Shown: in pieces, positions 1 to 64,000 of the stretch
Layout: each line of letters starts with the position of its first letter
Numbering within the stretch: position 1 is the stretch's first letter
NCBI GenBank assembly: GCA_902762305.1
Contig: CACWNW010000001.1
Span: 186,001-250,000 of the forward strand
DNA from: Fibrobacter succinogenes
GTDB taxonomy: Bacteria; Fibrobacterota; Fibrobacteria; Fibrobacterales; Fibrobacteraceae
Direction of reading: 5' to 3'
Length of the DNA: 64,000 bases
Made by a program: the position numbers and the translations under genes
Notes under the pieces: generated by a model
The model's input: only the letters and a program-made list of their open reading frames with translations
The model's database searches: none
What the model was told of the DNA's origin: nothing

Positions 1-772
1 GGCCAGCCTGCACGCGCGTCACCTTGCCGTCCTTGGCGATAAGGGCACCACGCTTGCCAATCTTCACCACGGCGACCTTTGCCTTCTGCGCAAGAACGTC
101 GAGAGCGGCTTCTTCCTTCACGCCCGCGTAGGCATAAGCCTCGTCCTCGTTCGCGATAATGATGTCGATCATACTCTCCGCAAAGAGTTCGTCGAACAGT
201 TTGCGGCAGGCCTCCACCACACCGAAGCTGCTGAAATCGAGCGCGGTTTCCACACCCAGACTGCGGGCCAATGTGAACGACTTCTTGAAGCAGTCCGCAT
301 TGAACGCGCGGTAGCCTTCCGCATACAAGAGGCCCACGCCGTCGTAGAGGGCAGGCACAAAGTCATCGCTACCAAGGAAGTCGGATGCCCCGAGGTATGT
401 CCACATGGAACGCTGAGCATCGGGTGTCACCGCAGAGAACACGCAACCCGTAGCGGCATCGCTCATCCCGAGCTTCGATTCCACGCCGTTACGTTCCAGG
501 TGCTCGCGGAAAATCTTCCCGAGTTCGTCGTCGCCGACCTTCGAGATAAACGCGGCCTTGCCGCCCAGGCGCGAAAGCCCGACCATCGTATTGCAGGTAG
601 AGCCGCCCGGCACGCGCAGCGGATTCTGGAGCGCCGCGAGGAACTTTTCCATCTGCGGCCAATCCACCATGTTCATACCGCCCTTCTGCACGCCCTGCGA
701 TTCAATCCATGCGTCATCCACATTCGCGAGAATATCAACGAGGGCTGCGCCCATACCTAAAACTTTCTTCAT
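1..772 (-). CDS. PfkB-family sugar/nucleoside kinase (3' end outside window)
   Basis: Reading leftward from the ATG at 770-772 there is an open frame to the window edge (257 codons), so the C-terminus is missing. It starts MKKVLGMGAALVDIL, has the PfkB N-terminal signature GGSTCNTMVGLSRLGG and the following FISKVGDDELG. This is the pattern of ribokinase/adenosine-kinase-like enzymes, which phosphorylate a sugar or nucleoside with ATP in the cytoplasm. The C-terminal DTxGAGD motif carrying the catalytic Asp lies outside the window and cannot be checked. Adenosine or another ribose-type substrate is a guess from overall resemblance; the family is secure, the substrate is not. Confidence 0.85.
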   Translation of the reverse strand, partial: MKKVLGMGAALVDILANVDDAWIESQGVQKGGMNMVDWPQMEKFLAALQNPLRVPGGSTCNTMVGLSRLGGKAAFISKVGDDELGKIFREHLERNGVESKLGMSDAATGCVFSAVTPDAQRSMWTYLGASDFLGSDDFVPALYDGVGLLYAEGYRAFNADCFKKSFTLARSLGVETALDFSSFGVVEACRKLFDELFAESMIDIIIANEDEAYAYAGVKEEAALDVLAQKAKVAVVKIGKRGALIAKDGKVTRVQAG

Positions 773-799
773 CAGACAACCTCCAAAAAATGATTTGAA

Positions 800-1741
800 T
801 TACAATCCGCCCCTGCGACGACGCAACCTTTCGCCCGCCTGCAACAGGAATTTACGTTCCGTATCCGTCAAGGAATTTATGCCGTCACGGCTAACCTTCT
901 TGAGAATTTCATCCATGCGCTTCTGCTCGTCCACGAAGAAGACTTCGCCTTCCAGCGGTTCATCCGGCTCGCGCGATTCCGTACTCGCACCAGTTTCTTC
1001 GTCCGCAGCCGAAACATCCTCAGCACGCTTTCCGCCAACGTGCAGGCGGAACTTCGGGCGGCGGGCTCGACGCACGCTACTTTCCACCTTGTCGGCAATG
1101 CCGCCCAGAGTGCGGCCAAAACCATGTTCATAAATCCACATGTACAGGAATCCGCCCACGACACCGCCCAAGTGCGCGAAGTGCGCAATGCCGTCGCTGG
1201 AATGCGCCATCAGCACATCAACGGCCACCATGAACCACATCGCATACTTGATGCGCATCGGGAAAAAGAAGAACATCAGGAGCATCCTGTTCGGGAAGAA
1301 CTTGTAATATGCGACGAATATCCCCATCAAGGCACCGGAGGCACCGATTATCGGGGCGCTAGTAAGCCCCATCAGGTACATCGCCAGGCTGAATACCGCC
1401 GCAAAAATCCCGCAGAACATGTACATCGCCGTAAAATGACGGCTTCCCATCATGTCGGCGACCTCGCTGCCGAACATCCAGAGCATCAGCATGTTGAAAA
1501 CGAAATGCCAGAAATCCACATGCACGAACATGTAGGTCACGAATCGCCAAGCCTGCTCCGGCGCAAAAGGCCAGAAGGCGCCCAGGTAGGCAATGTAGTC
1601 GCGGATATTTCCATCGCCCAGTCCGGGCAAATTTAAGTGCAAGCCGAGCAGTGTCCCGCCCACAAAAGCGAGCCCGAAAATGACGGCATTGACAATCAGC
1701 AAGACTCGCAGGACTTTAGGTAAGAATTGAAAAGGTCTCAT
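800..1741 (-). CDS. Rhomboid-family intramembrane serine protease
   Basis: 313 aa. The six-helix rhomboid core fills residues about 10-205, with a tail of about 108 residues rich in Arg, Asp and Glu. The catalytic pair is visible: Ser135 in GASGALMG (133-140) and His190 in the AHLGG motif. Helix 2 carries the usual HxxxN-type segment (HFVFNMLMLWMFG, 79-91). Rhomboids cleave transmembrane helices inside the membrane. The long charged cytoplasmic tail is larger than in minimal bacterial rhomboids and may be a docking or regulatory region (inference). It lies just downstream of coaD on the same strand, with a 47-bp gap. Confidence 0.93.
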   Translation of the reverse strand: MRPFQFLPKVLRVLLIVNAVIFGLAFVGGTLLGLHLNLPGLGDGNIRDYIAYLGAFWPFAPEQAWRFVTYMFVHVDFWHFVFNMLMLWMFGSEVADMMGSRHFTAMYMFCGIFAAVFSLAMYLMGLTSAPIIGASGALMGIFVAYYKFFPNRMLLMFFFFPMRIKYAMWFMVAVDVLMAHSSDGIAHFAHLGGVVGGFLYMWIYEHGFGRTLGGIADKVESSVRRARRPKFRLHVGGKRAEDVSAADEETGASTESREPDEPLEGEVFFVDEQKRMDEILKKVSRDGINSLTDTERKFLLQAGERLRRRRGGL

Positions 1742-1788
1742 ATAATTCCTAATTACTAGAGGATAAGGTCCAGAAAGGCATTCGTGTC

Positions 1789-2286
1789 CTATTTCTTTAC
1801 AATCATCGGCACAATGCTTTCCGGCACATACTTCGCGAGCAGCCCGAGGCCCTCTTCGTCACGCGCGATTCCCGACTTCAGGAGTTCGCGCACCACGGAA
1901 CTGCTCACCATCAAGTGCTCCGGCACGCTCGACAAGAACAAAGTCTCGCATTCCGGATACAGCAACCTGTTGTTCCACGCGACGGTCTGCTCGTAATCTA
2001 CATCGGCAGCACCGCGGATGCCACGCACCAGGAACTTCGCTCCGACACGCTTCATGAAGTCCACGGTAAGGCCGTCATAGCAGTCCACCTTCACGTTCGG
2101 AATCGATGCAACTGCCGCCCGCACCATTTCGATGCGCGCAGTCTCGTCAAAAAGATACTTCTTGGACGCGTTCACCGCCAACAGCACCCACAGTTCATCG
2201 AACAGGCTGGATGCCCGCCGGACTATATCCAGGTGGCCTACGGTAAACGGGTCGAACGACCCCGCGATCACGGCAATCTTCTGCAT
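1789..2286 (-). CDS. coaD: Phosphopantetheine adenylyltransferase
   Basis: 165 aa, the usual length for the family. It makes dephospho-CoA from 4'-phosphopantetheine and ATP, the fourth step of CoA synthesis, in the cytoplasm. The nucleotidyltransferase signature SFDPFTVGHLDIV (TxGH) is at residues 10-22, and the C-terminal ISSTxxR-type motif is present as MVSSSVVREL. coaX (pantothenate kinase type III) sits about 35 kb away in the same window. It lies about 85 bp after rsmD in the same direction, a pairing common in bacteria. Confidence 0.97.
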   Translation of the reverse strand: MQKIAVIAGSFDPFTVGHLDIVRRASSLFDELWVLLAVNASKKYLFDETARIEMVRAAVASIPNVKVDCYDGLTVDFMKRVGAKFLVRGIRGAADVDYEQTVAWNNRLLYPECETLFLSSVPEHLMVSSSVVRELLKSGIARDEEGLGLLAKYVPESIVPMIVKK

Positions 2287-2298
2287 GCCGTAAATATA

Positions 2299-2340
2299 GC
2301 TATTAGTTGTTGGTCATTAGTCATTGGTCATTGGCATCGG
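2299..2340. repeat. Degenerate heptamer repeat (TTGGTCATTAG type)
   Basis: Between coaD and rsmD lie about four imperfect 7-nt units of the type TTGGTCA/TTAGTCA. The same core recurs at about 54306-54341 after the sigma-factor gene. It is noncoding and low in complexity. Confidence 0.7.
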
Positions 2341-2371
2341 CCTTCAATCACAACGACTATTCAAGGAAGGC

Positions 2372-2920
2372 TCAGGCGCGATAAATAACGAGCGAGGATT
2401 CCCCGTAACGGCGAACCTGCACCAGTCCCGCTTCGGAAGCCTCTTTCACCCATGCGGGCAGATTGCGGCTCGGGGCCTCGAATACAGCGACGCCACCCGG
2501 ATTAAGCCATTCCCAATACTTGCGCAGGTCAGGGTATTCCATATCCTTGAAGGGAGGGTCCGCGTAAATCAGGTCGAACCCGCCTTCCGAGCAAAGGGAT
2601 TCCTTTTCCAGCGTCAGGGCGTTCTTTTCGAACAAAGTAAGTTGCTTTTCTAGGGAGAAAGCCTTGTACGCCTGCAAAACGAGACGGGCCTGCGCATGCG
2701 CCATCTCGACAGCGACTACGGTGGCCGCACCGCGACTTATGGCTTCGATTCCCATGATACCCGTACCCGCGAAAAGGTCGAGCACACGAAAACCTTCCAC
2801 ACCCTGCAAAATATTGAAGAGGGCCTCGCGCGTACGAGAGCCCGTAGGCCTGGTCTTGGAAGTATCAGGAGAGGGGACGTTGCGCCCCCGAAGCAAACCG
2901 CCGGTAATGCGAATAGGCAT
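2372..2920 (-). CDS. rsmD: 16S rRNA (guanine966-N2)-methyltransferase
   Basis: 182 aa, typical length. It starts MPIRITGGLLRGR with the diagnostic TRPTGSRTREALFNIL segment. The SAM-binding loop is VLDLFAGTGIMGIEA (about 45-59) and the N6/N2-methyltransferase catalytic motif is DPPF within LIYADPPFKD. It modifies G966 of 16S rRNA during 30S assembly. Its start lies one base from the stop of the upstream PilN-like gene, so the two are probably co-transcribed. Confidence 0.96.
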   Translation of the reverse strand: MPIRITGGLLRGRNVPSPDTSKTRPTGSRTREALFNILQGVEGFRVLDLFAGTGIMGIEAISRGAATVVAVEMAHAQARLVLQAYKAFSLEKQLTLFEKNALTLEKESLCSEGGFDLIYADPPFKDMEYPDLRKYWEWLNPGGVAVFEAPSRNLPAWVKEASEAGLVQVRRYGESSLVIYRA

Positions 2921-2921
2921 A

Positions 2922-3935
2922 TTACGGAGCGACGAACATCACCAATGTCATGACGGTATTCAAGTTCCTCTTCACGAGCTTGAGTTCCGCCTTCGTGACG
3001 CCAATGCGCACAGGAGATGCATCCAGGGCGGCCATCATGGACTGGAGTTCCGGGAAATCGGCCATAGTCGACACCTGATAGGTAAAGCGCTTGTACACGC
3101 CAAATTCTTCGATTGCGGGCTTGTCGAAACCGCTGATCGTTACCTTGTTCGCTGCAGCCAAAGTCTTGAACGCCTTGATTTCCTCGACGATATCCTTCGC
3201 ATTCACAAAGGTCGAAACCGCAGCCTTGTTCACGTTGTTCACGTTAAACAAGCCAAACGCGGTAATGTCGGTCGCCGGAGCGTTCTCGGGCAGGGGCGGC
3301 GTACGGAAATCCGAACTCACAGCCTTCACGCGTTCCAGGAAGGTTCGCTGAGAAGTGGGCTTGGCCGAAACGCCACGCACGTAGAAGTAGTTCGGGGACT
3401 GAAACACGCAGTCGGAGAAGCCGACATCGTCCGGAGTCGCCGTCGTGAGGAACGTAAAGAACTGGTTGATTGCAGCGCGCTGGTACGAAATCTTTTCCAT
3501 CGGGAGGAAGGAGTTGTAGTCTTCGCGCTTGGTGTTGAACAGCACCTGCGGCTTGACCTCGCCCACCACCTGGTCCACCGACAAGGCGTTGCGACGCTTG
3601 ATAGCTTCTTCGGCGGCAGCGGCCTGTGCTTCGAGCGAACCACCGGCAGAAGTCTGCTGTCCGTTACTCAGGGCCAAGGCACTGCGGCTCGGATCATCGG
3701 CACCAATGAGAGCAAGGTACTGGCTGGGCAGAATTCCCTGCAAGGGCTTCGGAACACCAAACGCGCTGATGATGCAGCTGAAGATTCCAAAGATAACGAG
3801 TATCGTAACAATAACAAGAAGAGTCTTCTTCTTGGAGGTATTGACCTGCGACGAAACGTCAGTAACTCGCACCGGCGTAACGACATCGGTAACGATAACG
3901 CGTTCAGCGGCCTCCATCAAATTCAATCGAATCAT
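2922..3935 (-). CDS. PilN-like single-pass membrane protein
   Basis: 337 aa from the ATG at 3933-3935. That start overlaps the stop of the upstream PilM-like gene as ATGA, which supports it over the ORF opening at 3980. Residues about 35-60 form one transmembrane helix after a short cytoplasmic N-terminus beginning MIRLNLMEAAERV. The rest is periplasmic, with a disordered Gln/Ala-rich stretch then an alpha/beta region. Order, coupling and the MIRxNLL-like start match PilN of the type IV pilus alignment complex, whose N-terminus binds PilM. Sequence similarity to classical PilN is weak, so this rests partly on context. No pilO, pilP or pilQ follows. Confidence 0.6.
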   Translation of the reverse strand: MIRLNLMEAAERVIVTDVVTPVRVTDVSSQVNTSKKKTLLVIVTILVIFGIFSCIISAFGVPKPLQGILPSQYLALIGADDPSRSALALSNGQQTSAGGSLEAQAAAAEEAIKRRNALSVDQVVGEVKPQVLFNTKREDYNSFLPMEKISYQRAAINQFFTFLTTATPDDVGFSDCVFQSPNYFYVRGVSAKPTSQRTFLERVKAVSSDFRTPPLPENAPATDITAFGLFNVNNVNKAAVSTFVNAKDIVEEIKAFKTLAAANKVTISGFDKPAIEEFGVYKRFTYQVSTMADFPELQSMMAALDASPVRIGVTKAELKLVKRNLNTVMTLVMFVAP

Positions 3936-4852
3936 ACACCCTCCATCACGCCAAGCGCAGTTCCGATAGCCCCAGCGCAATTAAGCACGGCGGCAGAATC
4001 GGCCTCGTCGACCGGCAGTCTGAGTTTGGAGAAAGAATCCATAAGCGCAATCTGGCAGCTATCGGCAAACTTTTCACGCAATTTCTGAACAAACAGGGGT
4101 TCCATGGCCATTTCGCCACAGAGGTGTACCTGCTTCACTTCCGGCACGGCGTTCTGTTCCTTCGCAAGCTTCATCTGTTCGACGATACCATCGGCAAGGA
4201 TAGAAGCAGCTTCTTCCATCGAGGCATTCACCAGGGAGAGCGTCGAGACGCAGCGCAAGGCATGCATGTTGTCCTTGCTGAGCCACAGCAGCGTAACGCC
4301 GAAGTAGTCGGCCTTGATGACGCATTCCAGTTCTTTCTTGACCCCTTCCGCGACGTCCATCAGGTTCATCAGCGACAGCACATCCACTTCCATCCCCTTC
4401 GGGACGAGGTTCTTGCTGCGGAAGCCCTTGCGCAGGGCATCGACCCATTCACGCCGGACCGCAATAAGCAGAACGGTCTGCCCGACGGAGGAATCGCCGC
4501 CCAGGATCTTGTAGTCGATGATATAGGAACCCTTGTCGCCATTGGTAATGAGTCCGAGGTACCACTGCACATAATCGTCGATATTCGCGACGGCTTCGGC
4601 CGGTACGAACACCTGGCGGACAATGGACCTGAAGGCGGGGACCGTCACGGAGATGGCCTCGATCTCTTCGAGATGACATTCGTCCATCCAGCCCTGGAGG
4701 ACCGTCTCGAACGTGTAGATGTCATCGATAGGGCTGGTTTCCGTCTGCAGCACGGCAGTCTTCAAGACGCGCTTTTCGGCACCGTCCAAAAGGGCGACCT
4801 TCAGGGAGACATCGCCAACCTCAATACCTAGGTACAATTTCGTATCACTCAT
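3932..4852 (-). CDS. PilM-like actin-fold ATPase
   Basis: 306 aa. It opens LYLGIEVGDVSLKVALLDG, an actin/FtsA-type phosphate-1 loop, and has a second nucleotide-binding stretch VKQVHLCGEMAMEP near 240 and the terminal AAVLNCAGAIGTALG typical of PilM/FtsA-type folds. PilM is the cytoplasmic ATPase-fold protein that binds the PilN N-terminus in type IV pilus and type II secretion machines. The downstream PilN-like gene overlaps it by four bases. ComEA lies upstream on the same strand, suggesting a DNA-uptake or pilus-linked locus (inference). Confidence 0.7.
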   Translation of the reverse strand: MSDTKLYLGIEVGDVSLKVALLDGAEKRVLKTAVLQTETSPIDDIYTFETVLQGWMDECHLEEIEAISVTVPAFRSIVRQVFVPAEAVANIDDYVQWYLGLITNGDKGSYIIDYKILGGDSSVGQTVLLIAVRREWVDALRKGFRSKNLVPKGMEVDVLSLMNLMDVAEGVKKELECVIKADYFGVTLLWLSKDNMHALRCVSTLSLVNASMEEAASILADGIVEQMKLAKEQNAVPEVKQVHLCGEMAMEPLFVQKLREKFADSCQIALMDSFSKLRLPVDEADSAAVLNCAGAIGTALGVMEGV

Positions 4853-4889
4853 ATACTCAACGACTTATGAAGATTTTGATAGTATAAAA

Positions 4890-5354
4890 CTAATCAAAAA
4901 TCACCCATTGTAACATGCCCTCCAATTTTTTCTTGCCAATTCCAGGCACTTTTTGCAGGCTCGCAGGCCCGGCAAAGGGTCCGTGCTGCTCCCGGAAGGC
5001 GATAATTTTCTCCGCAAGCTTGGGACCGACCCCCTTCAACGCGCAAAGTTCGTCCGCCGTCGCAGTATTGATATGCAAGGGAAAGCGGACCACGGCCTTC
5101 TTTTTCCGGGGCTTTTTGTCCTTCCTTTTCTGTAAATTTTCAGTTACACTTTCATCCGTCTCCATGGTCTCCGAAGTATCGCGGGCCACATATTCCAACT
5201 TGGACTGTAAAGGCGGCGATTCCACCCTCCTCGGGCGCTCCCCGATGTCCACGAAATCGACGGAAGGCAGCCCCCACGGCAGGAATCTCACCAGGATTCC
5301 CACCAAGAACAGGGCCAAGGCAACGTGAAGGACTTTTCGTTCAGCAGAGTTCAT
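4890..5354 (-). CDS. ComEA-like helix-hairpin-helix DNA-binding protein
   Basis: 154 aa. An N-terminal transmembrane anchor spans about residues 8-27. A charged Lys/Arg-rich linker (KRKDKKPRKKK) follows. A C-terminal double helix-hairpin-helix domain is marked by LHINTATADELCALKGVGPKLAEKI then VPGIGKKKLEGM. This is the ComEA layout: a membrane-tethered receptor that binds incoming double-stranded DNA during natural transformation. It is followed by the PilM/PilN-like pair. A general HhH DNA-binding role cannot be ruled out. Confidence 0.85.
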   Translation of the reverse strand: MNSAERKVLHVALALFLVGILVRFLPWGLPSVDFVDIGERPRRVESPPLQSKLEYVARDTSETMETDESVTENLQKRKDKKPRKKKAVVRFPLHINTATADELCALKGVGPKLAEKIIAFREQHGPFAGPASLQKVPGIGKKKLEGMLQWVIFD

Positions 5355-5455
5355 CGGGCCCCCTCACCTGGTTGAAGGAGAGGAAGACCGGATAAACGTA
5401 ACGAAAACGAAGTCCAGGGATTTGCGGGACATGCCCGCGCATGCGATCAATCATC

Positions 5456-6178
5456 TTATCCCCACTTGTTTTCAAGCGATTGTTTGTTGATGAGCGCTTC
5501 TACCGCGGCTGCATCGGAAGGGACATCCACCGACACCGACGGATAGCGGCTCATGACCATGCGTATCGGGCGTATGCCCATAATGCGCATCTGTTCCAGC
5601 GAACGTTCTTTTTCCACTGCGTTCTGCGGCAGAGCAGAAAATTCGTCCCGCGCCACACGGGAATACGCATATATTCCCTGGTGCTGGAACCATCGCGGAG
5701 CATCACTGAGCTCCACGTGGCGGGTAAAGTCTATGGCAAAGCCGTCTTTGACCAGGACTTTCACCACGGTCGCAAGTTCGGCATCCGAAGGGGCAAGGGG
5801 GCATGCGACACTCACCCAGCAGTCCGGGTGCGCCGCAAGCTCGTGTGCGACATCGACAAGCACATCGGGTTCCACCAGGGGCTCATCCCCCTGAAGGTTC
5901 ACCACAAGGTCGAGGTCCAAGGCCCGGGCGGCCTCGGCCACACGGTCAGACCCCGTATTCGCAGGGCCGGTGAGCAGGAACTCGAAACCCGCCCTAGACA
6001 CGACCTCGGCAATCTGTTCGCTGTCGGTCGCACACACGATGCGCTCAAAACATTCCGCAAGCCGGGCCCTTTCGAGAGTCCGGACAATCATTTCCTTACC
6101 GCATAACTTAAAAAGGGGCTTCCCAGGAAACCGAGAAGACCCCATACGTGCGGGTACTATGCAGTGTACTGCAGTCAT
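5456..6178 (-). CDS. kdsB: 3-deoxy-manno-octulosonate cytidylyltransferase
   Basis: 240 aa. CMP-Kdo synthetase activates Kdo with CTP for the inner core of lipopolysaccharide. The nucleotide-binding signature IVPARMGSSRFPGKPL is at residues 7-22, the metal-binding LVVNLQGDEPLVEP near 92-105, and the typical FFSRxxIPxxR region is represented by RWFQHQGIYAYSR. Length is close to the family norm (about 245-250). With lpxB at 58.3 kb it shows a Gram-negative outer membrane. Confidence 0.96.
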   Translation of the reverse strand: MTAVHCIVPARMGSSRFPGKPLFKLCGKEMIVRTLERARLAECFERIVCATDSEQIAEVVSRAGFEFLLTGPANTGSDRVAEAARALDLDLVVNLQGDEPLVEPDVLVDVAHELAAHPDCWVSVACPLAPSDAELATVVKVLVKDGFAIDFTRHVELSDAPRWFQHQGIYAYSRVARDEFSALPQNAVEKERSLEQMRIMGIRPIRMVMSRYPSVSVDVPSDAAAVEALINKQSLENKWG

Positions 6179-6217
6179 AAATTCAATAAGGCCGTTTTTG
6201 GCGTTTGTACGCGGGGA

Positions 6218-6505
6218 CTAGCCGCCGATGACCTTCGGAATGGCGAAGTGGTCGTTCTCCACTGCGGGCGCATTCGCGAAAGCCTGTTCCAGCGTGAATC
6301 CCTGCACCGGGACGTCTTCGCGCAAGATAGTCGCACCGTTCTCGACACCAGTCATCGGTTCGACGTTCGACAAGTCGAGCGACTTGAGTGCTTCCATGTG
6401 GTCAAGCATCTTGTCCAAGTGCCCCTTCACGGAATCGATATCGCCTTCCGCGACTTCGAGCCTCGAGAGCTTCGCCAATTTCAAAACTTCTTCACGTTCG
6501 AGCAT
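6218..6505 (-). CDS. gatC: Asp-tRNA(Asn)/Glu-tRNA(Gln) amidotransferase subunit C
   Basis: 95 aa, the usual size. The family pattern starts with VLKLAKLSRLEVAEGD, runs through DKMLDHMEALKSLDLSNVEPM and ends with REDVPVQGFTLEQAFANAP. GatC stabilises the GatA-GatB heterodimer that amidates mischarged tRNA. gatA and gatB are not adjacent, which is common. A glnS gene is also present at 20.5 kb, so charging of tRNA(Gln) does not depend on this complex and its essential use may be for Asn-tRNA (inference). Confidence 0.92.
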   Translation of the reverse strand: MLEREEVLKLAKLSRLEVAEGDIDSVKGHLDKMLDHMEALKSLDLSNVEPMTGVENGATILREDVPVQGFTLEQAFANAPAVENDHFAIPKVIGG

Positions 6506-6556
6506 AAAAACCTCGCTATTTACGGGAGATAATATAGCAAAATGTGCAATGAAGAG

Positions 6557-6627
6557 AGTGTAATGACAAATTACTCACCCCACATCCTCCATCATCCATT
6601 ATCAATCATCAATTATCCATTACCCCA
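6557..6627. repeat. Low-complexity ATCATCCATT-type repeat
   Basis: The gap between pcrA and gatC contains about six imperfect units of the type CATCATC/ATTATCA/ATTATCC, on one strand only. It resembles the heptamer arrays at 2.3 kb and 54.3 kb in style but has a different core. No coding or hairpin signal is visible. Confidence 0.55.
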
Positions 6628-9103
6628 CAATCTGCAGGGCAGCATACTTGAGGATAATCGTCCTTATGGCGTTGTCACCGTTGAAGCGGACATCCACGCG
6701 GGCATTGTCCCCCGTACCGTAGCACTTGATAATCGTCCCTACGCCATACTTGGAATGGCGCACCCGAACTCCCGGATGGTAAGGATTCCCGCTGTATTCA
6801 TCGTAAACGACGCGCGGGCCGCTCGGCACGGCAGGCTTCACCGGAGGGGCGACCTTGATCGGATTCCTATAAACGATGCGCTGGTCGTTCTTGCGGATAG
6901 ACGCCGGCACGGACTGCCTAGGATAAGAACCTCCGAACGAAGAGCCGCCCGAAGAATAACCACCCGAAGAGTAGCTACCCGAAGAGCCGCGGTTCGACGA
7001 CGCCATCGCACGGCGGACAAAGTCGGGAGCCTTGTTGTAGCGCGGGAAGGCCCCGCCCGAAAAACTATTCAGGGAATCGCCACTGATGCACGGAGTGAAC
7101 TCCACCACAGATGGGTCCAGTTCCTTGAGGAAGCGCGAAGGAGCGAACGGCCGAATTGTACCCTGGAAGAACCTGCGTTCCGCATGGTACAGATAAAGTT
7201 TCTTCTCGGCTCGGGTACAGCCCACATAGAACAGGCGGCGTTCTTCTTCGAGCTGTTCACGCGATTCGGAAGCCGTAAGCATGGAAGATTCCCGAATAAG
7301 CGGGAATATGCCTTCGTCGCAACCGGCGATATGCACCGTATTGAACTCCAGGCCCTTCGCCATGTGGATAGTCATGAGCGTCACCGCACCCATGGAATCA
7401 TCCACCTTCTTGTCGGCATCGGTCAAGAGCGATATATCCTGGATAAACGAATCGAGAGTCGCGTCCGGATGTTCCTCGTCGAATTCGCGGATGGCGTTCA
7501 CCATTTCATCGATGTTCGCAATACGCTCGTCGGCGGTAAGTTCATCTTCCTTGCGCAAGAAATCCTTGTACCCCGTATCGGAGATGATGCGTTCCGCAAG
7601 AATCGGGAGCGGAGTCTCGCCCGCTGCAATCAAGTCCTTCCAACTCTGGACAAGGTCGGTAAAGCCCTTGAGCTTCGGGGCGGTGCGCCCTGTGCCGTTA
7701 GCTTCGGCCACAAGCATCTGCCAGAAGGTGCCTTCGCCGTTCCGGACTCGCGCAAGCACGGTCTCCACCGTAGTCTTGCCTATGGCACGCGACGGCGTAT
7801 TGATTACGCGCAGGTGAGCCGCATCGTCCTTCTCGTTTGCAAGCAAGCGCAAATAAGCAAGAATGTCCTTGATTTCCTTGCGGTCCCAGAATCGCGTACC
7901 GCCAAAAATCACCGAAGGAATCCTGCAATCGTTCAACGCCTTCTCTATCACGCGGGACTGCGCGTTGGTACGGTAAAAGATTGCCGTCTTCGCATAGCCT
8001 TCGCTACCGGCAGCCATAATGCAGTTCGCAATCTGCTGCGCCTCGGAGCGGTCGTCTTCCATGTGGCGCACGCGTATAGGGTCACCCGCCTCCTCCTTGG
8101 AGAACACCTTCTTCTCCATTTCGAGAGGGCGCACGTTATGCGCAATCACGGAACCCGCCCCCTTCACAATGTTGCTCGTCGAACGATAGTTGCGTTCCAG
8201 CTTCACGATGGTAACAGGCGCGAAATCCCGGTGGAAGTTGCGGATAATCTTGATATTGGCACCACGCCAGCCGTAAATACTCTGGTCGTCATCGCCCACC
8301 ACGGTCACGTTCTTGTCGTCGTTTATCAGGAGTTTCAGCAGTTCGTACTGCACGTCGTTCGTATCCTGATATTCGTCGACCACCACGTACTGGAACACCT
8401 GCTTCAGCTGGTTCGTGATACTCGGAACCTTCTGCAACAGGAGTACGGTATTGAACAGGAGATCGTCGAAGTCCATGGCATTCGACTCACGAAGGCGCTT
8501 CTGGTATTCCGCATAGTAACCGGCGCGACGTTCATCGTCGGCAAATTCCGCACGTCCCATCGCCACTTCCGGTGTCTGCAAGACCGCAGACCCGTGCTCG
8601 TAAAGGACCGTATTCTTGTAGCGCGAAATCGCACCGTGCACACGCTTGATTTCGGCAGCATCGCAGTCATCACCGAGATCTTCCTTGAGAATCTGTTTCA
8701 GCAAGCGTTTTTGGTCGTCGTCATCGTATATCGAAAAGTTCGCGTCGTACCAGGATCCGCCCATGGCCTGCGCAACGGTTTCCATAGCAAGGCTTTTCTT
8801 GAGCAGGCGCAGGCAAACCGAGTGGAATGTACCCATCCACGGGAAACGCATGTTGCAATCGAGCAACTTCTGGATACGCGCGGTCATCTCACGGGCCGCC
8901 TTGTTCGTGAATGTCACGGCAAGGATATTCCTCGGCTCTACCTGATATTGTGATACGAGGTGCGCAATCTTGTAAGTGATGGCACGGGTCTTTCCCGAAC
9001 CTGCGCCCGCAAGAATAAGCATCGGCCCGTCAATCTTCTTGGCAGCGGCAGCTTGTTCCGGGTTCAGTTCCCTATCCAGTACACTTGCATCTACAATTGC
9101 CAT
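6620..9103 (-). CDS. pcrA: ATP-dependent DNA helicase, UvrD/PcrA family
   Basis: 827 aa from the ATG at 9103, preceded by GGAG at a good spacing; the longer reading opens with TTG and is rejected. Superfamily 1 motifs run in order: Walker A ILAGAGSGKTRA, VTFTNKAAREM, VDEYQDTNDVQYELL, GDDDQSIYGWRGA, NYRSTSNIV, MTIHMAKGLEFNTV, RRLFYVGCTRAEKKL. A Ser/Gly/Tyr-rich linker (about residues 690-735) joins the motor to a C-terminal Tudor-like module (GVRVRHSKYGVGTII) as in PcrA/UvrD. It unwinds DNA 3'-5' in repair and replication restart. The low-complexity linker is longer than in textbook members. Confidence 0.96.
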   Translation of the reverse strand: MAIVDASVLDRELNPEQAAAAKKIDGPMLILAGAGSGKTRAITYKIAHLVSQYQVEPRNILAVTFTNKAAREMTARIQKLLDCNMRFPWMGTFHSVCLRLLKKSLAMETVAQAMGGSWYDANFSIYDDDDQKRLLKQILKEDLGDDCDAAEIKRVHGAISRYKNTVLYEHGSAVLQTPEVAMGRAEFADDERRAGYYAEYQKRLRESNAMDFDDLLFNTVLLLQKVPSITNQLKQVFQYVVVDEYQDTNDVQYELLKLLINDDKNVTVVGDDDQSIYGWRGANIKIIRNFHRDFAPVTIVKLERNYRSTSNIVKGAGSVIAHNVRPLEMEKKVFSKEEAGDPIRVRHMEDDRSEAQQIANCIMAAGSEGYAKTAIFYRTNAQSRVIEKALNDCRIPSVIFGGTRFWDRKEIKDILAYLRLLANEKDDAAHLRVINTPSRAIGKTTVETVLARVRNGEGTFWQMLVAEANGTGRTAPKLKGFTDLVQSWKDLIAAGETPLPILAERIISDTGYKDFLRKEDELTADERIANIDEMVNAIREFDEEHPDATLDSFIQDISLLTDADKKVDDSMGAVTLMTIHMAKGLEFNTVHIAGCDEGIFPLIRESSMLTASESREQLEEERRLFYVGCTRAEKKLYLYHAERRFFQGTIRPFAPSRFLKELDPSVVEFTPCISGDSLNSFSGGAFPRYNKAPDFVRRAMASSNRGSSGSYSSGGYSSGGSSFGGSYPRQSVPASIRKNDQRIVYRNPIKVAPPVKPAVPSGPRVVYDEYSGNPYHPGVRVRHSKYGVGTIIKCYGTGDNARVDVRFNGDNAIRTIILKYAALQIVG

Positions 9104-9189
9104 CAAATTCTCCAAATGAATCTATCGCGGCAAATATAAAACAATCCCGCCAAAGCATCGCCAGGCGGGACCAAAAATGCAGTTGTTTT

Positions 9190-9828
9190 TTAGAAAAGCA
9201 TCATGGGGGGCCAGTGTCCGGACTTGGGGCGTTCCTTGAAGGTCGCCTTCGGCAGGAACTCCTTCAGCCTGAGCGTCATCGCCGGAGTCACGTCCTGGTC
9301 CATGCGCCCGAAAAGCACCTGGATATCTTCGCTGTTCTCGACAACATTCTCGATCCTCTGGGCAGCGAGGAACTTGAGGCCGTCCGCAAGCAGCGTCGCG
9401 TCCATCTTCCTTGCCGCATCAAGCCATTCCTCGGGCCAGTCGCTGAACTCGTCATCGAACTGCTCCTTGAACGCCTTGAGGCCCACATCGAGCGAGGAAT
9501 GCATTTCGCGCGCCTTGAACAACAGGTTCTCGGAATTCCACGGGCCTTCCTCGTCGCAGAAATTCGCAAAAGGCGAAAGCAGAATCCACTTCTGGTTCGC
9601 GGGGCGCTTCGATGCGCTAAGCAGCAGGATAAAGGCGCCCAGCCCCCACCCGACTACGGTATTCGCCTTGGAAACCCCGTCAATGGCATAAACATCGTCA
9701 AGATGGGGCGCCATTTTTTCGTAAGGTATAAAAATGTGCTTGGCAGATGCATCCGCATCCGTCAGATCGTCTTCCCATAGGGACAAATCAGACGCCCAAT
9801 CCGGCAGCCAAATCCATTTTTCACTCAT
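9190..9828 (-). CDS. Alpha/beta-hydrolase-fold protein with missing nucleophile
   Basis: 212 aa from the ATG at 9828, which has GGAGAAGG just upstream; the longer frame to 10044 adds a non-homologous stretch and is rejected. The sequence follows small BioH/BioG-like esterases: a WLPDWASDLSLWED start, a nucleophile elbow at residues 60-64 reading GWGLG where esterases have GWSLG, and a C-terminal KSGHWPPMML with the expected His205. The catalytic Ser is therefore replaced by Gly62. It could be a non-enzymatic relative or use another mechanism. No biotin genes are nearby. Exact role unknown. Confidence 0.6.
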   Translation of the reverse strand: MSEKWIWLPDWASDLSLWEDDLTDADASAKHIFIPYEKMAPHLDDVYAIDGVSKANTVVGWGLGAFILLLSASKRPANQKWILLSPFANFCDEEGPWNSENLLFKAREMHSSLDVGLKAFKEQFDDEFSDWPEEWLDAARKMDATLLADGLKFLAAQRIENVVENSEDIQVLFGRMDQDVTPAMTLRLKEFLPKATFKERPKSGHWPPMMLF

Positions 9829-10001
9829 GTTCCTTCTCCAAACATTACTCCTAGGAAACTTACATGGAACAACCACAGATAAATGTATATATGCAAAAAC
9901 AAAAAAGTGTAATATTTTGCAAAAAAAATTTCTAGATATTATATTTTGGAATACAAAAAAAAGCGAAATTACATACAAAACAGGAAAAAATAACTTATAG
10001 A

Positions 10002-10015
10002 GGCTCCCTAGAGCC
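10002..10015. other. Small inverted repeat upstream of TPM gene
   Basis: GGCTC and GAGCC flank a CCTA loop 12 bases before the GTG start of the TPM-domain gene, in an otherwise very AT-rich divergent intergenic region (9829-10027). Possibly an operator or a 5' UTR hairpin; function not shown. Confidence 0.3.
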
Positions 10016-10027
10016 AGCAAAAACATC

Positions 10028-11332
10028 GTGACAGACATCCACAAAGTGTTTCAGAGCACCAAAATACTTCTAGCAATAGCGTTCGCCTTCACATCCACGG
10101 CGTTCGGGCTCCCTTCGCGCCCAGAGAAAAGCCACGTCTACGACGAAAACCGCGTAGTTCCGGCCCAGCAGCTGGAATTTTTCGACAACCTCTCGATGGA
10201 AATAGCGAAAGAAACAGGCATTTCCATAGATGCCGTACTGCTCGACGACATCGGAGAGAGGGTGGCTTCCCAATACGCTTCGGACATTGCCGAAAAATGG
10301 AAAGCGGATGCCGGCCTAGACGGGGAAATCCTGATTTTCGTCGCACAGAAGCAGAGGCGCAAATTCATCGTGACCAAGGGATCGGCAAGCGGAATCCTCG
10401 ACGATGCGACAATCAAGAAACTCGACCAGGAAATCCTCGTGCCCGCATTCCGCCAGGAACGATACGGCGACGGCCTGCTTACCCTTGCGGCAAAGCTCGC
10501 CTTCACCCTCACCGACAGCAACGGAACCGCAATAGATATCGACGAGAAGGAACTCCCCAAAGAAGAGCCAATGTCCATCCGCGGGTGGATTTTCATCGCA
10601 GTCGTATTCGGCCTGCTCATCGCTCTCGGAAGCAGAGGAAGGCGGTTCGGGTTCTTCGACAACATGAAGAAACTCCTGAGCGTAAGCGAAATCGAAAAGT
10701 CGCAGTGGCCCGAAATTTTCAGGAACACCTTCGGCGACAACCTCATATCGGCATTCATTTCCGGCCAGTGCCTCATGGAAGGGTTCGACGCCCTCAAATC
10801 GCCCTGGACCATCAGTTTCATCCTCAAGGACAACTCCCCCGCCGAAATAGAAAAGCTCGCAGCGTTCCAGAAGCGGGCCAGCAGGGAGAACCTGCAATTT
10901 GCAAATTTCTACAGTCCTGCAGAAATCATACATTCGCTAGACAACAGCCCGCTGGAATACTTGCACATCGCCAACCGCAACGTGCCACTCTGCGGTATCA
11001 AGCCGCTTTCGGGATTCTCGCCGCGTCCCGAGAAACTGGCGGCCCAATGCGAGCAGGAAATCCGCAAGACGCTCGAGCGCCTGCAGGCCACGCCCGCCGA
11101 TGCATCGGGCGAAAGCGCAAAATCCCCGAAACACGGTGGAGCCTCCTTCGACAAGACGCTGAACGAGGTAATCCCCCTCCTGTACGGAATCTATTTCCTA
11201 GAAACAGAAAACTACCCCGAAAACAACGGGGTAGTTCTAGAACGTTATCCTGTGCAGGACTATGCGGGACTCATCCAGACCCTATCGGGAATCGCGGCCC
11301 GCATCGAGCGCGCAAAATTCGAGATAAAGTAA
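10028..11332 (+). CDS. TPM-domain (YgcG-like) secreted/membrane protein
   Basis: 434 aa, GTG start. Residues about 10-27 form a signal peptide (ILLAIAFAFTSTAFG). A TPM domain at about 33-165 shows the typical VYDENRVVPAQQLEFFDNL, ILIFVAQKQRRKFIVTKG and FRQERYGDGLLTLAA segments. A transmembrane helix near 186-200 (WIFIAVVFGLLIALG) separates it from a C-terminal alpha-rich domain of about 230 aa that I do not recognise. TPM domains are linked to envelope maintenance and photosystem repair in other lineages. It is convergent with, and abuts without a gap, the DUF3300 gene; TPM and DUF3300 genes are often neighbours (from memory). Confidence 0.75.
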   Translation: MTDIHKVFQSTKILLAIAFAFTSTAFGLPSRPEKSHVYDENRVVPAQQLEFFDNLSMEIAKETGISIDAVLLDDIGERVASQYASDIAEKWKADAGLDGEILIFVAQKQRRKFIVTKGSASGILDDATIKKLDQEILVPAFRQERYGDGLLTLAAKLAFTLTDSNGTAIDIDEKELPKEEPMSIRGWIFIAVVFGLLIALGSRGRRFGFFDNMKKLLSVSEIEKSQWPEIFRNTFGDNLISAFISGQCLMEGFDALKSPWTISFILKDNSPAEIEKLAAFQKRASRENLQFANFYSPAEIIHSLDNSPLEYLHIANRNVPLCGIKPLSGFSPRPEKLAAQCEQEIRKTLERLQATPADASGESAKSPKHGGASFDKTLNEVIPLLYGIYFLETENYPENNGVVLERYPVQDYAGLIQTLSGIAARIERAKFEIK

Positions 11333-12517
11333 TTAACGACGCTGGATTACCCTGCCGGCACCGGCATGCGAGCCATGTGACGAGCGGGAACCGAAACCAT
11401 CGCGGGAACTGCGATTGTCACGGGATCTGTCGTCGTCCCTGCGGCTGCTGTTACGCGAATTAATGTTTGCACCATCTTCTTCGAACTGGGACCTGGATAC
11501 AGACTGCGAAGTCGAGCGAGGAGCGGGCTGCGGCTCAGACCTGTAGTTCCTCGGTTCCGGCCACGAAGATGCCTGCCTCGGAGCTTCGGTGCGCTTCACG
11601 TTGAAGCCACTCTTCGGCTGGGGTTCATAGTGCTGTTTCGAAGGAGGTGGCGGAGGATTGTGACCTACCGGCACGGCGCGGTGTTCCCTACGCGGAGGAG
11701 GGGGCGCCGCATGGTGGCGATGCGGAGGAGGAGGCGCTACATGGTGGCGGCGCGGTGGCGGCGCATAGCGACGCGGCGAATGTACATAGCGGTGCGGGTA
11801 ACGCGGGTAATGCCAACGCGGATGCCAGTGAGCGCGACGCACGTAGATAGCACGGGAATGCCAATCGAACCAGCATGCACCCCAGCCCCAGAATCCAAAC
11901 CAGCTGCCAAGCCATACGCCAGGCGTATACGTAACGGTGGTATATCCGTCGTAATAGCGGTAGTAGACATAGTGGGGATTGTAGACCGGCACGTAGACGT
12001 ATTCCGTGCGCACAGGCGTGATTGTTATGTTGTCTCCATTCGAGACCTTCACGTACTGGTCGCTCCTCAAGTGCCCGAACTTCGATGCCGTATGACGCAG
12101 GCGCTGGATAGCCGCCATCACGTCGTTTTTCTGCATGACGACCGCATAGCCCAGCTGGTCTGTCCAGCCACCATAATCGGCCATCATCGTCAACACTTGC
12201 GGGAACGGGATAAGCGCCTGCACGCTAGCATCGTACGGGAGCTTCGCGCGTTCAAGCGCAACCGAAAGGTCCTTGCCTTTCAGATGCTTGTGTTCTTCAG
12301 CCCACTGGGCTGCCGGAGCAATCTGTTCTCCATAGGTTGATGCCGAAAGTACCTGAACCAGAAGCGGGTCTGGGTACAGCGCTATGTTGGCCACCAGCGT
12401 GTCCAGTTCTGCTCGAGAAAACCCCTCTTGGGCGTGTATTACGCACGGCATACAGAAGAACACCGCAAAAATGGCGACCAACCAAATTTTGGAACTTTTT
12501 GTTTCGTTTGCGTTCAT
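11333..12517 (-). CDS. DUF3300-family secreted protein
   Basis: 394 aa. A signal peptide spans about residues 8-30 (WLVAIFAVFFCMPCVIHA). The DUF3300 domain follows (about 35-240), with the characteristic NIALYPDPLLVQVLSASTY, VPVYNPHYVYY and GSWFGFWGWGACWFDW segments. The C-terminal 150 residues are low-complexity: Tyr/Trp/His-rich, then Pro/His runs, then Ser/Arg-rich. Composition suggests a disordered periplasmic tail. Function of DUF3300 is unknown. A good AGGAGG-like ribosome site (GGAGGTTCC) precedes the ATG at 12517. It lies divergent from the CotH array. Confidence 0.8.
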   Translation of the reverse strand: MNANETKSSKIWLVAIFAVFFCMPCVIHAQEGFSRAELDTLVANIALYPDPLLVQVLSASTYGEQIAPAAQWAEEHKHLKGKDLSVALERAKLPYDASVQALIPFPQVLTMMADYGGWTDQLGYAVVMQKNDVMAAIQRLRHTASKFGHLRSDQYVKVSNGDNITITPVRTEYVYVPVYNPHYVYYRYYDGYTTVTYTPGVWLGSWFGFWGWGACWFDWHSRAIYVRRAHWHPRWHYPRYPHRYVHSPRRYAPPPRRHHVAPPPPHRHHAAPPPPRREHRAVPVGHNPPPPPSKQHYEPQPKSGFNVKRTEAPRQASSWPEPRNYRSEPQPAPRSTSQSVSRSQFEEDGANINSRNSSRRDDDRSRDNRSSRDGFGSRSSHGSHAGAGRVIQRR

Positions 12518-12704
12518 GAGGAACCTCCTTCGTTTCCTTAAAATACATCAATTTGATGCCTGAAATTCCACTTTGGTTGCAAAAAAAACATTTTTTTTGA
12601 TTTTTTTTAGTTGTAAGCCAAAACAACGCGTAAACGACAATTAACATATGCATATTTGCCATAACATATAGATTTATAACAGGTATTGGATACAGGAGGC
12701 AAAT

Positions 12705-14627
12705 ATGTCGCGATTATCGAAGACATTGCTATTTTCTTATGGGTTAGCATTCGCCCTGTCAGCGAATGCTTTTGCACAAACGTACGACTTACCGATCGTT
12801 TTCGTTGACACTAAAGGCAAATGCCTAGACAGCAAAGTCACAGAAAAAATTCCGGCCACAATGAAAGTACTGGACGGAAAGACGAATAACGTGGCTGATA
12901 GTGCCAAAGGAACACGTTACGATATTGGCATAAAAGTTCGTGGACAATCCTCGGCTTTGTTCCCCAAGCCTGGGTACGGCGTGGAAGTACGTGACGAAAA
13001 GGGAGAAGGCAAGGATGTAAGCCTGTTCGGGCTGCCACCTTCCGACGACTGGGTTTTCCATGGTCCGTATGTTGACAAGAGCTTGGTGCGTAACGCACTT
13101 GCACACTGGCTCTTTAGGCAGGCTGGCCATTACAGCCCGCGTAGCAAGCATTTCGACCTGTACATCAACGGGGTCTATCGCGGAGTCTATGTGCTTCTCG
13201 AAAAAATCAAGCGTGACAAATACCGCGTCAATGTCAGCAAGCTCAAAGAAACAGACATTAGCGGCGAAGAAGTGACTGGCGGCTATATTTGGGCATTCGA
13301 CAAGACGGGCACCAACACGGGTGGCGCAGGCAGTGGCCCCATCGAAAAGGAAGGTTTCAGCACCTCCGACGGTTTGAACGTCATTTTGCACTATCCCAAG
13401 AAAGAAAACATCAAGAAAGAGCAGGAAAACTACCTGAAAAAGTACTTGAACGACCTTGAAGGCCTGTTCAAGAACGGCAAGAACGGTCAGGGGTATGAAA
13501 AATACGTCGATATGACTTCTGCGCTGGACTACGTGTTGCACGAAGAAGTGACCAACAACGCGGACTCCTACTGGTGCAGTTTCTTCTTGCACAAACCCAA
13601 GGACAAGATAGACTCGAACGGCGTCAAGACCGAAGGCAAAGTAACGCTCGGCCCGGCTTGGGACTTCAACCTCGCCATGAGCAACGGCTCCCAGCCTGAA
13701 AACGGCGGAGGCCAAGGTGGTCAGGGTGGCTGGAACCAGGGCGGTGGCATGTGGGGCGGCGGCTTCGGTGGCGGCTTCGGCGGCGGCATGGGAGGCTTCT
13801 CCAGCTCAGGCAACGGATGGCAAATTGAAAACAGCATGAAGAGTGGCCAGATGATGGGCAGTTCCTTGAAGGCTCCGAACTGGCTACTTGGCATGTGGAA
13901 GGACAGCCACTACCAAAGTGAACTCAAAAAACGCTGGGCGGAACTCCGCAGTGGCGTGTGGCACACCAAGACCATGGACAAGTATCTGGATTCCATGAAA
14001 ACGTACTTGAAGAGCGCTGCCGACAGAAACTTCAAACGCTGGCCGAACTTGGGTAAATCTAGTGGTCAGGGCGACAACGATCCAGAGCCAATGAAATTCT
14101 GCAACCAAGGCGGAGGACAGCAAGGCGGAATGTGGGGCATGGGCGGTATGCCCATGGGCGGCTACAACGCAACGACCTGGGACGGAGAATTCGAACATCT
14201 CCGCAAGAAGATGAAAGAAAGAATGGCCTGGATGGACCAGCAACTCGGATTTACCGAACCAGCCCAAGCCATCGTGTTAGAACCGATAATCCATGTTCCT
14301 GATTGGGAAAAGGAGGAGGCCGCCAAGGATTCCTCCAAGCAAACGGTCACGCCGCCGGACACCGGTTCTCACCACCACCACGGCTACATAATGGATGTTG
14401 GCATGGATGATTTCAGCAGATTGTCCCCGACCAACTTCTATGTCTTGAACAGCAGCAGCCTTGAAATCCATACGGATCTGGGCGGAAAATTCGCCCTTAT
14501 CGATCTGAACGGAGTCACCTTGTTCAAGACCCAAATCAAGAAAGGCATTACGACCCTCAAGATTCCGGCCAAGGCTCAGAACAAAGCCTGGATAGCGACT
14601 CTCGACGGCAAAATGATGAACCGCTAA
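12705..14627 (+). CDS. Secreted CotH-kinase-family protein, copy 1
   Basis: 640 aa; strong ribosome site AGGAGG seven bases before ATG. Signal peptide 1-24 ends AFA before QTYDLP. The CotH domain (about 25-500) shows IKVRGQSSALFPKPGYGVEV, the FDLYINGVYRGVYVLLEKI core and LGPAWDFNLAMSNG, with Asp320 in the conserved WDFN. Family knowledge: CotH proteins are atypical kinases, and a late Asp in this position helps bind metal-ATP. A Gly/Trp/Gln-rich insert (about 333-370) follows WDFN. The last 70 residues (from FSRLSPTNF, with ALIDLNGVTLFKT) form a beta-rich tail shared with copies 2 and 3. First of four tandem paralogues; a terminator follows. Confidence 0.85.
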   Translation: MSRLSKTLLFSYGLAFALSANAFAQTYDLPIVFVDTKGKCLDSKVTEKIPATMKVLDGKTNNVADSAKGTRYDIGIKVRGQSSALFPKPGYGVEVRDEKGEGKDVSLFGLPPSDDWVFHGPYVDKSLVRNALAHWLFRQAGHYSPRSKHFDLYINGVYRGVYVLLEKIKRDKYRVNVSKLKETDISGEEVTGGYIWAFDKTGTNTGGAGSGPIEKEGFSTSDGLNVILHYPKKENIKKEQENYLKKYLNDLEGLFKNGKNGQGYEKYVDMTSALDYVLHEEVTNNADSYWCSFFLHKPKDKIDSNGVKTEGKVTLGPAWDFNLAMSNGSQPENGGGQGGQGGWNQGGGMWGGGFGGGFGGGMGGFSSSGNGWQIENSMKSGQMMGSSLKAPNWLLGMWKDSHYQSELKKRWAELRSGVWHTKTMDKYLDSMKTYLKSAADRNFKRWPNLGKSSGQGDNDPEPMKFCNQGGGQQGGMWGMGGMPMGGYNATTWDGEFEHLRKKMKERMAWMDQQLGFTEPAQAIVLEPIIHVPDWEKEEAAKDSSKQTVTPPDTGSHHHHGYIMDVGMDDFSRLSPTNFYVLNSSSLEIHTDLGGKFALIDLNGVTLFKTQIKKGITTLKIPAKAQNKAWIATLDGKMMNR

Positions 14628-14640
14628 AGTTTCTTGATAG

Positions 14641-14680
14641 AAAAAAAAGAGGCGACCTTCGGGACGTCTCTTTTTTATTT
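14641..14680 (+). terminator. Intrinsic terminator after CotH copy 1
   Basis: An A-rich and GAGGCGACC arm pairs with GGACGTCTC around a TTCG tetraloop and is followed by TTTTTTATTTTT. One G-U pair and one mismatch. Placed 14 bases after the stop codon. Confidence 0.85.
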
Positions 14681-14902
14681 TTCGATTTGTTTTTGCAAAA
14701 AACGGAACATATCGTCCCTCACCCTTTTTTAGAACAACAACCCTTCCAAGCCCGATTTAACGCTTTTCCATAAAATCAGCGCAATTTAACCATTTTCTCT
14801 AAAAAAAGCCAGAATGGCTCTACAACACAAAAAAAAATTTATACGGAACAAACTAGCCTTTTGAACTTATTTTTTATCTGTACATTGGCATTAGGAGTAA
14901 AT

Positions 14903-16649
14903 ATGATTCGCCAACCCAAAAAACTTATTTTACCGCTAGCATTCTGCCTAGCTTCATTTGCATTCGCACAAACATACGACTTGCCCATCATTTTTGTTGA
15001 CACCAAGCAATACCATGAAGGTACTGGACGGGCAGACGAATAACGTAGCCGACAGCGCCAAGGGCGCATTCTACAACATCGGCATCAAGGTTCGCGGTCA
15101 GTCATCCGCCATGTTCCCCAAGCCCGGCTACAGCGTCGAAGTCCGCAACGAAAAGGGCGAAGGAATGGACGCGAGCATGTTCGGGCTCCCGCCCTCCGAC
15201 GACTGGGTATTCCATGGCCCCTACGTCGACAAGAGCATGTTACGCAACGCCCTCGCCTACTGGCTCTTTAGGCAGGCAGGTCGCTACGCCCCGCGCACCA
15301 AGCATTTCGACCTCTACATCAACGGCGTATACCGCGGCGTGTACGTAATGGTCGAAAAAATCAAGCGCGGCAAATACCGCGTGAACGTGAGCAAGCTTAA
15401 AGAAGACGATATCGCCGGCGATAGCCTTACCGGCGGCTACATTTGGGCATTCGACAAAACGGGAACCAATACAGGCGGCGCCGGTGACCAAAAAACGGGC
15501 GGCATCGAAGCCGAAGGATTCAACACCTCCGACGGTCTGAACGTGATTCTGCACTACCCCAAGAAGGCAAATATCCAAAAACAGCAGGAAGAGTACCTAA
15601 AGAAGTACCTGAACGATCTCGAAGCGCTGTTCAAGAACGGCAAGAACGGAGACGGGTTCGAGAAATACGTCGATCTCGGTTCCGCCGTGGACTACGTGCT
15701 ACATCAGGAAATCACCAATAATGGAGACTCTTACTGGTGCAGTTTCTTCTTGCACAAACCCAAGAACAAGACCAACAAAGAAGGCGTATACACCGAAGGC
15801 AAGGTGACCCTTGGCCCGCCGTGGGACTTCAACTTGGCCATGAGCAATGGCGGCATGATGGGCGGCAGCGGTAACAAATGGCAGATTGAAAGCAAAGGCG
15901 GCGGCGGTGGCGGCGGCTGGGGTGGCGGCTGGGGCGGCGGCGGCATGGGTTCGCTCAAGGCTCCCAACTGGCTTATTGGTTTGTGGAAGAGAAGTGATTA
16001 CCAGGACGAAATGAAGAAGCGCTGGGCGGAACTCCGCAGCGGTGTGTGGCACACCAAGGTCATGGACGCCTACTTGGATTCCATGAAGACGTACTTGACG
16101 AAGGCTGCCGACAGAAACTTCAAGCGCTGGCCGAACTTGGGCAAAAATAGTGGCCAGAACGATCCAGATCCGGAGCCGATGAAATACTGCAGCAGCCAGG
16201 GGGGCGGCTACGGCATGGGCATGGGCGGCAACAACGCCAATACCTGGGACGGCGAAGTGGAACACCTCCGCGCAAAAATGAAAGATAGAATGGCCTGGAT
16301 GGACCAAAAGTTCGGATTTACGGAACCGGCAAATCCCGTTGTAACCGGACCTGTAGACCCCGAAATCCATTGGCCCCATTGGGAGAAGGATACCGCAGCA
16401 ATTGACCCGCCGCCGCCGGCATTCCGGGACGATTTCAGCAGGCTGTCTCCGATGAACTTCTTTAACGTGAACGGCGACCGTCTTGAAATCCAGACGAGCT
16501 TGGGCGGCACTTTCGCCCTCATCGACCTAAATGGCGTTGTCCTGTACAAGACCCGCATCGGCAAGGGACTCACGACCCTGAAGATTCCGGCCAAAGCACG
16601 GAACAAGGCATGGATAGCGACACTCAACGGCAAAATGTTGAACCGCTAA
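14903..16649 (+). pseudogene. CotH-kinase-family protein, copy 2, frameshifted by a 38-nt deletion
   Basis: An ATG at 14903 with a GGAG site starts a good signal peptide (MIRQPKKLILPLAF, ending AFA before QTYDLPIIFVDTK). The frame stops at 15041-15043. The rest of the protein continues in another frame to 16649. Alignment with copies 1 and 3 shows 45 bases between the VDTK codons and the MKVLDG codons, but only 7 here: a 38-nt loss that breaks the frame. The body has every CotH landmark, including GPPWDFNLAMSN, a Gly-rich insert, and the shared C-terminal segment. Restarting at ATG 15015 would give 544 aa without a signal peptide. No other lesion is seen, so decay is recent or the sequence is in error. 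Copy 3 follows after 27 bases. Confidence 0.8.
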
Positions 16650-16676
16650 GAGATAAGAAATTGGGTTGAGGAGAAA

Positions 16677-18488
16677 ATGTCACATCAAATAAAAATGTTT
16701 TGCATAGCAGCGTTGCTCATGGCAACCGCTGCTTTTGCGCAAACATACGATTTGCCCATCATATTTATAGACACCAAACAACAATGCCTCGACTACAATG
16801 TTACCGAAAAACTGCCCGCCACAATAAAAGTCCTGGACGCCAAAACAAACAACGTCGCCGATAGCTCCAAAGCCACGCAATACAACATTGGCATTAAAGT
16901 CCGCGGGAAATCATCTGCAACACAGCCCAAGTCAAACTACACCATCGAATTCTACGATTCAACGGGCAAAGACATGAACGTAGGCTTGCTCGGCCTCCCT
17001 CCTTCCGATGACTGGGCTTTGCTCGGGCCATATGTCGATAAAAGCATGGTCAGGAACTCGTTTGGACACTGGCTCTTCCGGCAAACAGGCCGTTACAGCC
17101 CACGCACTAAACATTTCGATTTATACATCAACGGAGCCTATCGCGGCGTTTACGTACTTACCGAAAGAATCAAGCGAGGCAAATACCGCGTCAACGTAAG
17201 TGAACTCCAAAAAACGGACACCGAAGGCGAGAACCTTACCGGTGGCTACATTTGGGAATTTGACAAAAAATGGAGCCGAACCGGAGCTGGGGAACCAATA
17301 GATAATACCATAAGAGACTTCAAAACATCCGATGGCCATAACATCGTTTTGATTTACCCTAGAAAGAAAAAAATCACAAACGAGCAGAAAGAATACATAC
17401 AAAATTATTTAGGCGAACTCGATTCATTATATAAAGGCGATAAAAGCGGGAGCGGATACGAAAAATACGTGGATATAGTTTCCGCAGCAGATTATATCTT
17501 GCATCTAGAACTCACTACCAACGCAGACCCCTATTTTGCGTACAACTTTTTCATGTACAAACCAAAGGACGAAACAGATAAGCATGGCAACAAGACCACA
17601 GGCAAAATAACCTTAGGTCCACCGTGGGGTTTCGAAATAACTCTATGTAACAACACCCACCCAGAAAATTACGAAATTAACAAAGAAGATTCGACTTCTT
17701 TACCAACGTTAGAAAACTGTTTTGTTGAAGGTTGGCAAATTGATCGCGCTTATAAAAACATTGGTTTAGGAGGCGTCCAACCCATAAGATGGCTTTTGGA
17801 AATGTGGAAGGATAGCGTTTTCCAGACCGAAATGAAAAAACGATGGGCGGAACTCCGCAGCGGCGTTTGGCACACCAAGACCATGGACGCCTATTTGGAC
17901 TCCATGAAAGCGCATCTGAAAGATGCCGCAGAAAGGAACTTTAAACGCTGGCCAAACTTAGGAAAAGGAAGCAGTTCCTATGATGGAGACCCGCTCCCCA
18001 TAAAATACTGCCGTGAATCCCAAATACTAGGTACTGGAGTACCTATAGGCGGATTCAATGCCGATACTTGGGACGGCGAATTCGAACACCTCCGCAAAAA
18101 AACAAAAGAAAGAATAGCCTGGATGGACAAGCAACTCGGTTTTACGGAACCCACAAATCCCGTCGTAACCGCGCCTGTCGACCCGGAAATCCACGAGCCG
18201 CACTGGCAGAAGGATACTATTCCGGACGATACTATTCCGGATGATACTGTTCCGCCCATCCGCTTGAAGGAATTCGGTAGGCTCTCCCCGACGAACTTCT
18301 TCGACATAAACGGCAACAATATTGAGGTCCAGACGTCTTTGGGAGGAACATTCGCCCTCATCGACCTGAATGGCGTCGTCCTGTACAAGACACGGATCAA
18401 GAAGGGACTTACAATCTTGAAAATTCCGGCCAATGCGCGGAACAAGGCCTGGATAGCGACCCTCAACGGCAAGATGATGAACCGTTAA
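16677..18488 (+). CDS. Secreted CotH-kinase-family protein, copy 3 (degenerate active-site segment)
   Basis: 603 aa. Start ATG 16677 follows GAGGAG. Signal peptide 1-21 ends AAFA before QTYDLPIIFIDT. Core FDLYINGAYRGVYVLTERI is kept. The conserved GPxWDFNLAM reads GPPWGFEITL, so Gly318 replaces the Asp and Glu320 replaces the Asn found in the other three copies. Copy 3 also lacks the Gly-rich insert. A short DDTIPDDTIPDDT linker repeat precedes the shared C-terminal tail (ALIDLNGVVLYKTRIKKG). Base composition is more AT-rich than its neighbours. Likely exported; kinase activity is doubtful. Confidence 0.82.
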   Translation: MSHQIKMFCIAALLMATAAFAQTYDLPIIFIDTKQQCLDYNVTEKLPATIKVLDAKTNNVADSSKATQYNIGIKVRGKSSATQPKSNYTIEFYDSTGKDMNVGLLGLPPSDDWALLGPYVDKSMVRNSFGHWLFRQTGRYSPRTKHFDLYINGAYRGVYVLTERIKRGKYRVNVSELQKTDTEGENLTGGYIWEFDKKWSRTGAGEPIDNTIRDFKTSDGHNIVLIYPRKKKITNEQKEYIQNYLGELDSLYKGDKSGSGYEKYVDIVSAADYILHLELTTNADPYFAYNFFMYKPKDETDKHGNKTTGKITLGPPWGFEITLCNNTHPENYEINKEDSTSLPTLENCFVEGWQIDRAYKNIGLGGVQPIRWLLEMWKDSVFQTEMKKRWAELRSGVWHTKTMDAYLDSMKAHLKDAAERNFKRWPNLGKGSSSYDGDPLPIKYCRESQILGTGVPIGGFNADTWDGEFEHLRKKTKERIAWMDKQLGFTEPTNPVVTAPVDPEIHEPHWQKDTIPDDTIPDDTVPPIRLKEFGRLSPTNFFDINGNNIEVQTSLGGTFALIDLNGVVLYKTRIKKGLTILKIPANARNKAWIATLNGKMMNR

Positions 18489-18499
18489 GAAAATCTTTC

Positions 18500-18535
18500 A
18501 AAAAAACGGCAAAAAGGCCATCTTTTTTATGGCAT
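18500..18535 (+). terminator. Weak terminator-like hairpin after CotH copy 3
   Basis: An A-run plus CGGC faces GCC-ATC plus a T-run around an AAAAAG loop, 12 bases after the stop. The stem is short and interrupted. Confidence 0.4.
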
Positions 18536-18677
18536 TTTTGCTTAGAATCGGCCAAATTTGCGAAATTTCGATGTTTTTTGCAGTTGTCATACATTACAAC
18601 GTTCAATTCATAATTAGCAACTCTTTTGGGAGCAAAGAATATAAATTACACTTTGGTATTTTGTGAAGGAGAAAAAT

Positions 18678-20405
18678 ATGCCCAAAAAATCAAAATTTTT
18701 CTTCTATGGCATTTTTCTTGCCATGGTAGTTCCGTTATTCGCACAGACATACGACCTGCCGCTCATCATCGTGAACACGCAGAACGGCAAGGCGCTCGAG
18801 AAGGGAGCCGACAAGATTCCCGGCACCATGCGCATTTTGGACAAGGGCACGAACAGCGTTGCCGACAGTGCAAAGGGCGAGCTCATGAATATCGGCATCA
18901 AGATCCGCGGGCAGACCTCCGCCGACTTCCCGAAGAAAGGCTACGGCATCGAACTCAAGGCGCGCGCCTGCACGAACGTCGCCGACACGGCCTGCCACGA
19001 TACGAGTTTCAAGGTCCTCGGCATGCCGAAGAGCGCCGACTGGGTGTTCCATGGCCCGTATGTAGACAAGACGCTCATCCGAAACGCGCTCGCCTACTGG
19101 TTCTACCAGCGTACGGGGCGTTACAGTTCACGCTTCAAGTTCTTTGAGCTCTACCTGAACGGGCAATACAAGGGCGTTTACCTGCTGCTCGAAAAAATCA
19201 AGCGAGCCAAGGCACGCGTGCATATTGCGAAGCTCAAGGAAGAAGATATCAGCGGCGACGACGTGACCGGCGGTTACGTGCTGAGCATCGACAAGGTGGA
19301 AAATAACTCCACGCAGGGCCTCGACAAGGAAGGCTTCAAGAGCAAAGACGGCTCCCCCGTCGTGATGCGTTCTCCGAAAAAGGAAAACACCACTAGGGAG
19401 CAGCAGCAGTATATCCAGAACTTCTTCAACTCCATCGAGCAGAAGTGCGACAACGGCGACATCAACAGCAGCGGATGCCTGGACATTCTCGATATCGATG
19501 CCGCGGTCGACTACATAATGCACGAAGACATCACCAACAATACCGACGCCTACATCTGCAGTTTCTACATGTTCAAGGACAAGGACAGCAAGGGCGGCAA
19601 GTTGCAGCTCGGTGCCCCGTGGGACTTCAACCTCGCCTTCGGAGCCTACCAGCGCGTGGGCGGCGAAAAGGCAGAAGGCTGGCGCATTCCGCAGAGCGCA
19701 GGTGACGGAGGATTCGCATTCGGCATGAACGAATGGTTTGTCGCCAAGTGGATACAGAACATCTGGAAAGACAGCAAGTTCCAGCAGAAGTACAAGGCCC
19801 GCTGGGCGGAACTGCGCAGTGGCGTTTGGCACACCAAGAACATCGACCACTTCATAGACTCCCTCAAGACAGTCCTCAAGAATGCCGCCGACCGCAATTT
19901 CCAGCGCTGGCCGAACTTAGGGCAGTCTAGCGGCACCTGCGACGCCGACCCGATGGAATCCGGAAACAATAACAGCTGGAACCCAGGCAGTTGGAACCCG
20001 GGCAGCTGGAACATGGGTTGCATGGGCATGAAGATGAACTACTACAACGAACCCACGTGGGATGCCGAAATCGAGCACCTGCGCAAGTACGTGAAGCAAA
20101 GATTCGCATGGATTGACCAACAGGTGAATTTCCACGAGCCTTCCACCCCCATCGTGACTGAACCGCTCATTATCGACGACTGGGGTTACTACGACAAGGT
20201 AGAAGAGGACGATCCTCCCCCAATCGGATTCCAGCCCCACCTGAGCGTTACCCGCCTCAATTCCTACACGGTCGCAGGCAACAAGATCACCGTGCAAAGT
20301 GTTGATGGAGAGATTTCTTCTGGCATGCAATCGTTCCAGATTCCGCGCGCCGCTCGCAACCAGCACTGGATTGCAACCCTCAACGGGAAGATGCTCAGCC
20401 GATAG
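18678..20405 (+). CDS. Secreted CotH-kinase-family protein, copy 4
   Basis: 575 aa from the ATG at 18678, which has AAGGAG eight bases upstream; the GTG at 18663 overlaps that site and is rejected. Signal peptide ends PLFA before QTYDLPLIIVNT. CotH landmarks: IKIRGQTSADFPKKGYGIEL, FELYLNGQYKGVYLLLEKI, GAPWDFNLAFGAY with the conserved Asp, and AELRSGVWHTK identical to the other copies. It has a small Asn/Trp/Gly repeat (SWNPGSWNPGSWNMG) instead of the large Gly-rich insert, and a shorter C-terminal tail that lacks the LIDLNG strand. Most diverged of the four. Confidence 0.85.
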   Translation: MPKKSKFFFYGIFLAMVVPLFAQTYDLPLIIVNTQNGKALEKGADKIPGTMRILDKGTNSVADSAKGELMNIGIKIRGQTSADFPKKGYGIELKARACTNVADTACHDTSFKVLGMPKSADWVFHGPYVDKTLIRNALAYWFYQRTGRYSSRFKFFELYLNGQYKGVYLLLEKIKRAKARVHIAKLKEEDISGDDVTGGYVLSIDKVENNSTQGLDKEGFKSKDGSPVVMRSPKKENTTREQQQYIQNFFNSIEQKCDNGDINSSGCLDILDIDAAVDYIMHEDITNNTDAYICSFYMFKDKDSKGGKLQLGAPWDFNLAFGAYQRVGGEKAEGWRIPQSAGDGGFAFGMNEWFVAKWIQNIWKDSKFQQKYKARWAELRSGVWHTKNIDHFIDSLKTVLKNAADRNFQRWPNLGQSSGTCDADPMESGNNNSWNPGSWNPGSWNMGCMGMKMNYYNEPTWDAEIEHLRKYVKQRFAWIDQQVNFHEPSTPIVTEPLIIDDWGYYDKVEEDDPPPIGFQPHLSVTRLNSYTVAGNKITVQSVDGEISSGMQSFQIPRAARNQHWIATLNGKMLSR

Positions 20406-20428
20406 AATTCCACTCCTTGCAAAGCAAG

Positions 20429-20458
20429 AGGGACGTCCGCAAGGGCGTCCCTTATTTT
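20429..20458 (+). terminator. Intrinsic terminator after the CotH array
   Basis: A 10-bp stem AGGGACGTCC/GGGCGTCCCT (one G-U pair) with a GCAA loop, followed by TATTTTAAA. It closes the CotH block and faces glnS. Confidence 0.88.
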
Positions 20459-20512
20459 AAAGTATTGCGAAAAATTCAAATGTTGAAACAATCTACCTGA
20501 TTGTAATTCGAA

Positions 20513-22198
20513 TTACTTCGCGACTTGCTTAGCAAAACTGTCTTTTAAGTCAACGGTGCGGTTGAACACCAGGTGGCCCGGCTTGGAATCTTCGCTGTCA
20601 AGGCAGAAGTAGCCCTGGCGCATGAACTGGAAGCGGTCTTCCAGCTTGGCGTCGGCGAGGCTCGGTTCCACCTTAGCCTGCTTGATGACCATGGAATCCG
20701 GGTTCAGGTAGTCGTGCCAGTCTTCGCCCTCGGGAACCGCAGCCGGATCTTCGAGCGTGAACAAGTTATTGATGAGGCGCACTTCGGCGTCCACGGCATG
20801 GGCCGCAGAAACCCAGTGGATGGTGCCCTTGACCTTGCGGCCATCGGGAGTCTCGCCACCCTTGCTCTGCGGGTCGTATTCGCAGTGGATGACCGTCACC
20901 TTGCCGTTGGCGTCCTTCTCGACGCTCTTGCAGGTCACGAAGTAGGCGCCCTTCAGGCGGACTTCTCCATCCGGCTTGAGGCGGAAGTACTTCTTGGGCG
21001 GTTCTTCCATGAAGTCGTCGGCCTCGATGTAGAGTTCCTTGCCAAACGGGACCTGGCGCTTGCCGGCGGTTTCGTCGTTCGGGTTGTTCTCGACTTCAAT
21101 CATCTCGACCTTACCGTCTTCCCAGTTGTCAATCACGAGCTTCACCGGGTCAATCACGGCCATCACGCGGTTCGCCGTCTTGTTCAGTTCTTCGCGGATG
21201 CAGAAGTACAGGAGGTTCACGTCGACCATGGAGTCGGCCTTGGAAACGCCGATGCGGTCGCAGAACTCGCGTATGGAACTCGGCGTGAAGCCACGGCGGC
21301 GGTAACCGCAGACTGTGGGCATACGCGGGTCGTTCCAGCCCATCACGGCCTTCGTTTCCACCAGTTCGAGGAGCTTGCGCTTGCTCATCATGGTGTAGGT
21401 CAGGTTCAGGCGGGCAAATTCAATCTGCTGCGGACGGTTGTCGAGACCGAGCTCGATCAGGAACCAGTCGTACAGCGGGCGATGCGCTTCGAATTCCAGC
21501 GTACAGATGGAGTGCGTGATGCCTTCAATCCAGTCGCTGAGCGGGTGCGCAAAGTCGTACATCGGGTAGATGCACCACTTGTCGCCGGTGCGGTGGTGCG
21601 TGCAATGCTTGATGCGGTAGATGACCGGGTCGCGCATGTTCATGTTCGGGCTCGCGAGGTCGACCTTCGCACGGAGGCACTTCTCGCCGTCGGCATACTT
21701 GCCGTCGCGCATCTCGCGGAAGAGCTTCATGTTCTCTTCGACGCTGCGGTCGCGGTAGGGGCTCGGACGGCTCGGCTTGCCGGCGTCGTTGCCGCGGTAT
21801 TCCTGCATCTCGTCGCGGGTCAGGTCTTCCACGTAAGCCTTGCCCATCTCGATAAGCTTTTCGGCAAAGGCGTAAATCTGGTCGTAGTAGTCGCTGGCGA
21901 AGTATTCGCCGCCCTTCCATTCAAAACCGAGCCACTTCACGTCTTCGCGAATGGAGTCGACGTATTCCACGTCTTCCTTGGTGGGGTTCGTGTCGTCGAA
22001 GCGCAAGTTCGTGATGCCGCCGAAATCCTTGTACTTATTCGCCGTACCGAAGTTCAGGCAAATGGACTTCGCATGTCCGATGTGGATGTAGCCGTTCGGC
22101 TCCGGCGGGAAACGGGTATGCACCTTGGTGCGCTTGCCCGTCTTAAGATCGTTGACGATGATGTCCTGTACAAAATTCGAGGATTCGGGAATTTCCAT
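20513..22198 (-). CDS. glnS: Glutaminyl-tRNA synthetase
   Basis: 561 aa from ATG 22198; the frame extends 60 codons upstream but that stretch is not homologous. Class I signatures: [15 protein letters not shown] (HIGH) near residue 35, and the MSKR form of KMSKS in [13 protein letters not shown]. An amino-terminal [11 protein letters not shown] segment and two C-terminal beta-barrel anticodon-binding domains follow the E. coli plan (554 aa). It charges tRNA(Gln) directly, so this genome carries both GlnRS and gatC. Confidence 0.97.
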
Positions 22199-22672
22199 AA
22201 TTGAACCTTTTGATTTTTTACGCGGAAAATTTAGCAAAAGGCGAGCGCAGCGACAAAAGTGAGCAAGGTGAGAAAGCGCAAAAACATGTTTTTGCATTTT
22301 CGAACCGCCGCCACTTACGTCATAGACGTCAAACAACTCGTTGTTTTGGCATTGCCGAGCCGAGCTAAATGCGTGCAAATTGAATGCCGCAGGTAATGTT
22401 TACATTACCTATGGCCGAAATGCTGCCGCATGGCATCGTAGATGCCCAATGCGCTCTGAAAGAGCGCCAAGATAGAAAAAAAGCTCAGTCACATTCCTAT
22501 TTCTATATGCAGCAACAGCCTACGTCGCTCACGCTTCGCGTTGTAAGAAAAATAACAACTCCCGTTAAATCTTATTTACAGGCCAGGCACAACTTTTCGG
22601 TGTAAAACATTATATATCTTTTATAGTGTAATCAATAGTTCAGCCCCAGGTGGGCGGACAAACGAGGTTAAA
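22199..22672. other. 474-bp gap with a series of hairpins between glnS and aroE
   Basis: No convincing gene; a 73-codon frame at 22384 has no ribosome site or family features. The gap holds six inverted repeats: 22278-22295 (18-bp palindrome GCAAAAACATGTTTTTGC), 22317-22329 (ACGTC/GACGT), 22332-22345 (AACAA/TTGTT), 22391-22410 (AGGTAATG/CATTACCT), 22432-22446 (GGCATC/GATGCC), 22451-22467 (GCGCTCT/AGAGCGC). The fourth and fifth recur with different stem bases at 63314-63369. The divergent promoters of glnS and aroE should also lie here, but I cannot place them with confidence. Confidence 0.6.
22386..22446. repeat. Two-hairpin intergenic repeat, copy A
   Basis: The element reads CGCAGG-stem-TTTA-stem-CCTATGGCCGA, then 21 bases, then a 6-bp hairpin with a GTA loop. 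Copy B at 63311-63369 keeps the loops TTTA and GTA and the CCTATG-CCGA joint but has different, still complementary, stem bases. Confidence 0.65.
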
Positions 22673-23578
22673 TTGACTCATTTCGACGGCAAAACGGAAA
22701 CGCTTTGCATTTTCGGGCACCCTGTTGCACACAGCAAGTCGCCCGCCATGCATAACGCACTCTTCGAAGCGTTAGGTATAAACGCTGCTTATCTTCCCTA
22801 CTCCCCTGAACCGGAAAATTTTGCGGACGCCATTCGTGGATTCCGCTCCATGGGTTTTCGCGGAGCAAACGTAACCATCCCGTACAAGACACAGTTTTCT
22901 AGCAACAACGGCGAACCGAGGCTCATAGACGAGCTCAGCGAGATAAGCCGGTTCACGGGAAGTGTCAACACGCTCTACTGGAAAGACGGAAAAAACGGCG
23001 GAACTCTTTGCGGGACGACAACCGACCCTTACGGCTGCATCCGGAACCTCGAAGAAAACGGGGTATGCGTAAACAACAGGAAGGTGGCCCTTCTCGGGAA
23101 CGGCGGTGCAGCGAAGGCAATCGCCTACACGCTCGTAGAACAGGGAAACACGCTCACCATCGTATGCCGGAGCATCGAGAAGGGAGAGGCTCTCGCCAAC
23201 AGCCTGAATGAACTTTTCGCAAAAGCCGGGAAAGGCGCAACCGTCCAGGCAATAACCTTCGGTGACTTCACAAAAGTTTCCGCCGAACAGGACATCATCA
23301 TCAACGCGACATCCGTGGGCATGACTCCGAACATAGACGAAAGTCCACTCCCGGAAGAAAGCCTCCATGCAGGCCAGGTCGTATGCGACATCGTGTACAC
23401 TCCCGTGCAGACGAAGCTTTTGCAAATGGCCGCAACTAAAGGCAGCAAGATTGTAACCGGCGAAGGGATGCTCGTACACCAGGGAATCGAAAGTTTCCGC
23501 AAATGGTTCCCCACCGAAACCGCAAACAAACAGAATTCAGAACTCGCGTCGATTATGCGCAAAGGGATGCAAGGATAA
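22673..23578 (+). CDS. aroE: Shikimate dehydrogenase
   Basis: 301 aa; TTG start eight bases after GAGG, with no in-frame ATG that keeps the N-terminal strand. It reduces 3-dehydroshikimate with NADPH. Substrate-binding HSKSPAMHN is near residues 20-28, the catalytic Lys lies in GANVTIPYK, and the NADP loop is LLGNGGAAKAIAYTL, with the closing GEGMLVHQGIESF. First gene of a long plus-strand run: the next gene, fused aroK-aroB, starts one base after its stop, so three chorismate-pathway activities are made together. Confidence 0.95.
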   Translation: MTHFDGKTETLCIFGHPVAHSKSPAMHNALFEALGINAAYLPYSPEPENFADAIRGFRSMGFRGANVTIPYKTQFSSNNGEPRLIDELSEISRFTGSVNTLYWKDGKNGGTLCGTTTDPYGCIRNLEENGVCVNNRKVALLGNGGAAKAIAYTLVEQGNTLTIVCRSIEKGEALANSLNELFAKAGKGATVQAITFGDFTKVSAEQDIIINATSVGMTPNIDESPLPEESLHAGQVVCDIVYTPVQTKLLQMAATKGSKIVTGEGMLVHQGIESFRKWFPTETANKQNSELASIMRKGMQG

Positions 23579-23579
23579 A

Positions 23580-25205
23580 ATGAGACAGCATATCTTTTTC
23601 ACCGGCTTCATGGCAAGCGGCAAGAGCCGTACCGGCAGGGCCATGGCAGATCGTCTCGGACGCCCGTTTGTCGATACCGACGCAGTGATTGTCGAACGTG
23701 CCGGCAAAAGCATCAGTGAAATATTCGAGACCGAAGGCGAAGCGAAATTCCGAGAAATGGAATCCGCAGTCATCGCAGAAATCGCGCGCAACGAGAACCC
23801 GCAGGTCGTGTCGCTCGGAGGCGGTGCACTGAACCGCGAAGAGAACCTCAAGGTCATTCGCGAATCCGGTATACTCATCCGCCTGTGGGCCAAGCCCGAA
23901 ATCCTTTCGGAACGCATCGGACGCAAAAATACGCGCCCCCTGCTCGCGAACCTAAGCGACGAGGAACGCCTCGAGAAAATCAAGGTGATGCTCAAGGAGC
24001 GCGAAAAGAACTATGCACATGCGGACTTCAGCGTCGAAAGCACGAACGACGCCTCCGAGACGCATGTCATCGAGCACATTTTGCGCATGCTCCGGTTCTG
24101 GAAGAGCCACGCGCTGGACGTGTGCCCGAGCAGCGGCGGACGCTACCCCATATTCATCGGCGAGAACATCGTACCCGATTCGTCGGCGCTGCTCGAGGGC
24201 CTGCGCCTCTCGCCCACGCACGACTTCTTGGTCTGCACCGACACGACCATCGCAAAGGCGCAGGGGAACATGTTGAACATGCTCCGCGGCCAAGCGGGAC
24301 GCTGCCCGATTTTCAAGTTCCAGGCAGGCGAGCGCAACAAGACGCTCCATAACCTGAACCAGCTTTTCAGCTTCATGCTCCACCGCGGCTACACGCGCAA
24401 GAGCTGCCTGTTGCAGTTCAGTGGCGGCGTCGTAGGCGACATGGCGGGCTTCGGTGCCGCCACTTACCAGCGCGGAATCCCGTTCATCCAGTTCCCGACG
24501 ACACTCCTCAGCATGGTCGACAGTTCTGTGGGCGGAAAGGTGGCCGTAAACCACCCCGAAGGCAAGAACATGATCGGCGCATTCTACCAGCCGAAGGCCG
24601 TCGTCTGCGACCTCTCCGTACTTTCGACGCTCAACGACACGGAATACCTCGCAGGCCTTGCCGAAATCGTCAAGTACGGCGTCATCTACGACGAGGATTT
24701 CTTCAGTTATCTGGAACAGAATACCGACAAAATAAAGGAGCGCGATTCCGAAGTGCTCCGACACATGATTTTCCGCAGCTGCCAGATTAAAGCCGAAGTC
24801 GTCGGCATCGACGAAAAGGAGTCCGGCCTCCGCGCCATCCTCAACTACGGCCACACCTTCGGGCATGCCATCGAAAAAATCACGAACTACAACATGTTCA
24901 GCCACGGCATCGCCGTGTCGCTCGGCATGCGCGTCGCCGCAAGGGTCGCCGTATCGCTCGGCATGCTCGACCAAGGAGCTGAACTGCGCCAAAACACACT
25001 TCTCGACGCGCTCGGATTCCCGAAGGTATTCGACATCGACAACGAAAAGGCATGGAACGCCATGGGTGTCGACAAGAAGGCCGAAAAGGGAACGCGCGTC
25101 TACATTCTCCCCGAAAAAATCGGGAAAGTCCAGAAAATCGTCAACGTGGACAAGGAAATCATCAACAAATCCTGGGATGCTATCCGAGGAAAGGGGGTTA
25201 GATGA
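23580..25205 (+). CDS. aroB: Bifunctional shikimate kinase / 3-dehydroquinate synthase
   Basis: 541 aa fusion. Residues 1 to about 165 are shikimate kinase (AroK): P-loop FTGFMASGKSRTG, DTDAVIVE, VSLGGGALNREEN and the lid region RIGRKNTRPLL. Residues about 185-541 are dehydroquinate synthase (AroB): FSGGVVGDMAGFGAATYQRG, PTTLLSMVDSSVGGK, GLAEIVKYGVI and the zinc-ligand-rich NYGHTFGHAIE. Both halves look intact, so the protein should catalyse steps 2 and 5 of the shikimate pathway. It shares an ATGA overlap with the next gene. AroK-AroB fusions exist in scattered bacteria. Confidence 0.95.
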   Translation: MRQHIFFTGFMASGKSRTGRAMADRLGRPFVDTDAVIVERAGKSISEIFETEGEAKFREMESAVIAEIARNENPQVVSLGGGALNREENLKVIRESGILIRLWAKPEILSERIGRKNTRPLLANLSDEERLEKIKVMLKEREKNYAHADFSVESTNDASETHVIEHILRMLRFWKSHALDVCPSSGGRYPIFIGENIVPDSSALLEGLRLSPTHDFLVCTDTTIAKAQGNMLNMLRGQAGRCPIFKFQAGERNKTLHNLNQLFSFMLHRGYTRKSCLLQFSGGVVGDMAGFGAATYQRGIPFIQFPTTLLSMVDSSVGGKVAVNHPEGKNMIGAFYQPKAVVCDLSVLSTLNDTEYLAGLAEIVKYGVIYDEDFFSYLEQNTDKIKERDSEVLRHMIFRSCQIKAEVVGIDEKESGLRAILNYGHTFGHAIEKITNYNMFSHGIAVSLGMRVAARVAVSLGMLDQGAELRQNTLLDALGFPKVFDIDNEKAWNAMGVDKKAEKGTRVYILPEKIGKVQKIVNVDKEIINKSWDAIRGKGVR

Positions 25206-26185
25206 GCATACTGGTCACTGGAGGAACGGGAGCCCTCGGCTTCCATATTCTGTCGAACCTAATAGGCACAGAACGCGACCTATACAGTTTTAGCGACGAA
25301 CAGCCGCAGCCCTGGCAAAAGGTGGAAGGAGTCAACTACCTCACCGGCGACATGCTGAACTTCAAGGAAGTTCTTGACATGATGCAAAAGGTGCAGCCTA
25401 CGAACATCTACCATCTGGCAAGCCAATCATCAGTGGGCCTCAGCTACAAGAAGCCCTACGAAACTCTCAACGTGAACCTGCTCGGTACACAGACGCTCCT
25501 GGAAGCGGTGCGCCAGATTGTACCCAAGGCGAAAGTGATGCTCCTGAGTTCGAGCGAAATCTACGGACGCACGGAACAGCACCTCACCTACCTCCACAAG
25601 GAAACCGACCTCCCGAACCCCCTCACGCCTTACGCCACATCGAAGGCCTGCATGGAAATTCTCGGGAACCAGTTCCGCAACGCAAACGATATGCACATCG
25701 TGGCCGTACGCCCATTCCATTTTACGGGCCCGCACCACAGCAGGCGTTTCGCGATTCCTTCCATTACCTACCAGCTAGTGAAAATCAAGTATTACCACGC
25801 CGAACCCGTCATCTATTCCGGTAGTCTCGACATCAGCCGCGACGTAGTAGACGTGCGCGACGTGGCCCGTGCGATGATCCAGATTCTGAAGACTTCGGAA
25901 TCGGGCCAGGTATACAACATATGCAGTGGCAAATCATACACGTTCCGCGAACTCGTTGACATGCTGGTGGACATCGCCGGCGTGAGTGTCGACTTCCGTT
26001 TCGACCCCGCATACGAACGCACGAACGACATTCCCCTGCTGGTCGGCGACCCGACAAAAATCAATGCACTCGGCTGGAAACCCATGATTAGCATAGAGGA
26101 TAGTCTCACCGACATCTTCAACGAGATGGTGGTTCGCCGTCGGACGGAGCTCAAGAACGGCATGGGCAAGGACCTCCCCCTGTAA
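25202..26185 (+). CDS. NAD-dependent epimerase/dehydratase (GDP-sugar type)
   Basis: 327 aa, extended short-chain dehydrogenase fold. The N-terminal dinucleotide loop is VTGGTGALGFHIL (residues 5-17). Catalytic residues appear as LLSSSEIYG and Tyr-x3-Lys in PYATSKACME. VRPFHFTGPHH, VVDVRDVARAM and YNICSGKSYTFRELVD follow the pattern of GDP-mannose 4,6-dehydratase / GDP-4-keto-6-deoxymannose reductase relatives. It probably makes a deoxysugar nucleotide for surface glycan. Start overlaps the aroK-aroB stop. A GT4 glycosyltransferase lies two genes on. Confidence 0.85.
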   Translation: MSILVTGGTGALGFHILSNLIGTERDLYSFSDEQPQPWQKVEGVNYLTGDMLNFKEVLDMMQKVQPTNIYHLASQSSVGLSYKKPYETLNVNLLGTQTLLEAVRQIVPKAKVMLLSSSEIYGRTEQHLTYLHKETDLPNPLTPYATSKACMEILGNQFRNANDMHIVAVRPFHFTGPHHSRRFAIPSITYQLVKIKYYHAEPVIYSGSLDISRDVVDVRDVARAMIQILKTSESGQVYNICSGKSYTFRELVDMLVDIAGVSVDFRFDPAYERTNDIPLLVGDPTKINALGWKPMISIEDSLTDIFNEMVVRRRTELKNGMGKDLPL

Positions 26186-26209
26186 AACGATATTTCTACT
26201 TTTATAACG

Positions 26210-27253
26210 ATGCAAAAAAACTTCTATAAAATTATCATTGCCTGTTTAGCAACCCTTGTCGCTGCCACCTGGGCTGGCGATGTCACCGCCCCTGCGGGTA
26301 GTGCGCGCAACCTCACCGCGGACGACTTCATGCCCCACCATTCCAACGCCAAGGAATTCAACGAGACCTGGAGTTACCAGTTCGTATTCGACAACGGCAC
26401 ACGCGCATTTGTCAACTATTCCACACTCTATATTCCCGGTTCGGGCAAAAAAATCGGCTGCGACATGAGCTTCTGGAATTTCAAAGGCAAGAGCTACGCC
26501 GTCGGGCGCCAGTACCCGCCTGAACGCCTCAAGGCGATCAAGGAAAAAACGACCATCGACATCAAGGGCGAATACGCAATGGAAAATAAGCCCGGCAAGG
26601 GCCACCGCGTCTATTTCACCGCAGACAAGAACGGAAAATTTTTCCTCGACCTCACTTTCGACAGCGCCGAACAGGGCAAAGTCCTGGGTGACGGCATCTG
26701 GAAAGTCGGCAGCGAAAAATTCGCTCAGTACATCCATATTCCCTACGGTCGCGTCACGGGCCGAATCGGCTACAACGACGACACGATTTCCGTGAAGGGA
26801 TACGCCTACATGGACCAGACCTGGCAAACCGTGCAGGCGACCGACATCGCCGTGCGTTCCCTGAATTTCAGCACGAACACTCGCTCACCGCTATACGCCG
26901 GGAGGATTTCCATCGCAGAAAAAGGCGGACTGTTCGGGTATGCGCTCTACAACAGCGGTGAAGGCTCCAAGATTGTCGTTCCCGAAAGCATCAAGGACGG
27001 CGAAGACGATTACCGCGGAAAGAAATTCCCCAAAAAAGAAATTTCCATCGAATGGAAGGACAAGTCCCCGGCGCTCAAGTTCCCCGTGAACAAGACCTAC
27101 CAGAAGGCCTCGCTCCTGGACAAGGTGGACGGGTGGTTCGCCAAGAAGGCGATGAAAATTGCCGCAGGCGGCGAAATCCTCTTCTACCGCGGGCGTAGCG
27201 ATGCAAGCCACGGAAAAAAACTCGACTGGACCGTAACAGGAGCCAAGGACTGA
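26210..27253 (+). CDS. Secreted lipocalin-like protein, CrtC/AttH-type fold
   Basis: 347 aa. Signal peptide about 1-21 (IIIACLATLVAATWA). The body is rich in beta strands, with the segment GYAYMDQTWQTV near residue 197, which resembles the GxGYxDHxWG motif of CrtC/AttH/Svf1 lipocalin-like proteins (here Gln and Gln replace the His and Gly). Those relatives include a carotenoid hydratase and lipid-binding stress proteins. No carotenoid genes are nearby, so a lipid-binding role in the periplasm is only a guess. Its stop overlaps the hisA start as TGATG, so the two are coupled. Confidence 0.5.
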   Translation: MQKNFYKIIIACLATLVAATWAGDVTAPAGSARNLTADDFMPHHSNAKEFNETWSYQFVFDNGTRAFVNYSTLYIPGSGKKIGCDMSFWNFKGKSYAVGRQYPPERLKAIKEKTTIDIKGEYAMENKPGKGHRVYFTADKNGKFFLDLTFDSAEQGKVLGDGIWKVGSEKFAQYIHIPYGRVTGRIGYNDDTISVKGYAYMDQTWQTVQATDIAVRSLNFSTNTRSPLYAGRISIAEKGGLFGYALYNSGEGSKIVVPESIKDGEDDYRGKKFPKKEISIEWKDKSPALKFPVNKTYQKASLLDKVDGWFAKKAMKIAAGGEILFYRGRSDASHGKKLDWTVTGAKD

Positions 27254-28029
27254 TGACCAAGTTTCGTCCTTGCATAGACCTGCACGACGGCAAGGTCAAG
27301 CAGATTGTCGGAAGTTCACTGAACGACAGCGGAGTCGGACTCAAGACGAACTTCGAGACAGACCGTTCCGCAGCGTGGTTTGCCACCCTCTATAAAAAAG
27401 ACGGCATCAGAGGCGGGCACGTCATCATGCTCGGCAAGGGCAACATTGACGCAGCCAAGGCGGCACTCGCGGCTTACCCGGGCGGACTCCAAGTCGGAGG
27501 CGGAATCACCGCCAACAACGCGAAGGAATACATCGATGCGGGAGCGAGCCACGTAATCGTCACGAGCTGGATTTTTCCCGAAGGAAAACTCGACCGCAAC
27601 CGCCTCGAGAGCCTTGTCAACACGGTTGGAAAAAAGCATCTGGTACTCGACCTTAGCTGCAAGCGCACATCGGCTCCGGGAGAACCGCCCCGCTGGAATA
27701 TCGCCACGAACCGCTGGCAGACGCTCATTGACGTGGAAATTACAAAAGACACGCTCGAAGACCTTGCAAGCAGCTGTGACGAATTTCTGGTGCACGCAGC
27801 CGACGTAGAAGGCAAACAGCAAGGAATGGACGACGAACTCATCGCATTCCTTGCAAAGAACAGTCCCGTTCCAGTGACATACGCAGGCGGCGCAAAGTCA
27901 CTGGAAGACCTGCAACATGTCAAGGACATCTCTGGCGGAAAAATCGACCTCACCATCGGATCGGCACTCGACCTCTTCGGTGGCAAAGGAGTGAAGTATG
28001 AAGACTGCGTCAAGTTCAACAAAGCTTAA
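27253..28029 (+). CDS. hisA: Phosphoribosylformimino-AICAR-phosphate isomerase, eukaryote-type HisA
   Basis: 258 aa TIM barrel. FRPCIDLHDGKVKQIVGSSL, LQVGGGITANNAKEYIDAGA, LDLSCKRT and VTYAGGAKSLEDLQ match the fungal/plant HIS6 branch of HisA rather than the common bacterial branch, which starts MIIPAIDLxxGxxVRL. The catalytic Asp pair is represented by CID and LDLSC. It carries out step 4 of histidine synthesis. No other his gene is nearby. It is translationally coupled to the lipocalin-like gene and overlaps the next gene by 32 bases. Lateral origin is possible, but bacterial members of this branch are known. Confidence 0.88.
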   Translation: MTKFRPCIDLHDGKVKQIVGSSLNDSGVGLKTNFETDRSAAWFATLYKKDGIRGGHVIMLGKGNIDAAKAALAAYPGGLQVGGGITANNAKEYIDAGASHVIVTSWIFPEGKLDRNRLESLVNTVGKKHLVLDLSCKRTSAPGEPPRWNIATNRWQTLIDVEITKDTLEDLASSCDEFLVHAADVEGKQQGMDDELIAFLAKNSPVPVTYAGGAKSLEDLQHVKDISGGKIDLTIGSALDLFGGKGVKYEDCVKFNKA

Positions 28030-29428
28030 GGCGACAGACAGTCTGGACTCGCGCCCCGCAATATACGGGCGTACGGTCACGAGTACGTTCCGCAAGTGCT
28101 TCGGCATGAAGCACAGGCCTCCTGGAAACCTGCGTACCTGCTGGATACCGCCAGTCGTATTTCTCACCATATTTTACAACCTGCCGGCACTCCTCAAGCT
28201 GCGCCGCTATCTGAAAAAAGAACGCAGCAAGCGCGCTCCCGATGACGTCCGCATCCTGTTCTATTCCGACAACCTGGACGAAACCAACGGGATTGCGAAC
28301 AACCTGAGGAACGTGATTCCATACATGCGCACACACGGCATGAAGGCCTTCCTCGCCGGAAGCGCATTCAACACGCGGCCCTGCGGTGTCATCGAAAACA
28401 GCTACTGCATATTGCTTCCGCGCATGTTCAGCATGGAGCAGCTCGGGTATGCGAACAGCGAACTCGCCATCCCGCGCATCAGCCCGGCCCTGCGCCTGCT
28501 CAAGCGCTATCCCATTGACCTCATCGAACTCGAGACCCCGAGCCCCGGCGCATGGCTTATCTGCTTCTGCGCACGTATCGCCGGCATCAAGGTTTTCAGC
28601 CACTACCGTACCGACGTCCCGACCTACGCAAAGACTCTCGTGAAGGCAAAGTGGATGCACGTGTATGTGCTATGGCTCATGCGCATATTCTACTGGCTTG
28701 CAAGGCCTGTCGTGAGCCCCTGCGATGACTACGCCGACATCCTCACAAAGCAGCTCCACGTTCCTGCGAAACAGGTGAAGATTCTCCCGCGCGGTCTCCC
28801 GTTGGAGCGGTTCTCGCCCGAACTGCGCGGGAAGGGTACTTGGGAAAAATACGGGGACACGCGCGAAAAGCGCCCCGTAAGGTTCGCCTTCATCGGGCGA
28901 ATCTCGAAAGAAAAGAACCTGGAATTCTTGAACGGCGTGTGGAAGAAATTCGCCGCCAAGCACAAGGACGTCGAACTCATGTACGTCGGCTACGGCTGGT
29001 ACCTGGAAGAAATCAAGAAATATTTCGAAGGCGACGACAGCGTGCATTTCGCAGGTGAGCAGGGCGGAGAAACTCTTGCCGGCCTCTACGCCGACGCGGA
29101 CTTTTTCCTGTTCCCGAGCACCACGGACACCTTCGGAAACGTGGTGGTGGAAGCCATGTCCACCGGCACCCCCGCCATCGTGAGCAATTACGGCGGCCCG
29201 CGCAGCATCGTGAAGGACGATTCCTGCGGGCGCATCCTCCCGATTGAAAAGACCAAATGGCTCGACGCCCTGGAAGAATGCCGCACGCTCAAGCTGGAAC
29301 AGCCCGAAGTCTACGAGCAAATGCGCAAGGACGCCCACAAGCGCAGCATGCATTACACCCTCGAAAATTCGACAAAGGTGCAATTCGATTACTTCCGCCA
29401 AATCAAACGCGAATTTTACAAGCTGTAG
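27998..29428 (+). CDS. GT4-family glycosyltransferase (GDP-mannose-dependent type)
   Basis: 476 aa; ATG 27998 lies seven bases after GGAG and overlaps hisA by 32 bases. GT-B fold: the N-terminal half opens with ILFYSDNLDETNGIANNLRNVIPY (about 80-103) and has an FSHYRTDVPTY acceptor-side segment. The C-terminal half has FIGRISKEKNLEFL, then FLFPSTTDTFGNVVVEAMSTG with the E-x7-E-like donor motif partly altered (Asp-Thr in place of the first Glu). It resembles MgtA/PimB-type mannosyltransferases that act on lipids at the inner membrane. A hydrophobic patch near 45-60 may help membrane binding. Confidence 0.85.
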   Translation: MKTASSSTKLKATDSLDSRPAIYGRTVTSTFRKCFGMKHRPPGNLRTCWIPPVVFLTIFYNLPALLKLRRYLKKERSKRAPDDVRILFYSDNLDETNGIANNLRNVIPYMRTHGMKAFLAGSAFNTRPCGVIENSYCILLPRMFSMEQLGYANSELAIPRISPALRLLKRYPIDLIELETPSPGAWLICFCARIAGIKVFSHYRTDVPTYAKTLVKAKWMHVYVLWLMRIFYWLARPVVSPCDDYADILTKQLHVPAKQVKILPRGLPLERFSPELRGKGTWEKYGDTREKRPVRFAFIGRISKEKNLEFLNGVWKKFAAKHKDVELMYVGYGWYLEEIKKYFEGDDSVHFAGEQGGETLAGLYADADFFLFPSTTDTFGNVVVEAMSTGTPAIVSNYGGPRSIVKDDSCGRILPIEKTKWLDALEECRTLKLEQPEVYEQMRKDAHKRSMHYTLENSTKVQFDYFRQIKREFYKL

Positions 29429-29471
29429 GTACGCCCCATGCCATACAGCGCGTCTATGTAAATAAACCTTT

Positions 29472-30656
29472 ATGGACGAGAATATCCTGAAGCATCTGCG
29501 TGCCTGGTTCAAGAAGAACGCGGCGACACTCCCGTGGAGGCCCGCAGAACTTGACGCACCACGCGATCCATATGCGGTATGGATCAGCGAGACGATGCTC
29601 CAGCAGACGCAAGTTTCGACCGTGATGGATTATTTCATCCGCTGGATGAAACGCTTCCCTGACGTAGAGACGCTCGCAAAGGCAAGCGAAGAAGAAGTTT
29701 TCAAGTATTGGCAGGGGCTCGGCTACTACAGCCGCGCCAGGAACATCCTGAAAACCGCCAAGATGCTTTATGAATCCGGCGCAAAAACCGAGCCGCAGAA
29801 TCAGAGCGGAACGAGTTCCAAGAGCGCAAAAACCGAGCCGCAGAATCAGAGCAGAACGAGTTCCAAGAGCGCAAAAACCGAGCCGCAGAAATTCAAGGGC
29901 GCGGATTCTGCGAAGGCACCGATGCCCAGCACCCGCAAGGAGCTCGAATCCCTGCCGGGAATAGGCGCGTACACCGCAGGCGCAATCCTCAGCCTCGCAT
30001 TCCACCAGAAGGAGGCAATCCTGGACGGGAACCTGGTGCGCATCTTTTCGCGGTTCTACGCCCTCGACTTTTTGCCCGAAGGGAAGGCTGCGGAAACCTA
30101 CTGGGAACTGTCACGCAATATTGCAGACAGCCCGAAAGCCTACATGCACAACGAGGCCCTGATGGAACTCGGGCGCACCGTATGCAAGTCCAAGACCCCC
30201 GATTGCATGGCATGCCCGCTTGCCCTCGGGTGCCGTGCATACCGCGAAGGGCGCGCAGAAGAATTCCCGCCGAAAAAGAAACGCATACAGAAGGAATGGC
30301 ACGGCACGGCGCTTGTCATAGAAAGCGCCGACGGCAAGATACTTGCCGTCTCCGAGGGCCAAGCCTTCTTGCGCGGGCAACTCGCCCTACCCCATTTCGA
30401 GACGCCGAGAAACGCCACCACGGGCATTCCCCAGCAGGCCGAACGCTACATCGATAGCGACAGGGTCGCTTCCGTAGAGGATTGCGGCACCTTCCGGCAC
30501 GGGATAACCATCCACAAGATAGAATGCAACGTGCTCCACATAAAACTCAATTATAAGGCACCAACAGGCAACTTCACATGGGTTTCTAGAGCTGCTGCAA
30601 AAGATGTTTTTGCCAATAGTTTCAGCCTAAAGGCTTTGAAATTGGCTCTTGCTTAG
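29472..30656 (+). CDS. mutY: A/G-specific adenine glycosylase with internal repeat insertion
   Basis: 394 aa. Base-excision enzyme that removes A opposite 8-oxoG. Catalytic Glu40 in ISETMLQQTQV, helix-hairpin-helix LPGIGAYTAGAI (about 158-169), catalytic Asp185 in ILDGNLVR, and the 4Fe-4S ligands Cys238-x6-Cys245-x2-Cys248-x5-Cys254. The C-terminal NUDIX-like domain (about 275-394) is short. Unusual: residues about 103-145, in the loop before the HhH motif, hold 2.5 copies of a 15-residue repeat (KTEPQNQS-TSSKSA) encoded by an exact 45-nt period. That loop is only a few residues long in E. coli MutY. Confidence 0.93.
   Translation: MDENILKHLRAWFKKNAATLPWRPAELDAPRDPYAVWISETMLQQTQVSTVMDYFIRWMKRFPDVETLAKASEEEVFKYWQGLGYYSRARNILKTAKMLYESGAKTEPQNQSGTSSKSAKTEPQNQSRTSSKSAKTEPQKFKGADSAKAPMPSTRKELESLPGIGAYTAGAILSLAFHQKEAILDGNLVRIFSRFYALDFLPEGKAAETYWELSRNIADSPKAYMHNEALMELGRTVCKSKTPDCMACPLALGCRAYREGRAEEFPPKKKRIQKEWHGTALVIESADGKILAVSEGQAFLRGQLALPHFETPRNATTGIPQQAERYIDSDRVASVEDCGTFRHGITIHKIECNVLHIKLNYKAPTGNFTWVSRAAAKDVFANSFSLKALKLALA
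29778..29893. repeat. 45-bp tandem repeat inside mutY
   Basis: The 10-mer GCAAAAACCG occurs at 29781, 29826 and 29871, exactly 45 bp apart. Units differ by about one base, so the duplication is recent. In frame, 15 codons per unit. Confidence 0.95.
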
Positions 30657-30867
30657 GTTGAAAGAAACGAACACACCAAAATTACGATAATGCAGCAGCA
30701 TGCAAGATGCAACAGCATGCGAGGAATCAGATGATTCACGCGAAAACTCCTTTATTCACCAACTAACCAGACAATTCCCTATATTATGGAATTGTCACGA
30801 ATATAGAAAAGATTGCCTAGAATTTTATTTTTTCTAGAGCACATAAATCCTATATTTTTATTACGTG
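30657..30867. other. AT-rich convergent gap between mutY and an outer-membrane protein gene
   Basis: No gene seen. A weak stem CTAGAA/TTCTAG at about 30818-30838 with T-runs on one strand may terminate transcripts from either side. A GCAGCATGC/GCAACAGCATGC direct repeat is near 30693-30720. Confidence 0.3.
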
Positions 30868-32586
30868 TCAGAAAGTTTTTCTGATGTAGCAGACGATTCG
30901 AACCCTGTCGTAGTCCGCCCCTGGAACCTGAATCACTTCATCCGCCAACACATGGATTAAGGAGCCTGTAAAAGATAGTCCATACTTGGGGAACATCTGT
31001 TCGAATGTCGCATCCCAGAACCAATCGCCCTTGACCACCATCGGGTCGCTGCTGCGTAGATTCCATCTTGCATCGCTCCTGTAGCGAAGCGAATGCGACA
31101 CACGGAAACTCTTGCGAATAAGCCAGTCGCCCGTAAAAGCGACGAAGTATTCTGCCGGAGTTACTTCGAAGCGTTGGTCATCACCGTCAATCCTTTCGAA
31201 GCCCGTCAATGCACGGAACTTGAACATGTCTCCGAGCCAGACATCCAGCCAGAATTCACCAGTCACACCCTTTATCCAGGAATCGATGCGAGACACGTTG
31301 CCATAACGAAATTCGTATTCCCTATCCTCCACAAACCCGTCCACATCGAACGTTTCCGCACCTTTCTCGGCCCAGAACGAAGCACGTCCGCCAAAAGAGA
31401 AAGATGCCACCGTATCGGCGAAGGAAAGGTAGCCCTGAAAGAGCGTCATCTGGCCATCGGGAGAAAGCTCTATCACGCTCTCCACATTGCCCATCGCGAA
31501 AAATTCCCTGTCATCGGCAAGCGGATTCAGGCGCGTACCCGAGATATTCTTGAAACCGACCAGCACTCCCAAATTCTTCACCGCCAACGGAAGCGAAATC
31601 TCGACGCTGTCCTGCACGAGCCAATCCGCATCGTTCATACCGAACATGACATCGGCCTTGAGCCAGTTGAAAGGAGCGATTCGCAGCTGCATGAACGGCC
31701 ACACCACATGATTGTCGTCCAATTCGGTATATACCGTCCCTTCGTCATCGACAAACCGGAATGCAATACCCGCAGAAAGCTGAAGCATGCCCTTCTCGCA
31801 GGCATCCCCGCACCTGTAAAGCAGAGATCCGTTCACTTCCTTGCGTTCGCCGTTTTCTCCCCGCAGCACATTCTGGTACAGGGCGTCCTCGAATGCGGCT
31901 GTTAACGAGAAATTCCAGAAGTCCGCACGCGCTTCGATGCGCGGTTTCATGTGCACGGGCATCCAGCGCGAAGACTCCATGTATTCCCAGAGGTATTCCT
32001 CGCCTACGAGCACGGAGGCATTAACGAAATCATTCGTGTAGCCGAGCCCAGCATAAACGGAACTGAACATCGGGTAGTTCGCACCGAAGAACGCAAATTC
32101 GTCTTCTACGATTTTCTTGCGGTAGCTTGCCGTACGCGCAGCGTAATGGTCGTCCTGGAAACCGCGGGCTGTCGCCCAGAAACCCTTGAACGAAGGCGTC
32201 CTGAAGCCACCTTCAAGAATCGGAGTGCGGTTCTCGGGCCTTCCGTACTCGGTAATTACATCCTGATAAATCATGTCGCCGAGTTCGTTGCCCGTCTTCA
32301 CCCATACCGAAGGTTCGAACGGAGCCCACGAAGGCGTAATGGACATGCGGTTGAAAAGGAGCCGCTGGCGCAACTTCTGGGGTGTCCAGAGTTCGCTTTC
32401 GCTGTGAATGCCGCCTGCACCGAGAATGCGGTCGAACTGGTAGGTTGGGCTACCGATAAGGAACGTACCGTCGTCACGGCTCACCGCCTCCATGCCTTCC
32501 ATTTCGGCATCAATTGCCGCATGGGAAACCCCGCAGAACGGAACGAAAGCAAGGACTGCAGCCATGCAAAAAAGAGAATTCTTCAT
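30868..32586 (-). CDS. Large outer-membrane beta-barrel-like protein
   Basis: 572 aa. Signal peptide about 1-23 (MAAVLAFVPFCGVSHA). The body alternates aromatic/hydrophobic and polar residues in many strands, with Trp/Tyr girdles and a C-terminus ending in Phe (VRIVCYIRKTF), the usual last-strand signal for BAM-dependent barrels. No enzymatic motif is seen. Its start overlaps the stop of the preceding 219-aa barrel gene as TAATG, so it is the last gene of the coaX-to-barrel operon. Specific function unknown. Confidence 0.65.
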   Translation of the reverse strand: MKNSLFCMAAVLAFVPFCGVSHAAIDAEMEGMEAVSRDDGTFLIGSPTYQFDRILGAGGIHSESELWTPQKLRQRLLFNRMSITPSWAPFEPSVWVKTGNELGDMIYQDVITEYGRPENRTPILEGGFRTPSFKGFWATARGFQDDHYAARTASYRKKIVEDEFAFFGANYPMFSSVYAGLGYTNDFVNASVLVGEEYLWEYMESSRWMPVHMKPRIEARADFWNFSLTAAFEDALYQNVLRGENGERKEVNGSLLYRCGDACEKGMLQLSAGIAFRFVDDEGTVYTELDDNHVVWPFMQLRIAPFNWLKADVMFGMNDADWLVQDSVEISLPLAVKNLGVLVGFKNISGTRLNPLADDREFFAMGNVESVIELSPDGQMTLFQGYLSFADTVASFSFGGRASFWAEKGAETFDVDGFVEDREYEFRYGNVSRIDSWIKGVTGEFWLDVWLGDMFKFRALTGFERIDGDDQRFEVTPAEYFVAFTGDWLIRKSFRVSHSLRYRSDARWNLRSSDPMVVKGDWFWDATFEQMFPKYGLSFTGSLIHVLADEVIQVPGADYDRVRIVCYIRKTF

Positions 32587-33245
32587 TACCAGATTCTCCT
32601 TTCGAGATAGAAGCCCACCGTCAGCGTGTTGGAACGTTCAGGCAGAGTCCAGAGCTGTTCCCACAGCACGTTCAGGCCCGCCGTAATCCCCTTGAAACTC
32701 GTAAACGGCATATTGACTCGGGCAAACCACCCGAACTCCGTCTCGTTGTCAAGAAGCATGCCCCCACGGCCTTCATAGTATTTATCTTCTTCGTCAGAAT
32801 CGGCACGAGTCCAATTGCAGGTGAATCCGGCGCCAATCGCAAGCGGGCGCAACAGGCGCCAGTGCCAGTCAAGCCCGATGCGGCCCACAAACTGGTGTAC
32901 GCCCGGGAAAGGGATACCCTCGGCACGGACCTTTACATAGGCATAATTGAAATGAATAAACCCGTCGAAATCGGGCCAGTAGCTGTAGCGGAATCCGATA
33001 CCGCCGTAAAACGAATTTTCGACGGCATCCACGAGATCACCGAACGGATACATCTCGCCGCCCTCGATAGAGATATAGGCCTTGTGGAAAGCGTACGCAA
33101 GCGTATCCACAGGAGCTTTCGCGGAATCGGCCGCCGGCTTCGACGTCACCAGTTCAGAAGACTGCGTGGAATCCGGCGCGGCGTTCTGCGCCCATGCTAC
33201 CGCGGCAAGCAAGAGCGCGGCAAAAAGAGTTCTTATCGGTTTCAT
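32586..33245 (-). CDS. Small outer-membrane beta-barrel-like protein
   Basis: 219 aa. Signal peptide about 1-19 (LFAALLLAAVAWAQ). A Ser/Lys/Asp-rich linker follows, then a barrel-like region starting AYISIEGGEMYPFGDL with repeated aromatic strands (GGIGFRYSYWPDFDGFIHFNY) and a final VGFYLERRIW. The layout resembles small OmpW/OprF-N-type barrels of eight strands, but no family is assigned. It starts inside the rsmB stop (ATGA overlap) and runs into the next barrel gene. Confidence 0.6.
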   Translation of the reverse strand: MKPIRTLFAALLLAAVAWAQNAAPDSTQSSELVTSKPAADSAKAPVDTLAYAFHKAYISIEGGEMYPFGDLVDAVENSFYGGIGFRYSYWPDFDGFIHFNYAYVKVRAEGIPFPGVHQFVGRIGLDWHWRLLRPLAIGAGFTCNWTRADSDEEDKYYEGRGGMLLDNETEFGWFARVNMPFTSFKGITAGLNVLWEQLWTLPERSNTLTVGFYLERRIW

Positions 33246-34498
33246 GATTTCTTTCGCTCCAGAGCCTGTGCAAAAAAGCCATCGAATCGGGCATCCCTGC
33301 TGCCGGGCAGCACCGGATCCCCTACCTTCACAAATTCGGGATGGGCCTTGACAAACCTGTTGACAACCTGAGTCGTTTCAGCCGGATCGGGGCTGCATGT
33401 GGCATACACCAGGCGGCCATCCTGCTTGAGCATCTCCGAAGCATGTTCAAGGATGCCGTACTGCAAATTCGTAAGTTCCGTAATAGATTCGGGCGTCAGG
33501 CGGTAAACCGACTCGGGCCTCCGCGCAATCACGCCCATGTTGCTGCACGGGACATCGAGAAGGATGCGGTCAAACTTAGACGCGAAAGCATCCGCATGCT
33601 CGACACCGGCGAGAGGCGAAAGAGCATCAATGCTTTCAAGCCGCACGTTCGATAGGCCGAGACGGTCCATCAAATCCTTCATCTTCTCGAGCCTGAATTC
33701 CGAGGAATCGCTCGCAAGGATATCCAGAGTCGGGTCCATCTCCGCCATCAGCGCCGATTTCCCGCCGGGAGCCGCGCAGGCATCCCAAACCTTCATGCCG
33801 GGCCTTGCATCCAGAAGCTTCACGACATCGTATGCGGAAGGGTTCTGGAACGAGAACATCCCCGCCGAGAATTCGGGCAAGGCAAGCAGCACCTTCACAC
33901 CCACATCGCGGGGAATCTCGATAAAGCGATCGTACAGGATGCTCGAACCCGTTATGCCGATTTTTTCGGCAAGCACGGGAGCGCTAATTTTCTGCAGGTT
34001 CACACGAATCCATTCCGCAGGGCGTTCGAGGGTCGAGCGCGCAATGCTTTCGGCGCGGTCGCCGCCATAGACGTCGAACCAGCGGCGCACCAGCCATTCG
34101 GGAATCGAGTTTTCTATACTCACGCGACGCACACGCTGCGACGGGAGCGCGGGCACGCCCGATCTGCGGGCAGAACGCAACACGGCATTCGTAAGCCGCA
34201 CGGCTCCTTCGCCCAGGTTCGCGGACTTCGCAAGTTCCACACAGGAATCAATAGCCGCATAGTCCGGCACGTCCATGAAGAACATCTGGAAGAGCCCCAT
34301 CTCCAATATGGTGCAGACTTCCACCGAGGGCATTCTCTTCACGAGAGACTTTATAAAATATTGAAGGTAGAGGTGCCTGCGGCAAACGCCGAGCGCCACC
34401 TCCATCGCAAACGGAGGAATACCGCTTTCCTTGATGAAAGTTCCTTCCTTCTGCCACAGCAGAAGAACGCGGTAGGCCTCTTCACGTTCCGTCAGCAA
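33242..34498 (-). CDS. rsmB: 16S rRNA m5C methyltransferase, RsmB family
   Basis: 418 aa. An N-terminal NusB-like helical RNA-binding domain (about 1-135) is followed by a SAM-dependent RNA m5C methyltransferase. Motif I is VWDACAAPGGKSALMAE. The catalytic Cys pair of m5C enzymes is present as LDVPCSNMG and YATCSPDPAE. RsmB methylates C967 of 16S rRNA. It overlaps fmt by seven bases at its start, the familiar fmt-rsmB order, and overlaps the small barrel gene at its end. Confidence 0.93.
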   Translation of the reverse strand: MLTEREEAYRVLLLWQKEGTFIKESGIPPFAMEVALGVCRRHLYLQYFIKSLVKRMPSVEVCTILEMGLFQMFFMDVPDYAAIDSCVELAKSANLGEGAVRLTNAVLRSARRSGVPALPSQRVRRVSIENSIPEWLVRRWFDVYGGDRAESIARSTLERPAEWIRVNLQKISAPVLAEKIGITGSSILYDRFIEIPRDVGVKVLLALPEFSAGMFSFQNPSAYDVVKLLDARPGMKVWDACAAPGGKSALMAEMDPTLDILASDSSEFRLEKMKDLMDRLGLSNVRLESIDALSPLAGVEHADAFASKFDRILLDVPCSNMGVIARRPESVYRLTPESITELTNLQYGILEHASEMLKQDGRLVYATCSPDPAETTQVVNRFVKAHPEFVKVGDPVLPGSRDARFDGFFAQALERKKS

Positions 34499-35442
34499 AA
34501 CGCAAGCCCCTCGCGCTTCTGGATTCCGCGCATAAAGTCTGCGACAGGCATCGGCTTCTTGCCTTCGGCCTGGATTTCGAGGACTTCGAGGATTCCCTCT
34601 CCCGTACCGACGAACAGGCGGTTTTCCTTAAATTCTATGGATCCCGGAGCAAGATTCGATACGCCCGGAAGAGCCTTGCAAGTCCCCACGCCGACCACAT
34701 CCGTCTTGCGCAGGTAAACCGTACGGCCCGAAAGCGTCGCATATCCACCCGGCCACGGATTGAAGGCGCGGATACGGTTATGGATGACAATTGCCGGCAG
34801 CGCAAAATCGATGCGGCCTTCTTCTTTCTTGAGCTTGGGTGCACCGGAAGCCTGCGCATGGTCCTGCGTCAGGTCCTTCTCGCAGCCATTTTCCAATTGC
34901 GCGATAGCTTCGTCGAGCGCCTCGCAACCGGGAGCGACCATCTTCTCGAGCAGGCTCGCGGTCGTATCCTGGTGGTCGATTTTCACGACCTTCTGCGAAA
35001 GAATCGGGCCATGGTCCATCTTCTCGTCGAGGCGGAAAACCGTAACCCCCGTCTCGGGAAGGCCATCGGCAATCGCGCGCTGGACCGGAGCCGCACCGCG
35101 GTACTTGGGCAGCATGCTCCCGTGCACATTCACCGCACCGAATTTCGCAACCGCGAGAATGTTCTTCGGCAAAATGGAATAAGCGACAACAACAAACAGG
35201 TCGGCCCCGAACGAACGCAAATCGGCCTCAAATTCGGGAGCCTTCAAATCGAGCGGCTGCAACACAGGAAGCCCGTATTCAAGTGCAAGCTGCTTGACCG
35301 GCGGAGGCGTCAATACGCGCCCGCGACCTGCGGGCCTGTCGGGCTGGGTGACAACAGCCACCACGTCAATACCATCAGATTCCTTAAGATGCTTCAAGAA
35401 GCAAGCCGCGAATTCCGGCGTTCCCATAAAAACTACTTTCAT
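34492..35442 (-). CDS. fmt: Methionyl-tRNA formyltransferase
   Basis: 316 aa from ATG 35442 (MKVVFMGTPEFA). It formylates initiator Met-tRNA with 10-formyl-THF. Catalytic Asn-His-Asp are visible: NVHGSMLPKYRGAAP carries Asn and His, and VFRLDEKMDHGPIL carries the Asp. A PDRPAGRG flexible-loop segment and the C-terminal OB-like domain with AFNPWPGGYA are also present. Typical length. No def gene is adjacent. Third gene of the coaX-led operon, 33 bases after the MATE gene. Confidence 0.96.
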   Translation of the reverse strand: MKVVFMGTPEFAACFLKHLKESDGIDVVAVVTQPDRPAGRGRVLTPPPVKQLALEYGLPVLQPLDLKAPEFEADLRSFGADLFVVVAYSILPKNILAVAKFGAVNVHGSMLPKYRGAAPVQRAIADGLPETGVTVFRLDEKMDHGPILSQKVVKIDHQDTTASLLEKMVAPGCEALDEAIAQLENGCEKDLTQDHAQASGAPKLKKEEGRIDFALPAIVIHNRIRAFNPWPGGYATLSGRTVYLRKTDVVGVGTCKALPGVSNLAPGSIEFKENRLFVGTGEGILEVLEIQAEGKKPMPVADFMRGIQKREGLAFC

Positions 35443-35475
35443 ATGGTACAATATAGAAAGAAAATTTCAGGAAAT

Positions 35476-36873
35476 CTACGACGCGCTTTCCAGCACATGC
35501 TTGCGCCATTTTCCGCTCTTCCAGCGCCGCCAGAAAATGAGCGGCACCGTACTGTAAACGGCGACAACGGCAATCCAGGCGTAATGCGCCGGCAGTTCGA
35601 ACACGTAGGCGGCGACATACAGCGCGAGGGCGACAAACCAGTTCATCACGGCACTTGCTACCATCACCCAAAATGTGTCACCCGCACCGCGCAAGGCACC
35701 CGCATAGATGACCAGGAGCACCTCGACAAAAATGTAGAGAGCAGCAAAGCGCAGCATGAATATGCCCATCGGCCTCGCATCGGCAAAAATGGCAAGCGCT
35801 TCCGCCGAAGCCTCCATGGCATCGGGCTGGAAGACATCCGTAAGCACGCCCGGCAAGAAGACGAACAGCACGCCGATTATCACCGAATAGCCCCACCCCA
35901 AGCGAAGCCCCGAATAAGTGGACCTGTTCGCAGCCGCACCGTTCTTCGCGCCCACATAACGCCCCACGAGGCTTGTCGAGGCCACCTCCAACCCCATGAG
36001 CGGCACATACGCCACCATGTCCCAGTTGAACATCACCGACGATGCCGTCGCCGCCTCGGGGCCGAGCGCATGGAACATCAGGATAAGCAACTGGAACGCC
36101 GCCATATTCAGAAACATCTCGACACCCGACGGGATCCCCTTCCGCAAGAGTTCACGGCAAAGTGGCCAGCTGAACGCAAACGCATTGCGCGTGCGGAACC
36201 GCCTATGGCACGACTTACTGAAAAATTTCGCGAACAATATAATCGTCGAGACCGCATTCCCGATCAGGGTGCCGTAGGCAGCCCCCGCGATACCTAAAGC
36301 AGGAACCGGTCCCAAGCCGAAAATCAGCACGAAGTTGCAGACCACGTTCACAACCATGCCCACGAACGCCGCCTGCATCACAATCTTGGTTTCACCGATA
36401 CCGCTAAAGAAGCACGGAGCCGCATTGCGCACCAGGGTGATTATCCCGCCAAGCATCAATATATTGAAATAGGTCTTCTGGTACTCCAGCTGGTCTGCCG
36501 GCAGGTGCTCGAGCCCGAATACAAAATGCCCCACCGGGATTGTCAAGTAAAGCAGCGGAACACAGGCGAGCGAAAGGTAAACCGCCTGCATGAACACGCG
36601 AGCGCAATCCCAGCGCTGTTTCGCCCCCAGGCGCTGCGCCACCATTGCCGTCGTGTAGCTCACCGCCCCCGTGAAAAACATCGTAAGCGCAAGCTGTACC
36701 GCGCCGGCGCCGAGGGCAGCATTCATCTCGGCAGGCCCGAGTTTAGAAAGGAAGAGGCGGTCGATAAACGTCATGAACGTATCGAACGACATCGAGAGGA
36801 GCATCGGGAGCGCCACCACAAGCACGTCCCGAACACCGCCTCGCTTCTTGAGCGCAAGCGAACTATTCGTCAT
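35476..36873 (-). CDS. MATE-family efflux transporter
   Basis: 465 aa from ATG 36873, overlapping the coaX stop by 11 bases. Twelve hydrophobic segments form two similar halves. N-terminal MLLSMSFDTFMTFIDRLFLSKLG and AAMVAQRLGAKQR-type signatures, and GIPSGVEMFLN with LVGRYVGAKNG in the second half, are MATE features. These inner-membrane antiporters use Na+ or H+ gradients to export drugs or metabolites. Substrate unknown. Position between coaX and fmt appears incidental. Confidence 0.9.
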   Translation of the reverse strand: MTNSSLALKKRGGVRDVLVVALPMLLSMSFDTFMTFIDRLFLSKLGPAEMNAALGAGAVQLALTMFFTGAVSYTTAMVAQRLGAKQRWDCARVFMQAVYLSLACVPLLYLTIPVGHFVFGLEHLPADQLEYQKTYFNILMLGGIITLVRNAAPCFFSGIGETKIVMQAAFVGMVVNVVCNFVLIFGLGPVPALGIAGAAYGTLIGNAVSTIILFAKFFSKSCHRRFRTRNAFAFSWPLCRELLRKGIPSGVEMFLNMAAFQLLILMFHALGPEAATASSVMFNWDMVAYVPLMGLEVASTSLVGRYVGAKNGAAANRSTYSGLRLGWGYSVIIGVLFVFLPGVLTDVFQPDAMEASAEALAIFADARPMGIFMLRFAALYIFVEVLLVIYAGALRGAGDTFWVMVASAVMNWFVALALYVAAYVFELPAHYAWIAVVAVYSTVPLIFWRRWKSGKWRKHVLESAS

Positions 36874-37693
36874 CAGATTCACGGTCTATTTCGGCAGCAC
36901 CGTTCCCGCGGAGAGCCACGAGACGCACGCCGTTCAGAGTCAAATAAGGATCGTAAGTATCGATAACCTTGCTATGCCCCATGACCATCTGGCCCCATCC
37001 GCCCGTAGCGAAAACAGGAACCTTCTTCTTGCCCATCTCGGCCTTGATTTTTTCGACCAGAGATTCGAGCTCTGCCATGAACCCGTACAGCAACCCAGCA
37101 CGGATGGCATCGTCAGTATTATTCGCAATCACATGGTCGGGCCATTCGATACTCACCGGCATCAGGCGCGCCGCCTTCTCGGTCAGCACATCCAAGCTGG
37201 CGCTGATTCCCGGGATAATGATACCGCCGGCAAAGCCACCATCCTTCATCACATCAAACGTCGTCGCCGTACCCATATCCACCACGATGGCATCCTTGTA
37301 GCCGCGGTCCCGCAGCGCAATCACGTTGCAAAGGCGGTCGGCACCGAGCGAGGCCGGGTTCGGGTAGGCGATCGGGCAGCCCAGGCAATTTCTGGAACTC
37401 ACCACCTGCACGGGGCGTTTGAGGAGCGCCTGCAAAGCCTTGATCCAGGGGCGTTCCAGAGCGGGCACCACCGTAGAGAGGCCCACATGTGTAATTTCCG
37501 ACGGCTTAATCTTGGAAAAACGGACGAGACCGCCAATACGGTTCATCACCTCGTCGCTCGTCGTCTCCTTGCGGGTGGTAAGCCTCCAGTGGTCCACCAC
37601 CTTGTCGCCCTTAAAAATACCCAAAACCGTGTGGGAGTTACCCACATCCACCGCGAAAGATATCGTATCCGACTTTTTCAAATTCTTCTTCAT
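36863..37693 (-). CDS. coaX: Type III pantothenate kinase
   Basis: 276 aa using ATG 37693 (MKKNLKKSDTISFAVDVGNSH); an upstream TTG at 37717 would add eight residues. ASKHA-fold phosphate loops VDVGNSHTVLGIF and VVDMGTATTFDV, the GADRLCNVIALRDRG segment and FATGGWGQMVMG define CoaX, the ATP-requiring, feedback-resistant first enzyme of CoA synthesis. coaD is at 1.8 kb. First gene of the minus-strand operon running to 30.9 kb. Divergent from the EamA transporter 47 bp away. Confidence 0.94.
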   Translation of the reverse strand: MKKNLKKSDTISFAVDVGNSHTVLGIFKGDKVVDHWRLTTRKETTSDEVMNRIGGLVRFSKIKPSEITHVGLSTVVPALERPWIKALQALLKRPVQVVSSRNCLGCPIAYPNPASLGADRLCNVIALRDRGYKDAIVVDMGTATTFDVMKDGGFAGGIIIPGISASLDVLTEKAARLMPVSIEWPDHVIANNTDDAIRAGLLYGFMAELESLVEKIKAEMGKKKVPVFATGGWGQMVMGHSKVIDTYDPYLTLNGVRLVALRGNGAAEIDRESDDE

Positions 37694-37740
37694 GCGCAAA
37701 TCACTATTTTGCGGCAAAAGATAGAAATTTGAGAACGCAA

Positions 37741-38676
37741 ATGATTGCTATATATGCTTCTATGGCTAATTTAGGCTACACATTCCTGCTCATCCTGACA
37801 GCCGCAATCTGGGGATCGGGCTTTGTCGCCCAAATCGAAGGGAACGCTTTCGGGCCATTCGCTTTCTCGTGCATCCGCTGCTTTATCGCCACAGGATTCC
37901 TGGCCCTAATCTTCAAGATTCTCGATGCGTTCGGCAAGAGCCCCCGCAGGCCGCGCAACCGCAAAGAATCATGGCTGCACTGGAAAGCGGGATTCTTTTG
38001 CGGGCTTGCACTCTGCACCGCAATGAACCTGCAGCAACTCGGGATGTTCCTCGGGACTCCCGCCGGGAAATCAGGGTTCCTCACCGCATGCTACATCGTA
38101 CTTGTGCCTGTCGTAAGTTTATTCCTGGGCAAACGCACATCCATCAAGACATGGATCTGTATCGCCATCACGACAGCAGGGCTATACCTGCTCTGCGTCA
38201 AGGACGGCTTTTCAATCGAACTTTCAGACAGCGTTTCGCTCCTATGCGCGCTCGCCTTCTCATTCCACATCCTTGTCATTGACAAGTTCGTAAATCACGT
38301 GGATCCGATTCGTGTCTCGGCAATCCAGTTCCTGACCATCGGCGTATTGACGGCCCCCCTGATGATTGTATTCGACCTGAAATTTCCGGCAATGGACTTC
38401 GGCACCGTAATCGCAGCCTTCGGGAACCCTTATGCAATAGCGGGCCTTGCATTTGCCGCCCTATGTTCCAGCGGTATCGCCTACACGCTGCAAATTGTCG
38501 CTCAGGACAAAATCAACCCCACCATCGCCTCGCTCACGATGAGCCTGGAATCGGTATTCGCCGTCCTTGCGGGCTGGGCAATCCTGGGGGAACAGCTTTC
38601 AGCCCGCGAGATTTGCGGCTGTGCAATCATGATGGTCGCCATCGTGATTGCGCAAATCAAGCCCGTATCTTCTTAA
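37741..38676 (+). CDS. EamA/DMT-family transporter
   Basis: 311 aa; ATG 37741 chosen over TTG 37729 and ATG 37762. Ten predicted helices in two EamA repeats: ILTAAIWGSGFVAQ at the start of repeat 1 and the second repeat ending SLTMSLESVFAVLAGWAILGEQLS, a typical DMT closing motif. Probable inner-membrane exporter of small metabolites; substrate unknown. Its 3' end overlaps the convergent NhaC gene by 20 bases. Confidence 0.9.
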   Translation: MIAIYASMANLGYTFLLILTAAIWGSGFVAQIEGNAFGPFAFSCIRCFIATGFLALIFKILDAFGKSPRRPRNRKESWLHWKAGFFCGLALCTAMNLQQLGMFLGTPAGKSGFLTACYIVLVPVVSLFLGKRTSIKTWICIAITTAGLYLLCVKDGFSIELSDSVSLLCALAFSFHILVIDKFVNHVDPIRVSAIQFLTIGVLTAPLMIVFDLKFPAMDFGTVIAAFGNPYAIAGLAFAALCSSGIAYTLQIVAQDKINPTIASLTMSLESVFAVLAGWAILGEQLSAREICGCAIMMVAIVIAQIKPVSS

Positions 38677-40171
38677 TGATAAGGACTCCCACAACAATAA
38701 TCGCAAAGCCTATCGCCAGCGAAAGGGCCGCACTCCGCGTAAAACCGACAACAAGATAGCAGATAAAGCTCACGCCCGCAACGGAAAGCGCATAGGGCAG
38801 CTGCGTATTCACGTGATTCACATGGTTACAGCCCGCACCGGCACTCGCCATAATCGTCGTATCGGAAATCGGAGATATATGGTCGCCACAGACGGCACCC
38901 GCCATGCATGCCGAAATAGAAATAACCATCAAATTCGGATCGATACCCGAAAAAGCCGCAACCACAATCGGAATCAAGATGCCGAACGTCCCCCACGAAG
39001 TTCCCGTCGAGAACGCGAGCCCCACACCGATAAGGAAGATGATGGCCGGCATCAAGTTCATAAAGCCCACAGCACTTCCCGAGATGAGACCCGCCACAAA
39101 ATCTTTTGCACCGAGCGTGTCGGTAACGCCCTTCAGGCTCCAGGCAAGCACAAGAATCAGGATTGCGGGAACCATCGACTTGAAGCCTTCGGGCACGCAT
39201 TCCAGGCACTTACCCAACTTCATAACACGGCGCCCCAAGTACCAAATCACCGTCACAACGAATGCGCCAAAACTACCGATTACAAGACCCACCGAGGCAT
39301 CGCTCGCCCCAAATGCATCGACAAAACCCTTATGCGCCATGCCGCTCGAGAAGTATCCTCCCGTATAAACTAATCCGGCCACGCACAGGACAACCAAGAC
39401 GACAATCGGGAAAATCAAATCAAGAACCGTTCCACGCGAATCTTCGCGCTTCAAGGACTGCGTCTGCGCAGCAAGTTTTTCTGCCGCAGTCTCATATTTC
39501 TTCATCGGGCCAAAATCCACCTTCAAAAGAATCAGCGAAAACAAGGCGATAATGGTCAATAGCGCATAAAAATTATAGGGTATCGATTTTACGAACAACC
39601 CAAGGCCGTCTTCACCTTCGACAAAACCGGTCACCGCTGCAGCCCACGAACTAATCGGCGCAATAATACATATCGGTGCTGCCGTAGCATCGATCAAGTA
39701 CGCAAGTTTTTCGTGACTCACCTTGAATTTGTCCGTAACAGGGCGCATCACGCTACCCACCGTGAGGCAGTTGAAGTAGTCATCCACAAAGATTAAGAGG
39801 CCCAAGATAACCGTCGCAAGCTGAACCCCCATCTTGGACTTGATATGCTGCCCCGCCCATTCTCCGAAAGCGGCCGCGCCACCGGATTTATTCATCAAGG
39901 CAACCATAGCACCCAGAACTACAAGGAAAAAGAGAATGCCCACGTTCCACGGGTCAGACACCTGCTTGATCATACCGTTCTTGAACACGGCTTCCAGAAA
40001 ATGCGGGAAATTACCTTCACTAATGAGCAGGCCGCCCATCAATACGCCCAAGAACAGGGACGAGTAGACTTCCTTGGTAATTAAGGCAAGGACAATCGCC
40101 ACGACCGAGGGCACAAGTGCCCAGAACGTTCCATGAAAGTAGGATACAAACTCAACAGCCTGTTGTTCCAT
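38657..40171 (-). CDS. NhaC-family Na+/H+ antiporter-like transporter
   Basis: 504 aa from ATG 40171, which has AAGGAG ten bases upstream. About twelve transmembrane segments. LLIFVDDYFNCLTVGSVMRP, IAPISSWAAAVTGF and STGTSWGTFGILIPI with GDHISPISDTTIM are the conserved membrane motifs of the NhaC/YuiF group. Members exchange Na+ for H+ or, in some branches, amino acids or malate for lactate, so the ion pair is not certain. Convergent overlap with the EamA gene. Confidence 0.88.
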   Translation of the reverse strand: MEQQAVEFVSYFHGTFWALVPSVVAIVLALITKEVYSSLFLGVLMGGLLISEGNFPHFLEAVFKNGMIKQVSDPWNVGILFFLVVLGAMVALMNKSGGAAAFGEWAGQHIKSKMGVQLATVILGLLIFVDDYFNCLTVGSVMRPVTDKFKVSHEKLAYLIDATAAPICIIAPISSWAAAVTGFVEGEDGLGLFVKSIPYNFYALLTIIALFSLILLKVDFGPMKKYETAAEKLAAQTQSLKREDSRGTVLDLIFPIVVLVVLCVAGLVYTGGYFSSGMAHKGFVDAFGASDASVGLVIGSFGAFVVTVIWYLGRRVMKLGKCLECVPEGFKSMVPAILILVLAWSLKGVTDTLGAKDFVAGLISGSAVGFMNLMPAIIFLIGVGLAFSTGTSWGTFGILIPIVVAAFSGIDPNLMVISISACMAGAVCGDHISPISDTTIMASAGAGCNHVNHVNTQLPYALSVAGVSFICYLVVGFTRSAALSLAIGFAIIVVGVLIIKKIRA

Positions 40172-40231
40172 AAAACACTCCTTGGGTTTGCAAGGAATAT
40201 AAAAAAACAAGCCCTTGGTGGTTTTATTCCA

Positions 40232-41095
40232 CTAGATTCGCATCGAAATATCGAGCGCTTTAACGCTGTGCGTGAGCGCACCGACCGAAATGTAGTCGAG
40301 GCCGAGCGTCGCGATTTCCTTCGCGCGTTCGAGCGTCATGTTGCCGGAGCCTTCCACCAGGCACGGATCACCGCTTTCCTTGATAATCTTCAGGGCCTCG
40401 GCCATCATCTCGTTGCTCATGTTGTCGAGCATGATGACGTCCACACCCTTGTTCAAAAGAGCGCGCAGCTGGTCGAAGTTTTCGACTTCCATCTCGACCA
40501 TCAAGTTCTGCTTGTTGTTCTTCTTCACGACCTCGAGCGCCTGGAGCACGCCACCCGCGGCGGCGATGTGGTTGTCCTTCACGAGCACCATGTCGAAGAG
40601 CCCCATACGGTGGTTGGAACCGCCACCCACGCGCACGGCATACTTCTGCAGCGTGCGGAAACCGGGAACGGTCTTGCGCGTATCGAGCACCTTGGTCTTG
40701 CCGCCCTTCAGGGCTTCCTGGAAGGTATGCGCGACAGTCGCCACGCCCGAAAGCTGCTGGATAAAGTTCAGGAGAGTGCGTTCGCCAGTCAGAAGTTCAT
40801 GCGTCGTGCCGTCCATTTCGGCAATCAGGTCGCCCTTCTTGACGACATCGCCGTCTTTCTTGTGGAGCGTCACCTTCACGCTGGCCTTCAGTTCCTGGAA
40901 CACGAGTTCGATGACCGGGAGGCCGGCGAGCACGCCGTCTTCCTTGGCAATCAGGCGAGCATGCTGCTTCTGATCGGCAGGGATAGTCCATTCGCTGGTG
41001 ACATCGCCCGTACGCACGTCTTCGGCAAGCGCCAAGCGGATCATCGTGAGAGCATCTTCTACAGGGAAAACGGGTGTTGAGCAATCTCCATACAT
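40232..41095 (-). CDS. nadC: Nicotinate-nucleotide pyrophosphorylase (carboxylating)
   Basis: 287 aa, typical. It converts quinolinate plus PRPP to nicotinate mononucleotide in de novo NAD synthesis. Family signatures: ALAEDVRTGDVTSEWTI at the N-terminus, ERTLLNFIQQLSGVAT, LDTRKTVPGFR, GGGSNHRMGLFDMVLVKDNH and the phosphate-binding VEGSGNMTLERAKEIATLG. nadA and nadB are not in the window. The 77-bp gap upstream holds a repeat and probably the start of a transcript. Confidence 0.96.
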   Translation of the reverse strand: MYGDCSTPVFPVEDALTMIRLALAEDVRTGDVTSEWTIPADQKQHARLIAKEDGVLAGLPVIELVFQELKASVKVTLHKKDGDVVKKGDLIAEMDGTTHELLTGERTLLNFIQQLSGVATVAHTFQEALKGGKTKVLDTRKTVPGFRTLQKYAVRVGGGSNHRMGLFDMVLVKDNHIAAAGGVLQALEVVKKNNKQNLMVEMEVENFDQLRALLNKGVDVIMLDNMSNEMMAEALKIIKESGDPCLVEGSGNMTLERAKEIATLGLDYISVGALTHSVKALDISMRI

Positions 41096-41104
41096 AACTT
41101 AACT

Positions 41105-41172
41105 TCCTGTTGTCAAAATGTGTAATGTGAAATATTTTTCATCAATCATTCCACATTCGTCATCTCACATCG
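41105..41172. repeat. ATGTGTAATGTGAAAT / CACATTC-type intergenic repeat
   Basis: Between nadC and the sugar transferase gene: a run of ATGTGTAATGTGAAAT, then CATTCCACATTCGTCATCTCACATC, partly self-complementary. The same vocabulary of units occurs at 45190-45266 and 47440-47500. Confidence 0.6.
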
Positions 41173-42624
41173 CTATTGTGCTCCTTTACCGGTCAATACA
41201 ACATAGACCGTCCGCACAAGAATCTGGAAATCCAACAGCAGGCTCATGTTCTCGTAGTAGTACATGTCGTACTGCAACTTGATTTTCACGTCCTCCGTGC
41301 TGGTATCGTAATGGTGCCGCACCTGCGCCCAGCCGGTAAGGCCAGGTTTCATCTTGAGGCGGCTGATATAGAACGGAATTTCTTCGCGAAGCTTGCTGAT
41401 GAACACTGCACGCTCGGGACGCGGTCCCACCATGCTCATGTCGCCCTTCAGCACGCACAAAATCTGCGGAAGTTCATCGATGCGGGTCTTGCGCAGGAAC
41501 TTGCCAATCTTCGTTACGCGCGGGTCATCCTTGGTTGCCCACTGGGCGCCGAACTTTTCGGCATCGGTCCTCATGGTGCGGAACTTGTAAACCGTAAACG
41601 GCTTGCCGTACAGGCCGATGCGCTCCTGGGAATAGAAGACCGGGCCGCCATCCTGCAACTTGATGGCGATGGCAGCAAAAATCCACAGCGGGAAAGACGC
41701 CAAACCGATAAACCCGCCCACGACCAAATCCATGATGCGCTTCACGCGCACCTGCCACGGGGGCATCGTGAAAGCAAACAATTCCTGCAGTTCGAAGCCA
41801 TACACGAGATTCGCCTTGAACCGTCCGTTCACCACGGGGTAAAGTTCCGGAACAATATAGATGTGCAACGCCATCTCGCAAATCCACACGAGCACGCGCA
41901 TAATCTCTTGCGGCGAAGAACTTTCGTGCGCAATGACAATACCGGTCACATGGTACTTTTTCACGAGAGTCGACAAGTCTGAATACTTACCCAATACAGG
42001 GAAGCCGGCAAATTCGCGATCCATCACCTGGAAACGTTCATCCACGAAACCGACAACACGCTGGCCACGCTCCGGAGTATTCTTGAGGTCTTCGGCAACC
42101 TTGCGGCCAGCCTCGGTAGCACCAAGCACCAGAATGTTATTCGCACCGTAACCAAGGCGCAAGAGTCCGCGCAGGCACAGGTAGATAAACATCCTGAAGC
42201 TTGCGACAAGCACCATCGCAAGGCCACCGTAAATGAATATCCACGGGAAACGGGAACCATACAGGTAGCCTTCGCTCAACGGCATGTTGGCCGAGAACTT
42301 GGAGATGAACTCCGAACCGAAAAGGCATACGATAATAAGGACAATCCCGATAATGACACCGCGCAACACCCGCAAAATCTGGTGCGTTCGCGACATCAGG
42401 AGCCATGAACGGTAAAGCCCTGCACAAGTAAAGAGCACGAGCCAAGCGATATTGAGAAAAAGCCCCATGTGGGCATAATCCGCGAACAGCTTGGTCGGGT
42501 CATACTTGTCGGCAATCCACCCGCTATGGAACTGCACCCAAAAAGCGAGCATAAAGCATATGGAAAGCGCCACGAAATCCGAAAGGATAACGAGGATGCG
42601 TTCCAATGTGGCGGCGCGTATCAT
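41173..42624 (-). CDS. Polyprenyl-phosphate sugar-1-phosphate transferase (WbaP/WcaJ type)
   Basis: 483 aa. Four N-terminal transmembrane helices (about 10-120), then a CoA-binding-like Rossmann region ([18 protein letters not shown] near 165) and a C-terminal bacterial sugar transferase domain (about 290-483): [14 protein letters not shown] re-entrant helix, [44 protein letters not shown] and [10 protein letters not shown]. It transfers a hexose-1-phosphate from UDP-sugar to undecaprenyl phosphate, starting exopolysaccharide or O-antigen units at the inner membrane. A second transferase with a different N-terminus lies at 44.0 kb. Confidence 0.93.
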
Positions 42625-42667
42625 AATAGAATCAAACTACAAAAAAACAGGCCAAAAAGGCTACCCG

Positions 42668-43957
42668 CTATGCGAGGAAGCGGATAACCTGGCTCTTTTC
42701 GACGATTTCGGGCAGGGCGTCGATGGCGTCCACCGCCTTCGAGGCCTTGCAGTCCTGCGTTTTTTCGGTAATGACCACGATGGAAACCTTGCCCGGATCC
42801 TTCACGTTCTTCTGGATAATCGTCTCGATGGAGATGTTGTTCTCGGCAAGGACGCTCGTAATCTTCGCCAGCACGCCGCAAGCATCGCGGGAGGTAAAGC
42901 GCAGGTAGTAGCGGGCACTCGTCTCGGAGATAGGCACCAGCGTAGCGGAATTGTCGACGTTGAACCAGCCCATCGGGAGCGCCTTGCGGGATCCCTGATC
43001 CACGGAGCGGGCCAGGGAAACGAGGTCGGCTACCACGGCAGAGGCTGTCGGGAGGCGGCCAGCACCGGCACCGGTCTGGACCGTTTCGCCAAGGTTGTCG
43101 CACTTGAGGTAAACCGCGTTGATCACGCCGTTCACGTTCGAAAGCAGGTTCTCGTTAGAGACAAAGCACGGATGGACGCGGGCATCCACGCGGTCGCCGT
43201 CGCGGTGGTAAATGCCGAGAAGCTTCACGCAGCAGCCGAGTTCCTTGGCGAACGCGATATCCTGGGCAGTAATCTTGGAAATGCCGGTCACATGGATCTT
43301 CTCGAAATCCACGCGCTTGCCGCTGCAGAGGCTAGCAAGCAGGGCCGTCTTGTGGGCGGAGTCGATGCCTTCGATATCGAAGGTCGGGTCGGCTTCGGCA
43401 AAGCCGAGCTTCTGGGCGTCCTTCAGCACGACATCGAAGTCGAGGCCTTCGTCGGCCATGCGGCTCAGGATGTAGTTGCAGGTACCGTTGATGATGCAGC
43501 TCAGGTGTTCCACCGTAGAGCCGAGCAAACCTTCCTGAAGGCTGCGGATAATGGGAATGCCACCGCCAACCGCGGCTTCGAACAGGACATGCAGGCCCTT
43601 TTCGGCTGCAAGCGGGAAAATCTCGTGGCCGTACTTTGCAAGGAGCGCCTTGTTCGCGGTCACCACGTGCTTACCGGCATTGAGAGCCGCAAGGATCCAC
43701 TTGCGCGGCATGTTGTAGCCACCGGCAAGTTCCACGAGCACATCGATGTCGTCGCTTGCAATCATTTCGTCGGCGTTGGTCGAAACCTTGTAGCCCTTCG
43801 CCTTGTACGGGGCGACTTCTTCTTCGGACTTCGCGCAGATGCAGGCGAGTTCGAGTTCGACACCGAGCTTTTCCTTGTACTCGGCAATCTTCTGTTCAAG
43901 AATCTGAATGACACCGCCACCGACGGTTCCAGTACCAATAAGTCCAATACGCAGCAT
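42668..43957 (-). CDS. hom: Homoserine dehydrogenase
   Basis: 429 aa. An N-terminal NAD(P) loop LIGTGTVGGGVIQIL is followed by VVTANKALLAKYG, EAAVGGGIPIIRSLQEGL, NGTCNYILSRM and DPTFDIEGIDSAHKTALLAS, the homoserine dehydrogenase core with its catalytic Lys. A C-terminal ACT domain begins at about 350 (YLRFTSRDACGVLAKIT), indicating feedback control by an amino acid, probably threonine. It makes homoserine from aspartate semialdehyde for Thr and Met. Not fused to aspartokinase. Confidence 0.96.
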   Translation of the reverse strand: MLRIGLIGTGTVGGGVIQILEQKIAEYKEKLGVELELACICAKSEEEVAPYKAKGYKVSTNADEMIASDDIDVLVELAGGYNMPRKWILAALNAGKHVVTANKALLAKYGHEIFPLAAEKGLHVLFEAAVGGGIPIIRSLQEGLLGSTVEHLSCIINGTCNYILSRMADEGLDFDVVLKDAQKLGFAEADPTFDIEGIDSAHKTALLASLCSGKRVDFEKIHVTGISKITAQDIAFAKELGCCVKLLGIYHRDGDRVDARVHPCFVSNENLLSNVNGVINAVYLKCDNLGETVQTGAGAGRLPTASAVVADLVSLARSVDQGSRKALPMGWFNVDNSATLVPISETSARYYLRFTSRDACGVLAKITSVLAENNISIETIIQKNVKDPGKVSIVVITEKTQDCKASKAVDAIDALPEIVEKSQVIRFLA

Positions 43958-44017
43958 AATGCGTCTCCATTTTTAAATTTTTCGGGTGTAAATATAGGAA
44001 TTACTATATTTAATGTC

Positions 44018-45190
44018 ATGGAACAAGAATCCGTCAATCCGGCAATCGGCTCGATTCTAGACGAGCAGAAACTAAAGAACATTGTCTACCCGGCAAGGCT
44101 CTTCAGGACACGCCTTAACGAGGAATTCTTGCGGGCGAACCGGACGCGCAAGCCCTTCCTGTACATCAAGATGTACGCCCACCAGTACGACTTCTTCGGA
44201 TGGGGAAGTCCGAGCAGAACAGTCGAGAACACATGGCGCATCAGTATTCTTACCATGTTCTCGCACCTCAGGTTCATCGATGTCATGGGCTACCTCTCCG
44301 ACGGAAGCGGGCTTGGCATCATCCTTTTGAATTCCGACCTTTCGACTCTCGAATCCATCCGCAAAGAAATCCTGCACAAGCTGAACGACGCGGGCCTCAT
44401 CCAGACGCTCCGCATCAATCCCAAAAGGCCTATTTTCGAAGCTTATTTCTACACCGGCTACCAAGAAAAGGACAACCTGGAACTCGCGGACAAAATCAAG
44501 GATTTCAACAGCACGAACGGCAGGTTCTTCTCGCTCGAACGCCTGAACCTGGACCACATCTGGGAACACCCGCACAAGATCCGCTTCCGCCACATCATCA
44601 AGCGCCTTGTCGACGTCTCCTGCTCGAGTCTCGCTCTGGTGGTGCTTTCACCGCTGCTCCTGTTCTGCGCCCTCGCAGTAAAGATTAGCGACCACAAGGG
44701 TCCCGTCATCTTCAGGCAGACGCGCGTCGGCAAGAACGGCAGGCTATTCACCATGTACAAGTTCCGCAGCATGTACGTAGATGCCGAAGAACGCAAGAAA
44801 GAACTTATGGCCCAGAACGAGACGGGCGGAAAGACGTTCAAGATGAAGAACGACCCGCGCATCTACCCGTTCGGCCGCATACTCCGCAAGTTCAGTCTCG
44901 ATGAACTCCCCCAGCTGGTGAACATCATCAAGGGAGACATGTCCATCGTGGGACCGCGCCCGCCTATTCCTTCCGAAGTGGAAGAATACGAACCGTGGCA
45001 CCGCATGCGCCTCTCCGTAACGCCTGGCCTCACCTGCATCTGGCAGGTCAGCGGGCGCAGCAACATCTCGTTCGAAGGGCAGATGCGCCTCGACAACGAC
45101 TATATCCGTCGCGACGGGAAGCTCGGCGAAGACCTGAAACTCATCCTCAAGACGTTCAAGGTCGTGTTCAAGGGCGAGGGAGCGTATTAA
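44018..45190 (+). CDS. Sugar transferase with novel N-terminal domain
   Basis: 390 aa from ATG 44018; an open frame continues far upstream only as antisense of hom. Residues about 195-390 are a polyprenyl-phosphate sugar-phosphate transferase: helix VSCSSLALVVLSPLLLF, FRQTRVGKNGRLFTMYKFRSM, DELPQLVNIIKGDMSIVGPRPP, PGLTCIWQVSGRS. In place of the usual membrane helices the first 190 residues form a soluble domain whose middle (RFIDVMGYLSDGSGLGIIL, then a helix) resembles a GGDEF/cyclase-type fold lacking the GGDEF motif (inference). It may sense a nucleotide or scaffold a glycan complex. Confidence 0.8.
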   Translation: MEQESVNPAIGSILDEQKLKNIVYPARLFRTRLNEEFLRANRTRKPFLYIKMYAHQYDFFGWGSPSRTVENTWRISILTMFSHLRFIDVMGYLSDGSGLGIILLNSDLSTLESIRKEILHKLNDAGLIQTLRINPKRPIFEAYFYTGYQEKDNLELADKIKDFNSTNGRFFSLERLNLDHIWEHPHKIRFRHIIKRLVDVSCSSLALVVLSPLLLFCALAVKISDHKGPVIFRQTRVGKNGRLFTMYKFRSMYVDAEERKKELMAQNETGGKTFKMKNDPRIYPFGRILRKFSLDELPQLVNIIKGDMSIVGPRPPIPSEVEEYEPWHRMRLSVTPGLTCIWQVSGRSNISFEGQMRLDNDYIRRDGKLGEDLKLILKTFKVVFKGEGAY

Positions 45191-45266
45191 CAGATGTGGG
45201 ATGTTGGATGTGAAGTGCGAAATTATTGACTCACATTACACATCACACACTCCACATTACACATTT
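45190..45266. repeat. CACATTACACATC-type intergenic repeat
   Basis: About seven imperfect units of ACACATCACA/ACATTACA, with a partly complementary GATGTGGGATGTTGGATGTGAAG run before them. It sits in the leader of the GH30 gene. The same family is at 41.1 kb and 47.4 kb. Confidence 0.65.
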
Positions 45267-45306
45267 TTCTGGGTTGGTTGATTGGTTGGTAACAAAGGAT
45301 GTGAAT

Positions 45307-47439
45307 ATGAAAAGGACAATCATTACAACCGCCCTTGCGGCAGCATCAATAGCCTCCGCAGCAAGCATCACAGTAGACCCCGCCACCACGGCACAAAAAA
45401 TCGTCGGCTTCGGCGCGGGCGCAGCCTATTACCAGAGCTGGATTACCGCCATGAGTTCTTCGATGCAGAAGGACTTCTACGATACGGCTTTCACCGGGCT
45501 TAACCTCTCCCTGCTTCGCATCGGCAACTGGAAGCAAGACGAATCGACCAGTATCGCTGACGATGCCGCCATCGTGAAGGCTGGCAAGGAACGCCTCGGC
45601 AACCGTCTCAAAATCGAGATGTCCAGCTGGTCTGCACCGGGTCGCCTCAAGCCGAGCGGCGACGTGAACGGCAAAGTGAACGGTCAAAAAATAAAGACCC
45701 AGAACACGCTCAAGACATCCAGCAGCGACCCGTACGGCAAGTTTGTCTATAGCGAATTCGCCAGCTGGTGGAAGAAGAGCCTCCAGGCATACGCCACCGC
45801 GGGAATCACTCCGGACTACATCAGCCTGCAGAACGAACCCGACATGGAAGCCGATTACGAAGAGACTCTGTTCGACCCCAACGAAGGTGAAATTGCCGGC
45901 TACAAGCAGGCGCTCCAGGCCGTGCGCGATTCTATCAAGACGCTTGCCAACCCGCCGAAGATTATCGGCCCCGAACCGCTCGGCATCGGCTACAGCAACT
46001 TCGAAAAGTATGTGAAGGCACTCGACAACAATAACCTCGACGGTTACGCCTACCACCTTTACCACGCCGGCGACGGAAACGACAATTCCGGTACGAACTA
46101 CCTGAATCCCGAAAACTTCCGCAAGGCCATGACCAATATCGCGAAAAACTACGGGAGCGACACCAAGCCCATCATCATGACCGAGTTCTGCACCATGGAA
46201 AACGAGGTTCGCGAACAGGACATGCTGGGCCTCGCCCACATCATGCAGGTTGGCTTCACGAGCGGAAAGCTGAACGCATACATCGCCTGGGAACTCTTCT
46301 GGGGCGAACCGAACGGGCAGCTCATCGGCGTGTGCCCGGGTAATGGCTGGAGCAGCTGTACCGAAGCAAAGCTCTACATCAACCCCGAATACCACGCCAT
46401 GCGCCACTACTCCAAGTTCGTGAACCCGGGTTGGCGCGTGGTGAGCTCCACGGCTGACGGTTCCAATGTGTATGCGGTCGCCTTCCGCAGCGCCGACTGC
46501 GACTCCATTACCGTCGTCGCCATCAACAAGGGTTCGGCACAGAACCTGAACCTCTCCGTGAACGGCTACGCCCCGATTTCCGCGGTGCAGTCCACCGAAA
46601 ACGGCGCCAAGAGCAAGAGCATCACGGCTAGCGCCATCATCGACGCTCCGGCAAAATCCATCACGACAGTCGTGTTCACCACGAGCAATACGGCTGCGCT
46701 CCAGTGCGAAGACTCCCCCATCGACGACCCATACATAGATCCCAACAAGAACTTCGGCGACTCGCTTGTCATCGTAGACTACAGCAAGGAATCTTCTGCC
46801 GCCGGCTGGAAGAGCGACGAGACGCTCGGCGCAGTCACCTTCGAGACGACCGCGCTCGACGGCATTTCAAAATATGTAAAGGTTCCGCTCGCCGGCTGCG
46901 CCCAGGATGACTGCGGCTACCAGCACGCCCTCTTCAAGCTCCCGGACGAAGCCGCCATCAAGAGCCCGCTCTCCGTCTGCAAGGAACTCGTGTTCACCAT
47001 GCGTAGCATCGACACCGAAGACGCCTCCGTGAACATCGGCGGTGCGGGCGGCAGCACTTGGAGCAGCTACCAGTACGGCAACACTGCGCCCGCGGGCTCC
47101 TGGGCCGAGGTCTCGGTACCGCTCGACAACGAAATCGACTCGACCGGAGCCCCCTTCGGCTCCACGCAGCTCTCGTTCAACAGCGATAACGCCGGCATCT
47201 ACATTGCAAAGATTGTTGCAACCGGCTGCGGCGGCTCCGACGCCATCAAGGGCATGCGCACGAACTTTGCCGCAAGCGACCTGAACATGGAAGCCAAGGT
47301 GTTCGACCTGAACGGCAACCTGCTCTGGACGGGCATCAAGAATCAAGCACTCAATGCAGACGGCTCCCTCCGCCTCGATCTGCACCAAGGCTTGTACATC
47401 GTGAAGACGAAGGCTTCTACCATGAAGGCGGCAAGATAA
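45307..47439 (+). CDS. Secreted GH30-family glycoside hydrolase (glucuronoxylanase-like) with C-terminal CBM-like domain
   Basis: 710 aa; ATG 45307 with AAAGGATG upstream. Signal peptide 1-18 (TTALAAASIASA). GH30 TIM barrel plus side beta domain (about 20-455): KIVGFGAGAAYYQ, proton donor Glu177 in LQNEPDM, nucleophile Glu293 in IIMTEFCTME. It resembles subfamily 8 xylanases that cut next to 4-O-methyl-glucuronate branches. A beta-sandwich domain (about 480-640) with many Cys resembles carbohydrate-binding modules. The last 60 residues (AKVFDLNGNLLW, ending GLYIVKTK) look like a type-IX-like sorting domain. It acts outside the cell on plant xylan. Confidence 0.9.
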   Translation: MKRTIITTALAAASIASAASITVDPATTAQKIVGFGAGAAYYQSWITAMSSSMQKDFYDTAFTGLNLSLLRIGNWKQDESTSIADDAAIVKAGKERLGNRLKIEMSSWSAPGRLKPSGDVNGKVNGQKIKTQNTLKTSSSDPYGKFVYSEFASWWKKSLQAYATAGITPDYISLQNEPDMEADYEETLFDPNEGEIAGYKQALQAVRDSIKTLANPPKIIGPEPLGIGYSNFEKYVKALDNNNLDGYAYHLYHAGDGNDNSGTNYLNPENFRKAMTNIAKNYGSDTKPIIMTEFCTMENEVREQDMLGLAHIMQVGFTSGKLNAYIAWELFWGEPNGQLIGVCPGNGWSSCTEAKLYINPEYHAMRHYSKFVNPGWRVVSSTADGSNVYAVAFRSADCDSITVVAINKGSAQNLNLSVNGYAPISAVQSTENGAKSKSITASAIIDAPAKSITTVVFTTSNTAALQCEDSPIDDPYIDPNKNFGDSLVIVDYSKESSAAGWKSDETLGAVTFETTALDGISKYVKVPLAGCAQDDCGYQHALFKLPDEAAIKSPLSVCKELVFTMRSIDTEDASVNIGGAGGSTWSSYQYGNTAPAGSWAEVSVPLDNEIDSTGAPFGSTQLSFNSDNAGIYIAKIVATGCGGSDAIKGMRTNFAASDLNMEAKVFDLNGNLLWTGIKNQALNADGSLRLDLHQGLYIVKTKASTMKAAR

Positions 47440-47503
47440 TGTTGATTGTGAGATGTGTAATTTGAAATGACACATCACTCATTACACATTTCACATCACA
47501 CAT
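47440..47503. repeat. CACATCACTCATTACACATTTC-type intergenic repeat
   Basis: The unit GATGTGTAATTTGAAATG is followed after two bases by roughly complementary CACATC/CATTACACATTTC units, giving a loose inverted repeat just before a bidirectional terminator. Confidence 0.6.
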
Positions 47504-47504
47504 C

Positions 47505-47553
47505 AAAAAAAGCGGGCTTAGCCCGCTTTTTTTGCGTCTAAGCCCGCTTTTTT
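47505..47553. terminator. Bidirectional terminator between GH30 and an unknown gene
   Basis: A perfect stem of A-run plus GCGGGC facing GCCCGC plus T-run around TTA (47505-47533). A second AAGCCCGCTTTTTT half-copy follows at 47540-47553, suggesting duplication. It serves both convergent genes. Confidence 0.92.
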
Positions 47554-47573
47554 CGTTGCGTCAAAACGCTCCG

Positions 47574-48215
47574 TTATTCGCCTTCTTCGAGGGCTTCCTT
47601 GAATTCATCGACAATCGCGATGTATTCGTCAATCTTGTCTTCCTTGGAATCCAGGTACGAAAGAATCTGGTCCAGATGTTCCTTCTGGAACACGGCCTTG
47701 AGCTGGCGGCTCGCGTGGCCCTTGTAACCCCATTCCTTGAGGATTTCGTCGGTCACGAGGAAGGAATCGTCCATCGAGACAAAACGCATCGGGCCGTAGA
47801 CTGCCCAGTTGTGTTCCATCTGCATGCATTCCGGTTCCTGCAGTTCGGGATTGGACATGAAACGCTGGATGTGGCGGGTACGCACGTCCTTGATCTTATC
47901 GATGCGCATGTAACCCATAATCAGGTACTTGTTGCGCTTTTCGGAATCACTCAGGCCCTCATAGCGGGTCCCGAACAGAATGTAGCGGCTCTTCGCACGC
48001 ACAATGGCATTGATGTTCTTTACGTTGCAGCAGCTCATCAGGCCGTAAGTGCTGGTTTCGTAGTTCGGTTCGTAGAAGAAACCCTTGCCGTTTTCGTTCA
48101 GCTGGTCACGCACCGGCATTTCGGACTGGTGACTGGTTTCCACGTAAAGCAGGCTACCGGCGGCATTGCCACGGTAATCCTGCCAACCTTCGAGATTGAT
48201 TTGTGTTTTCGGCAT
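47574..48215 (-). CDS. Conserved hypothetical protein
   Basis: 213 aa from ATG 48215 (MPKTQINLEGWQDYRG); a GTG at 48230 would add five residues. No signal peptide or membrane helix. Mixed alpha/beta with a strongly acidic, helical C-terminus (DSKEDKIDEYIAIVDEFKEALEEGE). Features that may be functional: a Cys pair MSCCNVKNINAIVRAKSRYILFGTRY, YLIMGYMRIDKI, and MEHNWAVYGPMRFVSMDDSF. The pattern suggests a small nucleotide- or nucleic-acid-handling domain, but I cannot name a family. Alone on its strand between terminators. Confidence 0.6.
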   Translation of the reverse strand: MPKTQINLEGWQDYRGNAAGSLLYVETSHQSEMPVRDQLNENGKGFFYEPNYETSTYGLMSCCNVKNINAIVRAKSRYILFGTRYEGLSDSEKRNKYLIMGYMRIDKIKDVRTRHIQRFMSNPELQEPECMQMEHNWAVYGPMRFVSMDDSFLVTDEILKEWGYKGHASRQLKAVFQKEHLDQILSYLDSKEDKIDEYIAIVDEFKEALEEGE

Positions 48216-48301
48216 ATTACATCTACTCACTATGATAAAAAAAACACAAGCGGACCTAAACAGGTTCGTCAGTTACAATCGCAAAATACATTTTTTATAA
48301 G

Positions 48302-49111
48302 TTACAGGACAACTGATTCGGCCGATATTCCATCAATTCCGAACAAAAAGGCGCCTTTTTCGAAAAATTTTGCAGTATCGGACGTCAAATAGGTCGTTTT
48401 TCCGCCCTTCGAGAGGCGCGCGTCCATCTCCGGGTGGCGCCTGAGGTAGTCTACCGTCTTGTTGGCCACGATATCGCCCTGGAAAACGAGCCGAACCTGC
48501 GGTGGCAGTGCGGCGCGTATCTCCGCCTCCAGGAGCGGGTAGTGCGTGCAAGCCAGGAGCACCGTATCGATTTGCGGGTCTTCGGCCAAAAGCGCGTCGA
48601 CATCCTTCTTGACAAAGAACGTGGCCCCCTCGGTCCCCCGCTCCCCGTACTCCACCAGCGGGACCCACATGGGGCAGGCATGCTGGGTCACCTTCAGTTC
48701 CGGGAAGAAATTGTGGATTTCAATGCCATAGCTATTCGAAGATACCGTACCCGAGGTTGCAAAAATCCCGATATGTCCCGTCTTGCTAAAACGCCCGATC
48801 TCTTCGGTAGTAGGCCTGATGATGCCAAGCACCCTCTTGTCCGGAAACTCAAACGGGAGCACATCCTGCTGGATGCTCCGGAGCGCCCTTGCCGATGCCG
48901 TATTGCAAGCAAGGATTACGAGCGGGCACCCCCTGCCGAAAAGTTCTCGCACGGCCTGGAGCGTATAACGGTATATGGTCTCGAAGCTCCTCGAGCCGTA
49001 GGGCGCACGCGCATTGTCGCCCAGATACAAGAAGTCGTAGCCGGGCAGAGCCTTCTTGAGGTTCTGCAATATGGTGAGTCCACCGAATCCGGAATCGAAA
49101 ACGCCTATCAT
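48302..49111 (-). CDS. murI: Glutamate racemase
   Basis: 269 aa, normal length. It interconverts L- and D-glutamate for peptidoglycan. IGVFDSGFGGLTILQ at the N-terminus, the first catalytic Cys in LVILACNTASARAL and the second in VLLACTHYPLLEAEI, and YLGDNARAPYGSRS are all present. Its start overlaps the stop of the helicase-acyltransferase ORF as ATGA, so it is translated from the same message. Confidence 0.96.
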   Translation of the reverse strand: MIGVFDSGFGGLTILQNLKKALPGYDFLYLGDNARAPYGSRSFETIYRYTLQAVRELFGRGCPLVILACNTASARALRSIQQDVLPFEFPDKRVLGIIRPTTEEIGRFSKTGHIGIFATSGTVSSNSYGIEIHNFFPELKVTQHACPMWVPLVEYGERGTEGATFFVKKDVDALLAEDPQIDTVLLACTHYPLLEAEIRAALPPQVRLVFQGDIVANKTVDYLRRHPEMDARLSKGGKTTYLTSDTAKFFEKGAFLFGIDGISAESVVL

Positions 49112-51264
49112 ACGGCGGCATCCATCCTGTCGCGGACAAGGTGCATCAGATCCTTGCGCGGGTCAATCGTCCCGCGTTCGGCAATCAAAGCCTTCACGTC
49201 TACGGGTTCAAGAACCTTCACCGTCACCTTGCAACGCGAAGAATCCTTGCGGTGTTCCCACGTGAAGCCGGAACCCTTGATATAGACCGGGAGTATGGTC
49301 GCTTCCGTCTCTACGGCAAGCCTAAATCCGCCGCTCTTGAACGGGACCATGTTCTCGTCTTTACCGCGGGTGCCCTCGGGGAATATGAAGAGCCTCGGGG
49401 CGCGGCCCTTCGCCATCGCCTCGCGGATAAGTTTTGCGCCACCACCCTTTTCGCGGTTGATAAGCACGCAGCCAATCTTCTTCATCCAGAATCCAAGGAA
49501 CGGGATGAACCGCAGTTCGGCCTTCGCAATAAAACCTATAGTACGCTCGATGGCAAGGAAAATAATCGGGATATCCGCATACGAATTGTGGTTGCCCATA
49601 ACGAACACGGGCCTTGTCCAATCGACCCTGCCGAGAATAGTCTGGTCTTCGACCGAAAGATCAATCCGCAACACCTTCATGCAGAACCTGGCAAAGCTCT
49701 GGATTTTCTTGTCCAGCCAGAGGTCGACTTCCTTGCGTCGGAATATCAACATGAACGGCAGAATCAGCATATGCACGAACATGTACGTAAGTACCAAGAC
49801 GACAACGCGGATTTTGAACAAAATAATAGGCATATTAGAACCTTGCTGAATTTTTGCGCTGCGGGGCAGGAACCTTGACCGCCTGTAATTGCGGAGACGG
49901 CCCTTCCAGTAACGCTGCTTACAATATAACAAAATCAGGTAAGCCTCGGCCCGCGTGACCCCGACATAATAGAGCCGCCGTTCTTCGTCCAACTGCATTT
50001 TCCGCTGCCGCCTGCTGCCGCTACATTCCCCCGGAGTAAGCCCTTCGGCAAGCCCGGCGTAGAAGACTACGGCATACTGCAACCCTTTCGAAGCGTGCAC
50101 CGTTTCCACGTGGATTCCGTCTTCGACCGTACCATCTTCCACCTCCTCGCCCGCTATCGGCAGTTCCGCATCGCGCAAGACTTGCTCGTAGTAGACGCGC
50201 TGGCGGTTGTACCGCACCAGGATGGCGAAATTTTTCCAGGCGAGGTCATAGCTTTCGCGCAGTTCCTTTATCTTGCAGATAATCTTGAGCATTTCCTCGA
50301 TGGGCGTTTCGGATACCCACACCTCGGGAGGGCGGTTCTCCCTGAAAATCGGGTTGCCTCCCGAGCCCTTCGGGTTTCCCGCCCGTAAAACCTTGCGGAG
50401 CCTGAGCGGCTTGTTTTCGAATATGTCGTTCGCGAGGTGCAGAATGTTCGGCGTGGAACGGTAATTCCACTCCAGCCGGATAAGCGTACTCTGCTTAAAA
50501 TCCTCGCAGAACCGGTTTATGTTCCCGATATCCGCACCACGGAATCCGTATATCGCCTGGTCATCATCCCCGACTACAAACAAACTATTCCTATCACCCA
50601 GGAGAGCCTTCACCATGCGGTATTGCGAAGGGTTTATATCTTGGTATTCGTCCACCAGAATTTCCGTCCACTGCCTCTGGAAAAAGGCGCGGGCCTCTTC
50701 ATGGTCTTCGAGCAGGTGTATCGCCTGGAATATCAAGTCCTCAAATACGACCTGTCCGCTTTCGAGTACGGAGCGTCGGAGCTTCCCGAGGCGCGATACA
50801 ACCGAGGCCGAAAACGAATCGTCGAAGAGGTTCTCGCGGTTGAACTTCGCCCCACGGACATGGAGCCGCGACAGTTCGTCCATAAAGTCGCGGTCCGCGG
50901 ATTCCTGCGGCACAGGAGACTTCTTGAACCCGACCATCTCGTAAGCGAATTTACCGCCAATTTTTTGCTTAAGCATGTAGAGCGCAAGCGAATGGAATGT
51001 ACAGAGCCGCACTCCTGCACCGGGGAACAGCGCTTGGACACGTTCACGCATTTCGGATGCGGCCGCCGCAGTGAACGTGAGCGCCAAGATATTTTCAGGA
51101 TTCACGCCCATGGCGATGCGGTACTGGATACGCTTCGTAAGGACGGAAGTTTTTCCCGAGCCCGCCCCCGCAAGGATAAGCAGTTGGGCTCCTTTCTGAT
51201 GATCGTGTAAAACGGCTGCACGCTGGTCCGCATTCAGACCACGCAAGATGCCCTCGGCATCCAT
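49108..51264 (-). CDS. UvrD-like helicase fused in frame to a PlsC-type acyltransferase
   Basis: 718 aa from ATG 51264 (GAGG upstream). Residues 1 to about 470 are a compact SF1 helicase: ILAGAGSGKTSVLTKR, LTFTAAAASEM, VDEYQDINPSQYRM, GDDDQAIYGFRGA, NYRSTPNIL, VHASKGLQYAVVFY, RRLYYVGVTRAE. Met478 (ATG 49833, with AAGG nine bases before) begins a 241-residue 1-acylglycerol-3-phosphate acyltransferase: a membrane helix, the NHNSYAD (NHx4D) motif, FPEGTRG and VPFKSGGFRLA. Either a true fusion or two genes whose boundary stop was lost; TAATATG sits at the joint in another frame. murI follows with an ATGA overlap. Confidence 0.85.
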   Translation of the reverse strand: MDAEGILRGLNADQRAAVLHDHQKGAQLLILAGAGSGKTSVLTKRIQYRIAMGVNPENILALTFTAAAASEMRERVQALFPGAGVRLCTFHSLALYMLKQKIGGKFAYEMVGFKKSPVPQESADRDFMDELSRLHVRGAKFNRENLFDDSFSASVVSRLGKLRRSVLESGQVVFEDLIFQAIHLLEDHEEARAFFQRQWTEILVDEYQDINPSQYRMVKALLGDRNSLFVVGDDDQAIYGFRGADIGNINRFCEDFKQSTLIRLEWNYRSTPNILHLANDIFENKPLRLRKVLRAGNPKGSGGNPIFRENRPPEVWVSETPIEEMLKIICKIKELRESYDLAWKNFAILVRYNRQRVYYEQVLRDAELPIAGEEVEDGTVEDGIHVETVHASKGLQYAVVFYAGLAEGLTPGECSGSRRQRKMQLDEERRLYYVGVTRAEAYLILLYCKQRYWKGRLRNYRRSRFLPRSAKIQQGSNMPIILFKIRVVVLVLTYMFVHMLILPFMLIFRRKEVDLWLDKKIQSFARFCMKVLRIDLSVEDQTILGRVDWTRPVFVMGNHNSYADIPIIFLAIERTIGFIAKAELRFIPFLGFWMKKIGCVLINREKGGGAKLIREAMAKGRAPRLFIFPEGTRGKDENMVPFKSGGFRLAVETEATILPVYIKGSGFTWEHRKDSSRCKVTVKVLEPVDVKALIAERGTIDPRKDLMHLVRDRMDAAV

Positions 51265-51328
51265 AGTCAACCTCGATGGAATGGGGCGATTCTAGTTCCG
51301 CGCCCCGCTATCTAATAAAATCAGGCAC

Positions 51329-52327
51329 TCACCTGACAGCCTTAGCCGACGACTTCCCTCCCAAGAGGAAGACGAACGCGCCAAACAAACTCAATATCAA
51401 ACTTACAAAATAAGCAAGCAGCTGAATCACAACCGATTCGAGGCTCGCCACTCCGGCTCGGGCGAACAACGTCTGCGCAAGCAGTTCGCGCGGGCCGAAA
51501 CCGCCGATGGATATCGGGAGCGCACTCACGATGGCGACCAGCGGGATGTAGTAGAAATACCAAGAAATCGAAAGCGCAACGCCCACCGCAATACCGCAGT
51601 AGAAATGCACGAAGATGCGGAGCGCCTGCGTCGCGAAAGAAAGGAGCGAAATCTGCCACCAGAGCTTAAACGAGCGGAAATGCGTAAAGCGCTCGAACAT
51701 GTGCACGAGACGCTCGCCTATCGACTGCGGCAAGAACCTCGACATGACGTTCGTGCAAAGGCGCCCGATGCGGCGGCTGCAGAGGCCAGCGAACAAAGCG
51801 CAGAACCCGAGGAAAATCCAGATGGACGGCCAAATGAAGGAACGCTGCGTATCGTCGTGGACAAAGAACAGCGCACCCATCGCAAGGGCGAATAAAGTAA
51901 CAAAGAACAAGCCGTACAAGCGGTCGAAGAACGTGGCGGTGAGGCCCGCGCCCACGGTGTCTTGCCCGCCCTGCATGCGGATGTCGTATACCTTCTTCAC
52001 GTCGCCGCCCACATTGCCCGGCATGAAGTTGTTGAAGAACAACCCCACGTAATACAGCTTGAGCAAATGCCCGTAGCTCAGGTGGACGCCCTGACGTTCG
52101 AGCAAAAGTTTCCACTGCAGGCACGCCGTGAAATTCGACGCGGCAAGGCACACCAGCGCAAGCGAGAACGGAAGGATTCCCTCCACCGAGAATAGCCTGC
52201 ATAAGTCGCCAATATCCCAATCCGGAGCGCTGACAATGTTCCTGTACACGAAATAGGCCGGGACAAGCGTCACCAGCAACTTTGCCAGGAACACAAGCGA
52301 AGATTTTAGTTTGGGATTGAGCGACAT
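51329..52327 (-). CDS. Flippase-like / lysylphosphatidylglycerol synthase TM-region family protein
   Basis: 332 aa, eight or nine transmembrane helices. NFMPGNVGGDVKKVYDIRMQ near 100 and PISIGGFGPRELLAQTLF near 270 are the conserved membrane motifs of the UPF0104/AglD/MprF-N family. Members move or modify lipids, including lipid-linked sugars. No soluble synthase domain follows. It starts seven bases after the methyltransferase gene, so the pair may act on the same surface lipid (inference). Confidence 0.85.
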   Translation of the reverse strand: MSLNPKLKSSLVFLAKLLVTLVPAYFVYRNIVSAPDWDIGDLCRLFSVEGILPFSLALVCLAASNFTACLQWKLLLERQGVHLSYGHLLKLYYVGLFFNNFMPGNVGGDVKKVYDIRMQGGQDTVGAGLTATFFDRLYGLFFVTLFALAMGALFFVHDDTQRSFIWPSIWIFLGFCALFAGLCSRRIGRLCTNVMSRFLPQSIGERLVHMFERFTHFRSFKLWWQISLLSFATQALRIFVHFYCGIAVGVALSISWYFYYIPLVAIVSALPISIGGFGPRELLAQTLFARAGVASLESVVIQLLAYFVSLILSLFGAFVFLLGGKSSAKAVR

Positions 52328-52334
52328 ATAAAGA

Positions 52335-53114
52335 CTAGGGTTTGCGTCCGATGACGCCGATAGAGAGCTGCGTATAGTGCATCACGGGGACAGAGACCAG
52401 GGCATCGAGCATCGCGTCCTTCGCCTTCTGGTACAAGGTCCCGTTCAGGGGATACTTCGGGAGTTCGACACCAAGCTTGAAGCCCAGTTCGCGCAACATG
52501 CGGTAGAACAGGTTCGGGCGCATCCAGTCGCCGTAAGCGTATTCGCACTTGAATCCGGCATCGACCATCAGCTTCTTCAACTGCCCCATGGTGAACTGCT
52601 TTTCCCATCCGGCGAACCACTTGTCCATCGCGATAAGGATATGCTTGATGACCGTGTAGGGGTGCACCGTCTGCGGCACGTCGCAGAGGCAGCAACCGCC
52701 GTGCTTCAGGATGCGGTAGTTTTCCTGGATGAGCGGGAGCGAGTTCTTGAAATGTTCCGCCAGGCCCTGGTGGAAGACAAGGTCGAAAGTGCAATCGGGG
52801 AACGGAGCCTTGAACGCATCACCGCGCACAAGCTTCAAATTCTCGTAAAGGTTCTCGCGGGCACGCAGGCCGTCTACTATCTTGAGGCTGTTTTCGGCAA
52901 AATCGAGCACATAGACTTCGGCACCCAGGCGCGCAAGTTCTGCACTGTCGCGACCCGTACCGGCGCCCACTTCGAGCACCTTCAGCCCCTCGAGTTTAAA
53001 ATTCTTTTTGATGGCGTTCAGCACGGACGGCGAAGACGGATAAACCTTCCCCATGTCGTTTTTCCGCTGCCAGAAACGGTTCCATACAGATTGATCAGGC
53101 TCTTTAATTGACAT
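52335..53114 (-). CDS. Class I SAM-dependent methyltransferase
   Basis: 259 aa from ATG 53114 (MSIKEPDQSVWNRFW). Motif I is VLEVGAGTGRDSAELARLG with acidic VYVLDFAENSL, followed by LVRGDAFKAPFPDCTFDLVFHQGLAEHF (motif post-I and II). A variable C-terminal lid with several aromatic residues suggests a small molecule or lipid substrate. Its partner gene is the flippase-like protein seven bases downstream. Substrate unknown. Confidence 0.85.
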   Translation of the reverse strand: MSIKEPDQSVWNRFWQRKNDMGKVYPSSPSVLNAIKKNFKLEGLKVLEVGAGTGRDSAELARLGAEVYVLDFAENSLKIVDGLRARENLYENLKLVRGDAFKAPFPDCTFDLVFHQGLAEHFKNSLPLIQENYRILKHGGCCLCDVPQTVHPYTVIKHILIAMDKWFAGWEKQFTMGQLKKLMVDAGFKCEYAYGDWMRPNLFYRMLRELGFKLGVELPKYPLNGTLYQKAKDAMLDALVSVPVMHYTQLSIGVIGRKP

Positions 53115-53365
53115 AACGGGCAAAATATACGAAAATGGCAATCCAGAGACGAACCCGCGCAGGCGGAAAAATGGATGTTTGCGCCCAAACGGGACAAGGA
53201 GAAGCTCGTACACGCCCGCCCAACTTTACAAATTTCGTGACATTTGTTACATTTTATGACAAAACTCACGTTTTACAGACGCTTTTCAAGGACTTCCGCC
53301 GTGAAAATACCCCCAGAACCACGATAAAACCGCTTTTTACAGAATTCGACTAAAAATTTACACTT

Positions 53366-53382
53366 TTGGCACGTTACTTGCT
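53366..53382 (+). promoter_or_regulatory. Sigma-54 (RpoN) type -24/-12 promoter
   Basis: TTGGCACG, four bases, then TTGCT matches the RpoN consensus with GG (53368-53369) and GC (53380-53381) exactly 12 apart. The expected transcription start is near 53393, giving a leader of about 27 bases to the sigma-factor ATG at 53420. No rpoN or enhancer-binding protein gene is in the window. Confidence 0.7.
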
Positions 53383-53419
53383 AATAAAAAAAGCGATATT
53401 TAAGGTGCAAGGAAATAAA

Positions 53420-54232
53420 ATGCATATAGATTCCACCGATACTACACTTAAACGTTACCTCGAAGACATTAGAAGGACCGCCCCCCTTTCCCGTGAAGAA
53501 GAGCAGATCCTATTCCAGAAAGCGAAAGAAGGTGACAAGATTGCACGCAAGAAGTTGATTTCCGCGAACATGCGCTTCGTTTTGAAGGTCGCCATCCAGT
53601 ACCGCGGCTGCCCCATCCCGCTCCCGGACCTGGTGAGCGAAGGCGCCATGGGCCTCGTTCGCGCTATTGAATCCTTCGAACACACCCGCGGCCTCAAGTT
53701 CATCAGTTACGGCGTGTGGTGGATTAAGGCTTACATCACCCGTGCCATCAACGAGCAGGGTAACCTTATCCGCCTCCCGGCAAACCAGCACCTGCGCGTG
53801 CGCAAGGCTTTGCACGAACAGTCCCGCGGAAAAGAGATTAACGAAGAAATTCGCGAGCTCATCCAGATTGGCCAGCGCGGCGTTTCTTTCGACAGCCCCC
53901 TGAAGGCAGATTCCAAGGCGACCTACGCCGAAGTTCTGCCCGATACCGGTGCCACGAACCCAGAAGCCGACTCCGAAATCCAGAGCGTCGAAGTTCTCGC
54001 ACGCGACTTGATGGAACAGCTCCCCGAACGAGAAGCGAAGGTCATCACCGGCATCTTCGGTATCAACCAGGAAGCCCCGCAGACGTTGCGCGAAGTCGGC
54101 GAGTCCATGAACATCTCGCACGAACGCGTCCGCCAGCTGCGTGACCAGGCACTCCGCCGTATCCGCAAGTACAACAGCAAGGAATTCCTCCAAGAGAAAA
54201 AGGATGCGTTTTTGGCTGCGATTAACAAGTAA
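53420..54232 (+). CDS. RNA polymerase sigma factor, RpoD/SigA family (short, group 2-like)
   Basis: 270 aa from ATG 53420 with AAGGAAAT upstream; a longer frame from 53366 would overlap the promoter. Region 1.2 LKRYLEDIRRTAPLSREEEQ, region 2 ANMRFVLKVAIQYRG with GAMGLVRAIESFEHTRGLKFISYGVWWIKAYITRAINEQ, region 3, then region 4 LPEREAKVITGIFGI with the -35 recognition helix NISHERVRQLRDQAL. Region 1.1 is absent, which argues for an alternative rather than the primary factor, though short primary factors exist. A sigma-54 promoter upstream suggests a regulatory cascade. Confidence 0.92.
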   Translation: MHIDSTDTTLKRYLEDIRRTAPLSREEEQILFQKAKEGDKIARKKLISANMRFVLKVAIQYRGCPIPLPDLVSEGAMGLVRAIESFEHTRGLKFISYGVWWIKAYITRAINEQGNLIRLPANQHLRVRKALHEQSRGKEINEEIRELIQIGQRGVSFDSPLKADSKATYAEVLPDTGATNPEADSEIQSVEVLARDLMEQLPEREAKVITGIFGINQEAPQTLREVGESMNISHERVRQLRDQALRRIRKYNSKEFLQEKKDAFLAAINK

Positions 54233-54305
54233 TCGCAGCCTTATGACGCATGGGGCTCCGCCCCCTGGACCCCTTTCCCAGATGCTGAATTACGATCAAC
54301 AAGTA

Positions 54306-54341
54306 GTTATTGGTCAATAGTCATTGGTCATTAGTTACTAG
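54306..54341. repeat. Heptamer repeat related to 2299-2340
   Basis: The sequence TAGTTATTGGTCAATAGTCA then TTGGTCATTAG shares its order of units with the array near 2.3 kb. It sits 75 bases after the sigma-factor stop. Confidence 0.7.
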
Positions 54342-54362
54342 AACCTCTGGTACAAAACATTT

Positions 54363-54391
54363 ATAGCCCGCAGAGAAGCGGGCTATTTCTC
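54363..54391 (+). terminator. Intrinsic terminator downstream of the sigma-factor gene
   Basis: A perfect 9-bp stem ATAGCCCGC/GCGGGCTAT with AGAGAA loop, then TTCTCTATTT. It is 130 bases after the stop codon. Confidence 0.85.
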
Positions 54392-54398
54392 TATTTAA

Positions 54399-54480
54399 AG
54401 ACAAACTAATTTCGGACAGGGCTCAGACGGCTCTTGGCGATTTATGCCCGTAGCCAACTAAATAAACACAACCGGGCTGA
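54399..54480. repeat. Duplicated noncoding element, copy 1
   Basis: It begins ACAAACTAATTTCGG, continues to CTTGGCGA-TTTATGCCCG and ends in a stem GCCCG/CGGGC around AGCCAACTAAATAAACA. Copy 2 is at 54634-54770. Confidence 0.6.
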
Positions 54481-54633
54481 TTCCACCTCCCTAAGACACC
54501 CTCGACACACAAAACAAGATTCTTCATGGGCACCTTCGATGCAAATAAAAAAAACAGTTTAAAGAAAAACCGCAGGGACTAACAGTCACCAGGTTTTTCT
54601 CCCGAAACACACATCTAGTATATGCAGCAGAGC

Positions 54634-54770
54634 GACAAACTATTTTCGACCAGACCCCTCGCTAGTTCTTGGCGAAGGAGCATAAACCGCAAAGCGAACA
54701 CTTAAACGAAGTGATCGTGTGAGCGCGCGATTTATGCCCGAAGCCAACTAAATAAACAAGACCGGGCTGG
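54634..54770. repeat. Duplicated noncoding element, copy 2, with 55-nt structured insert
   Basis: Same order as copy 1 (ACAAACTATTTTCG, CTTGGCGA, TTTATGCCCG-AGCCAACTAAATAAACA, CGGGCTGG) but with a 55-nt insert at 54676-54730. Within and beside the insert, GCATAAA (54680) pairs with TTTATGC (54731) and encloses a CACTT/AAGTG hairpin. Possibly a small structured RNA on either strand. Confidence 0.55.
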
Positions 54771-54824
54771 TCCAACCCCAAACCTCTCCCAGCAGTCGTT
54801 CATACAAGCATTTCAAAAACTTGT

Positions 54825-54875
54825 CTCATGGGGCCCTCTTTTTTCGTAGAACGAAAAAAGAAAGAGCCCCATGAG
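54825..54875. other. Long hairpin with A/T-rich top
   Basis: CTCATGGGGCCCTC plus TTTTTTCGT pairs with ACGAAAAAAG plus AAAGAGCCCCATGAG around an AGA loop: about 22 of 23 left-arm bases pair. Too long for a simple terminator and without a T-run after it on the plus strand. It stands before a tiny ORF with two ribosome sites. Confidence 0.7.
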
Positions 54876-54902
54876 GGGCCCTTTCCTAAGAAGGAGAAAA
54901 TA

Positions 54903-54980
54903 TTGAGACGTTTCCGGAACCTTAAACCCATCAGGAGGGGAGCAATGATGGAGTTGTTCGAGGATTTACCTTTCCACTAA
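54903..54980 (+). CDS. Possible 25-residue small protein or leader peptide
   Basis: A TTG at 54903 lies six bases after AAGGAG. The frame reads MRRFRNLKPIRRGAMMEL then FEDLPFH and stops at 54980. Inside it, the ATG at 54945 has its own excellent site AGGAGGGG at 54933, giving an 11-residue alternative. The N-terminal half is very basic, the C-terminal half acidic and aromatic. No gene follows on this strand, so a classic attenuator role is not obvious. It could be a translated small protein or a chance frame. Confidence 0.3.
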   Translation: MRRFRNLKPIRRGAMMELFEDLPFH

Positions 54981-55065
54981 TCCCAACGATTAAAATATAC
55001 CATAATAAATGGCTTCCGGCAAGTGCATTTTGCCTTTTTTGCGCAAATATTTTGTAAAAAAATTA

Positions 55066-56364
55066 TTATTCCTCACGGAAAATAATCTTGCACTTCGGCA
55101 GGAAACGGAACCCACCACGGCGATGGCGCTCGATTTCGAAGAATTTCTTCACGCCTTCGCTCATAGAGCCATCCTTTTCTTCGGTGCCGTTGATGTGAGC
55201 TATAACACGGTTCAACCTGCTCTCGAAGTTCGGACGCAGCGGATCCATGCAGATAGACGGATCGCGCTTGAACTCTCGGTTCTCGTATTCCTCGCGGCCC
55301 GTTGCCGTATATTCGCGCAGCAGGTTGCGGAGAATTCTCGCAGGAACGTTTCGCATCAGATGCTTGCTGTTCACCGAAATGGAGTCATCGCTCTTGTAAT
55401 ACACTACTTCTACAGAGTCATTCATGGCTCCGAGGAGCTGTTCCTGAGCCTTCTGGATCGGCTGCCAGACGTCGAACTCCTGCTTAACCACGGAGCTCAT
55501 CAGCTTGAGGAACGGTTCCTGAGTAACGACATTCGCCTTGAACCTCGCATCGAGGATGTTGCTCGGAGTTCCGTAGTAGCAACCCTTGCGGAGCAAGAGC
55601 GAATTGGTCTTGGCATCGCGGACGTCTTCGAGGGCAAGCACGCAGCCCATTTCCCTTTCGGACTTTCTCGTCCATTCAAAGCCATATTCATCAAGGCACT
55701 CACCGAACGTGGCGGTCCGGCCGACCAGCTTATCGCCAATGAACACATTGCCATCCACCATTTCGGCGGGAACGCGATTTTCGAGAGCTTCGATGAAAGA
55801 AGTCTGCGTGGCGACGTAGCCCATGTGCTCGTAAGCGGGAGTATTCAAAAGGAGCGGTCCAATGCGGAAAAGGCCCAGAGCCCAGCGCATCGGGTTAGAA
55901 ACCAGGGAGCCCGGAGTCTCGAACTGGAAGGTGAAGTACATCATCCTTTCGTCGTCTTGAATCGTATCGCGGAGAATTCCGGCATTGATCAGGAACGGAT
56001 AGCGCTTGGGGATAATCTCCAGGCAAAGCGCACGCACATCCTTGGTCTGGTAGAACTGCGACACGAACGGCAGGTAGGAACGGAGAACGCTGCGTGCAGG
56101 GACAGCCTCGAAATCAGCACAGCGCTTTACAATCCGTTCCACGAAATCATCAGGATTTTCACCACGGTCGTACAACCATTGCACCAGGTTGTCAAAGACA
56201 AAGTGGTGAGAATTCTCGTCTATGAATGTTCCTTCAAAGAACAGATCGTTAACGAGCTTTGTATCGAATCGTGCATCTCGACGAACAAGCGAAAGAATAT
56301 CCTTGACCGAATAGGTCATCAACAACTCAATGTGAGCAAGTTGCATAAAGAAATTCGATATCAC
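55066..56364 (-). CDS. Hypothetical protein, 432 aa, no family recognised
   Basis: GTG start at 56364 with GAGAGG about eight bases before; an internal ATG at 56346 has no such site. No signal peptide or clear membrane helix; the N-terminal 110 residues are helical (YSVKDILSLVRRDARFDTKLVNDLFFEG) and resemble helical adaptor repeats. The middle (VDGNVFIGDKLVGRTATFGE, CVLALEDVRDAKTNSLLLRKG) looks beta-rich. The C-terminus ends in a basic/aromatic FEIERHRRGGFRFLPKCKI. No catalytic motif is evident. Divergent from mutL across 99 bp. Possibly a Fibrobacter-specific cytoplasmic protein (inference). Confidence 0.65.
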   Translation of the reverse strand: MISNFFMQLAHIELLMTYSVKDILSLVRRDARFDTKLVNDLFFEGTFIDENSHHFVFDNLVQWLYDRGENPDDFVERIVKRCADFEAVPARSVLRSYLPFVSQFYQTKDVRALCLEIIPKRYPFLINAGILRDTIQDDERMMYFTFQFETPGSLVSNPMRWALGLFRIGPLLLNTPAYEHMGYVATQTSFIEALENRVPAEMVDGNVFIGDKLVGRTATFGECLDEYGFEWTRKSEREMGCVLALEDVRDAKTNSLLLRKGCYYGTPSNILDARFKANVVTQEPFLKLMSSVVKQEFDVWQPIQKAQEQLLGAMNDSVEVVYYKSDDSISVNSKHLMRNVPARILRNLLREYTATGREEYENREFKRDPSICMDPLRPNFESRLNRVIAHINGTEEKDGSMSEGVKKFFEIERHRRGGFRFLPKCKIIFREE

Positions 56365-56463
56365 TATTCTATCCTCTCTTTTTTGAGACCCCTAACCACC
56401 GGAATCCTGCACCAATTTAACAAAAAATGAGGGTAAAGGGTATGATTTGGCTATATTTTGGCC

Positions 56464-58308
56464 ATGAAAAACGCTGAAATACACGTTTTAACCGATGAAA
56501 TTATCAACAAAATCGCTGCCGGTGAGGTAATTGAGCGTCCGTCATCCGCCGTTAAGGAACTTATAGAGAATTCCATCGATGCAGGAGCGACTCGCATCCA
56601 AATTCAAATCGAACAAGGCGGAAAGAAAAAAATCCTCGTTTCGGACAACGGCAAGGGGATGGGTAAAGAAGATTTAAACCTTTGTTACCTCAGACACACT
56701 ACATCTAAACTACATTCAGCAGACGACCTATTCCATTTACAAACAAATGGCTTTCGCGGAGAAGCAGTCGCTTCCATTGCCGCCATATCGAAAATGACCA
56801 TTTCCACCGCCACCGAAGACGGCGATGGCGGGCGGTTAATCTTAAAAGGCGGGAATGTCGAAGAAGAACAAACTTACGCCTCCGGTCATGGTACGACCTT
56901 CCTAATCGAAGACCTGTTCTTCAACACCCCCGTCCGCAGGACGTTCCTCGGTAGCGAGACCTCCGAAAGCACGAAGATTCTCGACGTCGTACTGAAGACC
57001 GCAATCGCGCACCCCGAAATCCGCTTCGACTACAAGGTCGGCGAAAAAGCTGTATTTATCGGGGTTCCCGGCGAGCTGCGGACCCGACTTGCCGAAGCCA
57101 TCGGCTCGGGAATCGCCAAGAACCTTCTGCCCGTCGACTACACCGAAGCTGGCGTTCACGTAACGGGGTACATCTCCCCCACGACAGAAACGAACGGCAA
57201 GCGCCACCACCAGTTCCTGTTCATGCGCAAGCGGCCCATCGAAAGCAAGGTTATCGCGAAGGCGGTTTCGCAGGCTTACGAGCCCTACGGAGCGCAGTGC
57301 AAGCCGGTTACCGTCCTGTTTCTAGACATGCCGGACCAGGAATTCGACGTGAACGTACACCCGGCAAAGCGCGAAGTAAGGTTCGCAAACCAGAACCTCG
57401 TATTCCTCGTGGTGAATCACGCCATCCGCGACACCTTCCAGAAAGACCTAGAGGCAAACTCGCCGTTTATAGACCTGAGCGCGAGCATGGTCCAGGCAGA
57501 CACCGTCGATGTACCCGGACCGCAATACCAGGCCGCCCCTGCGTATACGGCCTCCCCCACCTACAAGGCACCCGAACCGCGCAAGAACAGCGGGGTAAAC
57601 GAGTGGAAGAAGGCGAAGAACTACAGCGTAGCAGACGACGTGCAGGACCTGTTCTCGCAGCCCGAAGCCGGCAAAATCATTTCGCTCGAACCCGGACAAG
57701 GGAACGTGCCCGAACCGAAACCGGAAAGCGCCCCGTGGGCGCCCCCGACACTTTTCCAGATTGCGAACACCTATATCGCCGGAGAAGACACCGAAGGGCT
57801 GCTCATCATCGACCAGCACGCAGCCCACTCTCGCATCTTGTACGAGCAGGCGCTTGCGACACTCGAAAACGGCACGAACCTCGACAGCCAGGAGTTGCTC
57901 TTTCCGGAACTGATTGAACTGAGCAAGATGGAAAAACAGGTCTTTGCAAGCGTCGACTCGCAGTTGAAGAAGCTCGGATTTTTCGTGGAGCACTTCGGCG
58001 GCGACACCTTCCAGATCCGAGCCATCCCCAGCGCACTCCCCCTCTCCCGCGCCATCAAGGCGGTCCACCAGTTTCTGGACAGCTGCGCCGGCACCGGAGA
58101 AGCGGACCCATCGCATATCACGGACACCATCGCGAAGGCGTGGTCCAAGACCAACGCGTACCAGGCAGGCGACAAGCTGAAGCCCGAAGAGATGGCCCAG
58201 CTGATGGGGCAACTGATGTCTACGGAAGATCCGCTCAAGTCCCCCTACGGGGCTCCCACCCTAATGCGCATCACGCTCGACGAACTCGCCAAGAAATTCA
58301 AGCATTAG
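56464..58308 (+). CDS. mutL: DNA mismatch repair protein MutL
   Basis: 614 aa from ATG 56464 (MKNAEIHVLTDEIINKIAAGEV). GHKL ATPase motifs: Glu in KELIENSIDAGA, DNGKGMG, RHTTSKL and NGFRGEAVASIA with GTTFLIEDLFFNTPVR. A disordered Pro-rich linker (about 345-430) leads to the C-terminal dimerisation domain starting LFQIANTYIAGEDTEGLLIIDQHAAHSRI. The endonuclease motif DQHAxxExxxxE reads DQHAAHSRILYE, so the first Glu of the metal site is replaced, as in E. coli-type MutL without nicking activity. Its 3' end overlaps lpxB by 48 bases, convergently. Confidence 0.95.
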   Translation: MKNAEIHVLTDEIINKIAAGEVIERPSSAVKELIENSIDAGATRIQIQIEQGGKKKILVSDNGKGMGKEDLNLCYLRHTTSKLHSADDLFHLQTNGFRGEAVASIAAISKMTISTATEDGDGGRLILKGGNVEEEQTYASGHGTTFLIEDLFFNTPVRRTFLGSETSESTKILDVVLKTAIAHPEIRFDYKVGEKAVFIGVPGELRTRLAEAIGSGIAKNLLPVDYTEAGVHVTGYISPTTETNGKRHHQFLFMRKRPIESKVIAKAVSQAYEPYGAQCKPVTVLFLDMPDQEFDVNVHPAKREVRFANQNLVFLVVNHAIRDTFQKDLEANSPFIDLSASMVQADTVDVPGPQYQAAPAYTASPTYKAPEPRKNSGVNEWKKAKNYSVADDVQDLFSQPEAGKIISLEPGQGNVPEPKPESAPWAPPTLFQIANTYIAGEDTEGLLIIDQHAAHSRILYEQALATLENGTNLDSQELLFPELIELSKMEKQVFASVDSQLKKLGFFVEHFGGDTFQIRAIPSALPLSRAIKAVHQFLDSCAGTGEADPSHITDTIAKAWSKTNAYQAGDKLKPEEMAQLMGQLMSTEDPLKSPYGAPTLMRITLDELAKKFKH

Positions 58309-59391
58309 CGCTTCGGGGCTTTTCGCATTTACAAACGTTTCATCCAGGGTATCCGCAATGGCCCTGGATGTTTCTGTATTGCATTGGCCGAGGGCGCCCG
58401 CGACTGCGGCGACGCTTGCCTTTTTGCGGTCATTCCCACGCGTAAAGAAGAACTCGGGCACGACCCCGCGCCTGAGTAGGATGTTCGGGAGGGCAAAGAA
58501 TTCCGTCTTCACGAAGCGGCTCCCGATAAAGTAAGTGAGCGGCTCGATTACGCCCGCGACCACAAGCGGCACGCCAGAACGCGCAAGTTCGAGGGAAGCA
58601 GACCCCGGAGCAGAAAGTGCATAGGAATACTCCGAAAACATGGCTGCGCGCTCCCCCGCATCGAGGGGCGGGACCTCAACCGAAATCCATTCGGGAATAC
58701 TTTGTCCAAAAACCTTGCCAAGAGCCCGAGTGAACGTTTCGACAAGGGATTCGCGCGAGGCCAGCACGACCACGCGGCCCTGCGGGTTTGCGGAATGCCT
58801 CTGCGATGCGACCGCGGCAAAGAACGGGAGGTTGCGGAGGGCCTGCGACTTGCGGCTACCAGGAAGGAGCAGCAGGTCCGCATTCGAATTGCTTCCGGCG
58901 GCACGCGGGAACGGATGGCGTATGCACTGCGCATTGCAGTGCAACCCTTCGTAGAACCGACGTTCGAAATCGAACAGCACCGCAAGGCGGGCTGAACGCA
59001 GGTACTTTGCCCGACCGCGCTTCCAGGCCCAGACCTGCGGGGGCGCCACATACAGGGCCGGCTTGTTCAGGCTTTCCGCAATCCGTACGAGCTTCATGTT
59101 GAATCCAGGGTAATCGATGCAGACGACCGCAATACAGTCTTCGCTCTTCAACAGGCCTTCGAGATGCGCGAGGATGTGCTTGAGGCGGAACACACGCGGG
59201 AAAATATCGAGGAACCCCGACACCGGCAGCGCCTCATAATCTTCGACCGCATCCAGCCCCGACGCCTGCATCCGGCAACCCCCGACCCCGCGGGCCCTGA
59301 ACCCCAGGCGAATAGCCTCCTGCACGAGGGATTCTCCCAGCACATCGCCGGAATCCTCGCCCGCACAAAAAAGGACAAAGGGTTTACGCAT
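58261..59391 (-). CDS. lpxB: Lipid-A-disaccharide synthase
   Basis: 376 aa, normal length. It joins UDP-2,3-diacylglucosamine and lipid X to form the lipid A disaccharide at the inner-membrane surface. CAGEDSGDVLGESLVQEA at the N-terminus, VVCIDYPGFNMKLVR, YVAPPQVWAWKRGRAKYL and the donor-site SAPGSASLELARSGVPLVV are the GT19 signatures. It follows dnaE with a one-base gap, so the two form an operon. Last 48 bases overlap mutL antisense. Confidence 0.96.
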   Translation of the reverse strand: MRKPFVLFCAGEDSGDVLGESLVQEAIRLGFRARGVGGCRMQASGLDAVEDYEALPVSGFLDIFPRVFRLKHILAHLEGLLKSEDCIAVVCIDYPGFNMKLVRIAESLNKPALYVAPPQVWAWKRGRAKYLRSARLAVLFDFERRFYEGLHCNAQCIRHPFPRAAGSNSNADLLLLPGSRKSQALRNLPFFAAVASQRHSANPQGRVVVLASRESLVETFTRALGKVFGQSIPEWISVEVPPLDAGERAAMFSEYSYALSAPGSASLELARSGVPLVVAGVIEPLTYFIGSRFVKTEFFALPNILLRRGVVPEFFFTRGNDRKKASVAAVAGALGQCNTETSRAIADTLDETFVNAKSPEALMLEFLGEFVERDAH

Positions 59392-59392
59392 A

Positions 59393-62300
59393 TCAACGTC
59401 TCGATTTCGGAGACACCCACAACTTCATGATGCCGAGATCCTGGCGCAGCCACGCAAGCAGTTCCTGCGTGTAGAGGAGCTTGTACTTATGCAGCACAAT
59501 GGCATGCTCGTATCCGGATTCCGTTTCTACATGGCAGACAAGTTCACAGGGATGATCCCCCATTTCGGTATCGGCGACAAAGCGCTGCAGGCCTTCTTCC
59601 ATCTTCGCCAAGAATTCATCCGAAAAGATGACGGAGTCCATGCATACGTGAATAAAATTCACCATTGATTCGCGAACGGTATCGAGCTGCACGACTTCAT
59701 CAACTGTAATCTGGAGTTCCTCGGTCATCTTGCGTTCTTTATCGCGCTTGAAACCCAAAAGGCCCTTCACCAGAATGCGGTCATCTTCGGAAATACGGTC
59801 GCGCAGGTTTTCCCAAGTATCCTTCTTGAAGAAGAGTTCCACATCGCTATGGAAATCGCGGATCATGCCCACACCAATCGTATCGCCGCGCTTGGTTTCT
59901 ATCGAGCGCATCTGCATCACCACGCCACCGACGGCGACCACGCTGTCCACTTTCTTTCTCAAGTCGTCATAAGCGAGGGATACCGTCGTAAAGCCCTTCA
60001 GTTCGGGGCGGAATTCATCGAGCGGGTGGCCCGAAAGGAACATGCCAAGGACTTCGCGTTCCTTGTTGAGCATTTCCATGCAGCTCCAGTCTTCGGCATC
60101 TTCCAAGACTTCAGCGGTATTCTCCATCGAAGCGCTAGTACCGCCCATGTCGAACAGGGACATCTGCCCCATCGATTTTTCTTCTTGGTGCTTGGCAGCC
60201 ACTTCGATTGCCCTATCGACGGTCGCCATAAGGACAGCTCGGCTACCGGGGAACGAATCGAGTGCGCCCGCCATGATAAGGCATTCCAGCACCTTCTTGT
60301 TCAGGGGCGGGTGTTTTTCCTTGAAGGTACCCTGGTATTCCGCCACACGCTTGCAGAAATCAAAAATATCCTTGTAGGGGCCATGCTTCTCGCGCTCGGC
60401 AACCACATCCTCGACAACCGCAAGGCCCACGTTGCGGATACCAGCCAAGCCATAAAGCACGTGGCCTTCCTTGTCCGCCGTGAACACACCATACGACGTA
60501 TTGATGTTCGGTGAAAGGACCTGGATATTGATGCGCTTGCATTCCTGGATGATGGTGACGATATCTTCCGTCTTGCCCATCTTCGAGGTCATCGAAGCCG
60601 CCATATATTCTGGGCCGTAATTCGCCTTCAAATAAGCCGTCTGGTACGCCACGTAAGCGTATGCGGCAGCATGGCTCTTGTTGAACGCATATCCGCAGAA
60701 CGGGAGCACCGCATCCCAGACCTTCTGAATCATGGCACGGTCGTAGCCCTTGTCCAAGCACTTCTGGAAGAACTCCGGCTCGAGTTTCGCCATCTTCTCA
60801 GGCATCTTCTTTGCCATGATACGGCGGATATTGTCAGCGCCGCCCAAAGTGTAGCCACCCAGAATCTGGGCAAGCTTCATCACCTGTTCCTGGTACACGA
60901 TAACGCCGTATGTTTCGCCCAGCACCTGTTCCAAATCCGGATGGTAGCAGTCGATTTCTTCCTTGCCGTTCTTGCGCGCAATAAAATGCGGAATCTGGTC
61001 AATAGGCCCCGGACGGTACAGGGCGTTCATAGCGATCAGGTCAAAAATTCTCGTCGGTTTCAGTTCGCGCAGGTACTTTTGCATACCCGGAGATTCGAAC
61101 TGGAACACCGTAGTCGTCATACCCTTGCCGAGCAAATCAAAAGTCTTCTTGTCATCGAGCGGGATATGCCCCATATCCAGGTCAATTCCACGATTTTTCT
61201 TAATCATGTTGACCGTATCTTGAATGATGGACAAGTTAATGAGCCCAAGGAAGTCCATCTTCAGAAGGCCAATATCTTCGGCGTAATGTTTGTCGTACAT
61301 CACCACCGGCGTATCGGCAGGAGCCGCGCGATACAACGGAGCCAAGTTGTAAATCGGAGTCGGCGTAATCACCACGCCACACGCATGCACGCCAGTCTGT
61401 CGCGGCAGGTCCTCAAGCTTTTTGGCAATATCCCAAAGGTTCTGGTAGCTGGCACGGCTGTTGATGAGCGCCTGCAGGGGTTCTGGGCTATAACCATCTT
61501 CGAGGTTGTTGCCCTTCTTGTCTTTACCCGTCCAGGCCTGCTTCAAACTAAAATTCAAAGTGCGCTGCGGGAACAGCTTTGTAATCTGCTTCGCCTCCGC
61601 CGGCGGGAACCCGAGTACGCGCGCCACGTCGGTCACCACGGCCTTCGACTTGAGCATACCGTAAGTAATGATCTGCCCAACGCAATCGTAACCGTACTTG
61701 TCGGTCACATACTGGATAACGCGCCCGCGGTCGCGGTCAGCAAAGTCCGTATCGATATCGGGCATGCTCACACGTTCCGGGTTCAAGAAGCGTTCGAAAA
61801 GCAAGTCAAACTTGAGCGGATCGATGTCGGTAATGCCAATGATGTAGGTGACAAGCGAACCAGCCGCAGAACCACGCCCCGGACCCACGGGAATCCCGTG
61901 TTCACGTGCCCAGTTGATAAAGTCCCACACAATCAGGAGGTAGCCGGCAACGTTCATGTTGCGGATACAGTTCAGTTCCTTATACATGCGCTTCGCCACG
62001 TCGGTCTCGTGCGCGGGGAACTTGAAATCTTCGTCGGGGAAGCGCCATTTAAGGCGTTCATTACAAAGGTGCGTAATATAAATGTCGGCATCGCCACCCG
62101 GCTTGCACCAACGGCGAACATTCTTGTCCCAAGCCTTATTGTCGTCTTCGTCAAAGAATTCCGGCTGGGATAGGCGCTCTATTTCGGCTTTGTCTTCGTC
62201 GGTAAGCGCATCAGGTTCAATCCCCTTTTCGGCGCAATACGATTCCGTAACCTTTTTCTTTTTGTCCTTGATGACGCCCTTGACTTCTCGCTCGCGGATT

Positions 62301-63274
62301 ACCGGATATTCGGCATCGTATTCCGCCTTCATGATGTTCTTGATGTTCGTGTATTCGTCGGACTCCAAGAATTCCTTCGGGATTTTAAAACGCGGCCAGA
62401 AATCGTCGCCAATACCCGTCTTTACGGTAAAGTTGCAGCGATCTGCAATTTTTACCGTATTCTCGATAGCGCCCGGGATATGCCCAAAAAGAGCGCGCAT
62501 TTCTTCTTCGGTACGGAAATAGAACTTGTCTGTCGGGAAGCGCGCATCCGTAAAATCGTTCAGAGTACACTTGAGCGAGATGCAGCGGAGCACCTTGTGG
62601 GCCATCGCATCTTCGGGCTTGATGTAGTGAACATCGGCCACAGCGACTACCTCGCGCCCCATTTCGCTTGCGAGTTTCACATTAAACTCATTCAAGCGCT
62701 TTTGTTGTTGCACCCCGTTATCGCATACAGACAGGTATAGATGGTCCCGGTCAAAAATCTTGTCCAGGGAATCCATGTACTCGCGGGCCAGGGAATCACG
62801 ACCCGAAGACACGTTCTGCCCATAACGGCTAAAGAAGTCACCCGCGATGGCAATCAAGCCTTCCTTGTGCTGGTTCACGACATCCAGCGGAACCGAGGGA
62901 ATCTCGGCCCAGCGGTCGCTTTCTTCGTAGCGGTAACTGACTATGCGCAAGAGGTTGTAATAGCCTTTCTCGTTTTCCACGAGGAGCGTCAACCTCTCGA
63001 ATGTCGTCGGGTCCTTCTGGCTTGCACTCGGGGAATCAATATAGACATGGCAGCCGTAAATGGTCTTTACCGGCGGGAGCCCCTGCTCCTTGCGGGCCTT
63101 GTTCATATCCTTGCCACGGGTCTGGATTTCCAAGATGCCGAACATGGCTCCGTGGTCCGTAAGGGCGACTGCGGGAGCATTATCGTTAGCGGCGGCAGCG
63201 AGAATACCATCAAGACGCGCGGACGACTTTAAAACAGAAAATTCGGAGTGAACTTGCAGATGAACAAAAGCCAT
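59393..63274 (-). CDS. dnaE: DNA polymerase III alpha subunit with an extra insertion
   Basis: 1293 aa, about 130 more than E. coli DnaE. An N-terminal PHP domain (HLQVHSEFSVLKSSARLDG, VALTDHGAMFG) is followed by the palm with GPGRGSAAGSLVTYIIG and the catalytic Asp pair in MPDIDTDFADRDRGR (about residue 505). Fingers FAFNKSHAAAYAYVAYQTAYLK region, tandem HhH and a C-terminal OB fold (VVAVGGVVMQMRSIETKRGDTIG) complete the enzyme. Residues about 315-408 form a Lys- and Asp/Glu-rich insert not found in E. coli, between PHP and palm. Replicative polymerase; lpxB follows. Confidence 0.96.
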   Translation of the reverse strand: MAFVHLQVHSEFSVLKSSARLDGILAAAANDNAPAVALTDHGAMFGILEIQTRGKDMNKARKEQGLPPVKTIYGCHVYIDSPSASQKDPTTFERLTLLVENEKGYYNLLRIVSYRYEESDRWAEIPSVPLDVVNQHKEGLIAIAGDFFSRYGQNVSSGRDSLAREYMDSLDKIFDRDHLYLSVCDNGVQQQKRLNEFNVKLASEMGREVVAVADVHYIKPEDAMAHKVLRCISLKCTLNDFTDARFPTDKFYFRTEEEMRALFGHIPGAIENTVKIADRCNFTVKTGIGDDFWPRFKIPKEFLESDEYTNIKNIMKAEYDAEYPVIREREVKGVIKDKKKKVTESYCAEKGIEPDALTDEDKAEIERLSQPEFFDEDDNKAWDKNVRRWCKPGGDADIYITHLCNERLKWRFPDEDFKFPAHETDVAKRMYKELNCIRNMNVAGYLLIVWDFINWAREHGIPVGPGRGSAAGSLVTYIIGITDIDPLKFDLLFERFLNPERVSMPDIDTDFADRDRGRVIQYVTDKYGYDCVGQIITYGMLKSKAVVTDVARVLGFPPAEAKQITKLFPQRTLNFSLKQAWTGKDKKGNNLEDGYSPEPLQALINSRASYQNLWDIAKKLEDLPRQTGVHACGVVITPTPIYNLAPLYRAAPADTPVVMYDKHYAEDIGLLKMDFLGLINLSIIQDTVNMIKKNRGIDLDMGHIPLDDKKTFDLLGKGMTTTVFQFESPGMQKYLRELKPTRIFDLIAMNALYRPGPIDQIPHFIARKNGKEEIDCYHPDLEQVLGETYGVIVYQEQVMKLAQILGGYTLGGADNIRRIMAKKMPEKMAKLEPEFFQKCLDKGYDRAMIQKVWDAVLPFCGYAFNKSHAAAYAYVAYQTAYLKANYGPEYMAASMTSKMGKTEDIVTIIQECKRINIQVLSPNINTSYGVFTADKEGHVLYGLAGIRNVGLAVVEDVVAEREKHGPYKDIFDFCKRVAEYQGTFKEKHPPLNKKVLECLIMAGALDSFPGSRAVLMATVDRAIEVAAKHQEEKSMGQMSLFDMGGTSASMENTAEVLEDAEDWSCMEMLNKEREVLGMFLSGHPLDEFRPELKGFTTVSLAYDDLRKKVDSVVAVGGVVMQMRSIETKRGDTIGVGMIRDFHSDVELFFKKDTWENLRDRISEDDRILVKGLLGFKRDKERKMTEELQITVDEVVQLDTVRESMVNFIHVCMDSVIFSDEFLAKMEEGLQRFVADTEMGDHPCELVCHVETESGYEHAIVLHKYKLLYTQELLAWLRQDLGIMKLWVSPKSRR

Positions 63275-63310
63275 ATCCGCAATTTAAAAAAAAACAATCA
63301 AGCCGAGAGT

Positions 63311-63369
63311 CGCAGGCAAGTTTACTTGCCTATGACCGAGGCGCCGAGTTTTGAATCTACGTAGTAGAT
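63311..63369. repeat. Two-hairpin intergenic repeat, copy B
   Basis: AGGCAAG-TTTA-CTTGCCT at 63314-63331 and ATCTAC-GTA-GTAGAT at 63355-63369, joined by ATGACCGAGGCGCCGAG. Loops and joint match copy A (22386-22446); stem bases differ but remain paired. Confidence 0.65.
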
Positions 63370-63371
63370 AC

Positions 63372-63397
63372 AAAAGACCCGGCTATTTAGCCGGGTC
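63372..63397 (-). terminator. Intrinsic terminator for the right-edge repeat protein
   Basis: A 9-bp stem GACCCGGCT/AGCCGGGTC with a 4-base loop. On the minus strand it is followed by TTTTG. It lies 22 bases after the stop of the repeat protein. Confidence 0.85.
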
Positions 63398-63418
63398 CAT
63401 CTGATTCAAAGCGGTAAA

Positions 63419-64000
63419 CTATTCGTCAGTTTCGCCCCGTACCTTAAAGGAATAGAACATATTCTTTCCTTCATAGGTGATGTACAGCCGATAGGTTCCC
63501 GGAGCAATACCCGTGCAATCGGAGACTTTAAATTTCGGGCTAGAGACATCGGTCAAATCAATGCAGCCGTAGTGAACAGAACCAACCGGAAGCGATTCTG
63601 CAACAACCTCGCCACTGCGCGTACGAATGCTATACGTAAGATCCCCGTAGATATCGGCAATAGGCTGCGCTTGATAATCTGGAGCGCAGGATTTTTCGCC
63701 AGAAATGTTCAAGATAACCGCACGGCTATCTTCCGGATCAACAACCGTTGTCATATCCAGGCCTACAGAACATTCGTCCGAATGCTCATCGAGTTCGTCA
63801 ATTTCGCCCCTTACCTTAAAGGCATAAAAAGTCTGCGTTCCTTCGTAAGTGATGTACAGCCGATAGGTTCCCGGAGCAATACCCGTGCAATCGGAGACTT
63901 TAAATTTCGGGCTAGAAGCATTGGTCAAATCAATGCAGCCGTAGTGAACAGAACCAACCGGAAGCAATTCTTCAACAACCTCGCCACTGCGCGTACGAAT
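63419..64000 (-). CDS. Tandem-repeat protein, 3' end only (5' end outside window)
   Basis: The reading frame is open from the right edge to the TAG at 63419 (193 codons); an internal Met at 63967 is inside a repeat and is not the start. Two near-identical units with a 372-nt (124-residue) period are visible: each runs IRTRSGEVVxExLPVGSVHYG, CIDLT-x2-SSPKFKVSDCTGI, APGTYRLYITYEG, then YxFKVRGE. Cys residues recur at fixed places (CIDL, SDC, DECSVG, SCAPD). Beta-sandwich-like composition suggests a surface or periplasmic protein with stacked Ig-like modules, but no family is assigned. Confidence 0.7.
   Translation of the reverse strand: MRTRSGEVVEELLPVGSVHYGCIDLTNASSPKFKVSDCTGIAPGTYRLYITYEGTQTFYAFKVRGEIDELDEHSDECSVGLDMTTVVDPEDSRAVILNISGEKSCAPDYQAQPIADIYGDLTYSIRTRSGEVVAESLPVGSVHYGCIDLTDVSSPKFKVSDCTGIAPGTYRLYITYEGKNMFYSFKVRGETDE

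Follow-up and report, generated by a model that had tools for sequence, protein, structure and literature searches.

A putative sigma-54 promoter before a sigma-70-family alternative sigma gene in Fibrobacter

Does sigma-54 switch on a further, sigma-70-family sigma gene in Fibrobacter, a genus of gut plant-fibre (cellulose) degraders? The question is raised by one locus in a 64-kb stretch of Fibrobacter succinogenes DNA (the window), where a promoter-like element stands before such a gene, here called W. The element and its conservation, rpoN, the activator genes, the co-occurrence of one activator (L006) with the element and a partial dyad are all read from sequence. We consider it probable that W is an alternative sigma transcribed by sigma-54 polymerase at 53366-53382, most likely via L006 from upstream dyads. 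In the proposed cascade, RNA polymerase with sigma-54 would start W transcription at this element, a dedicated enhancer-binding protein, most likely L006, would open the polymerase from dyads some 110-140 bp farther upstream, and the W protein would steer polymerase to promoters of its own, giving the order activator, sigma-54, W. The features of the locus are collected in Table 1.

Table 1. Features at the W locus and the candidate activator gene (window positions unless a contig is named)
Feature	Position	Strand	Remark
Half-sites GTGACA / GTTACA / ATGACA, putative enhancer	53237..53261	+	Place of the full dyad in 21/91 relatives' upstreams
Sigma-54 -24/-12 promoter element, TTGGCACG-TTAC-TTGCT	53366..53382	+	Exact match; kept before orthologs
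Predicted transcription start	53393	+	12 nt past the C of the -12 GC; inferred from sigma-54 promoter geometry
GATATT	53395..53400	+	Kept 10-12 nt past TTGCT in 86/87 distinct upstreams
AAGGA, likely ribosome binding site	53409..53413	+	Reading of sequence
W, sigma-70-family alternative sigma gene	53420..54232	+	Pfam Sigma70_r1_2, r2, r3 (part), r4
Possible intrinsic terminator, 9-pair stem and T-rich tail	54363..54396	+	Such sites no commoner than in shuffles
L006, orphan AAA+ activator, 440 aa	G000:C1:313-1632

The element, TTGGCACGTTACTTGCT at 53366-53382 on the plus strand, matches the sigma-54 -24/-12 pattern used here (TTGGCACG-N4-TTGCW) at all of its 13 fixed positions. Its GG (53368-53369) and GC (53380-53381) lie 12 bases apart, as claimed by an earlier, sequence-only reading that had called a sigma-54 promoter at this place, and 37 nt separate it from the W ATG at 53420. 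It is the only match with 0 or 1 mismatch in the 64-kb window. When up to 2 mismatches are allowed, the window holds 7 matches against 4.0 +/- 2.0 in shuffles, a count within chance, so that only the exact match stands out. Downstream of W, the possible terminator would make the gene a single-gene unit.

Of the 61 family genomes, 60 supplied a W gene, G043 (62% complete) giving a weak match only, and 45 of the 60 keep the element before W (at least 11 of 13 positions, no more than 250 nt from the start). That an exact match is kept in this way while the flanking upstream DNA diverges leaves next to no credence for a functionless chance match, even though 9 of 100 shuffles reach the window count of 7. 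Element positions 1-6 and 13-17 are invariant in 87 distinct upstreams and N4 varies, an invariance that is in part by selection, as these upstreams had been picked for having TGGCA and a match at 11 or more of the 13 positions. The motif might also be coding, since the frame is open from a TTG at 53366 and W would then have 288 aa; however, the motif-to-ATG distance takes 14 values (35-93 nt) and moves through all three frames (39, 36 and 12 of the 87 distinct upstreams), and a ribosome-binding-like AAGGA sits before the W ATG. The frame-shifting distances rule out the coding reading, which we give practically no weight.

Among named loci, of which 80 of 204 were kept, those of Fibrobacter succinogenes MAGs and of F. 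intestinalis ATCC 43854 carry the exact element. Families f3 and f5 carry a weaker form, GG-N8-TTGC, 52-72 nt before the W start in 11 of 11 loci, where shuffles expect 0.12; the same search gave 0 of 19 in the upstreams of g5, g6, g8, g11, G013, f2 and f4 (two f4 starts being uncertain). Given the weaker element in the former and none in the latter, sigma-54 control of W seems to date back to the ancestor of the class, with losses in some lineages. By reading, genomes without the element before W (G005, G006, G035, G011) have sigma-54 sites before flagellar genes (loci L318, L320, L325, L330, L331 and L336), and loss of the W element may accompany a motile way of life.

A different arrangement would have W transcribed mainly from a sigma-70-type promoter that overlaps the site or lies upstream of it, with the sigma-54 holoenzyme at 53366 playing a minor or even a blocking part. 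It could draw on sigma-70-like matches at 53108-53136, 53225-53253 and 53336-53364, on TTTACC-N17-TATATT-like sequences seen by reading in g5 relatives without the element, and on repressive sigma-54 sites reported in E. coli (PMC8743547). The matches nevertheless number three against 1.1 +/- 1.0 in shuffles, and the upstream DNA that would carry a -35 is unconserved while the -24/-12 element is conserved; we therefore regard this arrangement as quite unlikely. The spacing of the hexamer GATATT to TTGCT (10-12 nt) holds even with a longer leader. As a sigma-70 -10, GATATT was rejected: by reading, no conserved -35-like hexamer lies 17 nt upstream, a place that belongs to the variable N4.

Transcription of W by sigma-54 polymerase, the preferred reading, presupposes the corresponding machinery. 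The own genome (3.6 Mb, 57 contigs, 95% complete) encodes an intact rpoN of 568 aa (L001, at G000:C6) whose AID, CBD and DBD Pfam domains are all over cut-off, together with eleven Sigma54_activat matches, seven of them strong, so that both rpoN and the activators for which the sequence-only reading had proposed a search are present. All 61 family genomes examined have rpoN; in G000, G001, G049 and G056 its DNA-binding domain match is split in two by a proline/alanine-rich stretch. A genome-wide scan for the motif, likewise proposed in that reading, returned 13 exact and 14 one-mismatch matches, 27 in all against 5 for a reversed-pattern control, and the sigma-54 pattern is over-represented genome-wide.

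An open reading frame starts 10-163 nt downstream of 12 of the 13 exact sites. The N-terminal parts of the products behind exact sites match Hsp90-type ATPase, Cpn10 (groES), Hsp70 (dnaK), GATase_2, P-II (glnK), GSIII_N (glnA) and DAP epimerase in Pfam, with htpG and gltB named by reading; the classical sigma-54 targets glnA, glnK and gltB are among these genes. Genes with Clp_N (clpB by reading) and Hsp20 matches follow one-mismatch sites. A GrpE-like protein behind a sigma-54 site is named by reading only, its 110-aa part having no Pfam match, and further Pfam matches behind such sites are SpoVG, Gp49, PDDEXK_2 and GIY-YIG. The own genome thus appears to run chaperone and nitrogen genes by sigma-54, to judge by its predicted sites. 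In relatives, the pattern also stands before flagellar genes (by reading of translations).

Several of these sites have dyads or other repeated elements nearby. Chaperone loci with sigma-54 sites are L019, L021, L030, L040, L043 and L044 (htpG, groES, dnaK, clpB, hsp20 and grpE-like), and GTTTC-N-GAAAC dyads are found close to htpG, hsp20 and grpE, as well as to groES and grpE of G003. Sites and dyads together suggest a putative heat-shock regulon under sigma-54 and an activator of its own; because the dyads are found at only 3 of the 6 own chaperone loci, we make no regulon claim. At glnA and, in two genomes, at gltB (L027, L029, L344), TTTAC-N-GTAAA dyads precede the sigma-54 site by 109-131 nt and are likely to be the site of a nitrogen activator. 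Another enhancer-like module, a GATAAATCAGTGATTTAAGCGATTAATCACC-like element, is placed roughly 60-90 bp upstream of five sigma-54 sites (L024, L025, L031, L033, L035), before Gp49, SpoVG, GIY-YIG and two PDDEXK_2-type genes.

Which activator would act at W? L006 matches Sigma54_activat at 219 bits and HTH_8 (Fis-type HTH) at 28.8 bits (cut-off 22), and GAFTGA is read in its sequence; its first 125 aa have no Pfam match, and the protein has no Pfam receiver match. Its gene comes after proC, rho is close by, and no kinase adjoins it (two loci, by reading of translations). Enhancer-binding proteins of the own genome and 12 relatives were compared in a tree of 65, where the L006 clade has 7 members and an SH-aLRT of 100. 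Orthologs, called at no less than 300 bits across the 61 family genomes, were found in 45; a 255-bit match in G011 covers residues 110-433 only and is placed elsewhere in the tree. All 45 genomes with the W element have L006 and none of the 15 without the element does, a co-occurrence that amounts to only 3 independent changes, each of them in agreement (sign test p 0.25).

It is possible, though we doubt it, that the element is real and used and that another activator, for example of the universal L005 or L007 type, opens the promoter, L006 merely sharing the lineage history. The small number of independent changes would fit this, as would the f3 genomes, in which the weaker element is kept without L006. 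On the other side, L005- and L007-type activators occur also in genomes that have lost the W element, and G002, G003 and G007 own just three activators each at E <= 1e-25, one per type (L005, L006, L007). For families f3 and f5, where two f3 genomes examined have no L006-clade activator and the dyad described below is missing from 11 of 11 upstreams, another activator must presumably serve the weaker element, or the site is inactive there. A role for L006 as activator of the chaperone genes is disfavoured: G011 and G006 are without L006 yet keep sigma-54 sites before groES and hsp20.

The candidate DNA site for L006 is a dyad, TGTCAY-N6-RTGACA, found in part of the W upstreams and mostly 109-142 bp upstream. 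In the relaxed form WGTCAY-N6-RTGACW it is present in 21 of 91 distinct 150-nt W upstreams (22 dyads in 13,650 bp), starting 109-142 nt before the motif in 19 cases and at 71-91 nt in 3, against 0 in 407,538 bp of other loci. It is absent from 24 upstreams without the element, paralogs included. Upstream of W in the own 64-kb window the full dyad is lacking, its place being taken by the half-sites of Table 1. The 30 L006 loci show neither the W-type dyad nor a sigma-54 site (at least 12 of 13). We infer transcription from the element, L006 binding to the dyad, and a regulon and a signal for W.

The W frame (53420-54229) encodes 270 aa, and its sigma-70 regions 2 and 4 score 50.5 and 53 bits in Pfam (cut-offs 24 and 24.1). 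The best NCBIfam match is RpoS (TIGR02394, rpoS_proteo) at 193.2 bits, under the curated cut-off of 378.7; RpoH (TIGR02392) gives 125 bits, under 323.1. By score, W belongs with neither FliA nor RpoH, nor is it an ECF factor. The sequence-only reading had described it as an RpoD-family factor without region 1.1. Pfam confirms that W has no region 1.1 match, but neither has any of the genome's three RpoD-like sigmas, so the absence is nothing special, and W is not the primary RpoD, for which C15 is the better candidate.

C15 and C37 are W paralogs in the own genome, at 36-40% identity. W was considered as primary (group 1) sigma on account of its high conservation and rejected: the C15 sigma is matched in 78 of 80 phylum genomes, by a single match in 76, with 45-57% identity outside the class, whereas W relatives at 60% identity or more are confined to the class, identity outside it being about 36-39%. 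Being phylum-wide and mostly single-copy, C15 is taken as the presumptive primary sigma. Within the family, all 12 genomes in which both were compared show higher conservation for W than for C15 (93 vs 81% in G017; 95 vs 85% in G007). Region 3 of W falls short of its C15 and C37 counterparts by about 20 aa, and its region 2.4 reads WWIKAYITR, kept in 62 of 64 ortholog rows, where solved SigA proteins have WWIRQAITR; these are residues that we take to be the readers of the -10 element. On the strength of both differences, W probably has its own promoter preference. In two f3 genomes (G072:C3, G074:C51) the W and C15-type sigma genes lie about 3 kb apart; in the own genome they are on different contigs.

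A bolder proposal, which we think unlikely, would make W a class-wide master alternative sigma with a changed promoter preference. Selection on W would be tighter than on the primary sigma, and within the family only orphan L006, which might sense a non-phosphorylation signal, would switch it on, with GATATT at the transcript start as part of a W feedback. The sigma-54 to sigma-70-family cascade itself, put forward in the sequence-only reading, gains support from rpoN, the activators, the conservation of the predicted element in the family and its weaker form elsewhere. That reading also held such a cascade to be undescribed for Fibrobacterota. The main texts of PMC12316311 and PMC3162934 do not mention Fibrobacter, and a literature search on the genus, in which subscription papers were thinly covered, found no report of a sigma-54 or alternative-sigma circuit. 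The type of cascade is already known, from Borrelia and from surveys; the Fibrobacterota example, as predicted here with good comparative support, is one for which we found no report. A conserved cascade from activator through sigma-54 to sigma, with a candidate activator and DNA site, offers a testable entry to Fibrobacter gene control.

In Proteobacteria, hrpL is a further sigma gene under sigma-54 control. FliA, hrpL and rpoH resemble the present case in that sigma-54 stands upstream of another sigma gene, and differ from it in that W is by score no FliA, ECF factor or RpoH. A table of E. coli sigma-54 targets includes rpoH (PMC8743547), and sigma genes of COG1191 and COG0568 have been associated with sigma-54 (PMC12316311). 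For Bacteroidota and Planctomycetota, the latter survey also places groES, grpE, dnaK and small heat shock genes behind sigma-54 sites; such sites stand before chaperone genes in this Fibrobacter genome too, although the reported cases belong to other phyla and Fibrobacterota are not named in the survey's main text. The closest outline is that of Borrelia burgdorferi, to which the sequence-only reading had compared the locus. There, the enhancer-binding protein Rrp2 and sigma-54 start rpoS transcription (PMC11109971, PMC2940757); no gene other than rpoS is known to have a sigma-54 promoter, Rrp2 is described as the sole activator (PMC11109971), and the title of a reference cited in the same paper calls Rrp2 enhancer-independent. 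In both systems an enhancer-binding protein and sigma-54 would drive the gene for a sigma-70-family alternative sigma, so the comparison stands in outline, but the own genome has 27 sites and seven strong activators, some of the relatives carry an enhancer-like dyad, and W, although it scores best against the RpoS model, stays far under the cut-off.
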